Assembly: GCF_002563695.1 (NCBI RefSeq)
Contig: NZ_PDJI01000004.1
Coordinates: 1,302,001-1,366,000 of the forward strand
Origin: Georgenia soli
GTDB lineage: Bacteria; Actinomycetota; Actinomycetes; Actinomycetales; Actinomycetaceae
Direction of reading: 5' to 3'
DNA length: 64,000 bases
Below are positions 1-64,000 of this stretch, one piece after another. Every line of letters starts with the position of its first letter. Position 1 is the first letter of the stretch. The position numbers and the translations under genes are program-made. The notes beneath the pieces were generated by a model that made no database searches, had not been told where the DNA came from, and worked only from the letters and a program-made list of their open reading frames with translations.

Positions 1-126
1 AGCGCCCGCCTGAGGAGCGACATCCCCCTGACGCTGCTCGACCTGTCCATCAACGACGAAGAGTTCGCCGTGACCGCGGCGCAGACCCTGACCGACATGG
101 TGGGAGCCCCCACCGCCGTGAGGTGA
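1..126 (+). CDS. C-terminal end of a UPF0261 (Tm-1-like ATP-binding) family protein, partial
   Basis: The first frame is open from base 1 to a TGA at 124-126, giving the last 41 residues of a protein cut by the left edge. The tail contains LLDLSINDEEFAV, like the conserved 'INDPEFAD' end of UPF0261/Tm-1-like proteins; I know this from memory of the family, not from a search. It ends 4 bases before the alcohol dehydrogenase start, so the two are probably one operon. Too little is visible to name a substrate. Confidence 0.5.
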   Translation, partial: SARLRSDIPLTLLDLSINDEEFAVTAAQTLTDMVGAPTAVR

Positions 127-130
127 AGAG

Positions 131-1234
131 ATGACCACGACGTCAGCCGCCCCCGGGCGGCGCACCGACGAGCAGATCCCCGACACGATGCGGGCCGCCG
201 TGCTGTTCGGGCCGGGCGACATCCGGGTGGTCGACAAGCCCGTCCCCCGCCCCGGCCCCGACGAGGTGCTGGTGAAGGTCGCGATGTGCGGGATGTGCGG
301 CACCGACCTGAAGATCTACGACGGCCACTTCCCCGGCACTCCCCCGTACGGCGAGTACACCCCGGGGCACGAGTGGACCGGCACCGTGTTCGCCGTCGGG
401 GAGACCGTGGACGAGGTGGCCCCCGGGGACCGGGTGTGCATCGAGGCGCACCACGGCTGCGGCCGCTGCGACAACTGCCTGGTGGGCCTGTACACCGCCT
501 GCCTGAACTACGGGAACCGCGCCAAGGGCCACCGCGCCTCCGGGATGACGACCGACGGCGGCTTCGCGCAGTACGCCCTGCACAACGTGGCCTCCGTCTA
601 CAAGATGCCCGAGAGCGTCTCCTTCAAGGACGCGGTGCTCATCACCACCGCGGGCACCGGCCTGTACGGGCTCGACGCCACGGGCGGGTACGTCGCCGGC
701 GACAACGTCGTGATCTTCGGGCCCGGCCCCGTGGGTCTCATGACGGTCCAGGCGTGCAAGCAGCTCGGGGCGAGGAACGTCATCCTCGTCGGCACCCGGC
801 CGAGCCGGCTCGAGATGGGCCGGCGGCTCGGGGCGGACCACGTGGTCAACAGCCGTGAGGCCGACGTCGTGGAGACGGTGAGGAAGCTGACCGGCGGCGG
901 CGCGGACCTCGTGATCGAGACCTCCGGGGCGACGGTCACGCCGCAGCAGTGCGTGGAGACCGTGCGCCGGGGCGGGAAGATCCTCTTCGTCGCCTTCTAC
1001 CCGGAGCCGGTCACGTTCGACCTCACCGCGGCGGTGCGCAACGACGTCACCATGTACACCACGCGCGGCGAGGGCGGGAACAACGTCAAGCGGGCCGTGG
1101 CGCTGGCGGAGATGGGCCGGCTCAGGGGCGAGGAGCTCGTCACGCACGAGTTCCCGCTCGACGACATCGCCGAGGCGCTGCGCGTGGTCCGCGAGCGCGA
1201 CGGGGACCCGCTCAAGGTGGTCATCGCGTTCTGA
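131..1234 (+). CDS. zinc-dependent medium-chain alcohol/polyol dehydrogenase
   Basis: A 367-residue MDR-superfamily dehydrogenase, probably NAD(P)-linked oxidation of a secondary alcohol or polyol in the cytoplasm. Seen: catalytic-zinc Cys in CGMCGTD, the GHEW motif, a structural-zinc lobe with four Cys (CGRCDNC then C after LYTA), and a Rossmann loop GPGPVGL. Length is typical of threonine, sorbitol or L-iditol dehydrogenases. The start at 131 follows GTGAAGAG; an internal ATG at 188 would remove a poorly conserved leader. It sits 4 bases after the UPF0261-like gene. The exact substrate cannot be read from the sequence. Confidence 0.88.
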   Translation: MTTTSAAPGRRTDEQIPDTMRAAVLFGPGDIRVVDKPVPRPGPDEVLVKVAMCGMCGTDLKIYDGHFPGTPPYGEYTPGHEWTGTVFAVGETVDEVAPGDRVCIEAHHGCGRCDNCLVGLYTACLNYGNRAKGHRASGMTTDGGFAQYALHNVASVYKMPESVSFKDAVLITTAGTGLYGLDATGGYVAGDNVVIFGPGPVGLMTVQACKQLGARNVILVGTRPSRLEMGRRLGADHVVNSREADVVETVRKLTGGGADLVIETSGATVTPQQCVETVRRGGKILFVAFYPEPVTFDLTAAVRNDVTMYTTRGEGGNNVKRAVALAEMGRLRGEELVTHEFPLDDIAEALRVVRERDGDPLKVVIAF

Positions 1235-1272
1235 CCACGTGACCAGGACCACGCCGCCTTCCCTCGCCCCGT

Positions 1273-1309
1273 CGATGCCGGGTCTCCCTATGATGCCGGG
1301 ACGGCATCG
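1273..1309 (+). promoter_or_regulatory. inverted repeat with a -10-like TATGAT just upstream of manA
   Basis: CGATGCCG at 1273-1280 is repeated inverted as CGGCATCG at 1302-1309, and a nearer copy forms GATGCCG-GGA-CGGCATC at 1292-1308. TATGAT at 1289-1294 would be a plausible -10 box, but no good -35 is visible. The arms could bind a regulator or form a short hairpin in the manA leader. Confidence 0.35.
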
Positions 1310-1317
1310 ACAGGGGG

Positions 1318-2535
1318 ATGAAGAGAGTGCAGCGCATCGTCGGCGTGGAGCGGGACTACGCCTGGGGCTCGCCCGACGCCATCCCCTCGCTGCTGGGGCG
1401 GCAGCCCACGGGCTCCCCCGTCGCCGAGCTGTGGTTCGGTGCCCACCCGGACGCCCCCGCGCGCCTTCCCGCCACGTTCGGCGAGACCGGGCCGGACCTG
1501 CGCACGCACATCGCCGCGGACCCGGTCGGCGCCCTCGGCGAGGACGTCGTCTCCCGCTTCGGCCCCGAGCTGCCGTTCCTCCTCAAGCTCATCGCGCCCG
1601 CGAGGCCGCTCTCGCTGCAGGTGCACCCCAGCCTCGAGCGCGCCCGCGAGCGCTTCGCCGCGGAGTCCGCGGCCGGGATCGCGTTGGACGACCCCACGCG
1701 CAGCTACCGCGACCCCAACCACAAGCCCGAGCTCGTCTTCGCCCTCACCACCTTCCGGGCGATGTGCGGCTTCCGGGCGCCGCGCCGGGCCGCCGAGCTC
1801 CTCGCCGGGCTCGACGCCCCCCTCGCCCAGGAGCTCCACGCCATGCTGCGCGCGGACCCGACGGCGGAGGGGGTCCGGGCCGCGTTCACCTCGCTCCTCG
1901 ACGACGCCACCCGCCCGTCCGCCGAGGCGGTCCACGAGGTGGCCCGGGCGTGCGCGCGACGCCTGGCCGACGGGTCGCCGTCGCCGCGCGCGGACACCAC
2001 CGTGGTGAAGCTGGCCGACGCCTACCCCGGCGACCCCGGCGTCGTCGTCTCGCTGCTGCTCAACCCGGTCACGCTGCAGCCCGGTGACGCCCTCTTCGTG
2101 CCGGCCGGCGGTGTGCACGTCTACCTGGCCGGGCTGGGCGTGGAGCTGATGGCCGCGTCGGACAACGTGCTGCGCGCGGGCCTGACCCCCAAGCACGTCG
2201 ACGTGCCGGAGATGCTCGAGTGCGTCGACTACGTCGCCGCGCCGCCCATCCGCATCGCGCCCGAGGTGTTCCACGGCGCCACCCGGGTGTTCTACGCCCC
2301 GGTGGACGACTTCGAGCTCGCCGTCACCACCCTCACCGACACCGACGGCGGCCCGGACCACCCGCTCCCCGGCCGCGGGCCGCGGGTGCTGGTGTGCCTC
2401 GACGGCCGCGTCGAGGTGAGCTCCCGGACCGACTCCGCCGTCCTCGAGCGGGGCGACGCGTACTTCGTCCGCGCGGACGAGGGCGCGCTGCGCGGGCGCG
2501 GCGCCGGCACGCTCGTCCAGGCGGACGTTCCGTAG
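1318..2535 (+). CDS. manA: mannose-6-phosphate isomerase, class I
   Basis: 405-residue type I phosphomannose isomerase that interconverts fructose-6-P and mannose-6-P, feeding GDP-mannose synthesis or mannose use. Seen: the signature LLKLIAPARPLSLQVHP (zinc ligands Gln and His in LQVHP), YRDPNHKPELVFALT with a further metal-binding His and Glu, and the beta-barrel segment LNPVTLQPGDALFVPAGGVH. Length is typical for the family. The ATG at 1318 directly follows AGGGGG. The stop codon TAG (2533-2535) lies inside a hairpin. The neighbours do not obviously belong to the same pathway, although the window also carries a polysaccharide locus. Confidence 0.95.
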   Translation: MKRVQRIVGVERDYAWGSPDAIPSLLGRQPTGSPVAELWFGAHPDAPARLPATFGETGPDLRTHIAADPVGALGEDVVSRFGPELPFLLKLIAPARPLSLQVHPSLERARERFAAESAAGIALDDPTRSYRDPNHKPELVFALTTFRAMCGFRAPRRAAELLAGLDAPLAQELHAMLRADPTAEGVRAAFTSLLDDATRPSAEAVHEVARACARRLADGSPSPRADTTVVKLADAYPGDPGVVVSLLLNPVTLQPGDALFVPAGGVHVYLAGLGVELMAASDNVLRAGLTPKHVDVPEMLECVDYVAAPPIRIAPEVFHGATRVFYAPVDDFELAVTTLTDTDGGPDHPLPGRGPRVLVCLDGRVEVSSRTDSAVLERGDAYFVRADEGALRGRGAGTLVQADVP

Positions 2536-2566
2536 AACGTCCGGGCGGACGTCCCGTAGGACGTCC
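2523..2566 (+). terminator. two tandem 8-bp hairpins over the manA stop codon
   Basis: GGACGTTC-CGTA-GAACGTCC (2523-2542) and GGACGTCC-CGTA-GGACGTCC (2547-2566) are perfect 8-bp stems with the same CGTA tetraloop. They belong to a 24-bp tandem repeat whose degenerate third copy follows. The bases that differ between copies change in compensating pairs. There is no T-run. The hairpins probably end or stabilise the manA transcript, and may also act on the convergent MFS gene. Confidence 0.6.
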
Positions 2567-2594
2567 GGGCCGACGTGCCGTAGAGCCCGCGGGA
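2523..2594. repeat. 24-bp tandem repeat, about three copies
   Basis: Three consecutive 24-base units begin near 2522, 2546 and 2570, sharing GACGT-nnCCGTAG. The first two are close to identical, the third is degenerate. The first unit includes the last codons of manA, so the array spans the coding/non-coding border. Confidence 0.6.
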
Positions 2595-2622
2595 CCGACG
2601 TGCCGCCGTGCGGCACCGTCAG

Positions 2623-3975
2623 CTACGCCGTCTCGCTCCCGTGGCGGGCTTCCTGCGCCGCGAGCGCCGCACGGGTCTGCTCACGCTCGGCGCGCTCGGC
2701 CTCGCGGGCGAACCGCTCCCGCGGCCCGGTCATGACCAGGTGCGGGCGGTGCAGCAGCGAGTAGCGCACCTCCACGTCCCAGGACCGCTTCGCCCACAGG
2801 GCGGCGACGACGGCCACGAGGATCGACGCGATCGCACCGATCCCCACGGACCAGCGGGGGCCGAACGCCTCCGCCACCCAGCCCACGATCGGCGCACCGA
2901 GCGGCGTGGTGCCGAGGAAGACCATCATGTACAGGCTCATGACCCGCCCCCGCATCGCGGGCTCGGTGCTCATCTGCACCGTCGTGTTGGCGGCGGTCAT
3001 CATCGTCAGCGAGAAGAACCCGACGGGGATGCACAGCAGCGCGTACAGCTCGTAGGTGGGCATCAGCGCCTGCAGCCCCATGGTGACGCCGAACGCCAGG
3101 GCCGCGGCGATGACCAGCCCGACCCGCGGGTTCCGCCGTCGGGCCGCCATGAGCGCGCCGCTGAGGGAGCCGATCGCCAGGATCGAGCCCAGGACGCCGT
3201 ACTGCCCGGCGCCCAGCCCGAACGCCTCGCGCGCCATGACGGCGGAGGTGAGCTGGAAGTTCAGGCCGAACGCCCCCACGACGCCGACGACCACCAGGAT
3301 CGTGATGATGTCAGAGCGCCGGCGCACGTACGCGATCCCCTCGCGCACCTGACCCTTGCCCCGGGTGGCGTGCGGCAGCTGGTTGAGCTCGCGGGTGCGC
3401 ATGAGCGTCAGGGAGAAGATGGTCGCGGCGAACGAGACCGCGTTGATGATGAAGATCCAGCCGGGCCCGACGGCCGCGATGAGCAGGCCCGCCACGCCAG
3501 GGCCGATGAGGCGGGCGGCGTTGAACGACGTCGAGTTCAGCCCGACGGCGTTGGGCAGGTCGGCCGCCGGGACCATCTCGGCCACGAAGGTCTGGCGCAC
3601 GGGAGAGTCGAGCGCCGCGACCACGCCCAGCAGCAGCGCGAACACGTAGACGTGCCACAGCTGCGCCGTCTCGGTGAGCACGAGCACGCCCAGGCCGGCG
3701 GCGAGCAGGCCCATGGAGCCCTGGGTGGCGATCAGCATCTTGCGGCGGTCGAGGCGGTCCGCGAGCAGGCCGGCGTACGGGCTGAGCAGGAGCATCGGGA
3801 GGAACTGCAGGCCCGTGACGATGCCGACGGCGAAGCCCGAGCCCTCGGGGAGGATCGCCAGCACGAGCCAGTCCTGCGCGACGCGCTGCATCCAGGTGCC
3901 GATGTTGGCCACCAGGGCGCCGACGAACCACAGGCGGTAGTTGAAGTACCGCAGCGAGTAGAAGGTGCGACTCAC
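2623..3975 (-). CDS. MFS transporter (MFS_3/EntS-like, probable drug or metabolite exporter)
   Basis: 450-residue inner-membrane protein with about 12 hydrophobic helices. The opening YFNYRLWFVGALVANIGTW and the loop ADRLDRRKML (MFS motif A variant) are typical of the EntS/MFS_3 exporters. The start is a GTG at 3975 whose GTGA overlaps the marR stop, so translation is coupled to the regulator gene upstream. A MarR repressor sharing one promoter with an MFS pump suggests ligand-induced efflux; the substrate is unknown. The C-terminal 50 residues are charged and cytoplasmic. Confidence 0.88.
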   Translation of the reverse strand: MSRTFYSLRYFNYRLWFVGALVANIGTWMQRVAQDWLVLAILPEGSGFAVGIVTGLQFLPMLLLSPYAGLLADRLDRRKMLIATQGSMGLLAAGLGVLVLTETAQLWHVYVFALLLGVVAALDSPVRQTFVAEMVPAADLPNAVGLNSTSFNAARLIGPGVAGLLIAAVGPGWIFIINAVSFAATIFSLTLMRTRELNQLPHATRGKGQVREGIAYVRRRSDIITILVVVGVVGAFGLNFQLTSAVMAREAFGLGAGQYGVLGSILAIGSLSGALMAARRRNPRVGLVIAAALAFGVTMGLQALMPTYELYALLCIPVGFFSLTMMTAANTTVQMSTEPAMRGRVMSLYMMVFLGTTPLGAPIVGWVAEAFGPRWSVGIGAIASILVAVVAALWAKRSWDVEVRYSLLHRPHLVMTGPRERFAREAERAEREQTRAALAAQEARHGSETA

Positions 3976-4421
3976 TCCTCCACCATCCTTCGCAGAATCG
4001 TCGCGGCCTCGGCGACCACCTGCCGTTCGTCCGGGGTGAGCCTCGCCAGGCGCTTGTCCAGCCAGGCGTTGCGCCGCCGCTTGATCTCCCGGACGAGCTC
4101 GTTGCCGGCCTCGGTCGGCGTGACGACGACGCAGCGCTTGTCGCGCGGGTCCGTCCCCCGGGTGACGAGCCCGCGCTCCTCGAGCGACGCGATGGTGCGG
4201 GTCATGGAGGGGCGCTGGACGTGGTCGTGCTCGGCCAGCGTCCCGGCCGTCATCGGGCCCAGGTGGTACAGCGCCGACAGCACGGAGTGCTGCGCCTCCG
4301 TCACCTCGAGCGTGGACTCGGTGCGGAGCCGGCGCGAGAGGCGGAGGACGGCGATGCGCACGTTGGTCGCCAGGTCGGGGCGCCGGTCGGCGCGGTGCGG
4401 GGCTGCGGTCGTCTCACTCAT
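3972..4421 (-). CDS. MarR-family transcriptional regulator
   Basis: 149-residue winged-helix protein. Seen: a helical dimerisation N-terminus, the recognition region RPSMTRTIASLEERGLV and the wing GTDPRDKRCVVVTPT, all standard for MarR. It is the first gene of a two-gene unit with the MFS pump (4-base overlap). The ATG at 4421 has no Shine-Dalgarno, and the predicted -10 box ends only 6 bases away, so the message may be leaderless. A perfect ATTAGC-AAT-GCTAAT palindrome lies over the promoter and is the likely self-operator. Confidence 0.92.
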   Translation of the reverse strand: MSETTAAPHRADRRPDLATNVRIAVLRLSRRLRTESTLEVTEAQHSVLSALYHLGPMTAGTLAEHDHVQRPSMTRTIASLEERGLVTRGTDPRDKRCVVVTPTEAGNELVREIKRRRNAWLDKRLARLTPDERQVVAEAATILRRMVEE

Positions 4422-4426
4422 ACGGT

Positions 4427-4456
4427 TAGTTAGTCTAGGTCATTAGCAATGCTAAT
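4427..4456 (-). promoter_or_regulatory. marR-MFS promoter with MarR operator
   Basis: On the minus strand, TTAGCA (4455-4450) and TAACTA (4432-4427) form -35 and -10 boxes with a 17-base spacer. The perfect palindrome ATTAGC-AAT-GCTAAT (4442-4456) covers the -35. This local patch is AT-rich in a very GC-rich setting. Binding of the adjacent MarR is inferred from position and symmetry. Confidence 0.7.
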
Positions 4457-4679
4457 TACTAGGGGTAACGGACGTGAGGCCGGGCACCTCGTGGCCGGGC
4501 ACCCTGGGGCCGCGCACTAGCGGCCATGTCCCCTACCGGCCGCACCGCACCCCTGCCGCGGCGCCTCCCGCCCGGGCCACGATGACCTCCACCCGGCAGC
4601 CGGGGCGGCAGGGCCGCCCGCAGGATCCGGGGCCACGGCCGCGCCCGTCGCGGCACCGTCCGAACCATGGGGAGCACGC

Positions 4680-5708
4680 ATGAAGAAGTCTGCATCGGCG
4701 GTCGTCCTGCTCGGCTCGCTCGCACTCGGCGCGGGCCTCTGCACGCCGGCGCTGGCGGGCGAGGGGCCCAACTACGGCGGAAAGGAGACGGTCAACACGT
4801 CGATCCTCACCACCTACGACGAGCTCGTCGCCTTCCTGCAGGACCAGGACGCCCGGCAGGACGCCATGGAGCTGGAGGTGATCGGGCAGAGCGTCAAGGG
4901 CCGCGACCTCCACCTCGTGAAGTACCTGACGGACCCGGACAACCCGACGATCCTCTACCTCACGCAGCAGCACGGCAACGAGCAGCTCACCACCGAGGCC
5001 ACCATGGAGTTCATCCGGTCCCTCGGCACGGGGAAGAACGCCGGGCTGCTGCAGGACGTCAACATCCTCATCGTCCCGATGCTCAACGCCGACGGCGCGA
5101 TGGGCGACGTGAACTTCTCCCTCGACGGCTACCTCGCCGCCGGCGACCGCCACCTCACCCGGTACAACGCCAACGAGATCGACCTCAACCGTGACCACGT
5201 GGCGAGGTCCCAGCCGGAGACCCAGGCGCTCCACACCAACGTCCTCGCCGCCTACGACATCGACTACGCGGTCGACCTGCACCACCAGGGCACCGACCGG
5301 GAGGCCGACGGCCGGCTCGTCTCCGGCGCCATCCTCTACCCGACCAGCCCCACCGTGGACCCCGCGGTGGTCGAGGACTCCAAGCGGCTCGGCGCCGTCG
5401 TCCACGACGCGGTGAACTCCTACGGCTGGGGCCACGTCGCCATGTACGACGTCGGCGGCAGCGCCGACACGATCGCCCGAAACGGCGTCGCGTCGCAGTA
5501 CGGCATCGCCACCCTGCTGTTCGAGATGCGGGGCATGTCCGACCACGAGGACCCCTCGCGCGTGCTCGGCCAGAAGAGCAACGGCTACCTGATCCGGCAG
5601 ACCGTCGTCACGCTCGAGGCCACGGCCCGCGCCATCGCGGACGGCTCGATCGACTCCGCGGACGTCTCGGTGTGGGACACCATGCCGGTCCAGCAGTCGC
5701 GGGAGTAG
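4680..5708 (+). CDS. secreted M14-family zinc carboxypeptidase
   Basis: 342 residues with a Sec signal peptide (MKKSASAVVLLGSLALG..., likely cut after ALA near residue 26), so the enzyme is exported. The M14 catalytic set is present: zinc ligands His98 and Glu101 in QQHGNE, the third ligand in DLHHQG (His201/202), substrate-binding Asn170-Arg171 in DLNRDH and general base Glu282 in FEMRG. It should remove C-terminal residues from peptides, or act on cell-wall peptides. The ATG at 4680 follows GGGAGC. The neighbouring gene, rarD, is convergent. Confidence 0.92.
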   Translation: MKKSASAVVLLGSLALGAGLCTPALAGEGPNYGGKETVNTSILTTYDELVAFLQDQDARQDAMELEVIGQSVKGRDLHLVKYLTDPDNPTILYLTQQHGNEQLTTEATMEFIRSLGTGKNAGLLQDVNILIVPMLNADGAMGDVNFSLDGYLAAGDRHLTRYNANEIDLNRDHVARSQPETQALHTNVLAAYDIDYAVDLHHQGTDREADGRLVSGAILYPTSPTVDPAVVEDSKRLGAVVHDAVNSYGWGHVAMYDVGGSADTIARNGVASQYGIATLLFEMRGMSDHEDPSRVLGQKSNGYLIRQTVVTLEATARAIADGSIDSADVSVWDTMPVQQSRE

Positions 5709-5727
5709 GGCCGACGGCGGACAACAG

Positions 5728-6717
5728 TCAGGCGAGGGCCCGGTGCGTCGGCGGACGCCCCGGGCCCTGAGCCTCCGACTCCTCGGGCGCGCCCGCCGGC
5801 TGCGGCCGCCCTGCTCGCGCCCGGGCACCTGCGCGAGCACCGTCGACCACGAGCACGAGCAGCGACACCCACACCAGCCCGAACCCGGCCCACCGCGCCA
5901 CGGGCATGTCCTCCTGGAGCACCAGCACCGCGGAGACCAGCTGCAGCGCGGGGTTGAGGTACTGCAGGTTGCCGAGGAGGGACAGCGGCAGCCGGTTCGC
6001 GGCAGCCGCGAACGTCAGCAGCGGGAACATCGTCATCGGGCCCGAGAGCACGAGGAACAGGTCCGTGACGTCCCACCCGTCGCCCGCGAAGGTGGCCGTC
6101 CCCGCCAGGGACATCGCGACGACGGTGACGGCCGCGAACGGCACCAGGAGCAGGGACTCCACCGTGAGCCCGACGGTGGGAGTCACGCCGCGCCCGACCC
6201 GGTTCTTCACCAGGCTGTACAGCCCGAACGCGAGCGCCACGGTGACCGAGATCCACGGCAGCTTCCCGTACCCGACCGTCACCACCACGACCGCCACGGC
6301 GCCGATGCCGGCGGAGACCCACTGCGCCGGCCGCAGCCGCTCGCGGTTGACGACCACCGCGAGGAGGATCGTCACCAGCGGGCAGATGAAGTAGCCCAGC
6401 GCCACGTCCACGGCGCGTCCCGTCAGCGCACCGTAGGCGTAGAAGAACCACACGACGCCGATGAGGGCGGACGCGACGGCCAGCCGGTTCCGGGAGACGC
6501 GATCGGCGAGCGCCCGGAGCAGCGCCCCCCACTGCCGGGTGACGGCCATGATCACGAGCATCACGGCGACGGCCCACACCACCCGGTGGGCGACGATCTC
6601 CAGCGGGTGCACGCCCCACAGCAGGATGAGGTAGAGCGGGAAGAAGCCCCACGTCACGTAGCTGACGAGCCCTGCCACCAGTCCGTCGCGGCGGTCCTTG
6701 GCCTCGATCGCGTCCAT
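5728..6717 (-). CDS. rarD: RarD family EamA/DMT transporter
   Basis: 329-residue inner-membrane protein with ten hydrophobic helices in two EamA halves. The opening SYVTWGFFPLYLILL and EIVAHRVVWA are diagnostic of RarD (formerly 'chloramphenicol-sensitive protein'). Transported substrates of RarD proteins are not firmly known. The ATG at 6717 follows GAGAGGAC. It lies 47 bases after the last flavoprotein gene of the catabolic operon on the same strand, so it may be a distal member of that operon, or independent. The C-terminal 30 residues are hydrophilic and low in complexity. Confidence 0.9.
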   Translation of the reverse strand: MDAIEAKDRRDGLVAGLVSYVTWGFFPLYLILLWGVHPLEIVAHRVVWAVAVMLVIMAVTRQWGALLRALADRVSRNRLAVASALIGVVWFFYAYGALTGRAVDVALGYFICPLVTILLAVVVNRERLRPAQWVSAGIGAVAVVVVTVGYGKLPWISVTVALAFGLYSLVKNRVGRGVTPTVGLTVESLLLVPFAAVTVVAMSLAGTATFAGDGWDVTDLFLVLSGPMTMFPLLTFAAAANRLPLSLLGNLQYLNPALQLVSAVLVLQEDMPVARWAGFGLVWVSLLVLVVDGARAGARARAGRPQPAGAPEESEAQGPGRPPTHRALA

Positions 6718-6764
6718 GCCGTCCTCTCTCCGCCGGGCTCACGTGGCCGGCGGCCCCTCGGGTG

Positions 6765-8303
6765 TCAGCGGGCCAGGACCGGCTCGGCGACCTTGAGGTC
6801 GACGCGGTTCTGGGCCTGGGCCACGTGCCTCCCGGCGAGCCGGCCGGAGATCATGGCCCAGCCGATGTGCAGGCCGTGGTTGAGGAGCTGCAGCCCGCCC
6901 TGCCCGGTGGAGCCGGCGGCCCACAGCCCGGGGACGACCTCTCCGTCCTCGGTTGTCACGCGGAGCTGGGTGTCCACCGCCAGTCCGCCGTCGGCGAGGG
7001 TGACGTAGGCGTTCATCGGGCCGAGGGCGTAGAAGGGCCCTTCCGTGACGCCCTCTCCGAGCCGCTCGCGGCCGAACTCGGCGTCCACGCCGGCGCGCAC
7101 CTGCTCGTTCCACCGCGCCACCGACGCCCTGAGTGCCGCCGGGGCGATGCCCGTGCTGGCGGCGAGCTCCTCGAGCGTGTCTGCCTGGTGGTAGACGTCC
7201 GGACGGAACCGCTTGTAGTCCTGCACGTAGGCGTACGCCACACCGGGGAAGGTGGAGACCGGGTTGGGCCATGCGGAGAACTTCTTGGCGACCTTCGCGT
7301 CGAAGATCATGTACCCCGTGTTGGCGTCCGTGGCCGCCACCGCGCGGGCCATCAGCTTGTCGGAGTCCTCGTTCGCCAGCCGCTGCCCGTCCGGGCCGAC
7401 CAGGATCGCCCCGGCGCCGTACATGGTGTTGTTCGGGCCGATCCAAGATGTCAGCGCGCCTCGGATGACGTACGCGAGCAGGCTCTTCGGGAGACGCTCG
7501 ACCACCACTCGCATGAGCTTCGTCAGCCCGGGGACCGAGGGGAGCATCTTGATCGGGTCCGGGCGGGTGGACGGCGCGAACCGCAGCCCCTCGTACAGGC
7601 GGTCCATCTGCATCATGACGCCGCCGGCCTCGGTGCCCAGGTAGAACCCGTCACCGGTGTTGTTCGGGTTCACCGGGGGCACCTTGGCCGCGGCCTCGCC
7701 GACGTACCTGGCCTTCAGCTCGGTGGAGGCGGAGTAGTCGCCGGTTGCGAGGATGACGCCGCGGCGGCCGAAGTAGTTCTGCCCGTTCGCGGAGGCGCCG
7801 ATGATCTCGCCGGCCGCGTTGCGCAGCAGCTTCTCCACGCGCATGGAGGTGTAGATGGCCACCCCGCGCTTCCTGCACTCGCGCAGCAGCGCCTCCCGGT
7901 AGGCCTTGGAGTTCGGGAGCACGTTGTGCATGCGCGGCTTCTCGTACGGCGGCTCCGGGGTGGGGCCGAGGAACTGCACACCGATGCTGGAGAGCCACTC
8001 CACCGTCGGCCCGGCGTTCTCGGCCAGGATCCGGCGCAGCTCCTTGTTCTCGCGCGCCTCGAACTCCCCGTTGGCAACCTTCATGTCCTCAACGAAGAGG
8101 TCGATGCTGTCGTTCACCCCCGCCCGGTACTGGTAAGAGGTGTTCGCGGCCGTGAAGGAACCGACCGACATCGCGGTCGAGCCGCCCACCTCGGCGCACT
8201 TCTCCAGGATGATGACGGAGGCCCCCGACGTCGCGGCCGAGATCGCGGCGCTCATGCCCGACCCGCCGCCGCCGATGACCAGGACGTCTGCCGTGTAGAT
8301 CAT
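6765..8303 (-). CDS. FAD_binding_2 flavoprotein 1 (fumarate-reductase/ketosteroid-dehydrogenase type)
   Basis: 512-residue flavoprotein. Residues 6-40 carry the dinucleotide fold VLVIGGGGSGMSAA followed by LEK and the phosphate-contacting GGSTAMS. The C-terminal FAD segment GLWAAGSTGQGGLQLLNHGLHIGWAM closes the domain. Such proteins insert or reduce a C=C bond next to a carbonyl or carboxylate. The ATG at 8303 follows GAGGAAC. It is the last of three tandem paralogues in an operon with SDR, NIPSNAP and MHS permease genes, so it probably dehydrogenates or reduces an imported organic acid. There is no signal peptide, so it acts in the cytoplasm. Confidence 0.82.
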   Translation of the reverse strand: MIYTADVLVIGGGGSGMSAAISAATSGASVIILEKCAEVGGSTAMSVGSFTAANTSYQYRAGVNDSIDLFVEDMKVANGEFEARENKELRRILAENAGPTVEWLSSIGVQFLGPTPEPPYEKPRMHNVLPNSKAYREALLRECRKRGVAIYTSMRVEKLLRNAAGEIIGASANGQNYFGRRGVILATGDYSASTELKARYVGEAAAKVPPVNPNNTGDGFYLGTEAGGVMMQMDRLYEGLRFAPSTRPDPIKMLPSVPGLTKLMRVVVERLPKSLLAYVIRGALTSWIGPNNTMYGAGAILVGPDGQRLANEDSDKLMARAVAATDANTGYMIFDAKVAKKFSAWPNPVSTFPGVAYAYVQDYKRFRPDVYHQADTLEELAASTGIAPAALRASVARWNEQVRAGVDAEFGRERLGEGVTEGPFYALGPMNAYVTLADGGLAVDTQLRVTTEDGEVVPGLWAAGSTGQGGLQLLNHGLHIGWAMISGRLAGRHVAQAQNRVDLKVAEPVLAR

Positions 8304-8333
8304 GATGTGTTCCTCGTTCGTTCGTGGTTCGGG

Positions 8334-9770
8334 TCAGCGGGCGCCGGCGAGGGCAGCGGTCCCGACGGCCGGGTCCAGTCCTTCCGCGGAGCTCCCGACG
8401 GCGGTGCGCGCGGCCCGTGCGGCGGCCGCGCCTGCCCAGCGTCCGGTGATGTAGCCGGGCGCCAGTCCGCCGGCGTAGCCGTAGTTGGACAGTCCCCCGA
8501 TGTCGGCGCCCGCGGCGTACAGACCGGGGACGGGCCGGCCGTCGTGGTCGAGCGCCTCGCCGTCGGCGTTGGTTCGGATCCCGCCGAAGGTGAAGGTGAT
8601 GGACGGCTGGACCATCAGCGCGTAGAAAGGCCCGGTCTGCGGCGCCCGCGCCCCGGCCGCGACCGGGATCCCGCGGGCCACTCCCCCGCCGGCGCCGGCC
8701 ACGGCGGTGTACCGCTCGAGGGTGTCGCCCAGGTTGGCACGGTCGACGCCCCAGGAGGCGACGACGTCGAGCAGGTCCCCGAGCGTGTCGGCGACGGCGT
8801 GCGTCGCGCCCGCTTCCACGGCCAGGGCGAAGCGGTCGATCGTGCCCAGGCCGGGGAAGGGCTCCTCGGTGCCCTCGGTGCGGCGGACGTGGTCGTCGAA
8901 GATCAGCACGCCGCGCGCCTCGGGCTGGAAGGTCACCGCCTGGTTGAGCAGCTCGTCGCCCTGGGTCTCGTCGACGAACCGCTCCCCGCGCAGGTTCACG
9001 AGCACCGTCGAGCCGGAGTAGTACTGCGACGAGGGCAGGAAGTCCTGCGGCTCAAACCGGTTCACCGGGTGACCGATGAGGTGGCCGTAGAAGGTGCTCA
9101 TCGCCGTCGTCCCGCCGGCCCCGGCGGCACGCGCCAGGCGCAGCCCGTCGCCCACGCTGCCCGGGTTCGAGCGCAGCAGCAGCCGGTCGGCGTTCGGCCC
9201 GATGTGCCGGGTCAGCTCGTCCCGGGCGCCCTGGAACCCACCGGTGGTCAGGACGACGGCGGACGCGTCGTAGCGCACCAGGCGGCCGTCGGCCTCGCGG
9301 GCCACGACGCCGGTCACCCGCCTTCCGTCGTCGACAAGCGCGACGACGGCGGTGCCGGTGCGGGCCTCCCCGCCGGCGACGACGACCTCGTCCCGGCACC
9401 AGGCGAGGATCGCCTTGATGTCGGTGGAGTAGCCGATGCCGAAGGTCATGATGTCCCGCTTGGGCTCGTCAGAGACCCGCACCCCCGAGGCGCGCAGCTC
9501 GGCCAGCGCGTCCTCGTAGTCCGCCACGAGACGGCGGCCGAGGTCGAGCCGTCCCAGCGGGATGCGCGCCTGGTAGGCCTCGACGGTGGGGGCGGTCCAG
9601 AACATCCCGGCCGACAGGGCCGCCGACCCGCCGAAGGTGTCCTGCTTCTCCAGCAGGGCCACCCGGGCCCCGGCCCGCGCGGCGGTCATGGCGGCCGCGG
9701 ACCCGGACACGCCGGACCCGACGACCACGACGTCCGCTGTGCGGACCTCGTCGACATGGTGGTGGTTCAT
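8334..9770 (-). CDS. FAD_binding_2 flavoprotein 2
   Basis: 478 residues from the ATG at 9770, which has AAGGAG nine bases upstream; a longer open frame (to 9845) is judged untranslated. The fold VVVVGSGVSGSAAAMTAA, then LEK and GGSAALS, marks a family-2 FAD enzyme. The end (GLYAAGADIGGLSNYGYAGG) is the second FAD contact. It is clearly related to flavoproteins 1 and 3 but not a recent copy. It lies 30 bases upstream of flavoprotein 1 and 71 bases downstream of flavoprotein 3, within one transcription unit. The reaction is inferred to be desaturation or ene-reduction; the substrate is unknown. Confidence 0.82.
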   Translation of the reverse strand: MNHHHVDEVRTADVVVVGSGVSGSAAAMTAARAGARVALLEKQDTFGGSAALSAGMFWTAPTVEAYQARIPLGRLDLGRRLVADYEDALAELRASGVRVSDEPKRDIMTFGIGYSTDIKAILAWCRDEVVVAGGEARTGTAVVALVDDGRRVTGVVAREADGRLVRYDASAVVLTTGGFQGARDELTRHIGPNADRLLLRSNPGSVGDGLRLARAAGAGGTTAMSTFYGHLIGHPVNRFEPQDFLPSSQYYSGSTVLVNLRGERFVDETQGDELLNQAVTFQPEARGVLIFDDHVRRTEGTEEPFPGLGTIDRFALAVEAGATHAVADTLGDLLDVVASWGVDRANLGDTLERYTAVAGAGGGVARGIPVAAGARAPQTGPFYALMVQPSITFTFGGIRTNADGEALDHDGRPVPGLYAAGADIGGLSNYGYAGGLAPGYITGRWAGAAAARAARTAVGSSAEGLDPAVGTAALAGAR

Positions 9771-9841
9771 CACTTCGGGCTCCTTCGACGCTGGGCGCCT
9801 GGCTGCGCAGCGATCAGTGGCGGGAACGGCAGGTGGGAGGG

Positions 9842-11293
9842 TCACGCGACCGGGACGGCGTCGACCCGATCCGGGGCGGCAGGCTCGGCCGCGCCCGTCC
9901 GGTCGGTGACGAGCCGGTCGGCCGTCAGCCTGCCGGCGGCGTGGCGGGCCACGATGCCGCCGAACACGGCCCCCTTCCCGAGGGACGTGCCGGTCATGTA
10001 GGCGGCGCCGTGGAACCCGCCGGTGACCTCACCGATCGCGTACAGGCCCTCGATGACGTCGCCGTCGACGTCGACGACCTGGCCGGACGGGTTGATGGTC
10101 ACCCCGCAGTAGGTGGTGGTCATCAGCGCCTTGGCCGGGTAGGCGTAGTACGGGGCGGTGTCGATCGGGAGCAGGTCGCCCACCCCGTTGCACAGGTTCG
10201 TGCGCCCCACCTCGTCCTCGGCCTCGCCCGCCACGGCGGCGTTGTACCGGGCCACGGTCTGGACGAGCGCGTCCGGGTCGATGCCGGCGGCCTCGGCGAG
10301 CTCCTCGATGGTGTCGGCCCTGAAGACGTGCCCGATCTCCTCCAGGGTGTCGATGTCCTTCAGCGGGATGCCGCGGTGGGACTTCGCCCGCACCTTGGCG
10401 TCGAACACCTCGAAGCCCAGGCCCTCGGGCTCGTCGAGGACCACCCGGCCCAAGGTCTTGTAGTCCACGGACTCATCCACGAACCGGCGACCGTCCTTGT
10501 TCACGATGATCGCGCCCATGTAGTAGGCGGTGAGCAGCTCGTGGAACTCCTCCCCCGTCTCCGGGTGGGAGCCGTAGGTGGCGGAGACGAACGACATGTC
10601 GGCCATGCCCGCGCCGAGCTTCCACGCCATCTTGAGCCCGTCGCCGGTGTTGCCCTTCCCGCCGTAGGGGATGGCGGCGAGCTGCTCGGGGGCGAAGATC
10701 TTCAGCAAGTCCGTCCCACGGGAGAACCCGCCCGTGGCCAGCACCACCCCGCCCCGGGCGCCGAACAGCACCTCGCCGTCCGGGGTGTCCGCGACGACGC
10801 CGGTCACCCGGTCACCATCGCGCACCAGCCGCACCGCCCGGTGCTCCAGGTGCGTCTCGCCGCCCGCCGCTTCGAAGTCGCGGTGGAGGGTGGCCAGCAC
10901 GTCCTTGATGGCGGCGTTGTGGCCGCGCCGGGCGGACATCCCGGAGCTGATCTCGACCTCGCGGAACTGGACCCCGTGGTCCTTCAGCCACCGGTAGGTG
11001 TTCTCCTGGTTGGCCAGGTAGGCCTCCAGCAGGGCCCGGTCGTTGAGGTGCTCGCCGGCCTCGAGCATGTCGCTGAGGAACAGCTCGGCGGAGTCCTCGA
11101 TGCCCTGCTCGGACTGCTCCGGAGTGCCGGAGAAGGCGAACCAGCCCCCGCTCATCGCGGAGGACCCGCCCAGCTTCTCGGTCTTCTCCAGCAGGGCGAC
11201 GCTCAGGCCGGCCTCGGCGGCGGCGGTCGCCGCGGTCTGCCCGGCGATGCCGGAGCCGACGACGACCAGGTCGAAGGTGTGGGTGACGGACAT
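9842..11293 (-). CDS. FAD_binding_2 flavoprotein 3 (fumarate/urocanate reductase-like)
   Basis: 483 residues from the ATG at 11293 (MSVTHTFDLVVVGSGIAG); the 23 extra upstream codons look like leader DNA. FAD-binding loops: VVVGSGIAGQTAA, LEKTEKLGGSSAMSGG and GLYAIGEVTGGFHGAAYM. The last has the GGxHGA shape of soluble fumarate and urocanate reductases. RFVDES and the MTTTYCGVTIN stretch correspond to the substrate-facing part of that group. It follows the SDR gene by about 100 bases. Whether it reduces an alkene or oxidises the product depends on partners not seen here. Confidence 0.82.
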   Translation of the reverse strand: MSVTHTFDLVVVGSGIAGQTAATAAAEAGLSVALLEKTEKLGGSSAMSGGWFAFSGTPEQSEQGIEDSAELFLSDMLEAGEHLNDRALLEAYLANQENTYRWLKDHGVQFREVEISSGMSARRGHNAAIKDVLATLHRDFEAAGGETHLEHRAVRLVRDGDRVTGVVADTPDGEVLFGARGGVVLATGGFSRGTDLLKIFAPEQLAAIPYGGKGNTGDGLKMAWKLGAGMADMSFVSATYGSHPETGEEFHELLTAYYMGAIIVNKDGRRFVDESVDYKTLGRVVLDEPEGLGFEVFDAKVRAKSHRGIPLKDIDTLEEIGHVFRADTIEELAEAAGIDPDALVQTVARYNAAVAGEAEDEVGRTNLCNGVGDLLPIDTAPYYAYPAKALMTTTYCGVTINPSGQVVDVDGDVIEGLYAIGEVTGGFHGAAYMTGTSLGKGAVFGGIVARHAAGRLTADRLVTDRTGAAEPAAPDRVDAVPVA

Positions 11294-11395
11294 GGTGAAA
11301 ACTCGCTCTCTCGGTTCTGGGTGTACGGCCGGCCGCTCGCAGGGGTACACGGCCGGCCGCACGTCGGGGGGCGGCCGGTCAGCCGGAGGTGGACG

Positions 11396-12226
11396 TCAGC
11401 AGGTGAGCCAGCCGCCGTTGACGTCGAGGCTCGTGCCGGTGATGTAGGACGCCTGGTTGGAGACGAGGAAGGCGACGGCGTCGGCGATCTCCTCGGGCCG
11501 GGCGAACCGGTGCATGGGCACCTGGTCGAGCAGCGGACCCTCGGGCGGCACCTCGCCCATCATCGGGGTCTGCACGAAGCCGGGGGCCACCCCGTTGACG
11601 CGGATCCGGTACCCGGCCAGCTCGCGGGACAGGCTCGCCGTGAGGTTCTGCAGGGCAGCCTTCGACGCCGCGTACGCCACGGTCGAGGGCAGGAACGGCG
11701 GGAAGATCGCGTCCGGCGCCCCGCCGGTGCCGAGCTTGGCGGTGATCGACAGCAGGTTGACGATGCTCGCCGTCCCGTCCGTCGGCATGTAGCGGTAGGC
11801 CTCCCGGATCAGGAAGAACGGGGCGCTGACGTTGACCGCCATGACCCGGTTCCACTCCTCGTCGCTCATCTCGAAGAAGGAGATCTTGCGCCCGTCACGC
11901 TTGGGCGAGATCCCGACGGCGTTGACGATGACGCCGATGGGCGCCTGTGCGGCCGCGGCCTCGGCAAGCGCCCGGTTGACGTCGCTCTCCGTGAGGTCGC
12001 CGGAGAACCCGCGATGGTCGGCGCCGTCGACCTCGGGCAGCGTGGCCGCGGTCCGTTGGGCGGCCGCGGCGTCGGCGTCGGCGACGACGACGGCGTAGCC
12101 GGCCGTGGCGAGGCGGCGCGAGATCGCCGCGCCGATGCCACCGGCACCGCCGGTGACGATGGCGGTCTGGGTCAGGGTCGCCGTCGTCGACGGCTCGTGG
12201 ACGAGGGGCTCGGTCAGGGTTGCCAT
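11396..12226 (-). CDS. short-chain dehydrogenase/reductase (SDR) 1
   Basis: 276-residue classical SDR: cofactor loop TGGAGGIG after a 20-residue leader, NAVGIS in place of NNAG, catalytic Ser in LLSITA and catalytic YAASK. It should interconvert an alcohol and a ketone with NAD(P). An unusual insertion (about GTGGAPDAIFPPFLPSTV) lies between the Ser and Tyr and probably shapes the substrate pocket. The ATG at 12226 follows AAGGAG. It sits between the NIPSNAP gene and the flavoprotein genes, fitting an oxidation made before or after C=C chemistry. Confidence 0.88.
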   Translation of the reverse strand: MATLTEPLVHEPSTTATLTQTAIVTGGAGGIGAAISRRLATAGYAVVVADADAAAAQRTAATLPEVDGADHRGFSGDLTESDVNRALAEAAAAQAPIGVIVNAVGISPKRDGRKISFFEMSDEEWNRVMAVNVSAPFFLIREAYRYMPTDGTASIVNLLSITAKLGTGGAPDAIFPPFLPSTVAYAASKAALQNLTASLSRELAGYRIRVNGVAPGFVQTPMMGEVPPEGPLLDQVPMHRFARPEEIADAVAFLVSNQASYITGTSLDVNGGWLTC

Positions 12227-12256
12227 GCTTGTCTCTCCTTCGGTGACGCGCGGGCG

Positions 12257-12622
12257 TCAGCTGTTCGAGAACGCCGTGTCGGCGTCGGTGACGGTGACGG
12301 GCAGCGACCTGATCGGCGAGAACGTCGTCGGGTACATGATCTTGTTCGCCATCGTCATGATCATCGGGCGGATGATGGACAGGCACTCCTGCCACCGCTC
12401 GTTCTTGGCGAGCTCGGCCCGCCGCGCCCGTCGGTCCTCCAGGTCGGTGTAGGCCCAGAAGTGGTTGAGCTCGTTCTGGGGCCCGAACTCGGTGACGAAG
12501 TACCCGAGGAACCCACCGAGAATCGGCTTCTGGGCCGGCAGGCCGATGTTCTCGTACGCGTCGAGGTACTCGGCCAGGCTGGCGCCGGTGTGCAGGACGT
12601 AGGTGCGCTGCTCGACGATCAT
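12257..12622 (-). CDS. NIPSNAP-family protein
   Basis: 121 residues that read as one NIPSNAP/ferredoxin-like alpha-beta domain: MIVEQRTYVLHTG at the start, then a central LNHFWAYTDLEDRRARRAEL. Bacterial NIPSNAP proteins often sit in catabolic operons; their function is not established. Its start overlaps the stop of the MHS permease gene by 4 bases (ATGA), so it is translationally coupled. Thirty bases separate it from the SDR gene. A structural or isomerase-like role in the same pathway is only an inference. Confidence 0.8.
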   Translation of the reverse strand: MIVEQRTYVLHTGASLAEYLDAYENIGLPAQKPILGGFLGYFVTEFGPQNELNHFWAYTDLEDRRARRAELAKNERWQECLSIIRPMIMTMANKIMYPTTFSPIRSLPVTVTDADTAFSNS

Positions 12623-14034
12623 CGGGCCACCTCCATCGGCGTGGTGCTGGCGGCGGGCGCAGCCGCCCCGGACGCCACCTCGTCGGCAGACACGTACCGG
12701 CCGAAGCGGTGGGTGCCGCCCTCGAGGGTCTTGCCGTCCCCCATGAGCAGCATGTTGATGATGGCGGCGACGATCGTGACGACCCAGAAGATCGTGATGC
12801 TGATGGTGCTGCCGCCGCTGAGCCCGGTCAGCCAGGAGGCGATGAACGGGGCGGGTGCCGCGAAGATGAGGTTCGCGCCGGTCAGGGCGAGCGCGGAGCC
12901 CGTGTAGCGCTCGTGGGTGGGGAAGGCCTCCGCGAACAGGGCCCCCTGGCCGGCGTTCCCGAACTGCGCGGAGACGAGGGCGAAGGCGACCATCAGCAGG
13001 GTGACGGGGAAGCTGCCCAGGTCGACGACCGCGAAGAACATCACGGAGGCGATCAGCGTGCCGATGGAGCCCACCATGAGGATCTTGCGGCGGCCGTAGA
13101 CGTCAGCCAGACGCCCGCCCCACCAGATGGCGATCACCGAGAGGAAGTTGGAGATCATGATGATGGTGAAGGTCTGGCTGCGCGTGAAGCCGTGGGTCGT
13201 CAGGTAGCTGATGCCGAAGACGGAGACGATGTAGAAGGTCAGGACGATCGGCGAGAAGGCCAGGATCAGGCGGAGCATTGTCACCCAGTGGGTCTTGATG
13301 ACCTGGGCCGGGCTGCTGGTCTCCTGCGCGAGCTCCTTCATGCCCTCCTGGTAGACGGGCGTCTCCTCGACCTTGAGGCGGATGTAGACGCCGACAGCGA
13401 CCAGGGCGATGCTGAGCAGGAACGGCACGCGCCAGCCCCACGACATGAAGGCCGCCTCGCTCAGCACCCCGGAGAGCACGGCGAGCATGAGGTTCGCGGC
13501 CACCTGGCTGATGGGCGACCCCATGGCCATGAGCGCGCCGTAGAAGGCACGGCGGTCGGTGGGGGCGTGCTCCATCGTCATCAGCTGGGCGCCGGTGGCC
13601 TCGCCGCCGAGGGCGAAGCCCTGGATGAACCGCATGACGACGAGCAGCAGCGGCGCGGCGAGCCCGATCGCCGAGTACGGCGGGAGCAGACCGATGATCA
13701 GGGAGGCGACGCCCATCGAGATGAACGTGGTGAGCAGCACCGTGCGGCGGCCGATCCGGTCGCCGAGGTGACCGAAGACGATGCCGCCCAGCGGACGGGC
13801 GAAGAAGCCGACGCCGAACGTGGCGAAGGAGGCGAGGATCCCCATCGCCGGGTCCAGCTCGTTGAAGAACAGCGCCGGGAAGACGGTGGCGGACATCGCG
13901 CCGTAGACGGCGAAGTCGAACCACTCGAGGGCGGACCCGAAGGTCCCGGAGACAACTGCCCGCTTGGCCTGGGGCGGGGCGGGCGTGGACGGACGCAGCG
14001 GGCGCCTGATGCGCGGCGAGGCGGTCTGACTCAT
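12619..14034 (-). CDS. MHS-family (metabolite:H+ symporter) MFS permease 1
   Basis: 471-residue permease, first gene of the IclR-linked operon. Seen: SALEWFDFAVYG and FGHLGDRIGRRTVL (MFS motif A), hallmarks of the MHS group that imports shikimate, dicarboxylates, citrate or aromatic acids with protons. About 12 helices. The start is the ATG at 14034 (MSQTASP), six bases after AAGGAG; the longer open frame to 14127 is leader. That leader and the first codons match those of SDR 2 almost base for base (aaggagtccccg-(A/G)TG-agtcag). The mRNA leader is about 180 bases long. Confidence 0.9.
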   Translation of the reverse strand: MSQTASPRIRRPLRPSTPAPPQAKRAVVSGTFGSALEWFDFAVYGAMSATVFPALFFNELDPAMGILASFATFGVGFFARPLGGIVFGHLGDRIGRRTVLLTTFISMGVASLIIGLLPPYSAIGLAAPLLLVVMRFIQGFALGGEATGAQLMTMEHAPTDRRAFYGALMAMGSPISQVAANLMLAVLSGVLSEAAFMSWGWRVPFLLSIALVAVGVYIRLKVEETPVYQEGMKELAQETSSPAQVIKTHWVTMLRLILAFSPIVLTFYIVSVFGISYLTTHGFTRSQTFTIIMISNFLSVIAIWWGGRLADVYGRRKILMVGSIGTLIASVMFFAVVDLGSFPVTLLMVAFALVSAQFGNAGQGALFAEAFPTHERYTGSALALTGANLIFAAPAPFIASWLTGLSGGSTISITIFWVVTIVAAIINMLLMGDGKTLEGGTHRFGRYVSADEVASGAAAPAASTTPMEVAR

Positions 14035-14219
14035 CGGGGACTCCTTCGTCGGACGATCAGCGGAGTGTCGGGGTGAGGTCGTGCGGGCCGAGCGGCGGGG
14101 CCGGCGACGTGCCGGGGGTGGTGGCACGTGAGGCCCCGCTTCACCGGACGGGCCGGACGGACCGTCGGGGGTGCTCAGGAGCGGGAACGGACTTTGGTCC
14201 CGGTTGTGCTGTGAGCACG

Positions 14220-14249
14220 AAGGTAGGTCGTCGCTTGCGCTTCACGCAA
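14220..14249 (-). promoter_or_regulatory. promoter of the MHS1-NIPSNAP-SDR1-flavoprotein operon
   Basis: On the minus strand TTGCGT (14249-14244) and TACCTT (14225-14220) are spaced by 18 bases. The -35 is inside the right arm of the first IclR-type palindrome. The same -35 type, -10 and spacing recur in front of SDR 2 at 17642-17613, which is strong support that both are real promoters. Confidence 0.72.
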
Positions 14250-14281
14250 GAGTCGCTACAGTTATTGCGTGCAGCGCAATA
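14234..14281. promoter_or_regulatory. paired IclR-type operator, site pair A
   Basis: Two palindromes with 5-base spacers: CTTGCG-CTTCA-CGCAAG (14234-14250) and TATTGCG-TGCAG-CGCAATA (14263-14281). Their centres are 30 bases apart, about three helical turns. The first covers both divergent -35 boxes, the second covers the iclR start codon. A matching pair lies at 17626-17675. Confidence 0.8.
14235..14262 (+). promoter_or_regulatory. iclR promoter
   Basis: TTGCGC (14235-14240) and TACAGT (14257-14262) have a 16-base spacer. Transcription would begin close to 14269, which is the G of the iclR GTG, so the message may lack a leader. The -35 is shared with the palindrome that controls the divergent operon. 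Confidence 0.6.
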
Positions 14282-15030
14282 CCAGCGTGGATCGCGTCGA
14301 GTCGGTCCATCGCGCCCTGGTCCTTCTCAAGCTCATCGGCGAGCGCGGCTCGCTCAGCGTGACGGAGGCCGCGAAGGCGTTGGAGGTCAACCCCTCCACC
14401 GCCCAGCGGCTCCTCGTCACGCTCGTCGGCGACGGGTTCGCCCGCCAGGGCGAGCGCAAGCGCTACGAGCCGGGCGCGGAGCTCCTCCGCCCCGGCGCCT
14501 CCCACGCGATACCGCCGCTGCGGGCCAGGCTACGGCCGCACCTGGAGCGGCTGTTCGAGCGCGTCGGCGAGACCGTCCACGTGGCGACGCTCGTCGGTAC
14601 GGAGATCCACCACCTCGACGGCGTCGAGGCCGTCGGGCACCCGTTGCGCTTCGGCCTGCGCATCGGCGTCCGGCTGCCCGCCCACCAGACCTCGGCGGGC
14701 AAGGCGATGCTCGCCACCCTCGCCGAGGACGACGTGGACGCCCGGTACGAGGTGGCGATGAACAGTCCGCGCGGCACCGCGATGCGGGTCGAGCTCGCGG
14801 ACCTCCACCAGCAGCTGGCGAAGGTCCGCCGGCAGCGCGTGGCGACGAACTTCGAGGAGAGCGAGCCCGGAGTCGCGGCGTTCGCCACCTCGATCGGGGT
14901 GATCGACGGCGAGCGGGCGGCCTTCAGCATCGCCATGCCCGTCGCGCGCTTCACGAAGGCGGACCTTCCGAAGTTCGTCAGCGCCCTGGTGCGCACCGCC
15001 GACGAGGCCGCCGCCGCGCTCCTGCTCTGA
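14269..15030 (+). CDS. IclR-family transcriptional regulator
   Basis: 253 residues: a winged-helix N-terminus (SVHRALVLLKLIGERGSLSV, then VNPSTAQRLLVTL recognition helix) and an IclR effector domain (residues about 80-250, with TVHVATLVGTEI and GVRLPAHQTSAGKAML). It sits divergently from the MHS1 operon and 2.4 kb from the second arm, and both arms have the same operator pair, so it is the obvious controller. The GTG at 14269 lies inside the second palindrome and has no Shine-Dalgarno; an in-frame GTG at 14287 is the alternative start. The inducer is probably the pathway substrate. Confidence 0.93.
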   Translation: MQRNTSVDRVESVHRALVLLKLIGERGSLSVTEAAKALEVNPSTAQRLLVTLVGDGFARQGERKRYEPGAELLRPGASHAIPPLRARLRPHLERLFERVGETVHVATLVGTEIHHLDGVEAVGHPLRFGLRIGVRLPAHQTSAGKAMLATLAEDDVDARYEVAMNSPRGTAMRVELADLHQQLAKVRRQRVATNFEESEPGVAAFATSIGVIDGERAAFSIAMPVARFTKADLPKFVSALVRTADEAAAALLL

Positions 15031-15099
15031 GCGCCGGGTCAACCAGGCTCGCTCCCCGAGCGCCGGGCCGACGCCGTCCGCCGTCGTGCACAAGGCACG

Positions 15100-15142
15100 A
15101 CGGTGAGGTTTCGAGGCCGGAGAAGCATCGAAACCTCACCGT
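15100..15142. terminator. 15-bp perfect stem-loop between convergent iclR and MHS2
   Basis: ACGGTGAGGTTTCGA (15100-15114) pairs fully with TCGAAACCTCACCGT (15128-15142) around a 13-base loop. It lies between the 3' ends of two convergent genes and probably ends transcription from both sides. No T-run follows. Confidence 0.65.
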
Positions 15143-15223
15143 TGCCGGACGGCTGGGCGCCGGCCGGCCCGGAGGCCGCCCGGCGCCCGGTCACGGATCA
15201 AGCTCGACCGCAGCTTGTGCTGC

Positions 15224-16558
15224 TCAGGCCTGGCGCGAGCCCAGCTGGTCGAGCGGCACCTTGTAGGTCTCGCGCGCAGTGGCGACGGCGATGGCAGAGA
15301 CGATGCAGGCGCAGGTCACCAGGGCGGCCGCCGGCCACCAGGCGTTGCCGTTGGCGGAGGAGACCGCCTGGATGATCGACGGCGAGAACCCGGTCAGCAC
15401 GATCCCCAGCTGCAGGCCGATCGCCATCCCGCTGACCCGGAACTTCACGTTGAACATCTCGCTGAAGAACACGGGGTAGACGGCATTGGTGGCCCCGAAG
15501 GCGACGGTGATGCACAGGAACATGCCGAGGTAGATCATCGGGACGTTCGCCTCGCCGACGGCCCAGAAGAACTGCCACACCGAGACGGCACCGACGAGGT
15601 TGCCGCCGATCAGGACCGGCTTGCGGCCGATCCTGTCGCTGAGCGTGGCGAACAGCGGCTGGGTCACGAGCGCGGTCGCGTACCCGAAGATCGCGGTCCA
15701 CAGCATGACGCTCGCCTCGATGCCGACCACGTTGGTGGCGTACGTGAGCCCGTACACGGGCACGACCGAGCTGATGACGATGAGGAACGCCGCGAAGATC
15801 ACCCGCACGACGTCGCGAGGCTGGTGCCGGAGCAGCTCGCCCACGGGCACCTTGGCGACCGCGTCCTGCTCCTTGCGCTCGGCGAAGACCTCGGGCTCCT
15901 CGATCGTCCGGCGAAGGATCAGGCCGAAGACCACGATCACGGCGCTGAACCAGAACGGCACACGCCAGCCCCAGGACAGCATCTGCTCCTCGGGCAGCGC
16001 CGCGACGGCGAGGAAGGCGAACGTCGCGAGGATGTAGCCGACCCAGATGCCGTTGATCATCCAGGACGTGTAGAGGCCGCGCCTGCCCTCCGGGGCGTGC
16101 TCGAGGGTGAGCGAGGTCGATCCGGCGGCCTCGCCACCGACCGAGAGCCCCTGGAAGAGCCGGAGCACGACGAGAAGGGCCGGGGCGAGGATCCCGACGC
16201 TGTCGTAGGCCGGCAGGCAGCCGATCAGGAACGTCGCGATGCCCATGACGAGCAGGGTCGCGATCATGACGTTGCGCCGCCCGAGCCGGTCCCCGTAGTG
16301 CCCGGCGAGGAAGCCCCCGAGGGGTCGGGCCAGGTAGGCGACGCCGTACGTGGCGAGCGACAGCAGGAGGCCGGTCGCTCCGGCGTCGGGGAAGAACACC
16401 CTGCTGAACACGAGGGCCGAGGCCGACGCGTAGATGTACATGTCGTAGTACTCGAGGGCCCCGCCGAAGAAGCCGGCGAGGGAGGAGCGCTTGCCCTGGT
16501 TGGTTCCGGGCCTGGTGGGGGCGGCCGTGGCCGGAGGCTTGACGGTGGTCGTCGCCAT
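15224..16558 (-). CDS. MHS-family MFS permease 2
   Basis: 444-residue proton-coupled permease of the same group as MHS 1: GGALEYYDMYIYASASALVF, then GHYGDRLGRRNVMIAT (motif A). About 12 helices. The ATG at 16558 follows AGGAGAAGGA. It is the second gene after SDR 2 (83 bases), under the second paired operator. Having two MHS permeases under one IclR regulator suggests two related acids, or import of the substrate and of a second intermediate. It is only moderately similar to MHS 1, so it is not a fresh duplicate. Confidence 0.9.
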   Translation of the reverse strand: MATTTVKPPATAAPTRPGTNQGKRSSLAGFFGGALEYYDMYIYASASALVFSRVFFPDAGATGLLLSLATYGVAYLARPLGGFLAGHYGDRLGRRNVMIATLLVMGIATFLIGCLPAYDSVGILAPALLVVLRLFQGLSVGGEAAGSTSLTLEHAPEGRRGLYTSWMINGIWVGYILATFAFLAVAALPEEQMLSWGWRVPFWFSAVIVVFGLILRRTIEEPEVFAERKEQDAVAKVPVGELLRHQPRDVVRVIFAAFLIVISSVVPVYGLTYATNVVGIEASVMLWTAIFGYATALVTQPLFATLSDRIGRKPVLIGGNLVGAVSVWQFFWAVGEANVPMIYLGMFLCITVAFGATNAVYPVFFSEMFNVKFRVSGMAIGLQLGIVLTGFSPSIIQAVSSANGNAWWPAAALVTCACIVSAIAVATARETYKVPLDQLGSRQA

Positions 16559-16641
16559 TGACTGGTCCTTCTCCTGGAGTGGTAGGTGACTCTCGCCAGC
16601 GGTGCTGGCTCTCGGGGGTGCTTGGTGGGCGTGAGCCGAGC

Positions 16642-17439
16642 TCAGTAGTCGGCCCGACCGCCGGACAGGTCGTAGACGAAGCCCGTGGTGAACGACGCCT
16701 CGGGCGAGGTGATGTAGGAGACGAGGGCGGCCACCTCGGCGACCGTGCCGAACCGTCCCATCGGGATCAGCGATCTCTGGACCGCCTGCCGCTCCTCGGT
16801 CATGCCCGCGATGAGCGGCGTCTCGACAGAGGCAGGGGCGACGGCGTTGATCGTGACACCGGAGGCCGCGTACTCCTTGCCCACGGACTTCACGAGCCCG
16901 ATCACGCCGGCCTTGGACGCCGAGTAGGCAGCCATCTGCGGGTTGCCCTCCTTGCCGGCGATGGACGCGACGTGCACGATGCGGCCGTAGCCGGCGGGTA
17001 CCATCCGCGCGAGCGCGGCACGGGTGACGGCGAAGGCACCCCCCAGGTTCAGACCGACGACCCGGTCGAAGGTTGCCTGCGTCGTCTCGACGGTCGGCTC
17101 GACGGGGCCCAGGATCCCGGCGCAGTTCACGACGATCTCCAGGCCGCCGAGCTCACGGGCAGCGCTGTCGATCGCTTCCTCCACCGACCCGGCATCGGTG
17201 ACGTCGATCGCGCCGCGGTGCACCTTTCCCGAGCCCTGCGGCCACCTCGCGTCCGCGAGGTCGAGGGCGGCGACGGCGTGGCCAGCGCCGGCAAGACGGG
17301 CGACGACCGCGGCGCCCATGCCGCTGGACGCCCCGACGACGACGGCACGTTGCGCCGTCGGCACCGGTACGCGGTCCTCGTCGGCACGCGCGGTCCTGGT
17401 GGATGGCGTGCGGGTGTCGTTCGTGAGCGTCTGACTCAC
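16642..17439 (-). CDS. short-chain dehydrogenase/reductase (SDR) 2
   Basis: 265 residues from the GTG at 17439, preceded by AAGGAG at the same distance as in MHS 1. Classical SDR marks: VVGASSGMG cofactor loop, NCAGILG, catalytic Ser in HVASIAG and YSASK. The C-terminal SPEASFTTGFVYDLSGG is typical of FabG-like SDRs. A longer open frame reaches 17580 but runs into the leader. It is the first gene of the second arm of the IclR island, with MHS 2 behind it. An NAD(P)-linked alcohol/ketone step is expected; the substrate is unknown. Confidence 0.88.
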   Translation of the reverse strand: MSQTLTNDTRTPSTRTARADEDRVPVPTAQRAVVVGASSGMGAAVVARLAGAGHAVAALDLADARWPQGSGKVHRGAIDVTDAGSVEEAIDSAARELGGLEIVVNCAGILGPVEPTVETTQATFDRVVGLNLGGAFAVTRAALARMVPAGYGRIVHVASIAGKEGNPQMAAYSASKAGVIGLVKSVGKEYAASGVTINAVAPASVETPLIAGMTEERQAVQRSLIPMGRFGTVAEVAALVSYITSPEASFTTGFVYDLSGGRADY

Positions 17440-17612
17440 CGGGGACTCCTTCGTCGATCGGATCAGCACACGGGGGCGGCCGGGCTCGTGCCGGCCCAAG
17501 AGCGAGCCAGGGGTGGCGGCTGCTGCGGAGCACGGGGCGCTGTGCGAGCGCCCTGTGGCAGGGACGGTCGATGTCCCCATCGGGACCTTGGCCCCCAGTT
17601 CTGGTGGGCATG

Positions 17613-17642
17613 AAGGTAGGAGACCGGTTGCGCGCGGCGCAA
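17613..17642 (-). promoter_or_regulatory. promoter of the SDR2-MHS2 operon
   Basis: On the minus strand TTGCGC (17642-17637) and TACCTT (17618-17613) with an 18-base spacer. This is the same arrangement as at 14249-14220, and the flanking GAAGGTAGG is identical in both. The -35 is in the right arm of a palindrome, so repressor binding would block RNA polymerase. Confidence 0.72.
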
Positions 17643-17675
17643 CCCCTCTGCCATTTGTTTGCGCCTACCGCAACA
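17626..17675. promoter_or_regulatory. paired IclR-type operator, site pair B
   Basis: GGTTGCG-CGCGG-CGCAACC (17626-17644) is a perfect 7-bp-arm palindrome. TTTGCG-CCTAC-CGCAAC (about 17658-17674) is the second, with five-base core arms. The centres are 31 bases apart. Core, spacer and pair spacing match site pair A, 3.4 kb away. Confidence 0.8.
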
Positions 17676-17861
17676 ACCGGCGTCAGGCAGCGCAGGCAGC
17701 ATGTGCTTCTCCGGCCGACATGAGAGCGATGGATCCGTGAGGCAGCCACAGGACCGAGCCCCGCTCGCACCGCTCTTGCACCGCTGGCGTCCCGAGGAAC
17801 TGACACCGTGGTCGGACGACTGGCGTGACCAGACCGCGATGCCGCGGAACCGGGACTGCCG
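17676..17861. other. intergenic stretch between the IclR island and the sulfur regulon
   Basis: About 185 bases with no convincing gene, between the second operator pair and the 3' end of the NiCoT gene. A short plus-strand frame is open here but has no start signal or recognisable family. No hairpin terminator was found. Confidence 0.4.
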
Positions 17862-18968
17862 TCAGCCCGCCGCGCCCGGCGCCCAGCGCTCCTCGAGCCG
17901 GCCGAACCGCCACACGGCCAGGCTCAGCAGCCACGCGCCGACGAAGAGTCCGACCAGCCCGTAGCCGACGGCGCCCAGGTCCAGCCCCGCGACCCAGGCG
18001 AGGAACCCGCCGGCCGGGTCGACGTGCTCGGCGAGGAGCTGGATCAGCACCACCGACCCGATGCCCAGAGCCGCGATCACCGAGAGCACGGTGACGGTGA
18101 GGTTGTAGTACACCTTGCGCACCGGGGCGAGGAACGCCCAGCCGTAGGCGCGGGCCATGAGCACGCCGTCGGCGGCGTCGAACAGGCTCATGCCGGCGGC
18201 GAAGAGCACCGGCAGCACGAGGATCGCGTACCAGGGCAGGGTGAGCGCCGCGGTGCCGCCGGCGAGCACGAGCAGCGCAACCTGGGTGGCGGTGTCGAAC
18301 CCGAGCCCCATCAGCAGCCCGACGGGGTACATGTGCCACGGCCTGGTGACGCGGCGGGTGAAGCGGCCGAGCAGCCTGGCCATGACGCCGCGGCTGTTGA
18401 GCAGACGCTCGAGCTCGCGCTCGTCGAGGGTGGCGCCGCGCATCTCCCGGAACACCCGCACGATGCCGCGGACGGAGCCGAGGTTGAGCAGGCCGATGAG
18501 GATGAGGAACGTCCCGGCCACGATCGAGCCGACGGTGCCGAGCGTCTGCTGGAGGGCCGACCCGCCGTCGGCGACCGGTCCGGCCACCGCCCGCACGCCC
18601 AGCGCGAGCAGCAGGGCGAGGCCGAAGACGACGCTGGAGTGGCCGAGCGAGAACCAGAACCCCACGCTCAGCGCCGGGCGGTCCTCGCCGACGAGCTTGC
18701 GGGTGGTGTTGTCGATGGCGGCGATGTGGTCGGCGTCGAAGGCGTGGCGCACACCGAGGAGGAACGCGGTCACGCCCAGGCCCACGCCGAAGACCCCGGC
18801 GCTGCCGACGGTGAGCCGCTGGGGCGCGACGGCGAGGACCAGCACGCCCCAGCCGACGAGGTTGAGGAGCAGCACGGTCGCGGCCATGCCGGCGAGGGAC
18901 CGCTTCTCGGCCCGTCGGAGGCGCGCCCGTCCGGCGGTGGCCGGCGCGGAGATGGCTGGGGTGGTCAC
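17862..18968 (-). CDS. nickel/cobalt permease, NiCoT family
   Basis: 368-residue membrane protein with about eight helices. The NiCoT signature RHAFDADHIAAIDN begins at residue 74, followed by the family motifs FSLGHSSVVF and LGFDTATQ. It imports Ni2+ or Co2+ across the inner membrane. The GTG at 18968 follows AAAGGA. It lies 19 bases after the TauE gene as the last gene of a rhodanese-MBL-TauE-NiCoT unit, so it appears to share the sulfur-responsive promoter at 21579-21596. No cobalamin or nickel riboswitch is visible before it. Confidence 0.92.
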   Translation of the reverse strand: MTTPAISAPATAGRARLRRAEKRSLAGMAATVLLLNLVGWGVLVLAVAPQRLTVGSAGVFGVGLGVTAFLLGVRHAFDADHIAAIDNTTRKLVGEDRPALSVGFWFSLGHSSVVFGLALLLALGVRAVAGPVADGGSALQQTLGTVGSIVAGTFLILIGLLNLGSVRGIVRVFREMRGATLDERELERLLNSRGVMARLLGRFTRRVTRPWHMYPVGLLMGLGFDTATQVALLVLAGGTAALTLPWYAILVLPVLFAAGMSLFDAADGVLMARAYGWAFLAPVRKVYYNLTVTVLSVIAALGIGSVVLIQLLAEHVDPAGGFLAWVAGLDLGAVGYGLVGLFVGAWLLSLAVWRFGRLEERWAPGAAG

Positions 18969-18987
18969 GGACGTGTCCTTTCGACGT

Positions 18988-19812
18988 TCACAGGAGGCTC
19001 GGGATGCTGCTGGCCGCGGTGTACGCGGCGACGGCCACCAGCAACACGGTAAACGCGAGGTTGAGGCGGGCGGGACTCACCCGGGAGGTGATTCGTGCGC
19101 CGAGCAGGCTGCCGGCGACGGCGGCCGCGGTGAAGACCCCTACCAGTCCCCAGTCGAGGGTGACGTCCTGCCCGAGCCGGGAGGCCAGCGCGCTGGCGCT
19201 GTTGACCGTGATGACCACCAGGGAGGTGCCCACCGCCACGCGCATCGGCAGGCGCAGGACCAGCACGAGCGCCGGGACGACGGCGAACCCGCCGCCCACC
19301 CCGAAGAAGCCGGTCAGCAGGCCCACGCCGGTCGCCGTCGCCAGCAGGGTGGCCACGGCCCGGCAGTCGCACCGGAAGGGTCGCAGCGCGAGCATCGGGC
19401 TGGTCCGCGCCTCCGGCGGCTCGCGCCCGGCGGCCTGCTCCCGGGCGGCGGCGCGCCGCCGGTGCGTCATGACCCCGGCGACGACGAACATCAGGCCCGC
19501 GAAGGCGGCGAGCAGCACGTCCGGGTCGACGCTCGCGGACAGCCGCGACCCGAGGTAGGCGCCGCCCACCCCGAGGAGGCCGAAGACGAGGCCCTGGCCG
19601 AGCCGGACACGGCCGGCCCGGGCGTGCGGCACCATCCCGATCAGCGTGGTGACCCCGACGATGACGAGGGACGCCGTCGTCGCGGTCCGGAGGTCCTGGC
19701 CGAGGGCGTAGACGAGGGCGGGGACGGTGAGGATGGACCCGCCCCCGCCCAGGGCGCCGACGGTCAGGCCGACGACGACCCCGAGCGGGACGGCGAGGGC
19801 GAGCGCGCTCAC
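18988..19812 (-). CDS. TauE/SafE-family sulfite/organosulfonate exporter
   Basis: 274 residues from a GTG at 19812, whose GTGA overlaps the stop of the MBL gene. Two TauE halves are seen, each with a glycine-rich loop: GLTVGALGGGGSILTVPALV and LLTGFFGVGGGFAVVPALV. About eight helices with a charged central loop that includes a Cys pair (FRCDCR). Exporters of this family often lie beside rhodanese and persulfide dioxygenase genes and remove sulfite formed from persulfide oxidation. The longer open frame upstream is antisense to nothing real; it only shadows the MBL gene. Confidence 0.9.
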   Translation of the reverse strand: MSALALAVPLGVVVGLTVGALGGGGSILTVPALVYALGQDLRTATTASLVIVGVTTLIGMVPHARAGRVRLGQGLVFGLLGVGGAYLGSRLSASVDPDVLLAAFAGLMFVVAGVMTHRRRAAAREQAAGREPPEARTSPMLALRPFRCDCRAVATLLATATGVGLLTGFFGVGGGFAVVPALVLVLRLPMRVAVGTSLVVITVNSASALASRLGQDVTLDWGLVGVFTAAAVAGSLLGARITSRVSPARLNLAFTVLLVAVAAYTAASSIPSLL

Positions 19813-21188
19813 GCCGAGGCGGGCGCCTGGTCGGCGACGACGGGCAGGCCGGCGGCCTGGGCCGAGCGGTCGAAGCTGTCGTCGACGGCGACCACCCGCC
19901 GGCCGGTCGCGGCCACGAGCGAGGCGGCGATGGAGGCGCGGTAGCCGGACGCGCAGTGCACCCACACCTCGCCCTGCGGGACCTCGTCCATGCGCCGGAC
20001 GATGTCGTGGATCGGGATGTGCACGGCGCCGTCGATGTGGCTCTCGCGCCACTCGCTCGCCCGGCGCACGTCCAGCACCGTGACGGTGCGGTGGTGACGG
20101 ACCTGCGCGAGGTCGCCGAAGCTCGCGGTGGTGAGCTCGCCGAGCGGGCCGTCGGTCCACTCCTCCGGCCGCCCGGTGGCCGCGGCGGCCGGGCGGTCGA
20201 TGCCGATGCGGGTGAGCTCGCGCTGGGCCTCGGCCACCTGCTCCGGGCTCTCCCCCAGAAGGGTCACCGGGGTGCCCCACGGGATGAGCCAGCCGAGATA
20301 GGTGGCGAACTGGCCGTCCAGGCCGAAGTTGAACGTGCCGGGCACGTGGCCCTTCGCGAAGGCGGTGCGGTTGCGCAGGTCCACCAGCCACTCCCCCGCC
20401 TCGAGCCGACGGCGGAGCTGCTCCTTGTCCGCGCGCTCGGGCTCGCTCAGGTCGGCGGCGGCCGGGCCCGCGGAGTTCGCCGGGCCCATGTGCACGTAGT
20501 ACGCGGGGTAGGCGTCCAGGCCGGCGAGGGTGTCGGCGACGTAGTCCTCCTCGTCCTGGGACATCACCGGGTTGACGAGCCGCTCCTGACCGATGGTCGA
20601 GGCGGTGGTGTCGCCGCCGGCGGAGGTGGCGGCGCAGAAGCTGCCGAACCCGTGGGTCGGCATCACCCTGGTGTCGTCGCTCAGCTCCGCGGCGAGGCGG
20701 CGCGCCGAGCTGTACTGGTGGCGGGCGAGCTCGTGGGTGTGGGCCTCACCGAGCAGGTCCGGGCGGCCGGTGGAGCCGAAGAGCAGCGAGCCGCCGGAGA
20801 ACACGGCCGGCTCGTCCCCCTCGAGCACGTAGGACAGGTGGGTGAAGGTGTGCCCGGGCGTGTGCATCGCGCGGACGCGCATGGTCGGGCTGACCTCGAC
20901 GGTCTCGCCGTCGCGGATGGCGGCGCGCTCGAAGGAGACGTCGTCGTCGGCGTTGACGTGGTACTCCGCCCCGGTCTGCCGGGCAAGGGCGTAGCCACCG
21001 GTGACGTAGTCGTTGTGGATGTGGGTCTCGAACACGTGCGTGATCCGGACGCCGGCCCGGGCGGCCAGGTCGAGCACGCGGTCGATGTCGCGCTGGGGGT
21101 CGACGACGAAGGCGACCTCGCCGTCGTGGACGAGGTAGCTGCGGTCGCCGAGGGACGGGGTCTCGATGGAGATGATCGTGGGGGTCAT
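19809..21188 (-). CDS. MBL-fold hydrolase with two rhodanese domains (persulfide-dioxygenase-like)
   Basis: 459 residues. Residues 1-240 are a metallo-beta-lactamase fold of the ETHE1/Blh type: THIHNDYVTGG metal site, MHTPGHTFTHLSY and PTHGFGSFC. Residues about 265-350 are a rhodanese-like domain without a Cys (inactive); the last 100 residues are an active one with HCASGYRAS. The expected activity is oxidation of glutathione or low-molecular-weight thiol persulfide to sulfite, with sulfur transfer. It follows the small rhodanese gene by 46 bases and overlaps the sulfite exporter gene by 4, a sensible reaction-then-export order. Confidence 0.9.
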   Translation of the reverse strand: MTPTIISIETPSLGDRSYLVHDGEVAFVVDPQRDIDRVLDLAARAGVRITHVFETHIHNDYVTGGYALARQTGAEYHVNADDDVSFERAAIRDGETVEVSPTMRVRAMHTPGHTFTHLSYVLEGDEPAVFSGGSLLFGSTGRPDLLGEAHTHELARHQYSSARRLAAELSDDTRVMPTHGFGSFCAATSAGGDTTASTIGQERLVNPVMSQDEEDYVADTLAGLDAYPAYYVHMGPANSAGPAAADLSEPERADKEQLRRRLEAGEWLVDLRNRTAFAKGHVPGTFNFGLDGQFATYLGWLIPWGTPVTLLGESPEQVAEAQRELTRIGIDRPAAAATGRPEEWTDGPLGELTTASFGDLAQVRHHRTVTVLDVRRASEWRESHIDGAVHIPIHDIVRRMDEVPQGEVWVHCASGYRASIAASLVAATGRRVVAVDDSFDRSAQAAGLPVVADQAPASA

Positions 21189-21234
21189 GAAGGTTGGTCC
21201 TTCCTGGGTGCGGGTCGGCGCGGCGGGCAGGCGC

Positions 21235-21555
21235 TCAGGCCCCGGCGTGCGGGCCGGTGACGACGGGGTTGCCGGCGCGGATCCAGCCGGCGGTCCCGCC
21301 GTCGACGGAGTAGGCGTCGAGGCCCGACGCGCGCAGGTACTCGGCGGCGCGCAGGCTGCGGTTGCCGCTGGCGCAGATGAGGTAGACGGGCTGGTTGGTC
21401 GGCAGGAGGGCGGTCCGCTGCGGGACCTCGCTCAGGGGGATGAGCTCCGCACCGGCGACGTGGCCCTGCGCGTACTCCGCCGGCTCACGGACGTCGACGA
21501 CGAACGCGCCACTCGCCTTCGCGGCAGCGAACTGATCGATGGAGACCTCGGCCAT
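21235..21555 (-). CDS. single-domain rhodanese (sulfurtransferase)
   Basis: 106 residues, one rhodanese fold: VDVREPAEYAQGHVAGA near the start and the active-site loop ICASGNRSL with the persulfide-carrying Cys. Cytoplasmic. The ATG at 21555 follows GGAAGGA. It is the first gene of the minus-strand sulfur operon, with a perfect CsoR/CstR-like palindrome 24 bases upstream of the start. It probably passes sulfane sulfur to the MBL-rhodanese protein encoded next. Confidence 0.92.
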   Translation of the reverse strand: MAEVSIDQFAAAKASGAFVVDVREPAEYAQGHVAGAELIPLSEVPQRTALLPTNQPVYLICASGNRSLRAAEYLRASGLDAYSVDGGTAGWIRAGNPVVTGPHAGA

Positions 21556-21578
21556 GGACTGTTCCTTCCGTTGGGGTT

Positions 21579-21596
21579 GATACCCCCAGGGGTATC
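21579..21596 (-). promoter_or_regulatory. CsoR/CstR-like operator A
   Basis: GATACCCC-CA-GGGGTATC is a perfect 18-bp palindrome. On the minus strand it fills the spacer between a TTCGAA -35 and a TATCAA -10, directly upstream of the rhodanese gene. Such GC-rich ATACCCC palindromes are bound by CsoR-family repressors, including the persulfide sensor CstR. Assignment to CstR rather than a copper CsoR rests on the gene content. Confidence 0.78.
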
Positions 21597-21670
21597 GGTT
21601 CGAAGCCTACAACGAGGCCGCCGCGCTGCGCATTCCCGGACGCCGGGCCGGTCGCTCGCCTTCGACCCTG

Positions 21671-21686
21671 ATACCCCGGGGCGTAT
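21671..21686 (+). promoter_or_regulatory. CsoR/CstR-like operator B in a strong promoter
   Basis: ATACCCCGGGGCGTAT is an imperfect palindrome in the 17-base spacer between TTCGAC (21661-21666) and TATAGT (21684-21689). It drives the Cys-rich small protein gene at 21728. Together with operator A it makes a divergent regulatory region. Confidence 0.75.
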
Positions 21687-21727
21687 AGTTCACCATCGCC
21701 ACCCACCCACCACGAAGGAGTTCCATC

Positions 21728-21844
21728 ATGTGCAGTCCCGCCCGTTGCGGCACCTGCGGCAAGGTCACCTGGACCGGCTGCGGCATGCACGTCGACGCCG
21801 TCATGTCCGACGTCGAGCCCGCGCAGCGATGCACCTGCCGCTGA
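21728..21844 (+). CDS. 38-residue Cys-rich protein
   Basis: ATG at 21728, seven bases after a full AAGGAG. The protein has six Cys: CSPARCGTCGK at the start, GCGMHVDAVM in the middle and CTC near the end. I recall similar 38-40-residue proteins in actinomycetes but no assigned function. Cys spacing suggests a zinc knuckle or a thiol/persulfide-binding peptide. It is the first gene behind operator B, so it is part of the sulfur-stress regulon. Its 3' end overlaps the next gene by 16 bases. Confidence 0.8.
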   Translation: MCSPARCGTCGKVTWTGCGMHVDAVMSDVEPAQRCTCR

Positions 21845-22695
21845 CCCCGCCGACCGGTCGGCCGCCGGAGGGTGACGCCCGTGCCGACCTCGCCTCCCTC
21901 GTGCTGGCACGTCGCCGGGACGCCGTCCAGCGCCTGACCGCGGCAGCCGGCAGCTCGTCCCTGTGCACGCTGTCGCGCTCCGGCACGCCGCGGCCCGCGG
22001 TGAAGTACCTCGAGGGCACCGTCGCGGCCCTCTCGGACGTCCGCCGCGCGCTGCGCGACCGGCCGGGCGACGCGGAACCGGCCACGACGGACGCTGCCGC
22101 CCGGGCGTCGATCGACGAGGCCCGCGAGCGCTGGCTGGCCCGGCGCGGGCGGTCCGCCGCGTCGTCGTCGGACTGGCAGGCCTACCTCGACGGCGCGGTC
22201 GACGCCCTGGACGAGCTGGTCGCGACGGCGGAGCGGTACCCGGACGCCGCAGGGGGCGCTGACAGCCCGGCTCCGGGCATCGTCACGCCCCTGACCCGGT
22301 CCGCGCCACCTCGCGAGCATGGCACCAGGACGTGGCGGCCCGGCCGGCGAGCCGCCGCCACCACGGTGCTTGCACCACCGCTCTTCGCGGCCCTGGTAGC
22401 CACTGGAGGTGGCTGGACACCGCTCTCCGCCCCGTTGTGGACGGCACTCGTGGCACTGACCTCGGTCGTCGGGGCGGCCACGCTCTCGACCTACCTGCCC
22501 CTGCGAGGTCAGGGCCGTCGACCGAACGCGGGGTGCACCCCGTGCGCGGCCATGTCCGCCGTGACGGTCCTCGGCGCCGCCTGGCTGCTCGGCTCGGCGC
22601 CGCTGCAGCCGACCATGGCGGCCGTGGCGCTGGCCGCAGTGACCTTCGGCCTGGTCCAGCGCGTCACCGGTGCGGGGACCGCCTGCGCCACCTGA
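21829..22695 (+). CDS. membrane protein of unknown function with C-terminal four-helix region
   Basis: 288 residues, not recognised. Residues about 1-150 are soluble and charged; from about 180 there are four hydrophobic helices, with GCTPCAA (a CxxC) at the start of the third. GC is high at third codon positions, supporting coding. The start ATG at 21829 overlaps the Cys-rich gene and has no strong ribosome site, so coupling is likely. It has the right regulon for a sulfur-related role, and the CxxC could be redox-active or bind metal, but this is inference. Confidence 0.6.
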   Translation: MHLPLTPPTGRPPEGDARADLASLVLARRRDAVQRLTAAAGSSSLCTLSRSGTPRPAVKYLEGTVAALSDVRRALRDRPGDAEPATTDAAARASIDEARERWLARRGRSAASSSDWQAYLDGAVDALDELVATAERYPDAAGGADSPAPGIVTPLTRSAPPREHGTRTWRPGRRAAATTVLAPPLFAALVATGGGWTPLSAPLWTALVALTSVVGAATLSTYLPLRGQGRRPNAGCTPCAAMSAVTVLGAAWLLGSAPLQPTMAAVALAAVTFGLVQRVTGAGTACAT

Positions 22696-22769
22696 CCTGC
22701 GCCACCTGACGTGCACCCGCGACCGCCAGTCTTCCCCAGAGTCGCACCGGCCGATTGCGGGTCCGACCT

Positions 22770-22787
22770 GATACCCCGTACCGTATC
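22770..22787 (+). promoter_or_regulatory. CsoR/CstR-like operator C
   Basis: GATACCCCGTACCGTATC, an imperfect palindrome with perfect GATAC/GTATC ends. It lies about 45 bases before the rhodanese-DUF2892-like gene, between TCCGAC (22762-22767) and TATCGG, the same layout as sites A and B. Confidence 0.7.
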
Positions 22788-22831
22788 GGGACGCCACTCG
22801 GCGAAGACACCCGACCTCAGGAAACGGATTC

Positions 22832-23449
22832 GTGACACCGCTCAACACCGGTACCACCACATCAGCAACCGATCAGCCCGTGCTCGCCCCGGAGGCCGTT
22901 GCCGAGCGGCTCGCCTCCGCGACACCGCCCCGTCTGATCGACGTCCGCACGCCCGCGGAGTTCGAGGCCGCGCACATCCCGGGGGCCTACAACGTCCCGC
23001 TCGACACGCTGCGGGAGCACCGCGACGAGATCGCCCGCCGGCTCGACGAGGAGGTCGTCCTCGTCTGCCGGTCCGGTCAGCGCGCCGCCCGGGCCCAGGA
23101 GGCGCTGGCGACCGCCGGGCTGCCAAACCTTCACCTGCTCGAGGGCGGCATGCAGGCCTGGCAGGCGGCCGGCGGCGCGGTCAACCGGGGCAGGCAGAAG
23201 TGGGACATCGAGCGTCAGGTCCGGCTCGTCGCCGGCTCCGTGGTGCTCGGCAGCATCCTGGCGAGCACCCGCGTCCCCGGCGCGAAGTGGGTCGCCGCCG
23301 CGCTCGGCACCGGCCTGACGGCCGCGTCGCTGACGAACACCTGCGCCATGGGGGCGGCGCTGTCGAAGCTGCCGTACAACCGCGGCGCCTCGGTCGACCC
23401 CGTCGAGGCGATCGCGCAGCTCGGCCCCGTCGGCGTCCCGCGCCGCTGA
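22832..23449 (+). CDS. rhodanese with C-terminal membrane domain (YgaP/DUF2892-like)
   Basis: 205 residues. Residues 20-115 are a rhodanese domain: IDVRTPAEFEAAHIPGAYN and active loop VCRSGQRAA. Residues about 128-180 form two hydrophobic segments as in YgaP, which places the sulfurtransferase at the inner membrane. The start is the GTG at 22832, seven bases after AGGAAA. It has its own CsoR/CstR-like operator (22770-22787). A strong hairpin (23523-23551) follows. Confidence 0.88.
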   Translation: MTPLNTGTTTSATDQPVLAPEAVAERLASATPPRLIDVRTPAEFEAAHIPGAYNVPLDTLREHRDEIARRLDEEVVLVCRSGQRAARAQEALATAGLPNLHLLEGGMQAWQAAGGAVNRGRQKWDIERQVRLVAGSVVLGSILASTRVPGAKWVAAALGTGLTAASLTNTCAMGAALSKLPYNRGASVDPVEAIAQLGPVGVPRR

Positions 23450-23522
23450 CCCCGTCGCCGCGCGCGGCCGCTCCCCTGGGAGTCGCCACACGCGCCGCTG
23501 CTCCCCTACGGTGAGGTGACCA

Positions 23523-23551
23523 GGCCCCCGAGCTCGATGAGCTCGGGGGCC
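23523..23551. terminator. 13-bp hairpin between convergent genes
   Basis: GGCCCCCGAGCTC-GAT-GAGCTCGGGGGCC is a perfect 13-bp stem with a 3-base loop. It lies between the ends of the rhodanese gene (+) and the 5'-nucleotidase gene (-) and can terminate in both directions. Confidence 0.85.
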
Positions 23552-23560
23552 TTCGGTCGG

Positions 23561-25417
23561 TCAGGCCTGGATGACCACCGGGACGTCGTTCGCCGTCAGC
23601 TTCCAGTCCGTCGTGGAGAACGAGCTCGGATCGATCTGCCCCTGCTCACTCACCCAGTCGATGATGAGCTGCCGGATCTCCCGCTGGGCGTTGTAGACCA
23701 CCGGCGCCGTCGTCACGCCCGGGAAGTTCCCGCCGCCGGACTGCCGGTAGTTGTTGATCGCGATGACGAACCGCTGCGCCGGGTCGATCAGGTCGTCGCC
23801 GTACCTGAGGTTCTTGATCCGCGCGCCGACCGGGTGGGCGATGTCGATGTCGTACGTCAGGCGCTCGGTGTAGCCCGCCATGGTGTCGTAGTTGTAGTCC
23901 GGGGTGCCGTTCGGCGCGGTGTCGGTGACCGCGTTCGTGACGTCCGCCGGGGCGAACGGTCCCGCGCCGGTCACCTGCTTGAAGTAGCGGGCCGAGAACT
24001 CCAGGTAGGCGCGCACCTGCTCGCCGGTCAGGACGATGCCGAGCAGCGTGTTGTCGAAGATGTACATGCCCGCCACGTCGCGCACGGTGACCGCGCCGGC
24101 CGGGACCGTCGCGTCCTTGTTGAAGGGAGCCGAGATCGACAGGATCGGCAGCGCCGCCTCCGGTGTGCCCGCGAGCGCCCGCGCCACCTCGGCCGACTGC
24201 ACGTGGTTGACGAAGTCCATCGCGGCGGTGTCCTCGTACCGTGCCGTCGCCGCCGACATCGCCGCCGCGGACGTGCCGATCACCGAGTTCACGTACCTGC
24301 GCACGGTGGCGTGGTCGCCGGTGAGGATGGCCGCGATCGCTGGGTCCTCCGGCACGGTGTTCGCGTTGAGCAGGTGCGCCCCCATGGCGGCGACCTGCCA
24401 CCGGCCGCGGACCTTCACCAGGTCCAGGTCCATGACGGTCAGCCGCATGCCCCAGCGCAGCGGCTCCGAGAGCAGCACCTGCTTGCCCGTCTGCTTGTTC
24501 GTGACGAAGCGCTGCGGGATCTCCAGGTGCGCGTGGCCGACGAGGATCGCGTCGATGCCCGGCACCTCCTCAGCCAGCAGGGTGCTCGCGTTCTCCGGGT
24601 AGGGAAGGGCGTCGCCGTAGGAGCTGGAGGTGTTCGGCCCGGAGTGGCAGGAGACGATGACGATGTCGGCGCCGGCCGCCCTCATCTGCGGGACGAAGAC
24701 CTTCGCCTGCTCCACGATGCCCGGGAAGCGCACCTTGCCGTCGACGACCGCCTTGTCCCAGATGGCCACGCCCGGCGTGACCAGGCCGAGCACGCCGACC
24801 GTGATCTTGCGTCCGCCCTCCGGGTTGACGGTGTGGAGGCTGTAGGGCTGGTAGACGGGCTCGTCGGTGTGCCAGTCGACCGCGTTGGCGCACAGCAGCG
24901 GGAAGTTCAGCTGCCGGTCGAAGGTGTCGAGCACGTCGAGCCCGTAGTTGAACTCGTGGTTGCCCATCGCGGCGGCGTCGTAGCCGATGGCGTTCATCGC
25001 GGCGGCCATGGGGTGGACGTGCCCGCCGGTGATCGGGTCGATCTTGGCGTAGTAGTAGGACAGCGGGGTGCCCTGGATGGTGTCGCCCGCGTCAAGCAGC
25101 AGGCAGTTCTCCGCGCCGCGCTCCTCCCGCATCGCGGCGACGAGCGTGGAGATCTTCGCCAGCCCGATGTCGTTGTTCGCCGAGTCGGTGTACTCCGCGT
25201 CCTTGAAGTAGTCCCAGTTGAAGACGTTGCCGTGGGTGTCGGTCGTCCCCAGCACGGTCAGCCGGTAGGTGTGCTTGTCCGCGGGCGGCGCGGCGTGCGC
25301 GGGCGCTCCGGTCAGCGCGGTGCCCGCGACGCTCAGGGCGGCCAGCTGCAGCAGCCGCCGGCGGCTCACCTCCGTGCCGAGCATCGCCTGGTGGGCGGAC
25401 AGAGCCTTGTGGTCCAT
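23561..25417 (-). CDS. Tat-exported bifunctional 5'-nucleotidase / 2',3'-cyclic phosphodiesterase
   Basis: 618 residues. The N-terminus has a Tat signal (VSRRRLLQLAALS, cleavage near AHA), so the folded metalloenzyme is exported. Metallophosphatase motifs: GTTDTHGNVFNWD, LLLDAGDTIQG, MGNHEFNYG and VSCHSGPN. A 5'-nucleotidase C-terminal domain follows (IDPAQRFVIAINNYRQSGG). Length and domain order fit CpdB/UshA-type enzymes that release nucleosides and phosphate from extracellular nucleotides. The gene stands alone between the repeat-bearing intergenic region and the bidirectional terminator. Confidence 0.93.
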   Translation of the reverse strand: MDHKALSAHQAMLGTEVSRRRLLQLAALSVAGTALTGAPAHAAPPADKHTYRLTVLGTTDTHGNVFNWDYFKDAEYTDSANNDIGLAKISTLVAAMREERGAENCLLLDAGDTIQGTPLSYYYAKIDPITGGHVHPMAAAMNAIGYDAAAMGNHEFNYGLDVLDTFDRQLNFPLLCANAVDWHTDEPVYQPYSLHTVNPEGGRKITVGVLGLVTPGVAIWDKAVVDGKVRFPGIVEQAKVFVPQMRAAGADIVIVSCHSGPNTSSSYGDALPYPENASTLLAEEVPGIDAILVGHAHLEIPQRFVTNKQTGKQVLLSEPLRWGMRLTVMDLDLVKVRGRWQVAAMGAHLLNANTVPEDPAIAAILTGDHATVRRYVNSVIGTSAAAMSAATARYEDTAAMDFVNHVQSAEVARALAGTPEAALPILSISAPFNKDATVPAGAVTVRDVAGMYIFDNTLLGIVLTGEQVRAYLEFSARYFKQVTGAGPFAPADVTNAVTDTAPNGTPDYNYDTMAGYTERLTYDIDIAHPVGARIKNLRYGDDLIDPAQRFVIAINNYRQSGGGNFPGVTTAPVVYNAQREIRQLIIDWVSEQGQIDPSSFSTTDWKLTANDVPVVIQA

Positions 25418-25551
25418 TGCCTCTCCTCATCGAGATACGCGTCCAGCGTCGTGCTGGGTGCTCTGCTCGTGGCAGTGGACCGAAAGTAGCGGCGCCAGAT
25501 CGGCAGGACGGGCTTAACGGAGAGGTGTCGTTCCGACCATTCGCGTCGGAT

Positions 25552-25687
25552 AACCGCGGACGACGGCGCAGGCCGGCCTCGGCATGACCGCGGACGACGA
25601 CGCAGGCCGGCCTCGGCATGACCGCGGACGACGACGCAGGCCGGCCTCGGCATGACCGCGGACGACGACGCAGGCTGGCCTCTCTGA
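25552..25687. repeat. 34-bp tandem repeat, four copies
   Basis: Units start at 25552, 25586, 25620 and 25654. Copies 2 and 3 are identical; copy 1 differs by a few bases; copy 4 diverges in its last bases. Unit core: ACCGCGGACGACGACGCAGG then CCGGCCTCGGCATG. There are no spacers, so it is not a CRISPR array. 34 is not a multiple of 3, which argues against a coding repeat. Confidence 0.9.
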
Positions 25688-25758
25688 GCTACGCGTGCAA
25701 GGTCTGTCTTTTCCGAAGGGTGAGCAGCGCGCGACGACGACGAGCTGTGCTGGCACCG

Positions 25759-25856
25759 ATCCAGCCCTGCTCACGCCCGCGCGCGACGGTGGAGCGGTCG
25801 CCCCACGCTCGCACGAATCCAGCCCTGCTCACGCCCGCGCGCGACGGTGGAGCGGT
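25759..25856. repeat. 40-bp direct repeat pair, period 58
   Basis: The 40 bases at 25759-25798 recur exactly at 25817-25856 (both begin ATCCAGCCCTGCTC and end GTGGAGCGGT), separated by 18 unrelated bases. It lies just after the 34-bp array. Confidence 0.9.
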
Positions 25857-26012
25857 GCGCGCCGCGCTGGCTGAATTCGCTCCACGCTGGAAGGTGCCGA
25901 AAGGACGACCTCGCTCGGGCGCCGTCGCACCCACGCGCAGACACGCTCGCGCCGTAGCAGGCCGGGCGAGTCCACGCCCAGCCCGGACAACTCCCACTCT
26001 CCTCGCCCGCGG

Positions 26013-26032
26013 AGGGTGAACGGATTCACCCT
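26013..26032. promoter_or_regulatory. 20-bp palindrome upstream of the FG-GAP gene
   Basis: AGGGTGAA-CGGA-TTCACCCT has perfect 8-bp arms. It lies about 130 bases before the FG-GAP gene start and could be an operator or a leader hairpin. No regulator can be assigned. Confidence 0.45.
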
Positions 26033-26160
26033 TCCCAGCTGGGGGGCTTCATCCGCCATGTCCCCGCGACACCTGTCTCCGAACCCGTCCGGTCGCGCTT
26101 TCCTGTCCGGGCGGGCCCCTCCCTCCGGGCCCGCACCATCCCGGGACCGGGAGGCACGCG

Positions 26161-27345
26161 ATGAAGCACCACGCCGCACCACGACCGGTGCGCACGAGCC
26201 TCGGCGCCGCCCTCGCCACGCTCGCCGTCGTCCTCACGCTCGCCGCCCCCGCCGGCGCCTTCCGCGGCGGCGACGTCGACGACCCCGCCCGCCGCAACCC
26301 CGTCACCAACGGCGAGACCGGCAAGACCTACCTGCTCAACAACGGCTGGGACACCGCGCACGACACCACCGCCGTCGTCGGCAACCACTACGACCGCACC
26401 TACACCGGCGACTTCGACGGCGACGGCCGCGACACCGTCGTCTACCGCCGCGGCACCACCTACGCCCTCGGCCGGTGCACGCAGACCTACGGCCGCGTCA
26501 ACGACGAGACCCTCGTCGGTGACTGGGACGGCGACGGCACCGACACCCTCGCGCTCCACCGCGGCAACACGATCCTCCTGACCAACACCGCCTGCTCGTC
26601 CCGGGCCGAGCGCACCCTCACCTACGGCCGCCCCGGCGACGTCGTCCTCGTCGGCGACTGGGACGGCGACGGCAAGGACACCTTCGCCGTCCGCCGCGGC
26701 AACACCCTCTACATCAAGAACCGTCTCACCGGCGCCCCGGAGATCACCCTCACCTACGGCCGGACAGGCGACACCCTCCTCGTCGGGGACTGGAACGGCG
26801 ACGGCAAGGACACCTTCGCCATCCGCCGGGGCACCACCTACTATCTCCGCAACACCCTGAGCACCGGCCCCGCCCACCACACCGCCACCTACGGCCGCAG
26901 CACCGACGCCGTCGTCGTCGGCGACTGGGACGGCGACCATAAGGACACCCTCGGCGTGCGCCGCCGCGATCCCGTCCCGACGCCGCGGAACCGGCCCGAG
27001 CAGATCGCCGCGAGGTACGGCATGTCGGTGCGCTACGCCGCCGCGGACAACCTGTGCGGCTCCGGGAAGGTGGGGTGCTTCGGGCCGGCGCTGCCCTACA
27101 TCTGGGTCTCGATGACGAACAAGGGTGAGCCGCGGACCGCCGCGCGCATCGAGTCGACGGCGTGGCACGAGTCCGGCCACTCGCTGCAGTACAAGGCGTG
27201 CGGCACGATGAAGCTGCCCCGGGTGGAGCAGGTCGCCGACGCGATCGCCGACCGGATCCGGGGTGCGAGGACCCGCTCGGTGGGGGTCACGGCAGATGAC
27301 CAGCGGAAGGCTGCAACCATCGTCGCCGGGCAGTGCCCGTACTGA
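26161..27345 (+). CDS. secreted FG-GAP/VCBS repeat protein with C-terminal HExxH motif
   Basis: 394 residues with a Sec signal (likely cut after AGA near residue 33). Residues about 55-270 hold five repeats of roughly 40-45 residues, each with GDxDGDGxDT, a calcium-binding loop; the fifth has DWDGDHKDT. Residues 280-394 form a separate domain with four Cys and the zinc-protease-like AWHESGHSL (His336, Glu337, His340). Similar repeats are found as wall- or surface-binding modules in actinomycete hydrolases. A metallopeptidase anchored by a beta-propeller-like repeat is an attractive reading, unproven. The ATG is at 26161. Confidence 0.75.
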   Translation: MKHHAAPRPVRTSLGAALATLAVVLTLAAPAGAFRGGDVDDPARRNPVTNGETGKTYLLNNGWDTAHDTTAVVGNHYDRTYTGDFDGDGRDTVVYRRGTTYALGRCTQTYGRVNDETLVGDWDGDGTDTLALHRGNTILLTNTACSSRAERTLTYGRPGDVVLVGDWDGDGKDTFAVRRGNTLYIKNRLTGAPEITLTYGRTGDTLLVGDWNGDGKDTFAIRRGTTYYLRNTLSTGPAHHTATYGRSTDAVVVGDWDGDHKDTLGVRRRDPVPTPRNRPEQIAARYGMSVRYAAADNLCGSGKVGCFGPALPYIWVSMTNKGEPRTAARIESTAWHESGHSLQYKACGTMKLPRVEQVADAIADRIRGARTRSVGVTADDQRKAATIVAGQCPY

Positions 27346-27418
27346 GAGCCGCCGCGCCCGGCCCCGGCCGGTCCGGCTACCGTGGGCCCGCACCATGGCA
27401 GACGGACAAGGACGGGAC

Positions 27419-28009
27419 ATGGCATACCGCTCGGGCGAGAACTTCACGATCCTCACGGTGTGCACCGGCAACATCTGCCGCTCCCCCGCCGTCGAGCACC
27501 TGCTCCGGGCGGCGTTCGGCGCCACGAGCGGGGTGACGGTCGAGAGCGCAGGCACCGGTGCGCTGGTCGGGGAGCCGGTGCACGGGCCGATGGCGGACCT
27601 GCTGCGCGGCGTGGACGTGGAGCCGGACGGCTTCGCCGCCCGCCGGGTCACCGAGCAGATGCTCCGCGGCGCGGACCTCGTGCTCCCGCTCACCCGGGAC
27701 CACCGTGCGCAGGTGGTCGACATCGCCCCGGCGGTGGTGCGCCGGACCTTCACGCTGCGGGAGTTCGCGCGCCTGGCGTCGCAGGTGGACCGCGACCAGC
27801 TCGAGGCGAGGGCGGGCGGGCCGACGGCGACCCCCGCGTCCCGGCTCGACGCCCTCATCCCGATGGCCGCCGCGCACCGCGCCGCCGTCGACCCGGCGCT
27901 GGACGACGTCGTCGACCCGTACCGGCGCGAGCTGTCGGTCTACCAGGAGTCCTTCGACCAGCTGCTGCCCGCGGTGCGGACGATCGCCCAGATCGCCCTG
28001 CGTCTCTGA
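27419..28009 (+). CDS. low-molecular-weight protein-tyrosine phosphatase
   Basis: 196 residues from the ATG at 27419, preceded by AAGGACGGGAC; an in-frame ATG at 27395 is possible. The P-loop VCTGNICRSP (Cys15, Arg21) is the CX5R catalytic site, and DVVDPY near residue 165 supplies the general acid Asp. Enzymes of this type (Wzb/PtpA) dephosphorylate tyrosine on BY-kinases. A BY-kinase gene lies 8.5 kb away at 36490, so it may be the partner even though the genes are not adjacent. The protein is slightly longer than the usual 150-160 residues. Confidence 0.9.
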   Translation: MAYRSGENFTILTVCTGNICRSPAVEHLLRAAFGATSGVTVESAGTGALVGEPVHGPMADLLRGVDVEPDGFAARRVTEQMLRGADLVLPLTRDHRAQVVDIAPAVVRRTFTLREFARLASQVDRDQLEARAGGPTATPASRLDALIPMAAAHRAAVDPALDDVVDPYRRELSVYQESFDQLLPAVRTIAQIALRL

Positions 28010-28058
28010 CCTGACGCCAGGCCCCGGCCGCGGCCGGGTCCCGCAGCAGGGCTCGGCG

Positions 28059-28961
28059 TCAGCTCTTCTTCGTCACGTAGTCCGCGAGCAGGTGGGCGGC
28101 GTGGCGCTGGAGGTTCCCGCGCGCCCGGTCGTACATCGCCGTCATCCGGGGGTCGGCGTGGCGGGCGGCGTTCTGCACGTCCCGCAGCGTGGCGCCCGCG
28201 TCGAGGGAGAGGGTGACGAAGGCGTGCCGCAGCACGTGCGGGTGGACGTGCTTGTCGAGGGTGCGGTCGCCGAGGACGCGGATCCAGCGGTAGGCGGTCG
28301 CACGGTCGAGCCGGGTGAGGCTGCGGCGCAGGAGCAGCGGCCCCCGGCCCCGCTCCCCCGCCGCCGCGTCGACCGCCTCGGCCACCGGCGGGGTGAGCGG
28401 CATGGTCGCCGGCTTGGCGCCCTTGCCCACGAACGAGACGGTCCGGTAGCCCTGCGCCTCGCCCCGGGTGTCCTCGATGTTCAGGTCGCACGCCTCCCCG
28501 ACCCGCAGGCCCAGCAGCGCCAGGAGCGACACGAGCGCCCACCGGGCCGGGCCCGCCTCGCGCGCGGCGACCAGCAGCGCGGCGACCTCCTCGCGGGAGA
28601 GCCCGAGGAGCCGGGTCTCGTCCCGGCGCACGTGCGGCACGACCAGCCGGCGGGCCGGGGAGTCATCGATGAACCCCTCCTCGGCGGCGTAGCGGTAGAA
28701 GGCCCGCACGCACCGCAGCCGTGCCGCGACCGTCCCCGGACCGTTGCCGCGCCCTTTCTCGAGGTAGTGCCGGAACAGGTCGAGGTGGACCCGGCGCACC
28801 TCGAGCGGGTCCAGCTGCACGCCCTCGCACCAGCCGTAGAGGATCCGCAGGTGCTGGGTGTAGATGACCAGCGTCCGGCCCCGGTACTGGGCCAGGTACC
28901 CGGCCGCGGCGAGTTCGGCCCCGCCCGGCATCCGCCGGGGCACCGTCAACGCACCCGCCAT
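28059..28961 (-). CDS. tyrosine recombinase (phage-integrase/XerC-D family)
   Basis: 300 residues: SAM-like N-terminal domain (about 20-95) and catalytic domain with the full set Arg153 (LLGLRVGEA), Lys180 (FVGKGAK), His242 and Arg245 (HVLRHAF), His268 (ARHADPRMT) and Tyr277 (MYDRARG). The size fits a Xer-like or small integron-type enzyme. The ATG at 28961 follows GGGAGGG. No tRNA, att repeat, excisionase or phage gene is seen nearby, so it is a lone recombinase rather than part of an obvious mobile element. Confidence 0.9.
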   Translation of the reverse strand: MAGALTVPRRMPGGAELAAAGYLAQYRGRTLVIYTQHLRILYGWCEGVQLDPLEVRRVHLDLFRHYLEKGRGNGPGTVAARLRCVRAFYRYAAEEGFIDDSPARRLVVPHVRRDETRLLGLSREEVAALLVAAREAGPARWALVSLLALLGLRVGEACDLNIEDTRGEAQGYRTVSFVGKGAKPATMPLTPPVAEAVDAAAGERGRGPLLLRRSLTRLDRATAYRWIRVLGDRTLDKHVHPHVLRHAFVTLSLDAGATLRDVQNAARHADPRMTAMYDRARGNLQRHAAHLLADYVTKKS

Positions 28962-29102
28962 GCCGTGCCCTCCCCCGCTCGCCCGGCTCCGCCGTCGTGC
29001 CGACGACGGTAGAGCGGCCCGGCGGCCGGGCGTGGCGGCCGTCCCCAGCCCGCCGTCGGGGCAGCGGGCCGTCCACAGGGGGCGGCGCGCCGCCCCGGGG
29101 GC

Positions 29103-30143
29103 CTACCGCCCGGGGACGACGGCGCCCGCCCGGCCCGGGCCGTCCGCCGCCTCGCCGGCGCGGCCGAGCCGGGCGCCGAGCCACCGGATCTGCCGGCCGA
29201 GCTGCTCCGCGGCCCCGCCCTCGTGGCCGTTGAACGGGTAGACGACGATGTCCTTGTCGGCCGCGCCCGCCGGCTGCCCGTAGTGGTTGTAGGCGGCGAA
29301 GACGGTCGACGGCGGGCAGGTGACGTCCATGAGGGCGACGGAGAACAGCGCGGGCGCGCCCGCCCGCCGGGCGAAGGCGACCCCGTCGATGTAGGAGAGC
29401 GTCCGGAAGGCCTGCTCGACGTGCCAGCGGTGCACGGCGAGGTAGGCCGACACCTCCGAGTAGGGGCGCGCGTCGGTGATCTCCACCGCGCGCCGGATGT
29501 GGCACAGGAACGGCACGTCCGGCATGACGGCCGCGACGTCGGGGACCAGCCCGCCGACCGCGAGCGCGATCCCGCCGCCCTGGCTGACGCCCGCGACCGC
29601 GACGCGTGCCGGGTCGACGCCCTCGAGGGTCCGGACGGCGTCGACCGCCCGGACGCCGTCGGTGAAGACGCGGCGGTAGTAGTGCTCGGCCGGGTCGGCC
29701 AGCCCGCGGGTGAGGAACCCCGGGAAGGCGGGCCCGGACCCGACGGGGTCCGGGGTGTCCCCGCCGGCGCCCCACGCGCTGCCCTGGCCGCGGGTGTCCA
29801 TGACGAGGTGGACGTAGCCCGCGCTCGCCCACGCGAGCCGCTCGTGCGGGAGCCCGCGGCCGCCGCCGTAGCCCAGGTACTCCACCACGGCCGGCAGCGG
29901 GCCGGCCTGCCCGGCCGGACGGGTCAGCCACCCGCGCACCGGGTGCCCGCCGAACCCGGCGAAGGTGACGTCGTACGTCTCGACGAGCGTCAGCCCGGTG
30001 TCGACCCGGGCGAGCCGCACGTCCACCTCTGCCGTGCGCGCCTCCGCCAGGGTCCGGGCCCAGAACTCGTCGAAGTCGACCGGCTCCGGCACGTCCGGCC
30101 GGTAGGTCTCGAGCTCGGCGAGGGGCAGGTCGTAGAGGGGCAT
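29103..30143 (-). CDS. acetyl xylan esterase / cephalosporin-C deacetylase family hydrolase
   Basis: 346-residue alpha/beta hydrolase (AXE1 family, CE7). Seen: MPLYDLPLAELETY start, oxyanion segment LGYGGGRG, MDTRGQGSAWG, nucleophile in GVSQGGG, acid Asp in MDVTCPPSTVFAAYN and catalytic His in NGHEGG. These enzymes remove acetyl groups from xylo-oligosaccharides and from cephalosporin C. No signal peptide, so it is intracellular. The ATG at 30143 follows GGAGAG. The C-terminus has a short Arg/Gly/Ala-rich tail. Monocistronic, with the recombinase gene 141 bases downstream. Confidence 0.92.
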   Translation of the reverse strand: MPLYDLPLAELETYRPDVPEPVDFDEFWARTLAEARTAEVDVRLARVDTGLTLVETYDVTFAGFGGHPVRGWLTRPAGQAGPLPAVVEYLGYGGGRGLPHERLAWASAGYVHLVMDTRGQGSAWGAGGDTPDPVGSGPAFPGFLTRGLADPAEHYYRRVFTDGVRAVDAVRTLEGVDPARVAVAGVSQGGGIALAVGGLVPDVAAVMPDVPFLCHIRRAVEITDARPYSEVSAYLAVHRWHVEQAFRTLSYIDGVAFARRAGAPALFSVALMDVTCPPSTVFAAYNHYGQPAGAADKDIVVYPFNGHEGGAAEQLGRQIRWLGARLGRAGEAADGPGRAGAVVPGR

Positions 30144-30216
30144 GGGCTCTCCGGGAGGCGTGCTGGACGACGTCGTTGCGCGGGCCGATCGGCCCGGCGC
30201 CCATCCTGCCAGTGCC

Positions 30217-30248
30217 GTTACATTTTTGTGACACGCCGTCGCTAAAGT
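30217..30248 (+). promoter_or_regulatory. AT-rich promoter-like region before the DUF4190-type gene
   Basis: GTTACATTTTTGTGAC (30217-30232) is a near-palindrome with one mismatch between arms, followed by TAAAGT (30243-30248), a possible -10 with TTACAT as a poor -35 (19-base spacer). This is the only AT-rich patch between the divergent esterase and DUF4190 genes. Confidence 0.4.
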
Positions 30249-30308
30249 TGACGTCAGCGACGTCCCCGTTCTCGGCGTCGACCATCCCCCTGACCACGAA
30301 GGGCCCCC

Positions 30309-31397
30309 ATGTCTTCGCCCATCCCCCCGCCCCCCGCCGGAAGCCAGCCGTCCTACGGCCCGCCGAACGGCGACCAGCAGAATCCGTACGCCGCCGAGGC
30401 CGGTGCCCCCGCCGGTCAGGGCCCCTACGGCCAGGCGCCGTTCGCCCAGCCGGCCGACCCGGGCCAGGCCCCCTACGGCCAGCCGGCCGACTACGGGCAG
30501 GCTCCGTACGGCCAGGCCCCCTACGGCCAGGCGCCGGGCCAGCCGTACGGGCAGTCCTACGGCGGACCGTCCTACCCCGGTGGCCCGCGCCCCTCGAGCG
30601 GGCTGGCCATCGCCGCGCTCGTCGTCGGCGCGATCTCCCTCATCGTCGCGTGGGTCCCGGTCATCAACATCGTCTCGATCATCGGCGGCATCGTCGCCGT
30701 CGTCCTGGGCGTCGTCGCGGTGCGCAAGGCGAGCCGGGGGGTCGCCGGCGGCAAGGGCATGGCCATCGCCGGCGCCGTGCTCGGCGGGGTCTCGCTGGTG
30801 GTCGCCATCATCATCAACGTCGTGCTCGGCAACGCCATCAGCGAGGCCGTCGACGCCGCGGAGAGCGCCGCTCCCGCCGTCGCCCCCTCGCCCTCCCCCG
30901 CGGATGCGGCCGACGAGCAGACCGTCGACACCGAGCAGCCCGCCGAGCCGGCCGACGCCGAGGCCCCGGCCGCCGCCGGAGGCCTCCTCCCGCTGGGCCA
31001 GCCCGCCGAGGTCGGTGACTACACCATCACCGTCACCGGCCTGAACCTCGACGCCGACGAAGCGATCGCGCAGGCCGACGAGTTCAACCCGCCGGCCGAG
31101 GGCCAGTACGTCATCGCCGACCTCTCCGTCGTCTACAACGGCACGGAGGAGGGCAACCCGTGGATGGACCTGTCCTACATCTTCACGGGCACCGACGCCG
31201 AGGAGTACGACGACGGCACCTGCATGGCGATCGAGGAGAACTCCGTCGTCAACGTGCCGACGCTGGCCACCGGCGACGGGGCCGACTACGAGGTCTGCAT
31301 GGACGTGCCGGCCGACGCCATCGAGGGCGGGACCTTCTCGGTCGGGCCGTTCCTCTCCTTCGACGCCTCCGAGCGGGCCACCTGGGCGATCAACTGA
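30309..31397 (+). CDS. membrane protein with Pro/Tyr/Gln-rich N-terminus and DUF4190 plus DUF4352-like domains
   Basis: 362 residues. Residues 1-95 are a low-complexity Gly/Tyr/Gln/Pro tract with repeated YGQAP units. Residues about 98-185 have three hydrophobic stretches with a VRKASRG loop (DUF4190-like). After an acidic linker, residues about 230-362 form an extracellular beta domain (VGDYTITVTGL, GQYVIADLSVVYNG) like DUF4352, with two Cys. Such proteins are common in actinomycetes; function unknown. The ATG follows GAAGGGC. A strong terminator follows at 31428. Confidence 0.85.
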   Translation: MSSPIPPPPAGSQPSYGPPNGDQQNPYAAEAGAPAGQGPYGQAPFAQPADPGQAPYGQPADYGQAPYGQAPYGQAPGQPYGQSYGGPSYPGGPRPSSGLAIAALVVGAISLIVAWVPVINIVSIIGGIVAVVLGVVAVRKASRGVAGGKGMAIAGAVLGGVSLVVAIIINVVLGNAISEAVDAAESAAPAVAPSPSPADAADEQTVDTEQPAEPADAEAPAAAGGLLPLGQPAEVGDYTITVTGLNLDADEAIAQADEFNPPAEGQYVIADLSVVYNGTEEGNPWMDLSYIFTGTDAEEYDDGTCMAIEENSVVNVPTLATGDGADYEVCMDVPADAIEGGTFSVGPFLSFDASERATWAIN

Positions 31398-31427
31398 CCC
31401 GACCAGGGCCCCGCAGGGCCGTCGACC

Positions 31428-31457
31428 GAGGCGCCGGAGGACTTCCTCCGGCGCCTC
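31428..31457. terminator. 13-bp hairpin after the DUF4190-type gene
   Basis: GAGGCGCCGGAGG-ACTT-CCTCCGGCGCCTC is a perfect 13-bp stem with a 4-base loop, 30 bases after the stop. It also faces the 3' end of the convergent SRPBCC gene. Confidence 0.85.
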
Positions 31458-31568
31458 GCTCGTCCTCTCCGCCGTCGTGGCCCCGGGGCGGTCGGGATCT
31501 TGGGCGGATCCGCGCCGACGGCGGACGGGTGCGTGCTGCGCCAGCGCGAGACCGTGCGTGCCCGCGCC

Positions 31569-32009
31569 TCAGCGGGCGCCCGCCTCCAGGTACCTCTTCA
31601 GGTCGAGCCAGTTCCGCCGCTCCCAGCCCAGGCCGACCAGAGCGAGAACAGGGGTCAGCACCCGCGTGGGCCCGAGGAGGCGCATGTCCCAGTCCCACCG
31701 CAGCAGCGTGCCCGCGCCCGTCTCACGGAAGGTCAGCGTGCCGTCCACCCTCATCGAGGAGGAGCGAATGTCGTTGCGGAGCCGGTGCGGCCGGTCGTAC
31801 TCCAGGATCTCGACCGTCATCGTTCCCCGGGCCCCTGTGCCCCTCGGCGTGGCCGCGAAGCGGGCGCCCGCCGCCACGGGTCCGTCCGTGAGCTTCTCCG
31901 CGCGGACGAGGCGCGGGTTGTAGAGCGGCTCGTTCCGCCCGTCCGCGACCAGGTCGAACACCTCCTCGACCGGCGCGGCGATCGTGACGTCTCCCGTGAT
32001 GCGCACCAT
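31569..32009 (-). CDS. SRPBCC (START-like) family protein
   Basis: 146 residues. ITGDVTIAAPVEEVFDLVADG is the usual first strand and helix of the polyketide-cyclase/START-like fold, and the C-terminal helix ends WLDLKRYLEAGAR. The fold makes a hydrophobic pocket for a lipid or other small ligand; the specific role is unknown. It is transcribed in the same direction as the GPP34 gene upstream of it (63 bases). Cytoplasmic. Confidence 0.82.
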   Translation of the reverse strand: MVRITGDVTIAAPVEEVFDLVADGRNEPLYNPRLVRAEKLTDGPVAAGARFAATPRGTGARGTMTVEILEYDRPHRLRNDIRSSSMRVDGTLTFRETGAGTLLRWDWDMRLLGPTRVLTPVLALVGLGWERRNWLDLKRYLEAGAR

Positions 32010-32072
32010 CGCGCTGCTCCCTCCCTCTGCCGGCGGAGCCCACGGCCGGCCGCCGGCGGGCGCGGGCCGCTG

Positions 32073-32759
32073 TCAGACGCCGCCGCCTCCACCGTGAGAC
32101 GCCGAGCTGGTGGCCGCGATGATGGCGGCGTTCATGCTGTCGATGGCCCGCCGCACCGACCTTCCTGCCCAGTCGCCCTCGGCGATCTGCCTGGCTCGTG
32201 CCTTCAGCTCGCGCTTCTGCAGCCCCAGGGTCGCCGGGTCGATCACCTTGTGCACCGCGTTCAGGGCTAGCAGCAGGGAGATCAGCGCGGCGGTGCGCTC
32301 GTCGGCGGTCGTGCCGTTCTGCAGGGCCTGCGCGAGGCCGGCGCGGACCTCCGACTCGTGACGCACGTCCTCGGTGGGCCAGCGCTCTGTCGGGATGAGG
32401 CCGAGGATCCGCCCCTCCTCGGCGCGGAGGAGACCGGCCGCGACGAGGCGCTCGTACAGCCGGTCCCGTACGTGCTTGCCGAGCTTCGTGACCACGCTCT
32501 CGGGTTTCTTCCCCTCCCTGGCGACGACGACGGCCAGGGCGTCGTCGAGGACGTCGTCGCCCGTGGGGCCGGGGTCCCGGACGGTGAGGCGTCCCTCGTG
32601 GACGCGCTCGTCCGGGCCGGCGACGTCGACACGTTCGCGCAGCGCGAGCTCGACGAGCAGCGCGCCGCCGAGGGCGATGTCCGCCTCGGCGCCGGAGACC
32701 AGGAGCTTCCCCGTGCTGTCGTCCGTGACTGCGAGCAGGACGTCCTCTGCGACGAGCAT
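32073..32759 (-). CDS. GPP34-family phosphoprotein (Golgi phosphoprotein 3-like)
   Basis: 228 residues, mostly helical: MLVAEDVLLAVTDDSTGK, GGALLVELALRERV and the late LLLALNAVHKVIDP match the GPP34/GOLPH3 family. In eukaryotes the fold binds phosphatidylinositol-4-phosphate; the bacterial versions, frequent in actinomycetes, have no settled function. The protein ends in a Gly-rich tail. There is no signal peptide. It may be co-transcribed with the SRPBCC gene. Confidence 0.88.
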   Translation of the reverse strand: MLVAEDVLLAVTDDSTGKLLVSGAEADIALGGALLVELALRERVDVAGPDERVHEGRLTVRDPGPTGDDVLDDALAVVVAREGKKPESVVTKLGKHVRDRLYERLVAAGLLRAEEGRILGLIPTERWPTEDVRHESEVRAGLAQALQNGTTADERTAALISLLLALNAVHKVIDPATLGLQKRELKARARQIAEGDWAGRSVRRAIDSMNAAIIAATSSASHGGGGGV

Positions 32760-32924
32760 TCTTCAGGGTATCCAGCCCCTGCGCTGCCGGGGCTGAGATC
32801 GCGGCCGAGCCTGCAGGAGTCGGCCGCCGAGCTCAGTTCAGCGGCGCCCGGCGCCGAGTCGGACGTGGTCGGGGCTCAGATCGGCGAGCCCGCATCCCCT
32901 CCGGCTGCGGGCAGCGATTCCGCC

Positions 32925-33332
32925 TCATTGCCCCAGGCCGCGGGCCGGCGGGGCGATGACCTCGCACGGTGCCGCTGCACGAGCCAGCCGAAGGTCCGTC
33001 GTCACGAGGGGCACACCGCGTTCTGCCGCGAGCGCGACGTAGAGGCCGTCGAGCACGCGCAGTCGCTCACGGAGCTCGAACGCGGCCCTGAGGTGAGCGC
33101 CGGTCGGCGGGACGAGCACCTGCGGCAACGACGCGATGGCCGCCAGGGCATCAGCCGCAGCCGGCGTTGTGAGTACGCCAGCACGTTCGAGCCGCGCCAC
33201 AGCAGACAACACCTCGGCGGGCTGGTGGGCCGGCGCGATCACCTCGTGGCCCTCCATCTGGCCCGCCGCCCACACACCGTGACGTTGGTCGGCAACGATC
33301 TCGACGAGCGCGGAGGCGTCCAGGACAATCAC
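32925..33332 (-). CDS. vapC: VapC-type PIN-domain toxin
   Basis: 135-residue PIN domain ribonuclease. Acidic metal-binding residues: Asp5 in VLDASALVE, Glu in PAEVLSAVARL, Asp in VLDGLYVALA and Asp in VTTDLRLAR. Such toxins cut tRNA or rRNA when freed from antitoxin. Its start overlaps the stop of the antitoxin gene by 4 bases (ATGA), the usual antitoxin-first order. Confidence 0.92.
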   Translation of the reverse strand: MIVLDASALVEIVADQRHGVWAAGQMEGHEVIAPAHQPAEVLSAVARLERAGVLTTPAAADALAAIASLPQVLVPPTGAHLRAAFELRERLRVLDGLYVALAAERGVPLVTTDLRLARAAAPCEVIAPPARGLGQ

Positions 33333-33550
33333 GCGCCGAACTCCTCACGCACATCGTCCATCAGGTTCTCGATGTCGACCTGTCGCTCGGCACGTGGCGG
33401 CCTGGCGCGTTCGCGCGCCACCCAGTCGGAGATGTCGGAGGTTCGCAGAGCGCGCTCGACCGCCTCCTGCGTCAGCGCCGACAGCGAGATACCGCGTTCT
33501 CTCGCGCGACGGTAGAGCTCGTCGGGCAGATAGACGCTCACCTTGGGCAT
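33329..33550 (-). CDS. vapB: ribbon-helix-helix antitoxin (VapB-type)
   Basis: 73 residues: beta strand MPKVSVYLPDELY, then two helices, the N-terminal RHH DNA-binding fold. The C-terminal half (VDIENLMDDVREEFGA) is acidic and should wrap the toxin. As first gene of the pair it probably represses its own promoter; TACATT on the minus strand about 10 bases before the start is a possible -10. Confidence 0.88.
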   Translation of the reverse strand: MPKVSVYLPDELYRRARERGISLSALTQEAVERALRTSDISDWVARERARPPRAERQVDIENLMDDVREEFGA

Positions 33551-33623
33551 GCCCCCAATGTATCCCCATCAGGTGTCATGAAATACCCCCATCGCTCTCC
33601 ACGGCCTCGTCGTCGGAGACGCG

Positions 33624-33653
33624 GCAGCCCCCGGCCGAACGGCCGGGGGCTGC
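33624..33653. terminator. GC-rich hairpin after the NCS2 permease gene
   Basis: GCAGCCCCCGGCC-GAAC-GGCCGGGGGCTGC, a 13-bp stem with a tetraloop, lies just past the permease stop on the minus strand. It insulates the permease gene from the vapBC promoter. Confidence 0.85.
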
Positions 33654-33670
33654 TGCAGGGGGTGGGGTCG

Positions 33671-35140
33671 TCAGATCCCGAGCGCGCTCTGGATCGGCCC
33701 GAGGGCGAAGTAGATGACAAAGAGCACCGCGACGATCCACATGAGCCAGTGGACCTTGCGCGCCCCGCCCTTCCGGGCGGCGGAGAGCACGACGTAGGCG
33801 ATGAAGCCCGCGCCGATGCCCACGGTGATGGAGTACGCGAAGGGCATGAGGATGATCGTCAGGAACGCGGGGATCGCGATGGCGGCGTCGCGCCACGGGA
33901 TGTCCGTCACCTGCATCATCATCAGGAAGCCGACGATCACCAGCGCCGGGGTGGCCGCCTCGTAGGGCACGAACGCGGTGAGCGGGGAGAGGAACGTCGC
34001 CAGCAGGAACGCGATGCCGGTGACGATCGAGGCGAGACCGGTGCGGGCGCCGTCGCCGACGCCCGTGGCCGACTCGATGTAGCTGGTGTTGGAGGAGACG
34101 CCGGCGGCGCCGCCGGCGGCCGCGGCGATGGAGTCGACGACCAGGATGGCGCGGGTCCGCGGCGGGTTGCCCTCCTCGTCGAGCAGGTTCCCCTCGGCGC
34201 CGATGGCGACCATCGTGCCCATGGTGTCGAAGAAGTCGGCCAGCATGATGGAGAAGACGAGCAGGATCGCGGCGATCGGGCCGAGCTTCTCGAAGGCGCC
34301 GAAGAGCGAGAAGTCGCCGAGGGTGCTGAAGTCCGGCGCCTGCACGGGCGAGCCGGAGAGTGCCGGGACGGTCAGCGCCCAGCCGCCGACGTTCTTGTCC
34401 GGGTCGGCGGCGCCGACCTTGGCGACGGCCTCGACGATCGCGGCCAGCACCGCGGCCACGACGATGCCGATGAGGATGGCGCCGCGCACGCCCTTGACCA
34501 TGAGGAAGGCGATGGTGAAGAGGCCGACGACGAACACCAGCGCCGGCCAGCCGATGAGGGAGCCGTTGACGCCGAGCTGCAGCGGGGTGCCGCCGGGTCG
34601 GACGATGCCGGCGTTGACCAGGCCGACGAGGGCGATGAACAGGCCGATGCCGACGGAGATGGCGACCTTGAGCGCGTGGGGGACGGCCTTGAAGACGGCC
34701 TCGCGCAGGCCGGTGAGGACGAGGATCAGGATGACGAGACCCTCGAGGACCACCAGGCCCATGGCGTCGCCCCACGTCATGCCGGGCAGGTTGACGAGGG
34801 TGAAGGCGAGCAGTGCGTTGATGCCCATGCCGGCGGCCAGCGCGAGCGGGTAGTTCGCGACGGCGCCCATGAGGATCGTCATGATGCCGGCGACCAGCGC
34901 GGTGCCCGCGGCGACGGCCGGCAGGTTCGGGGCCGAGCCGCCGCCCAGGAACGCGCCGGTGGAGTCCGGCGTGGACAGGATCAGCGGGTTGACCACGAGG
35001 ATGTAGGACATTGCGAAGAACGTGACGAGCCCGCCACGGATCTCGCGTCCCACGGTCGAGCCGCGCTCGGTGATCTTGAAGGTCCGCTCGAGCCAGCTGT
35101 CAGAAACCCTGGGTGGCGCGCTCTGCGCAGAAGTGCTCAC
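33671..35140 (-). CDS. NCS2 family purine permease (AzgA-like)
   Basis: 489-residue membrane protein with about 12-14 helices. It carries the AzgA-group start (LERTFKITERGSTVGREIRGGLVTFFAMSYI), NPLILS, and DFFDTMGTMVAIGAEG, all typical of proton-coupled adenine/guanine/hypoxanthine importers. The start is a GTG at 35140 without a clear ribosome site. I looked for a purine riboswitch in the 100 bases upstream and saw none. Confidence 0.93.
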   Translation of the reverse strand: MSTSAQSAPPRVSDSWLERTFKITERGSTVGREIRGGLVTFFAMSYILVVNPLILSTPDSTGAFLGGGSAPNLPAVAAGTALVAGIMTILMGAVANYPLALAAGMGINALLAFTLVNLPGMTWGDAMGLVVLEGLVILILVLTGLREAVFKAVPHALKVAISVGIGLFIALVGLVNAGIVRPGGTPLQLGVNGSLIGWPALVFVVGLFTIAFLMVKGVRGAILIGIVVAAVLAAIVEAVAKVGAADPDKNVGGWALTVPALSGSPVQAPDFSTLGDFSLFGAFEKLGPIAAILLVFSIMLADFFDTMGTMVAIGAEGNLLDEEGNPPRTRAILVVDSIAAAAGGAAGVSSNTSYIESATGVGDGARTGLASIVTGIAFLLATFLSPLTAFVPYEAATPALVIVGFLMMMQVTDIPWRDAAIAIPAFLTIILMPFAYSITVGIGAGFIAYVVLSAARKGGARKVHWLMWIVAVLFVIYFALGPIQSALGI

Positions 35141-35236
35141 GGGGCGGATTGTGACAGACCGTCAGCAGCACGGGAACCAATATCTCGCCGTAGACGTTGA
35201 CGAAAATCACGTCCGCCTCGGGCGCCCCCGCAGGGG

Positions 35237-35392
35237 TCAGCCGACGGTGTTCTCGGACAGCCCGTAGTTCAGGTCGATCCACGGGAAGACCCAGGTGAAC
35301 AGCACGCCGACGATGGCGAGGGCCAGGACGAGCGCCTCGATCACCTTGAGCCAGCGCGGCCCGGGCAGGAGCCGCCAGATCGCTGCGTACAT
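35237..35392 (-). CDS. 51-residue single-pass membrane protein, sortase-coupled
   Basis: MYAAIWRLLPGPRWLKVIEA, then a hydrophobic helix LVLALAIVGVLFTWVFPWID and a short tail ending LSENTVG. The ATG (35392-35390) shares its A with the last base of the sortase TGA, so translation is coupled. It lacks an LPXTG signal. Similar tiny membrane proteins follow class E sortase genes in other actinomycetes as I remember; the role is unknown, perhaps as a sortase partner. Confidence 0.8.
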   Translation of the reverse strand: MYAAIWRLLPGPRWLKVIEALVLALAIVGVLFTWVFPWIDLNYGLSENTVG

Positions 35393-36192
35393 CAGCTCAC
35401 CTCCAGGAGCTCGGCGGGCATGCCCTCGCTGCGCGGGACCCAGCCGACCAGTTCTGCGTGGGTGATCCAGCGGTCCTCGATGCCCCACAGCGGGTGGCAG
35501 GTGGTGAGGGTGAGCAGCCGTTGGGTCGGCTGGGCCTCGGGTTGGCGCGGCACCGGTGCGATGACGTCGATCTCGGTCCGGTGGACGATGTAGTCGTCGA
35601 AGACCTCGTAGACGAGCCAGGCCTCGGCGGTCTCGACGACGATGCGGTCGCCGTGCTGGAGCTTGTCGACGTGCCGGAACGCCGCCCCGTAGGACATGCG
35701 GTGCGCGGCGGTGGCGAAGTTGCCGACGGCGCCCGGCATCGCCGTCTCCGGGTAGTGCCCCACGGCGCCGGTGTTGAGGACGTCCCACATCCCAACCCCG
35801 TGAACGATCGGCACCTGGTAATCGGCGCCCCAACGCGGAACGCGAAGGGTGGCGAAACCTTCGCCTTCGGCCACCGGCTCCATCACCGGCGGGTCGTCGG
35901 TGCGGAGCTCTGCCTCCTGCTCCACCACCGGCTGCTGGAAGCGCTCCTGGATCTCCGACACCGCGGAGGCCTGATCATCCCGCACCGCCACGTCGGTCCA
36001 GAAAACCTGCCAGACGACGAAGAGACCGACCAGGAGCCCTGCGGTCAGCAGGAGCTCGCCGATCACGCCCGCAATTCGCGTCCCGACGCTGGGGCGGCGT
36101 GGCCGGTCAGCGTTGCGCCGTTCGGCACGCCGGCCGGGGGCCCCGGATGTGGCATCGAGGATGTCAGTACCCACGGGGTCGGACGGGCTCAC
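35392..36192 (-). CDS. class E-type sortase
   Basis: 266 residues from a GTG at 36192 whose GTGA overlaps the small upstream gene. Residues about 35-65 hold one membrane helix after a basic N-terminus. The catalytic set is present: His164 (TAAHRMS), Cys232 (TLTTCHP) and Arg241 (IEDRWIT). Sortases cut proteins at an LPXTG-like motif and join them to the cell wall or to one another. A candidate substrate, an LPDTG protein, is encoded 2.4 kb away at 38588-39115. A longer open frame to 36345 is not likely to be used. Confidence 0.9.
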   Translation of the reverse strand: MSPSDPVGTDILDATSGAPGRRAERRNADRPRRPSVGTRIAGVIGELLLTAGLLVGLFVVWQVFWTDVAVRDDQASAVSEIQERFQQPVVEQEAELRTDDPPVMEPVAEGEGFATLRVPRWGADYQVPIVHGVGMWDVLNTGAVGHYPETAMPGAVGNFATAAHRMSYGAAFRHVDKLQHGDRIVVETAEAWLVYEVFDDYIVHRTEIDVIAPVPRQPEAQPTQRLLTLTTCHPLWGIEDRWITHAELVGWVPRSEGMPAELLEVS

Positions 36193-36308
36193 ATGAAGAG
36201 CGCGGCAACCAGCACCACGGTGGCGACGATCATCACACCAAGGGCGACGTACTCCACCCGTCGCCAGTAGCGCTGGCGTTCGCTGTACGACATCTTCTTG
36301 CGGGCCAT
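36189..36308 (-). CDS. 39-residue membrane protein, first gene of the sortase unit
   Basis: ATG at 36308, nine bases after GGGAGG. MARKKMSYSERQRYWRRVEY is a strongly basic head, and VALGVMIVATVVLVAALFM is one membrane helix running to the end. The stop overlaps the sortase start (GTGA). It is too short for ordinary gene calling. Not recognised as a family; it may be a membrane partner or a translational coupling leader for the sortase. Confidence 0.75.
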   Translation of the reverse strand: MARKKMSYSERQRYWRRVEYVALGVMIVATVVLVAALFM

Positions 36309-36489
36309 GTCGGCATCCTCCCAGACGGCAGAGCGTCACTGCCACGAGAACCTACCTGCTGACGAGGTAGACCTCAGGTTTTCGGGGATCCCTGTCACGA
36401 ATTGCGCAAGGTGCCCATGCTCCCGCCTCTGGCTTCGGACTCCGATTATGGGAGACTGGCGCAGGCTATTGACCAAACGGGGGACGTCC

Positions 36490-37950
36490 GTGGAACTGAA
36501 CGAGTACATCAGCATCCTGCGCAAGCGATGGATCAGCGTGGCGATCATCGCTCTGGCCACGCTCGCCGCAACCGCGGCGGTCACCCTGCTGATGACGCCC
36601 AAGTACAGCGCGTCCAACCGCATGTTCTTCGCTGTGGAGGCGGGAGACTCCGTCTCCGACCTGGCACAGGGGTCTACCTTCACCGAGCGCCAGATGACCT
36701 CCTACGCGGAAGTCGCCACCTCGCCGCTCGTCCTCGAACCGGTCATCGAGGACCTCGGCCTGAGCGTCACAACCGCCGGCCTCGCCGATGCCCTGACCGT
36801 CACGGTCCCCCCGGAGACTGTCATCCTCGAGATCACGGCGACCGACCAGAACCCAGAACTGGCCGCCGAGATCGCGAACGCCGTCGCCGAGGAGCTGACG
36901 GTAGCCGTCGGAGACCTCTCCCCGGCACGTCAGGACGGCACCGAGGCCGTCCGCGCGACGGTCACGAGCCCCGCAGTTGCCCCTACCGAGCCCTCCTCAC
37001 CCAACGTCACCCGCAACCTCGCGCTCGGGCTGGTGCTCGGCCTCATGCTCGGCGTCGGCGTCGCTCTCCTGCGGGAGATGCTCGACACCAAGGTGCGCAA
37101 CGAGCGGGACATCAACACGGTCACGGAGACATCAGTGATCGGCACCGTCGGATTCGATCCCGCGGGCGTCGAGCAGCCCGTCTTCATGTACGACGACCCC
37201 ACCGGGCAGCGCGCCGAGGCTGTCCGCCGACTGCGCACCAACCTGCAGTTCGTCGACCTTGCCGACCGTCCCGGCTCGATCGTGGTCACCTCCTCCGTGC
37301 CGGGCGAGGGAAAGTCGACGACGGCGATCAACCTCGCCGTCGCGCTCGCTGACTCGGGTGCTCGCGTGGTCCTCGTCGACGCGGACCTGCGCCGGCCCTC
37401 CATCGCTGACTACATGGGTCTCGAGGGTCGCGTCGGACTGACCACCGTGCTCATCGGCCGCGCCGAGATCGGGGACGTCGTCCATCCCTGGCGCGACACC
37501 TCGCTCGACATCCTCCCGTCGGGGCAGATCCCGCCGAACCCGAGCGAACTGCTGGGCTCCCGAGCGATGGCGACGCTGCTCGGAACACTCACGCAGTCCT
37601 ACGACATGGTCCTCATCGACAGCCCGCCGTTGCTGCCGGTGACCGACGCCGCGGTGCTGACCAAGCTCGCGGGCGGCGCCCTGGTGGTGGCCGGTGCGGA
37701 TCGCATCCACAAGGCCCAGCTGGCCGAGTCCCTGGACAACCTGGAGAACGTCGACGCCCGCGTGCTGGGCATCGTGCTCAACAAGGTCGAGCAGAAGGGC
37801 CGCGACGGGTACGAGTACACCTACGAGTCGTACTCCGCCGTCGACAGTTCCGGTCAGCCGGTCCCGCGCCCCGACCGTCGCCTCGCGCCGGGCTCCCGTA
37901 CCGCGACGTGGCCGGGGAAGCCGCTCGCGGCCCACAGCCGTCGTTCCTAG
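36490..37950 (+). CDS. polysaccharide BY-kinase: Wzz-like chain-length domain fused to tyrosine autokinase
   Basis: 486 residues from a GTG at 36490, six bases after GGGGGAC. Residues 1-200 are a Wzz domain with two membrane helices (about 15-36 and 176-195). The kinase domain has Walker A (SVPGEGKST, 269-277), Walker A' (VVLVDADLRRP) and Walker B (MVLIDSPPLL). A short tyrosine cluster (YEYTYESY) near the end is the likely autophosphorylation site. It should set polymer length and control export of the surface polysaccharide encoded downstream. It diverges from the sortase unit. Confidence 0.93.
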   Translation: MELNEYISILRKRWISVAIIALATLAATAAVTLLMTPKYSASNRMFFAVEAGDSVSDLAQGSTFTERQMTSYAEVATSPLVLEPVIEDLGLSVTTAGLADALTVTVPPETVILEITATDQNPELAAEIANAVAEELTVAVGDLSPARQDGTEAVRATVTSPAVAPTEPSSPNVTRNLALGLVLGLMLGVGVALLREMLDTKVRNERDINTVTETSVIGTVGFDPAGVEQPVFMYDDPTGQRAEAVRRLRTNLQFVDLADRPGSIVVTSSVPGEGKSTTAINLAVALADSGARVVLVDADLRRPSIADYMGLEGRVGLTTVLIGRAEIGDVVHPWRDTSLDILPSGQIPPNPSELLGSRAMATLLGTLTQSYDMVLIDSPPLLPVTDAAVLTKLAGGALVVAGADRIHKAQLAESLDNLENVDARVLGIVLNKVEQKGRDGYEYTYESYSAVDSSGQPVPRPDRRLAPGSRTATWPGKPLAAHSRRS

Positions 37951-38001
37951 CTTCGCAACGCGACCGTCCTCGGGGGTGGCAGCGGCTTCTTCGATCTGCT
38001 G

Positions 38002-38496
38002 CTACGGCAGAAAAATCTGCGAGCACAGCAGTTCCGCGTCGTGCTCCACGCACGCGATGCCGAGGCGAGTCCACCGGCCGTCGACGATGTTGTTGCGGTG
38101 CCCGGGCGACCCCATCCAGGCGTCGACCACCTCGTGCGGCGGCGCGGCACTGTCGACGAGGTTCTCCGCGGCTCGGTTCGTCCCGCAGGCCTCGAGTACC
38201 GGCTTCAACGGGGCGTGCTCCAACTCCTGCCCCACGAGGGCTCCTGCCCGGTCCAACGCCGCCTGCTCGCCACATGCTGACGGTGTGAGAGGCTCTAGCC
38301 CTTCGGCGACTCTAGCTTCGTTGGTGGAGTGAAAGAGCTCGTCGGCGTAGCGAGATGCCTCGGGCAGCGCTCCGGCCGCCGTCTGAGAGTCGGGGCTTGT
38401 CTCCGGCGACACCGCGTTCTCGGGGCCAGTCCCGCACGCGCTGACCGCAACGAGCAGCGCACCGAGTGCGGCCGATGTCCGATAGCCGATCCTCAC
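38002..38496 (-). CDS. CAP/SCP-domain lipoprotein
   Basis: 164 residues from the GTG at 38496, seven bases after GGGAGGA. The signal ends in a lipobox (VAVSAC), so the mature protein is lipid-anchored. The CAP domain has the usual NEARVAEGLEPL, AWMGSPGHRNNIVD and a conserved Cys pair. CAP proteins of bacteria are secreted and may bind lipid or cleave protein; the precise job is unknown. The upstream hairpin at 38520-38558 either ends the LPDTG transcript or sits in the leader of this gene. Confidence 0.88.
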   Translation of the reverse strand: MRIGYRTSAALGALLVAVSACGTGPENAVSPETSPDSQTAAGALPEASRYADELFHSTNEARVAEGLEPLTPSACGEQAALDRAGALVGQELEHAPLKPVLEACGTNRAAENLVDSAAPPHEVVDAWMGSPGHRNNIVDGRWTRLGIACVEHDAELLCSQIFLP

Positions 38497-38519
38497 CGGG
38501 GTCCTCCCGTTCTCGCGAT

Positions 38520-38558
38520 GACGAGGCCCCTGCGAGAGTCTCTCGCAGGGGCCTCGTC
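38520..38558 (-). terminator. 18-bp perfect hairpin downstream of the LPDTG gene
   Basis: The 18 bases at 38520-38537 pair without mismatch with 38541-38558 around a 3-base loop (arm begins GACGAGGCCCC). It lies 30 bases after the LPDTG gene stop. This is the longest perfect stem in the window. Confidence 0.85.
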
Positions 38559-38587
38559 GAGGCGGCGGGGTCGCGCCGCAGGGTGTC

Positions 38588-39115
38588 TCAGGCCTGCTGA
38601 CGGCGGGCGAACACGAGCACGCCGGCGCCGGCGGCCAGGAGCGCGGCGGCTCCGATGACCAGCGGGGTGCTGGAGCTACCGGTGTCGGGCAGCTGGCCGC
38701 CCCCGGCAGCGGCGTCGTCGTCACCGGCAGCGTCGTCGTCGGCAGGGTCGCCCACGACGATCTCGTGCTCGAGAACAACCTCGCCGGCCGCGTTCGTGCC
38801 GGTGACCTCGTAGACGGCCTCCTCGTGCAGGGTCACGTCGAAGACCGCGACGCCGTTGCCGTCCGTGTCGTTCTCGTCGTACGCCTCACCGGCGATCTCG
38901 ATGGCGGAGTTCGGAACGCGCGCCGACGCGATGCGGAGGCCGAAGTAGGCGTTCTCGTTCGGTCCCTCGAGCGTGACCTGGAAGGGCACGCCCTGGGCGA
39001 CGGAGCCGGGAACGCTCGCCTCATAGTCGTCGTCGCCGGTGTAGGCCATGGCAGCCGTCGGCGCCAGGACGAGAGCCGCGGCCGCGGCGGCGGTGCTGAG
39101 CACGCGTCGGTTCAT
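38588..39115 (-). CDS. LPXTG-type cell-wall-anchored protein
   Basis: 175 residues from the ATG at 39115, preceded by GGGGGAT; the longer frame to 39172 is not needed. Signal peptide (cut after AMA near 24), a beta-rich middle of about 95 residues with an acidic Asp/Ala/Gly linker, then the sorting signal: LPDTG, a hydrophobic helix and the RRQQA tail. It should be anchored by a sortase, and one is encoded nearby. It is the gene after DUF4012 (57-base gap), so both may be co-transcribed. Confidence 0.92.
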   Translation of the reverse strand: MNRRVLSTAAAAAALVLAPTAAMAYTGDDDYEASVPGSVAQGVPFQVTLEGPNENAYFGLRIASARVPNSAIEIAGEAYDENDTDGNGVAVFDVTLHEEAVYEVTGTNAAGEVVLEHEIVVGDPADDDAAGDDDAAAGGGQLPDTGSSSTPLVIGAAALLAAGAGVLVFARRQQA

Positions 39116-39172
39116 GGTGAGATCCCCCAGGTAAGTCAGTGCAAGTACTGCTGTCGTCCGAAACGTTATCAA

Positions 39173-40993
39173 TCAACCCGGATATGCGGAAGCCGACGCC
39201 GAAAACTGTCCGACCGACGGCCCGGGCGTGATGCGAGCGATCGGCGGTCCTGTCTGGTTCGGGCCCGTCTCGATCTCGAACTCGAGCGTCGTCATCTGTC
39301 CCGGCTCGAGCATCAGCCGGTGCGTACCGACCATCAGTCCGTCATGGACGCGGGTGAGGTAGCTGGCATCTGAATCGTCCGAGGTGGCGCTGACGATCCG
39401 CCCTCCGGTCGGTGCGTAGACGTGAAGGTCGGTACGGATGTTCCCGACCGGCACGACCTTCCCGCCGCCCGTTAGCAACGAGGGTAGCGACGCGATGCCA
39501 TCAGGCACCCGCGAAGTCACGGTGACGGTAACGGCAAGACTTTGGGATCCGTCCGGACGCAAGTCAGTGGAAGTCACCTGAGCGTCGACATGCTCGTAGT
39601 ACGCGATCTTGGCGCCGCTCCGGTCGTGAACGTAGATGCCCACCAGCGGAGAGTCACCCACTGAGCCGCGGAGTTCGCCGCTCAGGGTGGTGCCCGCGAT
39701 CAGCGCCTGTTCCTCTGGGACAGCTGACCAAAGCATCAGACGGCCCTGGCCCGCAGCCGTGTCGAGAGCTCCCATAAGAGCCGGCGGGTCGACGGGGCCG
39801 GACAGGAACGCCTTGAAGATCTGCTCGGCGGCCGCGGCGAAGAATGCGTCCTGGTCCTGCGGGTCGGCAACGTCGATGTACACCTGGTTCAGCAGCAACT
39901 GAGCCGCATTGTCCGAGGTGAGTTCGTGCCCGGTCGGCAGCGTCACCGGCCCGGTGGCGCCCAGGAGGATTCCCAGCGCCACTGGGTCAACTGAGAGCAC
40001 GCCGTCGACCTCAGTGCCGGTCTCGAGTCGCCAGACCTCACGGGCGAGCTCGGCGGTGCGAGGGAAGTCCGGCGTGGAGGTAACGTTTCCGGGGTATCGG
40101 CCCAGTTGTGTGCCGTACAACCCTCGCTCGGCCCGGGACAGGTCCGAGACCGGCTCAGTGAACCCGCCCATGGAGGAGGCCGACCTTTGTTCGGCGAGAT
40201 CTATCGTCCCGTCTTCCACGGTGAGAAGCACGTAACTGCCCGGCAGACCTCCGGTCGCACGCGGTTCGGAGTTGTTCTGGACGAGGAGGACGTACTCCCG
40301 GCGGCCGTCGGCCCCCATCATGGCCGGGATGAGTTTCACGGCCCTGGCGGCGGTCGCTGTCATCTCGGCGACCTGGTCCACCTGTTCGGTGAGCCGATCG
40401 ACTGGCCCGCGGATCTGCTCGAGCAGGTCGGCCGTCTCGACGTCTTTCAGCGTGATCTGAGCCGAACGCACGGCTTCGTCCGCTGAAATCACCTTGGGGG
40501 CAGCTTGCTGGAACGGCTCGAGATCGATCCGTCCGTCCACCGGCGATAGTCGGCCGGGATCGAGCACGTCGACAGCGTCAACGAGCTGCCCGACAGCGTC
40601 CGTGGCCAGATCGTCCACGACCACGCTGACCACCTGAAGTGTGCGGACGTCGTCACCGACAACCGGGAGGAGCCCAGCGAGATCCCAATGTGGACCATGG
40701 AGGGCCTCACGCGCAGCGTCCGCGCTCTCACGCATCCCTGCAGCAGTAGAGACCGCGGCCTCGCGTTCGCCACCCGCCACTTGGTCCTGGAGGGTCTGGA
40801 CGTCGTTGGCCGCGGCACTCAGCTCAACGTAGGCGGTACGGGCGTCCCAGGTGGCGACAAGCACGAGAAGTACCGCAGCGAGTCCCATTCCTCCCAGTGC
40901 TCCGGCTAAAGCGGCCCCCCAGGGTCCGCCGTTCCGATTGAGCAGGGACCGCCTCGAACGGCGGGACCTGGAGTGGGCAGGACCTCGGACCAT
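39173..40993 (-). CDS. DUF4012 membrane-anchored protein
   Basis: 606 residues. A basic head (RSRRSRRS) and one N-terminal helix (about 28-48) anchor it; the rest is outside the membrane. The core holds LLLVQNNSEPRATGGLPGSY, the diagnostic DUF4012 segment, and GVLSVDPVALGILLGATGPV. DUF4012 proteins occur in polysaccharide loci of actinomycetes and firmicutes and may be related to LytR-CpsA-Psr-like attachment, but function is not proven. Here it lies beside a polysaccharide cluster and an LPDTG protein. Confidence 0.88.
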   Translation of the reverse strand: MVRGPAHSRSRRSRRSLLNRNGGPWGAALAGALGGMGLAAVLLVLVATWDARTAYVELSAAANDVQTLQDQVAGGEREAAVSTAAGMRESADAAREALHGPHWDLAGLLPVVGDDVRTLQVVSVVVDDLATDAVGQLVDAVDVLDPGRLSPVDGRIDLEPFQQAAPKVISADEAVRSAQITLKDVETADLLEQIRGPVDRLTEQVDQVAEMTATAARAVKLIPAMMGADGRREYVLLVQNNSEPRATGGLPGSYVLLTVEDGTIDLAEQRSASSMGGFTEPVSDLSRAERGLYGTQLGRYPGNVTSTPDFPRTAELAREVWRLETGTEVDGVLSVDPVALGILLGATGPVTLPTGHELTSDNAAQLLLNQVYIDVADPQDQDAFFAAAAEQIFKAFLSGPVDPPALMGALDTAAGQGRLMLWSAVPEEQALIAGTTLSGELRGSVGDSPLVGIYVHDRSGAKIAYYEHVDAQVTSTDLRPDGSQSLAVTVTVTSRVPDGIASLPSLLTGGGKVVPVGNIRTDLHVYAPTGGRIVSATSDDSDASYLTRVHDGLMVGTHRLMLEPGQMTTLEFEIETGPNQTGPPIARITPGPSVGQFSASASAYPG

Positions 40994-41035
40994 GCACCGA
41001 TCGTAAGCGGACGGCGCTGTATCCCTAATCGAGCG

Positions 41036-41623
41036 TCAAGAAGAGGTGTCGTACAGCGGCAGCCGTCCTGCTTGAGCCAGCTCGGCCAGCGTCGGAGCTT
41101 CCGCGTCCCGTTCAGAGCGGATCGGCTCAGCTAAAGGCTCTGCGATGCCCAGCGTATTCAAGTCTATTCCGAGCGCCGGATCGAGCGCGTCGACGGCAAC
41201 CTCAGTCACGGAAGCGGACGGCAGCGAGGAGGCGAATAGGATGGTGGAGTTGTCCGCGAGCGAGAGGACAGCGTGCGCCACACCGTGGGGCACATAAACA
41301 CTTCGCCGGACTCGGTCGTCCAGCAGCACCGAGTCCCACTGGCCGTACGTGGGCGACCCCACCCTCACGTCAAGTACGAGGTCAAGCACTCGCCCAGCGG
41401 TGCAGGTGACGTACTTGCTCTGGCTCCGCGAGCCGACGGAGTAGTGGAAACCGCGAAGAACGCCAGTGTGCGTTACCAGCCCGTGGAGTTGAACGGGTCT
41501 GAAATCGCGTGTGGGGAACCCCTCAGTGAATTGGGCGAGCTCGAAAAAACCACCTCGCGCATCCTCGCGAATGGCTGGCACACCCTCCCAGCAGCCTGTG
41601 ATCCGCAACTCTCTGAACTCCAC
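41036..41623 (-). CDS. dTDP-4-dehydrorhamnose 3,5-epimerase-like (RmlC-type cupin)
   Basis: 195 residues, RmlC-like jelly roll: GGFFELAQF, VLRGFHYS (catalytic His), KYVTCTAGRVLDLVLDVRVGSPTYG and VPHGVAHAV. It epimerises C3 and/or C5 of a 4-keto-6-deoxy sugar nucleotide. No rmlA, rmlB or rmlD is in the window, so its partners are elsewhere or it acts on the product of the neighbouring 4,6-dehydratase (41781), from which it diverges. Which sugar it acts on is open. Confidence 0.85.
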   Translation of the reverse strand: MEFRELRITGCWEGVPAIREDARGGFFELAQFTEGFPTRDFRPVQLHGLVTHTGVLRGFHYSVGSRSQSKYVTCTAGRVLDLVLDVRVGSPTYGQWDSVLLDDRVRRSVYVPHGVAHAVLSLADNSTILFASSLPSASVTEVAVDALDPALGIDLNTLGIAEPLAEPIRSERDAEAPTLAELAQAGRLPLYDTSS

Positions 41624-41780
41624 GGGTCCCCCGTTCTGGGTAGTCCATTTCGACGACTGGTGATCTCCGTGACACCGGGCCGCCCAGATGTGTTACCTGT
41701 TGTTTTCGATACCATGTTGTCCTGAACGGAGGCCGCTCGCAGCGCGCGGTGCCGCCACAGTCAGACCGGGGGAAGACCTA

Positions 41781-43583
41781 GTGCCCATGCAAGCCGTGCC
41801 TATGCATACCGTGACACGGCGACTGGTCATGATCCTGTGGGACTGCGGAAGCTGGCTAGCAGCGACCGCCATGATCGTGGGCACCCGTTACGAGTTCTAC
41901 CTGACCGACCCTCAGTGGACGTCGATCTACCTGTACGGCGCGGCTGCCTGCGCCCTTCAGGTAGTCAGCGGAACGGCGCTCAAACTGTACAGGGGTCGCT
42001 ACCGAGTAGGCGCGTTCGACGAAGCCATCGGTCTCGCCGCATCCACGTTGTGGGTGGCGATCCTCCTCGGTCTGGGGATGCTCGTCGTGCGCGGATTCGA
42101 CGCCTTCCCGCGCGGCCTGGCCCTGCTGGTGCCACCCATGGCACTGCTCTTCATGGCCGCCGGACGATGGCTGTACCGAGCGTGGAACGTCCGTGCCCGG
42201 CACAGCTCACCCGACGCCGAGAACGCTCTGATCTACGGCGCCGGCGACGCCGGCTACCAACTTCTGCGACTCATCAAGGTCGACTCATCGTCGCCCTACC
42301 GTGTCGTCGGCCTCATCGACGACGACAAGCGAAAGCGGAACCTCACCCTCCTCGGTGTGCCCGTGCTCGGCGGCCGCAAGAAGCTGGTCAAGATCGCGCA
42401 CGACAACGACGTCACGACCGTCATCCTCGCCATCTCCTCCGCAAGCACCGAAATGGTGCGCGACATCGCCGACCTCGTCGAGCAGGGCGGCATGCGCTTC
42501 CTACTGCTGCCGCCGGTGGCCCAGATCCTCGGTGGCCGGGTCAAACTCAGCGACGTTCGAGAGATCGACATCGCTGACATTCTGGGTCGTCGGCAGGTCG
42601 AGACCGACATAGAGTCGATCGCCGATTACCTGACGGGCAAACGTGTGCTGGTAACTGGTGCCGGTGGTTCGATCGGCTCCGAGCTGGCACGCCAGGTGCA
42701 CAAGTTCGGACCGTCGGAACTCATCCTCCTCGACCGCGACGAGTCCGCCTTGCACGGGGTCCAGCTGTCGATCTACGGCAAGGGTCTGCTCGACACACCT
42801 GACATGGTTCTCGCGGACATACGGGACAGGGAGGCGCTGCGGCCCATCTTCGAACGCCATCGGCCGGAGGTTGTCTTCCATGCCGCGGCGCTGAAGCACC
42901 TCCCCATGCTCGAGCAGTACCCGGAGGAAGGCTGGAAGACGAATGTCCTCGGCACGCTCAACGTCCTCGAGCTCGCAGCCGAATACGGCGTCCGGCAGTT
43001 CGTCAACATCTCGACGGACAAGGCGGCCAACCCGACCAGCGTGCTGGGCAAAACGAAGCGCATTGCCGAGCAATTGACCGCCTGGCACGGCAGGCGCTGC
43101 GAGGGCACGTATCTGTCCGTGCGGTTTGGGAACGTCCTCGGCTCCCGCGGGTCGATGCTGCACACCTTCCGCCAGCAGATCAACATGGGCGGGCCTATTA
43201 CGGTTACCCATCCAGAAATCACTCGCTACTTCATGACCATCCCAGAGGCCTCCGAGCTGGTGATCCAGGCTGCCGCAATCGGCCGGGACGCCGAGGTCCT
43301 TGTTCTCGACATGGGCGAGCCAGTCAAGATCTTGGATGTTGCCAAGCGACTCATTACGCACTCCGGCAAGGACATCGAGATCGTTTTCACGGGCCTCCGG
43401 CCGAACGAGAAGATGCATGAGGAACTGTTCAGTGTGGATGAGGACGGCACTCGGCCATTCCACCCGCTCATCTCGCACGTGACGGTATCGCCAGTAGCTC
43501 CCGACCAGATTTACCACCTGGCACCGCACGCGGCTGCAGATAGTTCAACTCCACCTGAGAGGGCATTTGATGGCTTCCGGTAG
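41781..43583 (+). CDS. membrane-bound UDP-GlcNAc 4,6-dehydratase (PglF/CapD family)
   Basis: 600 residues from a GTG at 41781, seven bases after GGGGGAAG; an ATG at 41787 is the alternative. Four N-terminal helices (to about 120), a CoA-binding-like Rossmann fold (ALIYGAGDAG) and an extended SDR domain: VTGAGGSIGSELARQ, HAAALKHLPMLE and STDKAANPTSVLGKTKR. In this family the Tyr of the YxxxK motif is replaced, as here (Leu). It makes UDP-2-acetamido-4-keto-6-deoxyhexose, which the overlapping aminotransferase gene product (43570) would aminate. Confidence 0.9.
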   Translation: MPMQAVPMHTVTRRLVMILWDCGSWLAATAMIVGTRYEFYLTDPQWTSIYLYGAAACALQVVSGTALKLYRGRYRVGAFDEAIGLAASTLWVAILLGLGMLVVRGFDAFPRGLALLVPPMALLFMAAGRWLYRAWNVRARHSSPDAENALIYGAGDAGYQLLRLIKVDSSSPYRVVGLIDDDKRKRNLTLLGVPVLGGRKKLVKIAHDNDVTTVILAISSASTEMVRDIADLVEQGGMRFLLLPPVAQILGGRVKLSDVREIDIADILGRRQVETDIESIADYLTGKRVLVTGAGGSIGSELARQVHKFGPSELILLDRDESALHGVQLSIYGKGLLDTPDMVLADIRDREALRPIFERHRPEVVFHAAALKHLPMLEQYPEEGWKTNVLGTLNVLELAAEYGVRQFVNISTDKAANPTSVLGKTKRIAEQLTAWHGRRCEGTYLSVRFGNVLGSRGSMLHTFRQQINMGGPITVTHPEITRYFMTIPEASELVIQAAAIGRDAEVLVLDMGEPVKILDVAKRLITHSGKDIEIVFTGLRPNEKMHEELFSVDEDGTRPFHPLISHVTVSPVAPDQIYHLAPHAAADSSTPPERAFDGFR

Positions 43584-44757
43584 AAACACCATCACACAAG
43601 GCACTGAGTCAACCTATCTGCCATTCGCACTACCCGACATAGGCGAGGAAGAGATCGACGCAGTTGTCGATGCGATGAGGAGCGGCTGGCTCACAACCGG
43701 ACCACGCGCAGCCGCGTTCGAGAGAGAGTTCTCTGAGTTTCTCGGCGGCGGCGTACACGCCATCGCTGTCAATTCCGCTACCGCCGGCCTGCACCTCGCG
43801 CTCGAGGCTGCGGGCATCGGACCCGGCGACGAGGTCCTAGTCCCGACATGGACATTCACGTCAACCGCAGAAGTGGTGCGGTACTTAGGCGCAGAACCCG
43901 TCTTCATTGACATCGAGCCGGAAACTCACAATATAGACTTGGATAGCGCAGCCGCGGCGGTGACGCCACGAACGAAGGCGATCATGCCAGTCCATTTCGC
44001 TGGCCTAGCTGTCGACAGCAAACAAATCGCCACGCTCGCCCAACAGCATGAAATCAAGGTCGTAGAGGACGCTGCCCATGCATTACCCGCGACTTCGGCC
44101 TCCAAATTAGTCGGGACCCACGGAAGCGAGTTTACTGTTTTCAGCTTTTACGCCACTAAAACCATGACGACCGGCGAAGGCGGCATGGTTGTGACGCCAG
44201 ACGAGTCCGCTGCGACACGAATGCGCACGATGCGGCTCCATGGAATAGACCGGGACGTGTTCAATCGCTACCGCTCGGACGTCCCTTCTTGGCGCTACGA
44301 CGTGGTCGCACCCGGCTTCAAGTACAACCTGACCGACCCGGCCGCGGCGATGGGGCGCGTGCAACTGCGTAGATCCGAAAAGATGCAAAGGCGCCGTGAG
44401 GCGATCGCCGGCCAATATAATGATGCGTTCCGTGGCTTGCCGCTTCGGCTGCCGGCCGGTCCACCTACGGGCGATACGCATGCTTGGCACTTGTACGTCA
44501 TCAGTATCACCGACGAAGCGGGCGTGAGCCGCGACGACTTCATCGACCGAATGGGACGTGAAGGCGTTGGCTGTAGCGTCCATTTCATCCCGCTGCATAT
44601 GCAACCGTACTGGCGAGAGCGGTACAACTTCGCACGCGAAGACTTCCCAGCGGCTACCGCAGAGTTTGAACGCGTAGTTAGCCTCCCAATCTTTTCGAGC
44701 ATGACGCAAGCCCAGGTCGACAAAGTCATCGCGGCCGTGCATGGAGTCCTGCGTTGA
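43570..44757 (+). CDS. DegT/DnrJ/EryC1 sugar aminotransferase (PglE-like)
   Basis: 395 residues from the ATG at 43570 after GAGAGGG; a TTG three bases earlier is possible. PLP enzyme: GLHLALEAAGIGPGDEVLVP, EDAAHALPATS and the PLP lysine in FYATKTMTTGEGGM. It overlaps the end of the dehydratase gene and the start of the initiating transferase gene, so the three act in order: 4-keto sugar, 4-amino sugar, transfer to lipid. Base composition falls sharply within this gene, the left edge of an AT-richer segment. Confidence 0.9.
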   Translation: MASGRNTITQGTESTYLPFALPDIGEEEIDAVVDAMRSGWLTTGPRAAAFEREFSEFLGGGVHAIAVNSATAGLHLALEAAGIGPGDEVLVPTWTFTSTAEVVRYLGAEPVFIDIEPETHNIDLDSAAAAVTPRTKAIMPVHFAGLAVDSKQIATLAQQHEIKVVEDAAHALPATSASKLVGTHGSEFTVFSFYATKTMTTGEGGMVVTPDESAATRMRTMRLHGIDRDVFNRYRSDVPSWRYDVVAPGFKYNLTDPAAAMGRVQLRRSEKMQRRREAIAGQYNDAFRGLPLRLPAGPPTGDTHAWHLYVISITDEAGVSRDDFIDRMGREGVGCSVHFIPLHMQPYWRERYNFAREDFPAATAEFERVVSLPIFSSMTQAQVDKVIAAVHGVLR

Positions 44758-45362
44758 CTCTAACTGCACCCGACCTCAAGCGCGGTTGTGACATTCTCAT
44801 TTCTTGCGCAGCGCTGGTCGCACTATGGCCACTCTTGATAGCGATCGCCATCGCAATTAAACTCGACACACGAGGCCCAGCGCTATTCCGACAAATACGC
44901 ATTGGGCGCACGGGCCAACCCTTCAGAATCCATAAGTTCAGGACCATGATTGCAGGGGCGCCTGGCTCACTCGTCAGCACGTCAGATGACCAGCGCATCA
45001 CACGGATTGGACGCATCCTTCGCGCTACAAAGCTCGACGAACTGCCGCAGTTTATCGACGTTGTTGCTGGCCATATGAGTATCGTCGGACCCCGACCTGA
45101 GGTACCGGCGTATGTAGACTGCTGGCCGCCTCAACACCGCGAGATTATTCTTTCCATTCGCCCCGGCATCACCGATCCCGCCAGCATCCAGCTGCGGCAT
45201 GAATCCGACCTGCTAGCCAACGCTCCCGAGCCAGACCGCTATTATCGCGAGGTTTTGCTTCCCCTGAAGACTTCCCTGTACGTGCAGTATGTCGAGACTC
45301 GGTCTCTTCGCGGAGACCTGGCGATCATGTTCAAAACTGCCGCGGCAGTACTAAGGCGGTAG
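44754..45362 (+). CDS. initiating sugar-phosphate transferase (PglC/WcaJ-type, monotopic)
   Basis: 202 residues from a TTG at 44754 that overlaps the previous stop (TTGA). One re-entrant membrane helix (about 12-32, LISCAALVALWPLL), then the catalytic motifs HKFRTM, LDELPQ and SIVGPRPE. It moves sugar-1-phosphate from a UDP-sugar to undecaprenyl phosphate and so starts each repeat unit. It is short, like PglC, and follows the PglF- and PglE-like genes, which points to a diamino-trideoxyhexose as first sugar. Confidence 0.93.
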   Translation: MTLTAPDLKRGCDILISCAALVALWPLLIAIAIAIKLDTRGPALFRQIRIGRTGQPFRIHKFRTMIAGAPGSLVSTSDDQRITRIGRILRATKLDELPQFIDVVAGHMSIVGPRPEVPAYVDCWPPQHREIILSIRPGITDPASIQLRHESDLLANAPEPDRYYREVLLPLKTSLYVQYVETRSLRGDLAIMFKTAAAVLRR

Positions 45363-45367
45363 CAACA

Positions 45368-46612
45368 ATGCGGTTTGGCATTTTATCTCAGTGGTTTGAC
45401 CCAGAACCGGGTCCAGCCGCTTTACCTGGCGTCCTTGCCCGCTCCCTAGTGGAACGAGGTCACGACGTTCAGGTACTGACCGGCTTCCCAAACTACCCCA
45501 CCGGGATAATCCCGGACACTTATCGGGGACGCAGGAGGAGCGACGAGGTTCAGGAAGGCGTCTCTATCCGACGCGTCGCGCTCTACGCAAGCCACGACTC
45601 CTCCTCTCTCCGGCGATTCAGCAACTACGCATCCTTCGGCTTATCGGCAACGATCAACGGTCTGCGGCCTCTAGCCGGATTGGACGCAATTTGGGTGAAC
45701 TACTCGCCAATTACGGTCGCTTTGCCTATGTGGGCGGCAAGGTTCCTGCTCCGGGTGCCCCACGTCGTCCATGTTCTCGACCTATGGCCTGACACGCTAC
45801 TCGCATCAGGCTTCGCGAGACACGGCCCACTGTACGCGCCGCCAATGCGCGCACTCCAATACTGGACAAACGCGATGTACCGCACTGCCAGTTCAGTCGC
45901 ATACATTTCGCCGTCGGTCGGCGGGATCCTGCACGACCGCGGCGTATCGCGAGACAAATTGCACTACGTGCCAATGTGGGCGGACGAAAACATCTTTCGG
46001 CCGACCTATCAGGACTTGCGTCGTGAGTTGGGCATCCCTGACTCGTCCGTAGTGCTCCTATACGCAGGGACGCTCGGCGAAGCGCAGGGCCTCGCCAGTC
46101 TGATAGACGCCTGCTCTCTCGTTACCGACCTGTCCTTCACTTGCATTATCGCTGGTTCAGGTGTGAGCGAATCATCTCTGCGTACCCGAGCCGCAGAGAT
46201 GGGCGCTTCAAACGTTCGTTTTCTTGGTCGCCTCCCGAGCGAGGCGATGCCCAAACTTATGGCCACTAGCGACATGAGTTATGTGAGTCTGCGTGAGCAC
46301 CCTCTTTCGCGTGCAACCATGCCGAGTAAGACGCAGGCCGCGCTTGCGTCCGCGAAAGCCATGCTGGTAGCAGCAACCGGAGACGTCGCCCATGTCGCAC
46401 AACAAAGCCAAGGCGGCATTGTCACTGAGCCAGAGAATCCCACTGCTATTGCCGCGTCAATCCGACACGCTCACAGCCTCGGCCGCGATGAACTCCGGCG
46501 CATGGGGCAACGTGCCCGCGATTACTACGAGACAGAATTCTCGGTGGCTGCTGGCACGAAACGTATCGAGTCATTGCTAACCATGGCAGCTAAACGAAAG
46601 GTATCCTCATGA
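45368..46612 (+). CDS. GT4-family glycosyltransferase (WbuB-like)
   Basis: 414 residues, GT-B fold. The start FGILSQWFDPEPGPAALPGVLARSL is like WbuB (a FucNAc transferase in E. coli O26) as I recall it; the middle has VHVLDLWPDTLLASGF, and the C-terminal half the GT4 pattern LLYAGTLGEAQGL. Five bases follow the PGT gene; its own stop overlaps capE. Likely the second sugar transferase of the unit, perhaps adding FucNAc, because it is joined to the FucNAc synthesis genes. Confidence 0.88.
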   Translation: MRFGILSQWFDPEPGPAALPGVLARSLVERGHDVQVLTGFPNYPTGIIPDTYRGRRRSDEVQEGVSIRRVALYASHDSSSLRRFSNYASFGLSATINGLRPLAGLDAIWVNYSPITVALPMWAARFLLRVPHVVHVLDLWPDTLLASGFARHGPLYAPPMRALQYWTNAMYRTASSVAYISPSVGGILHDRGVSRDKLHYVPMWADENIFRPTYQDLRRELGIPDSSVVLLYAGTLGEAQGLASLIDACSLVTDLSFTCIIAGSGVSESSLRTRAAEMGASNVRFLGRLPSEAMPKLMATSDMSYVSLREHPLSRATMPSKTQAALASAKAMLVAATGDVAHVAQQSQGGIVTEPENPTAIAASIRHAHSLGRDELRRMGQRARDYYETEFSVAAGTKRIESLLTMAAKRKVSS

Positions 46613-47643
46613 CGGACCTGAGCAGCATCCGCGGAGCGACCGTGACTGTGACCGGGGGCACAGGGTCGTTCGGATCGACGATGGTCCGGCACCTGCTACG
46701 ACGCGACGCGGGCGAGGTACGAGTCTTCTCGCGGGACGAAGCGAAACAAGATGAGATGCGCTCGCGGTTTAGCGACGCCCGGCTCCGCTTCTACCTGGGA
46801 GACGTCAGAGACTACGACAGTGTCGCGGCGGCAATGGTGGGTGCCGACTTCGCGTTTCACGCAGCCGCGTTGAAGCAAGTACCGTCTTGCGAGTTCTTCC
46901 CTATGCAAGCCGTGAAAACCAACGTGACAGGGAGCCATAACGTCCTCCAGGCGGCCTCGTCAGCCGGCGTAGAATCCGTAGTTCTTCTCAGTACGGATAA
47001 AGCCGTCTACCCCGTCAACGCCATGGGAATGTCAAAGGCTCTGATGGAGAAGACTGCCCAGGCCTTCGCACGCAACAATCCAAAGTCAAGAACTCGCGTT
47101 TCGCTCACCCGTTACGGAAACGTTATGTATTCTCGCGGATCTGTCATACCACGCTTCGTCGATCAACTACAGAGTTCATCGCCGCTCACGATCACCGAAC
47201 CGACGATGACGCGGTTTTTAATGTCCCTCGAGCAGTCGGTCGACTTGGTCGAGTACGCCTTCCTGCACGCCGAACCCGGAGACCTCTTCGTCCGAAAAGC
47301 CCCCGCCGCGACGATCGAGGTGCTAGCAAAGGCAGTGGCAAGGGTTATGGGGATCACCGAACCGCAAATCGAGCGGATTGGCACGCGGCACGGCGAGAAA
47401 CTCCACGAAACCCTGCTCTCCCGCGAGGAAATGCTCAAAGCGGATGACCATGGGGATTACTTTCGAGTGCCGTTGGATGCAAGATCCATGCAGTACGGCC
47501 TATTTTTCGAGGAAGGCGAGGTCGCGATGACCGCTGTCGACGACTACACGTCGGAAAACACAACACGTCTTGACGTTGACGGCACCATCGGACTTCTGCA
47601 AACACTACCTGAATTTGATGCTCTTCTGGCGGTGACTCGATGA
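46609..47643 (+). CDS. capE: UDP-GlcNAc 4,6-dehydratase/5-epimerase, first step of UDP-L-FucNAc (CapE/WbjB)
   Basis: 344-residue soluble SDR: TVTGGTGSFGSTMVRHLL, HAAALKQVPSCEF and STDKAVYPVNAMGMSKALMEK, where Met replaces the usual Tyr as in CapE/WbjB. The stretch RYGNVMYSRGSVIP is also characteristic. It dehydrates UDP-GlcNAc with C5 inversion. The 4-base overlaps with the GT gene and with capF make a tightly coupled operon. Order capE-capF-capG matches Staphylococcus type 5 capsule and Pseudomonas O11 loci. Confidence 0.92.
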   Translation: MTDLSSIRGATVTVTGGTGSFGSTMVRHLLRRDAGEVRVFSRDEAKQDEMRSRFSDARLRFYLGDVRDYDSVAAAMVGADFAFHAAALKQVPSCEFFPMQAVKTNVTGSHNVLQAASSAGVESVVLLSTDKAVYPVNAMGMSKALMEKTAQAFARNNPKSRTRVSLTRYGNVMYSRGSVIPRFVDQLQSSSPLTITEPTMTRFLMSLEQSVDLVEYAFLHAEPGDLFVRKAPAATIEVLAKAVARVMGITEPQIERIGTRHGEKLHETLLSREEMLKADDHGDYFRVPLDARSMQYGLFFEEGEVAMTAVDDYTSENTTRLDVDGTIGLLQTLPEFDALLAVTR

Positions 47644-48758
47644 AGGTCGTCGTCACGGGAGCCGCCGGGTTCCTTGGCTTCCACACACGGGCCCGCCTAC
47701 GTGCGCTCACCCAGCACGTCGTGATTCCGATTGATCGCTCGAGCTGGTCCCAACTTCCCAGCCTGGTGGATGGCGCAGACGCCGTCATCCATATCGCCGG
47801 TGTGAACCGCGGTGAGCCATCGCATGTCGAGAACGGCAACATAGAACTCGGACGACGGGTCGCGCAAGCAATACGTCGCGCCGACACCCCTCCCCGACAC
47901 ATCGTCTATGCGAATTCGATACAGGCCGGCAATGCGTCGCCCTATGGCAACGGGAAGGCTTCGGCAGGCTCGTTGCTTCAATCTGCCTCCCAGGAGGCAG
48001 AGGCGCAATTCACTGATGTCAGACTGCCGAATCTCTTCGGTGAGCACGGACGTCCTCAGTACAACTCGTTCGTTGCTACTTTCGCACATGCCGTGATTAA
48101 CGGGGAACGCCCCCGCATAGAGGACCGCCCGGTTTCGCTCCTGCACGCACAGGAGGCGGCGGCCACATTGATTAACAGTCTTGAGACGCCTCAGTCACTT
48201 CTCACACCGACTGCGACCCCCACCAGTGTGCAAGCGGTGTACGCCAAACTGTCCGATTTCAACGATACGTACCAATCGGGCGAGATTCCTGCCCTAGATA
48301 CCAAGCTCGACCTAGAACTTTTCAACACCTTACGCGCTGCGCGGTTTCCGAGCCACTACCCCATTGCGCTTCCCCCTCGAACAGATGTGCGCGGAACATT
48401 GACAGAACTTGTTCGTGCTCAACGGTCGCAAGGCCAAACTTTCGTTTCGACAACGAAATCTGGCTATGTCCGAGGTGAACACTTCCATCTGCGGAAGATC
48501 GAGCGTTTCGTTGTTCTGTCGGGATCTGCTCGTATCTCGTTGCGTCGACTTTTCTCCGACGAGGTCGTCTCTTTCGACGTCTCAGGCAATCAACCGGTGG
48601 CGATCGACATGCCTACGATGTGGGCGCACAACATCACCAACACCGACTCAAGCGATCTTGTCACGATGTTTTGGACTAACGAGCTCTTCGATCCGAGCGA
48701 TACAGACACCTTCCCGGAACAGGTCGAGGTCGGATCAAACGCACCAACAGCGTCATGA
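47640..48758 (+). CDS. capF: UDP-2-acetamido-2,6-dideoxy-hexulose reductase with cupin domain (CapF/WbjC)
   Basis: 372 residues, two domains. Residues 1-245 are an SDR-type reductase (VVVTGAAGFLGFHT, GVNRGEPSHVENGN). Residues about 250-365 are a cupin with a metal site in RGEHFHLRKIERFVVLSG. In CapF the cupin epimerises C3 and the SDR reduces C4, giving UDP-2-acetamido-2,6-dideoxy-L-talose. The gene overlaps capE and the following acetyltransferase gene by 4 bases. Confidence 0.93.
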   Translation: MKVVVTGAAGFLGFHTRARLRALTQHVVIPIDRSSWSQLPSLVDGADAVIHIAGVNRGEPSHVENGNIELGRRVAQAIRRADTPPRHIVYANSIQAGNASPYGNGKASAGSLLQSASQEAEAQFTDVRLPNLFGEHGRPQYNSFVATFAHAVINGERPRIEDRPVSLLHAQEAAATLINSLETPQSLLTPTATPTSVQAVYAKLSDFNDTYQSGEIPALDTKLDLELFNTLRAARFPSHYPIALPPRTDVRGTLTELVRAQRSQGQTFVSTTKSGYVRGEHFHLRKIERFVVLSGSARISLRRLFSDEVVSFDVSGNQPVAIDMPTMWAHNITNTDSSDLVTMFWTNELFDPSDTDTFPEQVEVGSNAPTAS

Positions 48759-49375
48759 CGCACTTGACGCTTGCGCCCTTGGCGCACGAAGACGCCGGAC
48801 CGGCGGCCGAACTACATATTTCTGCATTCCCCGACTTCTTCCTCTCGCGGTTGGGCAGCAGATTTCTACGTGAGTTCTACGCCGGCTTCGCCAACGATCC
48901 CACGGCGATCACTGTTGTCGCTCACGACCCAGAAGGCAACATTGTGGGAATAGCGGTAGGAACGACGGAACCGCGAGGCTTCTTCAAGCGCCTTCTCATA
49001 CGCCAGTGGGCTGGCTTCGTCATAGCCTCAATTGGTGCTGCCGTTGCCCACCCGGCTGCTATCCCACGGCTATTGCGGGCAGTTGCGTATCGCGGTGATG
49101 TAGGTGACCGAACGGATGGCGCGCTACTCAGTTCCATTTTCGTGAATAGCACCCATCGAGGCACGGGGGCAGGCGGCCAACTGCTCGAGGAGTGGACGAC
49201 CGCGGCGGCTCGAAAGTCCGCCGACAAGGCTTTCCTTATAACGGACGCCCTGGAGAATGATGCTGTCAATTCTTTCTACGTCCGCCACGGTTGGGTTCTC
49301 GACGGGACATACCAAACTAAAGAGGGCCGGGCAATGAATAGGTACGTTAAAGCGATGGGCGGAGGTTCTCAATGA
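48755..49375 (+). CDS. GNAT-family N-acetyltransferase
   Basis: 206 residues. LTLAPLAHEDAGPAAELHISAFPDFFLSRLG is a typical GNAT start, and FVNSTHRGTGAGGQLLEEW carries the acetyl-CoA pyrophosphate loop (RGTGAG). It lies between capF and capG with 4-base overlaps on each side, so it is an addition to the standard capEFG order. It could acetylate the amino sugar made by the PglF/PglE-like pair, in place of PglD, or be involved in self-protection; the first is preferred from context. Confidence 0.85.
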   Translation: MTHLTLAPLAHEDAGPAAELHISAFPDFFLSRLGSRFLREFYAGFANDPTAITVVAHDPEGNIVGIAVGTTEPRGFFKRLLIRQWAGFVIASIGAAVAHPAAIPRLLRAVAYRGDVGDRTDGALLSSIFVNSTHRGTGAGGQLLEEWTTAAARKSADKAFLITDALENDAVNSFYVRHGWVLDGTYQTKEGRAMNRYVKAMGGGSQ

Positions 49376-50544
49376 AGGTTCTGACGATAGTCGGCACGAG
49401 GCCTGAACTGATCAGGCTTTCCCGTGTTATCGCGCGACTCGATTCCACTGTGGATCATGTGCTTGTGCACACCGGCCAAAATTACGACCCAACTTTGAGG
49501 GACGTTTTCTTCGAGGATCTAGCTATCCGGCAACCTGACCACGTGCTCGGTGTCGATACTTCCTCCCTCGGCAGAACGCTGGGAGAGATCCTCATTCGCA
49601 CCGAAGAAGTGCTCAAGACGGAGCAGCCAGATGCTGTCCTAGTGCTCGGTGACACTAATAGTTCCATCGCTGCTGTTATCGCCAAGCGGATGCATATACC
49701 CGTATACCACATGGAAGCCGGAAACCGCAGCTTCGACGAAAACGTGCCAGAAGAGACGAACCGCCGTCTAATCGACCACATTGCGGACTTCAATCTGGTA
49801 TACACAGAACACGCACGGCGAAACTTGTTGGCCGAGGGTCTCCACAGTCGACGGATCGCGCTTACAGGTTCCCCGATGCGGGAAGTGCTCGATCACTACA
49901 GAGGCAAGATTGACACCTCTGATGCGCTCGACAGGTTCGGACTTGAAGAGCGGGGCTACTTCCTCGTGAGTGCGCATCGCGAGGAAAACGTGGACTTAAG
50001 GTCCCGACTGGCCCAACTGCTTGAGACCCTAGTTGCGATTCGCAACGAATTTAATATGCCCGTTTTCGTGTCGACCCACCCTAGGACGCGAAAGCGTCTT
50101 GGAGCAATCGAAGGCTGGACCACGTCGGAAGGTGTCACTTTCCACGAACCTCTCGGCTTCCACGATTACAATAGGCTTCAACTCGGGGCGGCTTGCGTAC
50201 TTTCGGATTCGGGCACAATAGCCGAAGAATCGACACTATTGGGTTTCCCGGCGGTTACTCTCCGCGACTCTATTGAACGGCCCGAAGCCCTAGATACTGG
50301 TGGCATCATCATGACCGGGCTTGCCGCAGGGGACGTCGTGTCGGCTGTCCGAGAGGCGATGTCTGCACCGCCCGCCCCGAGTATCGGCGCACGACCAACC
50401 CTGCCCGAGGACTACGCCGTAAGTAACACGTCCGAACGGGTTGTGCGGTTCATGTTGTCGACGGCTCCGAGACACAGGTTCTGGGCTGGGCTGAGGGATC
50501 GGGATACGTCTCCGCGTACACCCAACCCGCAGAACGAGGAGTGA
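49372..50544 (+). CDS. capG: UDP-2-acetamido-2,6-dideoxy-L-talose 2-epimerase (CapG/WbjD)
   Basis: 390 residues of the UDP-GlcNAc 2-epimerase fold: LTIVGTRPELIRL, VHTGQNYDPTLRDVFF, LVLGDTNSSIAA, HMEAGNRSFDENVPEETNRR and SDSGTIAEES. The Asn in MEAGNRSFD, where WecB has Leu, and the operon context identify the FucNAc 2-epimerase rather than WecB. It gives UDP-L-FucNAc. Two bases separate it from the GC-rich operon that follows, and the base composition jumps there. Confidence 0.9.
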   Translation: MKVLTIVGTRPELIRLSRVIARLDSTVDHVLVHTGQNYDPTLRDVFFEDLAIRQPDHVLGVDTSSLGRTLGEILIRTEEVLKTEQPDAVLVLGDTNSSIAAVIAKRMHIPVYHMEAGNRSFDENVPEETNRRLIDHIADFNLVYTEHARRNLLAEGLHSRRIALTGSPMREVLDHYRGKIDTSDALDRFGLEERGYFLVSAHREENVDLRSRLAQLLETLVAIRNEFNMPVFVSTHPRTRKRLGAIEGWTTSEGVTFHEPLGFHDYNRLQLGAACVLSDSGTIAEESTLLGFPAVTLRDSIERPEALDTGGIIMTGLAAGDVVSAVREAMSAPPAPSIGARPTLPEDYAVSNTSERVVRFMLSTAPRHRFWAGLRDRDTSPRTPNPQNEE

Positions 50545-50545
50545 C

Positions 50546-51841
50546 ATGCGTATCGCTGTGGTTGCCCTGGGGAAGATCGGTCTTCCGCTCGCCGTGCAGT
50601 TCGCCGACGCCGGCCACGAGGTGGTCGGTGTGGACGTGCAGGAGAAGGTTGTCGATCTGGTGAATGCGGCCACGGAGCCGTTCCCGGGGGAGGCGCACCT
50701 GCAGGACAAGCTGTCTGAGCTGGTGCCGGCGGGGCGGCTGCGGGCGACCACCGAGTACGCCGACGCGATCCCCGGCGCCGACGCGGTGGTCGTGGTGGTG
50801 CCGCTGTTCGTCGACGACGAGACCTGGGCCCCGGACTTTGCGTGGATGGACGCCGCGACCCGGTCGCTGGCCGAGCACCTCACCGCCGGCACGCTGGTCT
50901 CCTACGAGACCACCCTGCCGGTGGGGACCACGCGGGGCCGGTGGAAGCCGCTGATCGAGGAGCTCTCCGGGCTGAGGGAGGGGGAGGACTTCCACCTGGT
51001 GTTCTCCCCGGAGCGGGTGCTGACCGGCCGGGTGTTCGAGGACCTGCGCCGCTACCCCAAGCTCGTCGGCGGCCTCACTGCCGAGGGCACGGCGCGGGCG
51101 GTGGAGTTCTACGAGGCGGTGCTCTCCTTCGACGAGCGCCCGGACCTGGCCCGCCCGAACGGGGTCTGGGACATGGGCACCGCCGAGGCCGCGGAGATGG
51201 CCAAGCTCGCCGAGACCACCTACCGCGACGTCAACATCGGCCTGGCCAACCAGTTCGCGCTGTTCGCGGACAAGGCCGGGATCGACGTGTACAAGGTCAT
51301 CGAGGCGTGCAACTCCCAGCCGTACTCCCACATCCACCGCCCGGGGATCGCGGTGGGCGGGCACTGCATCCCGGTCTACCCGCGCCTGTACCTGTCCACC
51401 GATCCGGACGCGTCCATCGTGCGCACCGCGCGGCAGTCCAACGCCGCGATGCCCGAGCACGTGGTCGCCCGGGCCGCGGAGGTTCTCGGTGACCTGTCCG
51501 GGCTGCGCGCCGTGGTGCTGGGCGCCTCCTACCGGGGGAAGGTCAAGGAGACCGCGTTCTCCGGGGTCTTCGCCACCGTCGAGGCGCTGCGCGAGCGGGG
51601 GGCGCGGGTGGCGGTGCACGACCCGATGTACACCGACGAGGAGCTGGCCGGGTTCGGGTGGGAGCCGTACCACCTCGGCGAGGACGTCGACCTGGCGATC
51701 GTCCAGGCCGACCACCCCGAGTACGCCGCCCTGAGCCCGACCGACCTGCCCGGCCTGAAGCTGCTCTTCGACGGCCGCCGCGTCACCGACCCCGCCGCCT
51801 GGAACGGCACCCCCCGTCTGGTCATCGGCGGCGGCGCATGA
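50546..51841 (+). CDS. UDP-N-acetylhexosamine 6-dehydrogenase (WbpA/WecC-like)
   Basis: 431 residues, three-domain nucleotide-sugar dehydrogenase: Rossmann start IAVVALGKIGLPLAVQFADAGHEVVGVD, AETTYRDVNIGLANQFA in the middle and the catalytic Cys in GGHCIPVYP. NAD-dependent two-step oxidation of C6 to the uronic acid. With the aminotransferase and Gfo/Idh genes behind it, UDP-GlcNAc (WbpA-type) is the likely substrate; UDP-ManNAc (WecC-type) is possible. GC content is far above that of capG just upstream. Confidence 0.9.
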   Translation: MRIAVVALGKIGLPLAVQFADAGHEVVGVDVQEKVVDLVNAATEPFPGEAHLQDKLSELVPAGRLRATTEYADAIPGADAVVVVVPLFVDDETWAPDFAWMDAATRSLAEHLTAGTLVSYETTLPVGTTRGRWKPLIEELSGLREGEDFHLVFSPERVLTGRVFEDLRRYPKLVGGLTAEGTARAVEFYEAVLSFDERPDLARPNGVWDMGTAEAAEMAKLAETTYRDVNIGLANQFALFADKAGIDVYKVIEACNSQPYSHIHRPGIAVGGHCIPVYPRLYLSTDPDASIVRTARQSNAAMPEHVVARAAEVLGDLSGLRAVVLGASYRGKVKETAFSGVFATVEALRERGARVAVHDPMYTDEELAGFGWEPYHLGEDVDLAIVQADHPEYAALSPTDLPGLKLLFDGRRVTDPAAWNGTPRLVIGGGA

Positions 51842-51966
51842 CCGCATACGGACGCAGACCGGCCGAGCTGCCGTTGGTGCGCGAGGATGAGGTGTGGCGG
51901 TGCCCGGCCACGGGGGCCGTGTATGAGGAGTTCGAGGACACGATCAGAGAGGTACGGGGCGCCTGA
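51838..51966 (+). CDS. 42-residue protein between dehydrogenase and aminotransferase genes
   Basis: ATG at 51838 overlapping the previous stop (ATGA); its TGA shares a base with the next ATG (TGATG). Product: LPLVREDEVWRCPATGAVYEE in its centre, one Cys. It looks like the short C-terminal tail found after the left-handed helix of some WbpD-like sugar acetyltransferases, but standing alone; this is from memory and needs a search. Tight overlaps and high third-position GC support real translation. Confidence 0.7.
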   Translation: MTAYGRRPAELPLVREDEVWRCPATGAVYEEFEDTIREVRGA

Positions 51967-53081
51967 TGAGCCTGGAGATGATTCCCGCGGCGAGGCCGAT
52001 CATCGGGGAGGACGAGCGGGTCGCGGTGGACCGGGTGCTCGCCTCGGGGATGGTGGCCCAGGGGCCGGAGGTGAAGGCCTTCGAGGCCGAGTTCGGGCAG
52101 CACCTGGTCCAGGGCCGGGAGTGCGTGGCGGTGAACTCGGGGACCTCGGGGCTGCACCTGGGGCTGCTCGCGGCCGGGATCGGCCCGGGCGACGAGGTCA
52201 TCGTCCCCTCGTTCACGTTCGCCGCGACCGGGAACTCGGTGGCGCTGACGGGGGCGACGCCGGTGTTCGCGGACATCGAGCCGGACTTCTTCTGTCTGGA
52301 CCCGGCCTCGGTGCGGGCGTCGGTGACGGAGCGGACCAGGGCGGTCATGCCGGTGCACCTGTACGGCCACCCGGCGAACATGCCGGCCCTGCAGGAGATC
52401 GCCGACGAGCACGGGCTGCTGGTCTTCGAGGACGCGGCCCAGGCCCACGGCGCCTCCCTGCACGGGCAGAAGGTGGGCTCGTTCGGGACGTTCGGGATGT
52501 TCTCGCTGTACCCGACGAAGAACATGACCTCGGGTGAGGGCGGGATGGTCTCCTGCGCCGACGGGGAGATCGCCCGGCGGGTGCGGCTGCTGCGCAACCA
52601 GGGCATGGAGCGCCAGTACGCGAATGAGCTGGTGGGGCTGAACAACCGGATGACGGACATCCACGCCGCGATCGGCCGGGTCCAGCTGACCAAGGTTGAC
52701 GCCTGGACGAGGCAGCGGCAGGACAACGCCGCCTTCCTGAACGCCCACCTCGAGGGGGTCACGACCCCGCCGGTCGCCGAGGGCGCGGTGCACGTCTACC
52801 ACCAGTACACGATCCGCATCCCCGGCGCGGCCGGGGCGGAGCGGGACCGGGTCGTCACCGCGCTGCGCGAGGAGCACGGCGTGGGGTCCGGGGTCTACTA
52901 CCCGATCCCGAACCACCGCCTGGAGTCCCTGGCCCCCTACGCCCCGGGGCTGGAGCTGCCCGAGACGGAGCGGGCGGCCGCGGAGGTCATCTCCCTGCCC
53001 GTCCACCCCTCCCTCACCCCCGAGCACCTCGAGCGCATCGTCACCGCGGTCAACACCGTCGTGGTGAAGGCAGGAGCCTGA
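51966..53081 (+). CDS. DegT/DnrJ/EryC1 sugar aminotransferase (WbpE-like)
   Basis: 371 residues. PLP enzyme with SGLHLGLLAAGIGPGDEVIVPS, FEDAAQAHGAS and lysine in SLYPTKNMTSGEGGM. In WbpE this aminates the 3-keto group of UDP-3-keto-GlcNAcA with glutamate. The dehydrogenase and Gfo/Idh genes on either side fit that pathway (WbpA, WbpB, WbpE). It is distinct from the other aminotransferase gene at 43570 and much richer in GC. One base separates it from the next gene. Confidence 0.92.
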   Translation: MSLEMIPAARPIIGEDERVAVDRVLASGMVAQGPEVKAFEAEFGQHLVQGRECVAVNSGTSGLHLGLLAAGIGPGDEVIVPSFTFAATGNSVALTGATPVFADIEPDFFCLDPASVRASVTERTRAVMPVHLYGHPANMPALQEIADEHGLLVFEDAAQAHGASLHGQKVGSFGTFGMFSLYPTKNMTSGEGGMVSCADGEIARRVRLLRNQGMERQYANELVGLNNRMTDIHAAIGRVQLTKVDAWTRQRQDNAAFLNAHLEGVTTPPVAEGAVHVYHQYTIRIPGAAGAERDRVVTALREEHGVGSGVYYPIPNHRLESLAPYAPGLELPETERAAAEVISLPVHPSLTPEHLERIVTAVNTVVVKAGA

Positions 53082-53082
53082 C

Positions 53083-54105
53083 ATGACCCAGAGCGAGAGC
53101 ACGCAGGAGCGCCCGGCGCTGCGGATGGGGCTGATCGGCCTGGGGTCGATGGGCCGCCACCACGCCCGGGTGATCCGCGAGACCCCCGGCATGGACCTCG
53201 TCGCGGTCGCCGACCCGGGCGGGGACAAGTTCGGCGTCGCCCGTGACCTGCCCGTCCTGCCCGACGTCCACGCCCTCATCGACGCCGGCCTGGACGCGGC
53301 GATGGTCGCGGTGCCGACGATCTACCACGAGGACGTCGCCCTGGCCCTCGCAGAGGCGGGGCTGCACACCATGGTGGAGAAGCCCATCGCCCACACCGCC
53401 GAGGCCGGGCAGCGGGTCGCCGACGCCTTCGCGGCCGCCGGCCTGGTCGGCGCCGTCGGCTACGTCGAGCGGTGCAACCCGGCCCTGCTGGAGATGCGCC
53501 GCCGGATCGCCGACGGCGAGCTCGGCGAGGTCTACCAGATCGCCACCTCCCGCCAGGGCCCCTTCCCGGGCCGCATCAGCGACGTCGGGGTTGTCAAGGA
53601 CCTCGCCACCCACGACGTGGACCTGACCGCCTGGCTCGCCCAGTCCCCCTACGAGTCCGTCTCGGCGCAGGTCACCCACCGCTCCGGGCGCGAGCACGAG
53701 GACATGGTCGTCGCCGTGGGCCGCCTGGCGAACGGGATCATCGTCAACCACATGGTCAACTGGCTCTCCCCCCGCAAGGAGCGCCAAACCGTCGTCACCG
53801 GCGAGAAGGGCGCCCTCGTCGCGGACACCGTGGCCGGGGACCTGACCTTCTACGCCAACGGCACCGTCGCCACCCAGTGGGACGCCGTCGCCACCTTCCG
53901 CGGCGTCTCCGAGGGCGACTCGATCCGCTACGCCATCAACAAGCGCGAACCCCTGCGCGTGGAGCAGGAGAACTTCCGCGACACCATCCACGGCACCAAC
54001 ACCCCCACCACCACCGCCGTGTCCATGGCCGAGGGCGTCCACACCCTCACCGTCGTCGAAGCCCTCCTCGACTCCGCCGAAGCCTCCATTTCTACGGCGA
54101 TCTGA
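53083..54105 (+). CDS. Gfo/Idh/MocA oxidoreductase (WbpB-like)
   Basis: 340 residues: Rossmann start MGLIGLGSMGRHHARVI, then VEKPIAHTAEAGQRV (the EKP motif) and HDVDLTAWL. WbpB oxidises C3 of UDP-GlcNAcA with NAD and recycles it with 2-oxoglutarate, pairing with WbpE. The operon 50546-54105 therefore has three of the five Wbp steps. GC stays high to the stop and drops at once in the following flippase gene. Confidence 0.88.
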   Translation: MTQSESTQERPALRMGLIGLGSMGRHHARVIRETPGMDLVAVADPGGDKFGVARDLPVLPDVHALIDAGLDAAMVAVPTIYHEDVALALAEAGLHTMVEKPIAHTAEAGQRVADAFAAAGLVGAVGYVERCNPALLEMRRRIADGELGEVYQIATSRQGPFPGRISDVGVVKDLATHDVDLTAWLAQSPYESVSAQVTHRSGREHEDMVVAVGRLANGIIVNHMVNWLSPRKERQTVVTGEKGALVADTVAGDLTFYANGTVATQWDAVATFRGVSEGDSIRYAINKREPLRVEQENFRDTIHGTNTPTTTAVSMAEGVHTLTVVEALLDSAEASISTAI

Positions 54106-54138
54106 GTTGGAAAGAAATCCGGACCGAGCGGAAGCGCG

Positions 54139-55413
54139 ATGACGCAGCAGGGCAAAACTCGGCGCCGTAGTGTTGCATTGTTGGCAGGCGGGTCAACCGC
54201 AGGTCAACTAATTACCTTCGGCCTCACGCCCCTAATATCTAGGCTGTACACACCCGACGACTTCGCAGTCCTGACGGTGATTTCGACCATTGCGTTAACG
54301 TTGGGCATAGTATCGGCCTTGCGATTCGACGCCGCGATTCCACTGCCTAAGCGCGATCAGGATGCATACTCTCTTGTGCATCTTGGACTGCTCGCGACCC
54401 TCATCATAACAACTACAGGCGTAATCATAGCACTTACGTTCCGGCAACCAATTTCCATCGCCTTTGGCATTGAGGCACTCAGTTCATGGCTTTGGGTAGC
54501 GCCCGTAAGCGCGGGAGCGATGGGAACCTATGTCACCTTGAGTCAACTCGCGATCCGGCGGCAGGACTTCAGGCCAATCGGAACCCGTAACGTCATGACG
54601 CCATCGCTAACGTCTGCGAGCCAGCTCGCCTTCGGTACTGGCGGCCTTCAACCGGGCGGGCTGCCTTTAGGCTACCTAGTTGGCCAACTTGCAGGCGCTC
54701 TTTCCATGGCAAAACGAGCCGACCTGCAGTCTATGCGCTCAGCAAGCATCCGATCGCCTCAATCGCTCAAGAAAGTTGCGCGCCGATACCGACGGTTTCC
54801 CCTCGTACTGGCACCCTCGGCTCTGATAAATAGTCTCGGAACACAACTCCCCATAGTCTTGATTGCGCTGTCGTACGCACCGGCCGAAGTAGGCTCGCTT
54901 GGCCTCGCTCAACGGGTGCTGTATGCGCCCGTCGTACTAGTCGGCGTAGCACTATCACAGGTATACCTATCTGAACTGTCACGTTCCGTCCGCGAAGGCG
55001 GCTCTAACATCGTCAGCCAATTTGTACGCACGAGTGCGGTACTTGCCGTCGCTGGTTTCGTAGTCGCGTTGGTGCTGCTCGTAGCTGGCCCACAACTTTT
55101 CTCAACGATATTAGGGCACGATTGGGAGATGTCTGGCCGATTCGCTCAACTACTGGCAGCGGCAATTGCTCTGCAACTAATCGCTTCACCACTCTCGCAG
55201 ACACTCATTGTCGCCGAACGGACAGCCCTACAGTTTGGATGGGACCTGTCCCGACTACTCCTCACAACTGGTGCCGTTGCGCTTTGCATCATGAGTGACC
55301 TAAGCGCGGAGAAAGCCGTACTAGCATTTTCACTTTCCACTGCAGCCGCTTACGTATTATCTTGGTTGATGTCGTACTCGGCAGTGCGCCGCTTGCGCGC
55401 GACGCATCCTTGA
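54139..55413 (+). CDS. wzx: Wzx-type oligosaccharide flippase
   Basis: 424 residues with about 12 hydrophobic helices. The start LLAGGSTAGQLITFGLTPLISRLYTPDDFAVLTVI is typical of polysaccharide-transport MOP flippases. It moves undecaprenyl-linked repeat units across the inner membrane. AT-richer than neighbours upstream, with rare codons such as ATA and TTA, suggesting foreign origin. The stop is followed by 109 bases before the next gene. Confidence 0.9.
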   Translation: MTQQGKTRRRSVALLAGGSTAGQLITFGLTPLISRLYTPDDFAVLTVISTIALTLGIVSALRFDAAIPLPKRDQDAYSLVHLGLLATLIITTTGVIIALTFRQPISIAFGIEALSSWLWVAPVSAGAMGTYVTLSQLAIRRQDFRPIGTRNVMTPSLTSASQLAFGTGGLQPGGLPLGYLVGQLAGALSMAKRADLQSMRSASIRSPQSLKKVARRYRRFPLVLAPSALINSLGTQLPIVLIALSYAPAEVGSLGLAQRVLYAPVVLVGVALSQVYLSELSRSVREGGSNIVSQFVRTSAVLAVAGFVVALVLLVAGPQLFSTILGHDWEMSGRFAQLLAAAIALQLIASPLSQTLIVAERTALQFGWDLSRLLLTTGAVALCIMSDLSAEKAVLAFSLSTAAAYVLSWLMSYSAVRRLRATHP

Positions 55414-55522
55414 TTCGATTGGACCAGTTTCTAGGTGGCAGCCTAAAAGAAGCCTTCACCGGAGATCGACAGAAAAATCAACTTGCCCGAAGCTTAGAGT
55501 CCTACAACGTGAAGGGATTACT

Positions 55523-56665
55523 TTGCACATCGCTATTCTTACCACGGCTCACCCATGGGACGACGTCCGTGTTCGAACCAAGTTTGCAGACTCGTTCGTC
55601 GCGGCTGGCGACCGAGTCACATGGATAGGACCCGATAAGGCATTCTTCGCCACGTCGCGGCACGGCAACATCCACTGGCGCCTTTGTCGCGCGAGGGATG
55701 GTAAAGTCGGTCGAATCGTTCAGATACCACGATTAGTTCGCGCAGCGATTCGCATAGAAGGTGCAGACTACTTTTACGTGCCAGACCCAGACGCCCTGCC
55801 TATCGCACTTCTTGCCGCAAGAGTAACGGGCTCTTCTGTAGTCTTTGATATTCATGAAGAGTTCCATGGCGGACTCCTGCAGCGCCTATTCGGAAAACGC
55901 CTCGGCTCTCTCACAGCACCTCTCGTCAAGTGGGCAATTTCCGCCTTAGCTGGCCGAGCGGACATAGTAACGGCTGTGAGCCGAACAATCCTCGATATGT
56001 ACTCTGGCACTCACGCTGCACGCCAGGTCGTGCACAACGCGCCCCCCGCGGCCTTCGCTCGCGGAGAGCGCGGGAAGCGTATCGCTGACGGTGCGCCGAT
56101 GAGGATTTTTCATGGGAAGGCACTCGCCACTAATGGCACGCCTCAAATTTTGGACGCCGCGGCTAAACTTCGCGGCCGGGACGCACAGTTCGTGATGATT
56201 CCGTACGGCATGCCTGGCGGCCCGGCTTTCTGGCCAGACTTTGAGGACGCACTTTCCTCTCGAGACGCCGAGGCAAATGTCGCACTTGCGGAACCCGTTC
56301 AGCATTCCCGCATCCCTGGCCTCCTCCAATCATGCGATGTAGGTATAATTGCTTACGGTCGCACTCTAGGCGAAAGCAGTCTTCCGAACCGCTTTTTCGA
56401 GTACATAGCTGCCGGCTTGCCCGTAATAGTGCCCTCATACGCCACCGAGATGGCTTCCATAGTTAAAGACCATCGCATCGGCCTAACTGTGGACGCCGAG
56501 GACCCGGAGAGCATCGCTGGGGGTATCGTCTGGATGCTCGAGAACCGCGAAGAAGCGATGAAGATGGGAGAACGAGCGCGGGAGCTGTTCGTCGACCGGT
56601 ATTCCTGGGAACCGACGTTTGCGCGCCTACGCCGATTCATGTCTGAAACTCGGGCAGGTCGTTAG
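55523..56665 (+). CDS. GT4-type glycosyltransferase
   Basis: 380 residues from a TTG at 55523, six bases after AAGGGA. Starts IAILTTAHPWDDVRVRTKFADSF; C-terminal half has VGIIAYGRTLGESSLPNRFFEYIAAGLPVIVP, the nucleotide-sugar site of GT4 enzymes. Likely adds the third sugar of the repeat, perhaps the uronic acid. AT-rich for this genome. It resembles GTs that lie beside hexapeptide acetyltransferases in O-unit loci. Confidence 0.88.
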   Translation: MHIAILTTAHPWDDVRVRTKFADSFVAAGDRVTWIGPDKAFFATSRHGNIHWRLCRARDGKVGRIVQIPRLVRAAIRIEGADYFYVPDPDALPIALLAARVTGSSVVFDIHEEFHGGLLQRLFGKRLGSLTAPLVKWAISALAGRADIVTAVSRTILDMYSGTHAARQVVHNAPPAAFARGERGKRIADGAPMRIFHGKALATNGTPQILDAAAKLRGRDAQFVMIPYGMPGGPAFWPDFEDALSSRDAEANVALAEPVQHSRIPGLLQSCDVGIIAYGRTLGESSLPNRFFEYIAAGLPVIVPSYATEMASIVKDHRIGLTVDAEDPESIAGGIVWMLENREEAMKMGERARELFVDRYSWEPTFARLRRFMSETRAGR

Positions 56666-56764
56666 CCGCACCGATTCGGCACGAATTGTGCACTTCCCTG
56701 CGAGCGTTCCGGCCGCATATAGACGCCGCTGCAATTTACCCAACACAAGCATTGGACTCAAAAC

Positions 56765-57319
56765 GTGGCTCTGGACAGAACCGGCATCCTATACCGGAGA
56801 TTGCGCATTGTCCGAAATTTCGTCATGCGGACACTGAAGAGACGCTCGAAGGTGCAACCATCGGCCTTCGTGCACGTTTCATCGCATATCGCTAAAGATC
56901 TCGTCGCCGAAGAATATGTGTTCGTTGGAAAGAACTGTGAGATCGGGCCGCAGGTTCGTCTTGGTAGATATACGATGCTGGCGAGCGCAGTGTCGATTAT
57001 CGGCCAAGACCATGTTCACTCCGATCCCAATGTTCCAATTCAGTTTTCCGGGCGCCCTGCACAATCAGAGACCGTCATCGGTCGCGACGTCTGGATCGGA
57101 CGTAATGCCATCATCATGCGTGGCTTGATTATCGGAGACGGCGCCATCGTAGGCGCTGGTTCTGTTGTTACGCGAAACGTACCGGCTAGGGAGGTGTGGG
57201 CGGGCGTCCCGGCTAGGAAACTCAGAGATCGTTTTATGGATCCTGCTGACGAGGCTGCGCACCGAGCTATGGTTGCTGGGCCGATCCTGGAACCACGATT
57301 CGCTCAACCTCAGACGTGA
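56765..57319 (+). CDS. left-handed beta-helix (hexapeptide) acetyltransferase
   Basis: 184 residues from a GTG at 56765 (an ATG at 56825 is possible). Hexapeptide repeats run from about residue 55: VGKNCEIGPQVRLGRYTML, then VIGRDVWIGRNAIIMRGLIIGDGAIVGAGSVVTRNVP and the VWAGVPAR end of the CatB/LacA group. O- or N-acetylation of a sugar is expected: a repeat-unit O-acetyl, or the missing WbpD or PglD step. AT-rich segment. Confidence 0.85.
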   Translation: MALDRTGILYRRLRIVRNFVMRTLKRRSKVQPSAFVHVSSHIAKDLVAEEYVFVGKNCEIGPQVRLGRYTMLASAVSIIGQDHVHSDPNVPIQFSGRPAQSETVIGRDVWIGRNAIIMRGLIIGDGAIVGAGSVVTRNVPAREVWAGVPARKLRDRFMDPADEAAHRAMVAGPILEPRFAQPQT

Positions 57320-57665
57320 CAATGGTAACGGGCTCTCGTTGCAGTCGTTCTGCACCCCTTAGGTCCTTCCATATTGGGGCCCAGGCGAGGCAGTCGACCG
57401 ACACGTCTTGACGCACGCAAATCCTCTGGCCGCTGGTTCCGGCATCGAGCGTCCCTTGCGTGCCGTGGCATGGAGCGCAGGGGTGCCGGTGCAAAGAAGA
57501 TTGGGGATCGCACCGATCCGCTTCGATTAGGAGCAGGGGTCGAATGGATTTCCGCACGCAACCCGTCCACGCATTTTCCGGATTCTTCTCGCCCGCCAGA
57601 TGCGCGGGGCTTAGAACGCCGCCCAACCCTGGCGATTGTTACCGTCCTCGCACTGTGCGACGTGA
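57320..57665. other. gap of about 350 bases, no gene seen
   Basis: Frames are open on both strands but have no ribosome site and no recognisable family; GC is lower than genome average. No insertion-sequence ends or tRNA were seen. It could be a decayed gene within the imported segment. Confidence 0.4.
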
Positions 57666-57674
57666 TTGGAGACC

Positions 57675-58970
57675 ATGGTCCATCGGATAACGGGTGCCGT
57701 CGTGGCGGTACTCGCAACAGCCAACCTCTTCGTGCCAAACGTAGGTGGGAGCGTACTGACCGATCCGACGTTGATCACGCTTGGCATTGCCACATTGATG
57801 GCGGCACACGTCTGGTTCAGCGACCGAGGGCTCATCGGCGCACCACATCTTCCGCTCGTTGGCGTCGCCGCCTCATTCGTTCCGGGCCTTCTAGCTGCCG
57901 CCAGCAACGACTACGGGCAGAGTAAGGCACAAGGTCTCGTGATGACTTTCGTCATTGCATGGGCCGCCTTACAGCTTCTGCAACAGCCGAAAGCTCGATT
58001 GACATTCCTCTGGACGCTAGCTCTCTGCGGCATCGCCGTCTCAGCGGTTCTGCTGCTGTTCGGCGAGGTCGACAGTTTTGCGGGGCGGTCGTCGGTGTCC
58101 GGGCTGAATCCCATCGGTCTCGGTCGCATGGCCGCACTCGGTGCGCTACTAACCGGAGTGGCGGCAGTATCCACCCAAGGCGCCAGGCGGCTCTCTCTCC
58201 TCGCTGTTTGTGGATTCACGACTTACTCGGCTGCCACAACGGGTAGCCGTGGCCCGATTCTCGCGGCGGCTATCGCCCTCCTGCTCGCTACCCTTGTAGG
58301 ACGCCGGTCCGCTTCTAGACTCACCCGGGCCTTCGGCGCTGGCGCCGTGCTCACGCTCGGATACGCGCTACTAACGAGCACCGCGACCGACGCGACGGCA
58401 CGAATTTTCTCAGACGACAGTTCAGGGCGCACCCAGCTCTGGAGCGAATCCCTTACCGTGGCACGCGAACATCCCGGCGGGATTGGATTCGGCAACCTGT
58501 ACGGCCACATCACTCCACCGCCGTGGTCACTTTCGACCGGTTATACGGAGTACAGCCATAACATGCTGCTCGAAGCAGCCGTCGAGGGCGGCTGGGTAGC
58601 CCTTGCTGGGTTGGTGCTCGTGCTCGTCATTTCGCTCAAGGCACTCGTCAGTCAAGTCACGTGCCCTAACGGCATCGCCATGCTAGCGGTGTTCGTCTTT
58701 TCCGTGGCGAACGCATCGGTGTCGTCCGATCTGGTCGGGAACCGCCTCATGTGGGTGATGATCGGCGCTGGCTTAGCGCTCCGCCTGAGGCGACTGGTAC
58801 CTCGGCTTGGCCGTGTACACATCGATCGTCGATCGAGGCCCCCGTCGCCTAACGAATTGGTAGCAGCGTCTCCCGCTCTGTTCTCACGTAACGTTGCAGG
58901 GATGAGGCTCACAGTGGCCGGCACATCACCGTGCCCTTCACGTCCCTGTCCCGGCACCGCCCTGCTGTAG
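57675..58970 (+). CDS. O-antigen ligase/polymerase-like membrane protein (Wzy_C type)
   Basis: 431 residues with about 10-11 hydrophobic helices. The large periplasmic loop holds SSGRTQLWSESLTVAREHP and YSHNMLLEAAVEGG, the Wzy_C/ligase pattern with conserved Arg, His and Glu. Either polymerises repeat units or ligates polymer to an acceptor. The start may be ATG 57675 or TTG 57666; neither has an ideal ribosome site. The last 60 residues are hydrophilic and Ser/Pro-rich. A second Wzy-like gene lies opposite at 59038. Confidence 0.85.
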   Translation: MVHRITGAVVAVLATANLFVPNVGGSVLTDPTLITLGIATLMAAHVWFSDRGLIGAPHLPLVGVAASFVPGLLAAASNDYGQSKAQGLVMTFVIAWAALQLLQQPKARLTFLWTLALCGIAVSAVLLLFGEVDSFAGRSSVSGLNPIGLGRMAALGALLTGVAAVSTQGARRLSLLAVCGFTTYSAATTGSRGPILAAAIALLLATLVGRRSASRLTRAFGAGAVLTLGYALLTSTATDATARIFSDDSSGRTQLWSESLTVAREHPGGIGFGNLYGHITPPPWSLSTGYTEYSHNMLLEAAVEGGWVALAGLVLVLVISLKALVSQVTCPNGIAMLAVFVFSVANASVSSDLVGNRLMWVMIGAGLALRLRRLVPRLGRVHIDRRSRPPSPNELVAASPALFSRNVAGMRLTVAGTSPCPSRPCPGTALL

Positions 58971-59037
58971 GTCGCTTGACGAATCCAGGCGTCGGGCGAA
59001 CATTTCGGATGGTCAAGGACGGGAGTCCGGTTCGGGG

Positions 59038-60417
59038 CTAAGTGGTGTTCGCCTCACGGCGAGTTATTTCATCCGCCTCGCACGCTTCGCTACGGCGAAA
59101 GCGAGACCGACTTAGTCCCCAGCCCGTCCGAGGAACTGTCGCCATGAGGATCATGGCAGCGAGATAACCGCCCGTTAGGAGACTAGTGAACGCCCCGGAG
59201 TTGACGGTGGCTAGCGTGGGAACCAGCAGGATAATCGATGTGACTGCGATCGGAAGGTCACGACCAGTAGCGTCGAGCAACCTAAGGATAACAATAAGGA
59301 TAACGGTCTCAATGAAGATTCCGGGATAGCCCAGGTTCGCATAACCGTCCGCAATGAAGTTCGCATTTGCCGACGTCTCTGCGCTTCCAGAGAATATGGT
59401 TCCCACCAGGAACGCGGGACTGACGCTGTAGGGGTAGTCCACAATTCCGGCTAGAAAGCTGTGCCCCCACATCGCCTTCGGCCGGTCATCGAAAACCAGG
59501 ATATGGGCCGCACTCAACGTCCCAGGAGTAAGTAGTAGCCGGTTAATGAAAATCTGTGCGTAGTACAGGGAGCCCTGAAGCCAGTCGATTGCTAGCGCCA
59601 GCCCAGCGGCGCCCATGACCCCACCGAGGAGCGCCGCCCCCCGTAGGCGACCCTGCCACCGGTGAGCCAGAGCGAGGCCGACAAATGCCGGAATTGACAA
59701 GAGCACCAACTTGTAACCCGTAACGGAAAAGATTAAGAATTGCCCTAACGCGCCAACAAGGACCATCCCGAAACGTTTCGCGTAGATCCCGCGGGCCACG
59801 ATGATCGGGTTGATAACGTTGCTCTGCAGCAATATAAGATAGGCAAGCATACCACCACTCACTTGTAATTCGTCCCGGTAGGCGAAGCGGAGGTCTTGAA
59901 CGTCGCCGAGCGCCACGAACCGGAGGGTTAGCCCAGTCGTCATGAACATATAACCGTAGACGCACACCGTAGTTGCGGTGATAACGAACCAAACCACATG
60001 GGGCGGAACGATAATTCGGACTTTCCAAGGACGAGGCCTGATGCCGAACACCAGGACGATGAAGGCGGCCCCCGCGACAAACGTCAACTCAAAGGCCTGT
60101 TCAACCTCAATGACGTCCGCATAGTGCGGCACAAGCATCGTTGGTGCCGCAACCATAAGGTATAGAAGCCACACCACGAACTCTGATGGCCGGCGCACCC
60201 GCCAAGGTAGGCATAAACCAAGCGCCACAGTTAGTAGGATCGCGACGGCATAGGCAATGATGTCTGGTTCCCTGTACCGCTGCCCAAGATAGTCAAACGC
60301 CGGCGCAATTTGGAACCGGTATACCCGGTGCAAGAGCCATGCGTACGCGAGCACAAGCACGTTCACACCGACATAGCGGCCAAGCCCTGACAGTCCGCTT
60401 GCTGCCCGTCCGGTCAC
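59038..60417 (-). CDS. wzy: Wzy-type polysaccharide polymerase
   Basis: 459 residues, about 12 helices and a large loop after FIADGYANLGYPGIF, typical of oligosaccharide repeat-unit polymerases (OAg-polymerase type). The start is a GTG at 60417. It is the only minus-strand gene inside the sugar cluster, convergent with the Wzy_C gene. AT-rich. Links lipid-bound repeats into polymer at the outer face of the inner membrane. Confidence 0.85.
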   Translation of the reverse strand: MTGRAASGLSGLGRYVGVNVLVLAYAWLLHRVYRFQIAPAFDYLGQRYREPDIIAYAVAILLTVALGLCLPWRVRRPSEFVVWLLYLMVAAPTMLVPHYADVIEVEQAFELTFVAGAAFIVLVFGIRPRPWKVRIIVPPHVVWFVITATTVCVYGYMFMTTGLTLRFVALGDVQDLRFAYRDELQVSGGMLAYLILLQSNVINPIIVARGIYAKRFGMVLVGALGQFLIFSVTGYKLVLLSIPAFVGLALAHRWQGRLRGAALLGGVMGAAGLALAIDWLQGSLYYAQIFINRLLLTPGTLSAAHILVFDDRPKAMWGHSFLAGIVDYPYSVSPAFLVGTIFSGSAETSANANFIADGYANLGYPGIFIETVILIVILRLLDATGRDLPIAVTSIILLVPTLATVNSGAFTSLLTGGYLAAMILMATVPRTGWGLSRSRFRRSEACEADEITRREANTT

Positions 60418-60777
60418 CCGCCGAAGTGTAGGTGCACACGTTCGGATGGGCCACTAAGGCGGCTCTAGCCGAACGGAAGATCATCCGCACAGCGCCGACT
60501 CATCCGGCCACGACTCCAGAGACGTCCGTTCCGGAACAGCAGTCGCTGAGCCAAGCCAAGACCAACGGTCCGGGGTGAATTCTTTGACTGCCCTCATCCC
60601 GGCAACTTCCGAACGTGGTGACGTCTCCAACAGTTCTGTTACCGACCGCGCGTCTACAATGACGGTAACTCAAACGTTAAGGACGGGAACATCCCGAGGG
60701 CGACACCTTGTCGACGAGTATGGCGGCACTGGTCGTCATGCGCACTGGCCTTCGTGTGCCGCTCAGTTCGGTACCCT
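60418..60777. other. 360-base divergent intergenic region
   Basis: Between the divergent wzy and wecB-like genes. TACAAT near 60656 is a possible -10 for the plus-strand gene but the -35 is weak. No operator palindrome, RNA gene or further gene was seen. Confidence 0.45.
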
Positions 60778-61842
60778 GTGAAGGTGAAAATTCTCAGTGT
60801 TGTCGGCGCTCGGCCTCAATTTGTCAAACTCGCCCCAATCGCGAGCGAGGCAGCGCAGCGCAATCACGAGCATGTCATCGTTCACACAGGACAGCACTAC
60901 GATCCCCGTTTGTCCGATGTGTTTTTCACCGAGCTCGGCATCCCGGCTCCTGACGTGCACCTTGGTGTGGGCTCGGGGAGCCACGGCAAGCAGACGGGTG
61001 CCATGCTTGCCTCGCTCGACGATGTGCTCGAGGAGCACCAGCCAGACTGGACAGTGGTGTACGGAGACACAAACTCGACGCTGGCCGCCGCATTATCGGC
61101 AGTCAAACTGCATCTCCCCGTGGCCCACCTTGAGGCTGGGCTCCGGTCGTTCAACCGACGGATGCCTGAGGAGCACAACCGGATCCTCACTGATCACGCC
61201 GCCGATCTACTGCTTGCGCCCACGCAGGTAGCTGCCGACCACCTAGCTGCTGAGGGGCTTGCAGATCGGACTCGAGTCGTCGGCGACGTCATGACGGACG
61301 TGCTGCTCGACGTTCGGGCCCGTGTGGGTGACTCTTTCCCAGAGTTCTTATCCTCGCAAGGCCTGGCGAGGTTCGGGTATTACGTCGCTACAATCCACCG
61401 GGCAGAGAACACCGACAACGCCGAGCGGTTGCGCGCCATCCTCAAGTCCCTCGGACAGGTGAACCTTCCAGTGGTCCTCTACGCCCACCCGCGCCTCGTC
61501 GCTAGAGCGCGGGACCACCAAGCGGACTTGAATCAAGGCAATTTGCTCGTGCATCCGCCGGTTGCGTACCCCGATCTGGTCTCTGCGGTTCTGTCGGCTC
61601 GTGGTGTCATCAGCGACTCCGGTGGGCTACAGAAGGAAGCCTTTCTCCTGCGCGTGCCGTGCACGACGGTCCGGACAGAAACGGAGTGGGTAGAGACGGT
61701 TTCTCTGGGCTGGAACGAACTCGTCGAGCCCGGTGAGGCTCTGCTCATTTCTGCTCAACGCCCACGCCCCGCCGATACCGACGCTTCGCCATACGGTGAC
61801 GGAAATGCCGCTGGACGGGTGTTGGACGCCTTCGAAGCCTGA
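60778..61842 (+). CDS. wecB: UDP-N-acetylglucosamine 2-epimerase, non-hydrolysing
   Basis: 354 residues from the GTG at 60778 (the GTG at 60784 also fits). WecB/WbpI fold: ILSVVGARPQFVKLAP, VHTGQHYDPRLSDVFF, YGDTNSTLAAALSA, HLEAGLRSFNRRMPEEHNR and SDSGGLQKEA. Interconverts UDP-GlcNAc and UDP-ManNAc, or (WbpI-type) epimerises the diacetamido-uronic acid. It is the last gene of the cluster, and base composition is returning to the genome norm. The gene convergent to it belongs to a two-component system. Confidence 0.9.
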   Translation: MKVKILSVVGARPQFVKLAPIASEAAQRNHEHVIVHTGQHYDPRLSDVFFTELGIPAPDVHLGVGSGSHGKQTGAMLASLDDVLEEHQPDWTVVYGDTNSTLAAALSAVKLHLPVAHLEAGLRSFNRRMPEEHNRILTDHAADLLLAPTQVAADHLAAEGLADRTRVVGDVMTDVLLDVRARVGDSFPEFLSSQGLARFGYYVATIHRAENTDNAERLRAILKSLGQVNLPVVLYAHPRLVARARDHQADLNQGNLLVHPPVAYPDLVSAVLSARGVISDSGGLQKEAFLLRVPCTTVRTETEWVETVSLGWNELVEPGEALLISAQRPRPADTDASPYGDGNAAGRVLDAFEA

Positions 61843-61912
61843 GGTCAGTAGCAGCCGCGGCATAAGTGGCCCGGCACCAGCCACACCAAAGCCGCCAGCG
61901 GGGCACCTAGAA

Positions 61913-62578
61913 TCACCTCCCCACGTACCTTCGCTCGGGCCGGCCGACCTCGCCGTACCGCAGCCGTACCTCCGCGCGGCCGGTGTCGGTGAGGTGCTCG
62001 AGGTAGCGCCGCGCGCTGACCCGCGAGATCCCGGCCAGCTCGGCGGCCTCGGCGGCGGAGAGGTCGCCTCCGGCGTCGGACAGAACCTGCGCGACCAGCT
62101 GGAGCGTCTCCACACTCAGCCCCTTGGGCAGGGTCGCCGCGGTCGTCCGCGGCGCGGCGAAGAGCCGGTCCACCTCCGTCTGTTCCGGCACCTTCCCCTC
62201 CGGCAGGGCGCGATGGGTCTGCCGATAGTGCTGCAGCCGCTCGCGAAGGTCGGCAAAGGTGAACGGCTTCATCAGGTACTGCACCGCCCCGCCGCGCACC
62301 GCCCGCTTGACCGTCTCGGCCTCCCGGGCGGCGGTGACCACGATGACGTCCATGTCCGGCGCCGCCTCTCGCATGCCGGCCAGGATGTCCAGGCCCGAGG
62401 CGCCGGGCAGGAAGACGTCGAGCAGCACCAGGTCCGGCTGCAGCCGCGCGGCGGCCTCGAGCGCCGCGGCCGGGTCGTGCGCCACCCCGACCACCTCGAC
62501 CCCCTCGCACCGCTTCACGAACCCCTCGTGGATGCGGGCCACCATGTAGTCGTCGTCGACGATCAGCACGCCGATCAC
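61913..62578 (-). CDS. response regulator, CitB/DctR type
   Basis: 221 residues from a GTG at 62578 whose GTGA overlaps the kinase stop. Receiver domain: acidic DDD at 8-10, phosphorylation Asp54 in LLDVFLPG, Thr82 and Lys104 (LMKPF). The C-terminal part has an HTH, LSAAEAAELAGISRVSARRYLEHL, as in CitB/DpiA regulators of citrate or C4-dicarboxylate use. It is the downstream gene of the pair with the kinase. The controlled transporter is not in the window. Confidence 0.9.
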   Translation of the reverse strand: MIGVLIVDDDYMVARIHEGFVKRCEGVEVVGVAHDPAAALEAAARLQPDLVLLDVFLPGASGLDILAGMREAAPDMDVIVVTAAREAETVKRAVRGGAVQYLMKPFTFADLRERLQHYRQTHRALPEGKVPEQTEVDRLFAAPRTTAATLPKGLSVETLQLVAQVLSDAGGDLSAAEAAELAGISRVSARRYLEHLTDTGRAEVRLRYGEVGRPERRYVGR

Positions 62579-64000
62579 GCCGCCACCTCCCTCTTGCCCA
62601 GCCGCGCGGTGAACACCGCGCCGTCGTCGTTGTGCACGGCCACGTCCCCGCCGCGCCGGCGGCACACCAGCCGCACCAGCGCCAGCCCGTAGCCGCGCCC
62701 GCCCGCCTGGTCCGAGCCCTTCGTGGAGTACCCGGAGCGGAACAGCCGCTCCGCCGTGGCCTCGATCCCGGGCCCGGAGTCGTGCACCCGCACCGTCACC
62801 GCCTCCTCGTCCTCGGTCAGCTCGACCGCGACCAGCTTCTCCGGCGCCCCGGCCACGGCGTCGAGCGCGTTGTCCACCAGGTTCCCCACCACGGTCACCA
62901 GATCCCGGGAGAGGTCCTCGTCCACCCGCGCCACCGCCGACTCCTCCGCCAGCACCAGCCGCGCCCCTCGCTCGGCGGCCAGGGAGTCCTTGGCGATGAG
63001 CAGCGCCGCGATCGGCGGGTCCGAGATCCGCGCCGTCACCTGCGTGTACAGGGTGTCGCGGTGCCGGCTGACGCCCTCGACGAAGCGCACCGCCTCGTCG
63101 TACTCCTCCAGCTGCAGCAGCCCGGAGATGGTGTGCAGGTGGTTGGCGAACTCGTGCGTCTGCGCCCGCAGCGTCCCGGTGGTGCGCCGCGAGGTGTCCA
63201 GCGCCCGCTCCAGCGCCTTCATCTCCGTGCGGTCGCGCATCGTGGTCACCGACCCGATCACCGCCCCGTGGGAGCGCACCGGCATCCGGTTCAGCGTCAG
63301 CAGCCGCGGGCCCACCACCACCAGCCGGTCCCGGGTGGCGTCCTCGGTCAGCGCCTCGCGCAGCTCCGGGTCCGCCGTCAGCTCCGCCAGCGGGCGGCCG
63401 ACGGCGTCCGGCGGCAGGGCGAGCAGGCGCCGTCCGGCGTCGTTCAGGAGCGTCACCCGCCCGGCGGTGTCCAGGGCGACGACGCCCTCGCGGATGCCGT
63501 GCAGCAGCGCCTCGCGGTGCTCCACCAGCCCCGCGATCTCCGTCGGCTCCAGCCCGAGGGTCTGCCGCTTGACCCGGCGGGCGAGCATGGTCGAGCCGAT
63601 GACCCCGATCGTCGTCGCCAGCCCCACGTAGACCAGCAGGCTGGGGCTGGCCAGCGTGAGCCGCTCGGTCACGTGGGGCAGCTCCCGCTCTACCCGGGCG
63701 ACGCCGACCAGCGCCCCCTCGTCGTCGAGCACCGGCACCTCCGCGGCGACGGCGGAGCCGGCCACGGGGCCGACCCAGGAGCGGGCGGCCGGGACCTCGG
63801 GGCGGTCGTCGTGCAGGGGGTCGCCCACCTCGGCCGGGCGGGAGGACGCCAGCACCGTGCGGTCGGGGCGCATGAGGACGGCGACGTCGGAGCCGGAGAC
63901 GGTCCGCACCGTCTCCCCCACCGCGGCGAGCGGGGCGCTCCCGCCGGGCAGCGCCGTCGGGACGAGCATGCGGACGGTGGCGTTGCCGGCGAGGTTCTCC
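62575..64000 (-). CDS. CitA/DcuS-type sensor histidine kinase, N-terminus outside the window
   Basis: At least 475 residues, open to base 64000. From the edge: an extracytoplasmic Cache-like domain (SSRPAEVGDP), a membrane helix (LLVYVGLATTIGVIGSTML), a PAS domain (ALDTAGRVTLLNDAGRRLL), the phosphorylation helix THEFANHLHTISGLL (His) and a HATPase domain (NLVDNALDAVAG, HDSGPGI). The ATG at 63969 is internal, since the frame runs on without a stop. Likely senses a di- or tricarboxylate outside the cell. Confidence 0.92.
   Translation of the reverse strand, partial: ENLAGNATVRMLVPTALPGGSAPLAAVGETVRTVSGSDVAVLMRPDRTVLASSRPAEVGDPLHDDRPEVPAARSWVGPVAGSAVAAEVPVLDDEGALVGVARVERELPHVTERLTLASPSLLVYVGLATTIGVIGSTMLARRVKRQTLGLEPTEIAGLVEHREALLHGIREGVVALDTAGRVTLLNDAGRRLLALPPDAVGRPLAELTADPELREALTEDATRDRLVVVGPRLLTLNRMPVRSHGAVIGSVTTMRDRTEMKALERALDTSRRTTGTLRAQTHEFANHLHTISGLLQLEEYDEAVRFVEGVSRHRDTLYTQVTARISDPPIAALLIAKDSLAAERGARLVLAEESAVARVDEDLSRDLVTVVGNLVDNALDAVAGAPEKLVAVELTEDEEAVTVRVHDSGPGIEATAERLFRSGYSTKGSDQAGGRGYGLALVRLVCRRRGGDVAVHNDDGAVFTARLGKREVAA

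Follow-up and report, generated by a model that had tools for sequence, protein, structure and literature searches.

The locus raises the question of which genes an IclR-family regulator of Georgenia soli controls, and through which operator sequence. The window, the whole stretch of 64,000 nucleotides that was analysed, encodes this regulator on the plus strand (iclR, 14269..15030; Pfam domains IclR_C and HTH_IclR above cut-off), and its placement between two arms, as described in a first-pass annotation of the sequence, was borne out: operons A and B both run leftward, with iclR reading rightward between them. Operon A (minus strand) starts with a shikimate-transporter-like MFS metabolite:H+ symporter gene (12619..14034, where ATG 14034 follows AAGGAG by eye), followed by genes for a NIPSNAP-domain protein (12257..12622), a short-chain dehydrogenase (SDR; 11396..12226), a flavocytochrome c/fumarate-reductase-type flavoprotein (9842..11362) and two further FAD_binding_2 flavoproteins (8334..9845 and 6765..8303). 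Operon B (minus strand) encodes a further SDR (16642..17439, where GTG 17439 follows AAGGAG by eye) and a further MFS metabolite:H+ symporter (15224..16558). Of the NCBIfam matches displayed for the enzymes and symporters of the two operons, just one, of a flavoprotein to flavocytochrome c, exceeds its cut-off.

Family membership suggests that the substrate is an alicyclic or aromatic acid, since the set combines shikimate-transporter-type symporters and alcohol dehydrogenases with relatives of flavoproteins that desaturate rings; literature and structure searches for the identity of the pathway yielded family-level hints only. In Amycolatopsis, a phenol-hydroxylase-like gene comes after iclR. 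Two repeats were also seen in the window: a perfect 15-base inverted repeat (ACGGTGAGGTTTCGA, 15100-15142), possibly a two-way terminator, in the gap where iclR and the operon B symporter gene converge, and, at 25366-25774, peptide-like stretches (ACVVVRGHAEAGLRRRP) that recur across overlapping reading frames and suggest a short tandem DNA repeat.

The candidate operators are four palindromes of the form TTGCG-N5-CGCAA, reported earlier as two pairs spaced by 30 and 31 bases. This observation is confirmed: all four are exact, they lie within 1-2 bases of the positions first given, and the pairing holds, with predicted operators A1 (TTGCGCTTCACGCAA, 14235..14249) and A2 (TTGCGTGCAGCGCAA, 14265..14279) 30 bp apart and B1 (TTGCGCGCGGCGCAA, 17628..17642) and B2 (TTGCGCCTACCGCAA, 17659..17673) 31 bp apart. 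A1 and B1 would be the proximal sites, and A2 and B2 the distal sites, of operons A and B, respectively. The exact word has four copies in the 4,273,660 bases of the genome, all within the window, against two copies of a backwards control pattern, while single sites with up to two mismatches show no excess in the window (28 found, 35.6 expected). Seven of 11 further genomes contain at least one exact single copy (0-4 per genome), with 0-2 per genome beyond the iclR cluster and 0-5 for the reversed control. Since single copies also occur elsewhere, the information sits in the pairing and position of the sites, not in the single word.

A genome scan for paired sites, proposed along with the palindromes, was extended to three other Georgenia genomes (G001-G003) at up to three mismatches. 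In G. soli, the matches are the iclR and SDR promoters, plus a combination of the left site of the window with a weak sequence 31 bases upstream (three mismatches). The iclR promoter was matched in all four genomes and the SDR promoter in three (G. soli, G001 and G003, not G002); one simple-repeat place in G003 also matched with three mismatches, and a reversed paired control gave no match in any of the four. The weak upstream partner, at 14204-14218, was rejected as a third operator, having no counterpart at that distance in the homologues by eye.

Site conservation was then assessed in 14 related loci, ten of which (L037-L046) carry an iclR that is 55-87% identical, with two such genes in the Microbacterium locus L046. 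The closest named iclR-product homologues are those of Georgenia sp. EYE_87 (87%), G. ruanii (83%) and G. thermotolerans (73%); genomes G001-G003 were taken to be the same as these three sources and were counted once. The proposed search for conserved sites showed that a pair precedes iclR in all 11 further homologues, giving 12 of 12 promoters from Georgenia, Arthrobacter, Amycolatopsis and Microbacterium when the window is counted. The spacing is 30 or 31 bp and the iclR-side site is exact in every one, while the counterpart of A1 has no mismatch in four, one in four and two in four (L039-L041 and L044). No pair was found at L047-L050, where the iclR homologues are 32-41% identical. All three loci that have a separate SDR-MFS arm (the window, L037 and L038) also have the second pair, spaced by 31 bp with one mismatch per site in L037 and by 30 bp with two (B1) and no (B2) mismatches in L038. 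Neither the arm nor the second pair occurs in the 20.7 kb of L045, and L039, whose sequence stops about 0.1 kb past iclR, is uninformative on this point.

The operon A genes have best matches of 72-96% identity in three Georgenia and five Arthrobacter loci, with no NIPSNAP match among the matches listed for L041, whereas the Amycolatopsis locus (L042) retains the SDR and two of the flavoproteins only. L046 is rearranged, so that the operon B SDR and symporter stand in a leftward operon adjoining iclR. Elsewhere in L046 (5351-11776), a second IclR of the same type has its own operator pair and is divergent from genes led by a periplasmic-binding protein, resembling an ABC uptake system. No match to the regulator was found in a plasmid collection at E 1e-40, and in an order-wide sample of 396 genomes the only match at E 1e-60 came from the G. 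soli genome itself, which means rare rather than absent, given the homologues in the four genera above.

In each arm, the inner palindrome had been proposed to supply the −35 box of a promoter with an 18-base spacer and an identical TACCTT −10 box, and this was confirmed on the minus strand in both. The −35 hexamers, which match TTGACA weakly, are TTGCGT for operon A (14249-14244, from the CGCAA half of A1) and TTGCGC for operon B (17642-17637, from B1), with the −10 boxes at 14220..14225 and, by alignment of the arms, 17613..17618. Reading leftward, the distance from the proximal palindrome to the start of a TANNNT motif is 9 nt in 14 of the 15 arms and 8 nt in the remaining one, so the GCAA half always gives a −35 hexamer TTGC-N2 with a 17-18-base spacer. 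This half of the proximal site is invariant (12/12 left sites and 6/6 arm-B sites) while the opposite half drifts, which fits a double role as operator and −35 element. If transcription is assumed to start 7 nt past the −10 box, the proximal and distal sites of both operons would lie at about −36 to −22 and −66 to −52, respectively.

The operon leaders (14026-14061 and 17430-17465) have ACGAAGGAGTCCCC and the first codons GAGTCAGAC (Ser-Gln-Thr) in common, pointing to a possible old duplication of the promoter-leader region. Both leaders also contain a short inverted repeat (GGGACCAAAGTCC or variants of it) at 14189-14201 and 17582-17596, approximately 11-25 nt past the predicted starts of operons A and B. 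By eye, it recurs in Georgenia leaders and, with changes, in three leaders from Arthrobacter (listed for L037, L038, L039-L041 and L045) and was not seen in the leaders of L042-L044. An anti-Shine-Dalgarno role for this repeat fails in the Arthrobacter leaders and was rejected, as were a riboswitch in the operon A leader (no Rfam match at E 0.1 over 13900-17900) and a structured leader, which folds no better than shuffled sequences (z −0.36; 72 of 200 shuffles fold equally well or better).

Duplication bears on the suggestion that the palindromes are functionless, having arisen by chance or from a repeat, with the arms alike because a promoter region was copied. The likeness does extend beyond the palindromes to the leader sequence, the first codons and the −10 region, but palindrome halves are kept across genera while spacers and flanks have diverged, and no further exact copies occur anywhere in the genome, so we assign this explanation a negligible probability. 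Sequence comparison instead supports a putative regulon.

That regulon had been described as linking two operons, which agrees with the sites found at both and is incomplete, as the A pair also covers the promoter and start codon of iclR, a probable third target. The TTGCG half of A1 provides a plus-strand −35-like box (TTGCGC), from which a 16-base spacer leads to the −10 box TACAGT (14257..14262), 6 nt before a GTG at 14269 that lies within A2. With the transcription start assumed as above, the two sites would fall at about −34 to −20 and −4 to +11. In all 12 iclR promoters the right palindrome reads TTGCGTG, with its GTG in frame with iclR and 8 to 23 codons ahead of the first conserved helix. 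An in-frame stop lies upstream of this GTG in all 12, with no other start between in 11, the exception being the first iclR of L046, where a start codon also lies in frame three codons before the GTG. A TANNNT motif ends 6-7 nt before the GTG in 11 of the 12 promoters (the second iclR of L046 lacks one at that distance), a geometry that leaves no room for a ribosome-binding site and is, judged by sequence alone, that of a leaderless mRNA. At arm B, where no iclR starts, the spacer never begins with TG (0/6 sites). The conserved in-frame GTG, the TANNNT spacing and the contrast with arm B indicate that iclR very probably starts at GTG 14269, that its mRNA is probably leaderless and that the gene is probably autoregulated. 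GTG 14287 was dropped as a start codon because the in-operator GTG is kept in frame and because 7 of the 12 genes have no later start codon before the HTH.

The right half-site, CGCAA, therefore would double as coding sequence for Arg-Asn/Lys. All 12 genes use CGC for this Arg, against 46% CGC across the same genes, and the untranslated left part of the start-codon site, TTGC, is likewise invariant in the 12 promoters, which together argue for a constraint on the DNA and not merely on the protein.

The genome-wide restriction of the exact word to this locus, the conservation of the sites, their frame with iclR and the geometry of the promoters were read from sequence, and from these we infer binding, the tetramer, repression over activation, the transcript ends, the inducer and the class of substrate. 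The regulator is tied to the sites because a pair precedes all 12 iclR genes of this type and the second pair accompanies the SDR-MFS arm. We consider it highly likely that dimers of IclR (14269-15030) bind each pair and control, most probably by repression, operons A and B and iclR itself. One dimer would occupy each palindrome, and the dimers of a pair, separated by roughly three turns of the helix and facing the same side of the DNA, would form a tetramer. In the A pair, A1 would overlie both the operon A −35 box and the iclR −35-like box, with A2 over the predicted start of iclR transcription and translation; in the B pair, B1 would overlie the operon B −35 box. Because the sites lie over promoter elements, bound protein would most likely block RNA polymerase at all three promoters. 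The block would be relieved by an inducing substrate that the two symporters import and the dehydrogenases and flavoproteins oxidise, and the leaderless iclR mRNA would begin with codons that form the right half of its own operator.

The same regulator on the same sites could instead activate operons A and B with its substrate, in the manner of PcaR or PobR, and repress only iclR. TphR is an activator, as are several relatives in the PcaR/PobR group. The operator of TphR has the same core as the palindromes described here, the best NCBIfam match of the window protein is PcaR/PcaU/PobR (TIGR02431), albeit at 107.5 bits against a cut-off of 284.75, and the poor −35 boxes are of a kind that an activator could make up for. 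However, with the transcription start assumed above, the proximal sites would span about −36 to −22 of the operon A and B promoters, where collision with polymerase would be expected, so we regard activation as rather unlikely, though by some way the most plausible alternative. Another transcription factor might also bind the palindromes and happen to regulate iclR and its neighbours, a proposal that draws on binding by the window's IclR being deduced from DNA sequence. This seems very improbable, given that the pair keeps company with this type of iclR across four named genera, that distant iclR paralogues have different words at the same start-codon position, and that the motif type fits the IclR-family operators described in a survey of the family (PMC8222616). 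Repression of three promoters by the IclR of the window remains the preferred reading. It would give an uncharacterised IclR clade, present in several actinobacterial genera, a concrete operator that is conserved and a defined regulon of two operons, and would offer a direct handle toward the substrate of the SDR/flavoprotein/symporter cluster.

A start codon within the operator fixes the N-terminus of the regulator and would make the operators of relatives predictable from protein sequence. We lean slightly towards a general rule for this IclR subfamily, in which the first codons of the gene are the operator, an operator half can be read from the N-terminus, and bound protein blocks both the transcription start and the start codon. 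Among the best 120 of 164 homologues, 62 begin M/V/L-x-R-N/K; some of the others have C-V-I-R-N/K behind a longer annotated start and some M-R-N. Of 240 homologues listed, 88 begin with the Arg type (Arg-Asn/Lys) and 66 with the Gln type (Gln-Asn/Lys). If the rule is true, the start codon (GTG or ATG) and the codons up to the fourth would hold the right half-site, conserved for DNA binding, and in many uncharacterised actinobacterial IclR proteins Arg-Asn/Lys would imply CGCAA or CGGAA and Gln-Asn/Lys CAGAA.

Fourteen less similar IclR loci (L009-L022, 38-50% identical), whose sites were read by eye, have other words at this position, mostly TTCTG or TTCCG with CAGAA or CGGAA and some other variants. 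An in-frame start codon lies inside a palindrome-like site in 12 of the 14 (not L018 or L022; L021 was counted by eye and not flagged by the script), and a second site 31 bp upstream was identified by script in four and by eye also in L013 and L014. All 14 proteins have His in the recognition helix where the window's protein has Gln. Across the 240 homologues listed, Gln-helix proteins have 61 Arg-type and one Gln-type N-termini and His-helix proteins 15 and 64, so that 15 of 119 His-helix proteins carry the Arg type. Strong co-evolution of helix and operator was nevertheless rejected: a tree of 141 of the 240 proteins, limited to Gln- or His-helix proteins with a readable Arg/Gln signature, has three changes of the helix residue and 12 of the N-terminal type, support from independent pairs is not significant, and in the six His-helix paralogues where an upstream partner site is visible, that site still ends in GCAA, like that of the window. 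Given so few independent events and the retained GCAA, no co-evolution is claimed, and the helix/word contrast appears to be mostly a contrast between clades.

No paper on this regulon was found in a literature search covering few subscription journals, and the regulon appears to be new and well supported, with a mechanism already known for the family. Assignment to the IclR family is clear (PF09339, 41.6 bits, cut-off 22; PF01614, 103.8 bits, cut-off 24), whereas besides PcaR/PcaU/PobR the protein also scores below the cut-offs of the BhcR (95.6/350 bits), IclR (80.6/380), KdgR (79.9/275) and AllR (48.4/406) equivalogs. According to the survey of Suvorova and Gelfand (2021, PMC8222616), IclR-family operators are palindromic and may stand in tandem, with site centres peaking at −3 to +1 of the gene start and tandem sites mostly 18-22 nt apart (two turns), three and four turns being overrepresented to a lesser degree. 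The group 1 consensus given there is GKTYCRYW3-4RYGRAMC, with subgroups. The sites described here resemble that form in their short inverted half-sites (TTGCG) around a short, 5-base centre, with C/R at bases 4-5, in the phasing of tandem sites and in lying near the gene start. They differ at the third base of the WTT-11-AAW half, which is G rather than the consensus Y (12/12 right and 12/12 left sites of the iclR pair, 5/6 arm-B sites), in pairing at three turns and not at the survey's commonest spacing, and in a site centre 3 nt past the first base of the start codon.

Within the G. soli genome, a paralogue (G000 C4:3760747-3761475, L016, 48% identical) likewise has two palindrome-like sites 31 bp apart and its start codon inside the downstream site, but that site reads TTCCG-N5-CAGAA and its helix has His for Gln. 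TtgV of Pseudomonas putida (2XRN/2XRO), which according to the survey binds DNA as a tetramer and contacts it through Ser48, Thr49, Gln51 and Arg52 (PMC8222616), has a helix S-T-x-Q-R that aligns with S, T, Q and R here, the helix Gln of the window's protein matching Gln51; the whole-protein relation is distant (E 1e-15), and TtgV controls efflux, not catabolic operons. The operator listed in Table 1 of the survey for TphR, also an IclR-family protein, from the terephthalate system of Comamonas sp. E6 (TTTTTGCGCATAGCGCAAAAA; PMC8222616), has the identical core TTGCG-N5-CGCAA. This likeness concerns the operator alone: genus, genes and presumably inducer differ, and the sites of the Georgenia regulon stand in pairs at 30-31 bp.
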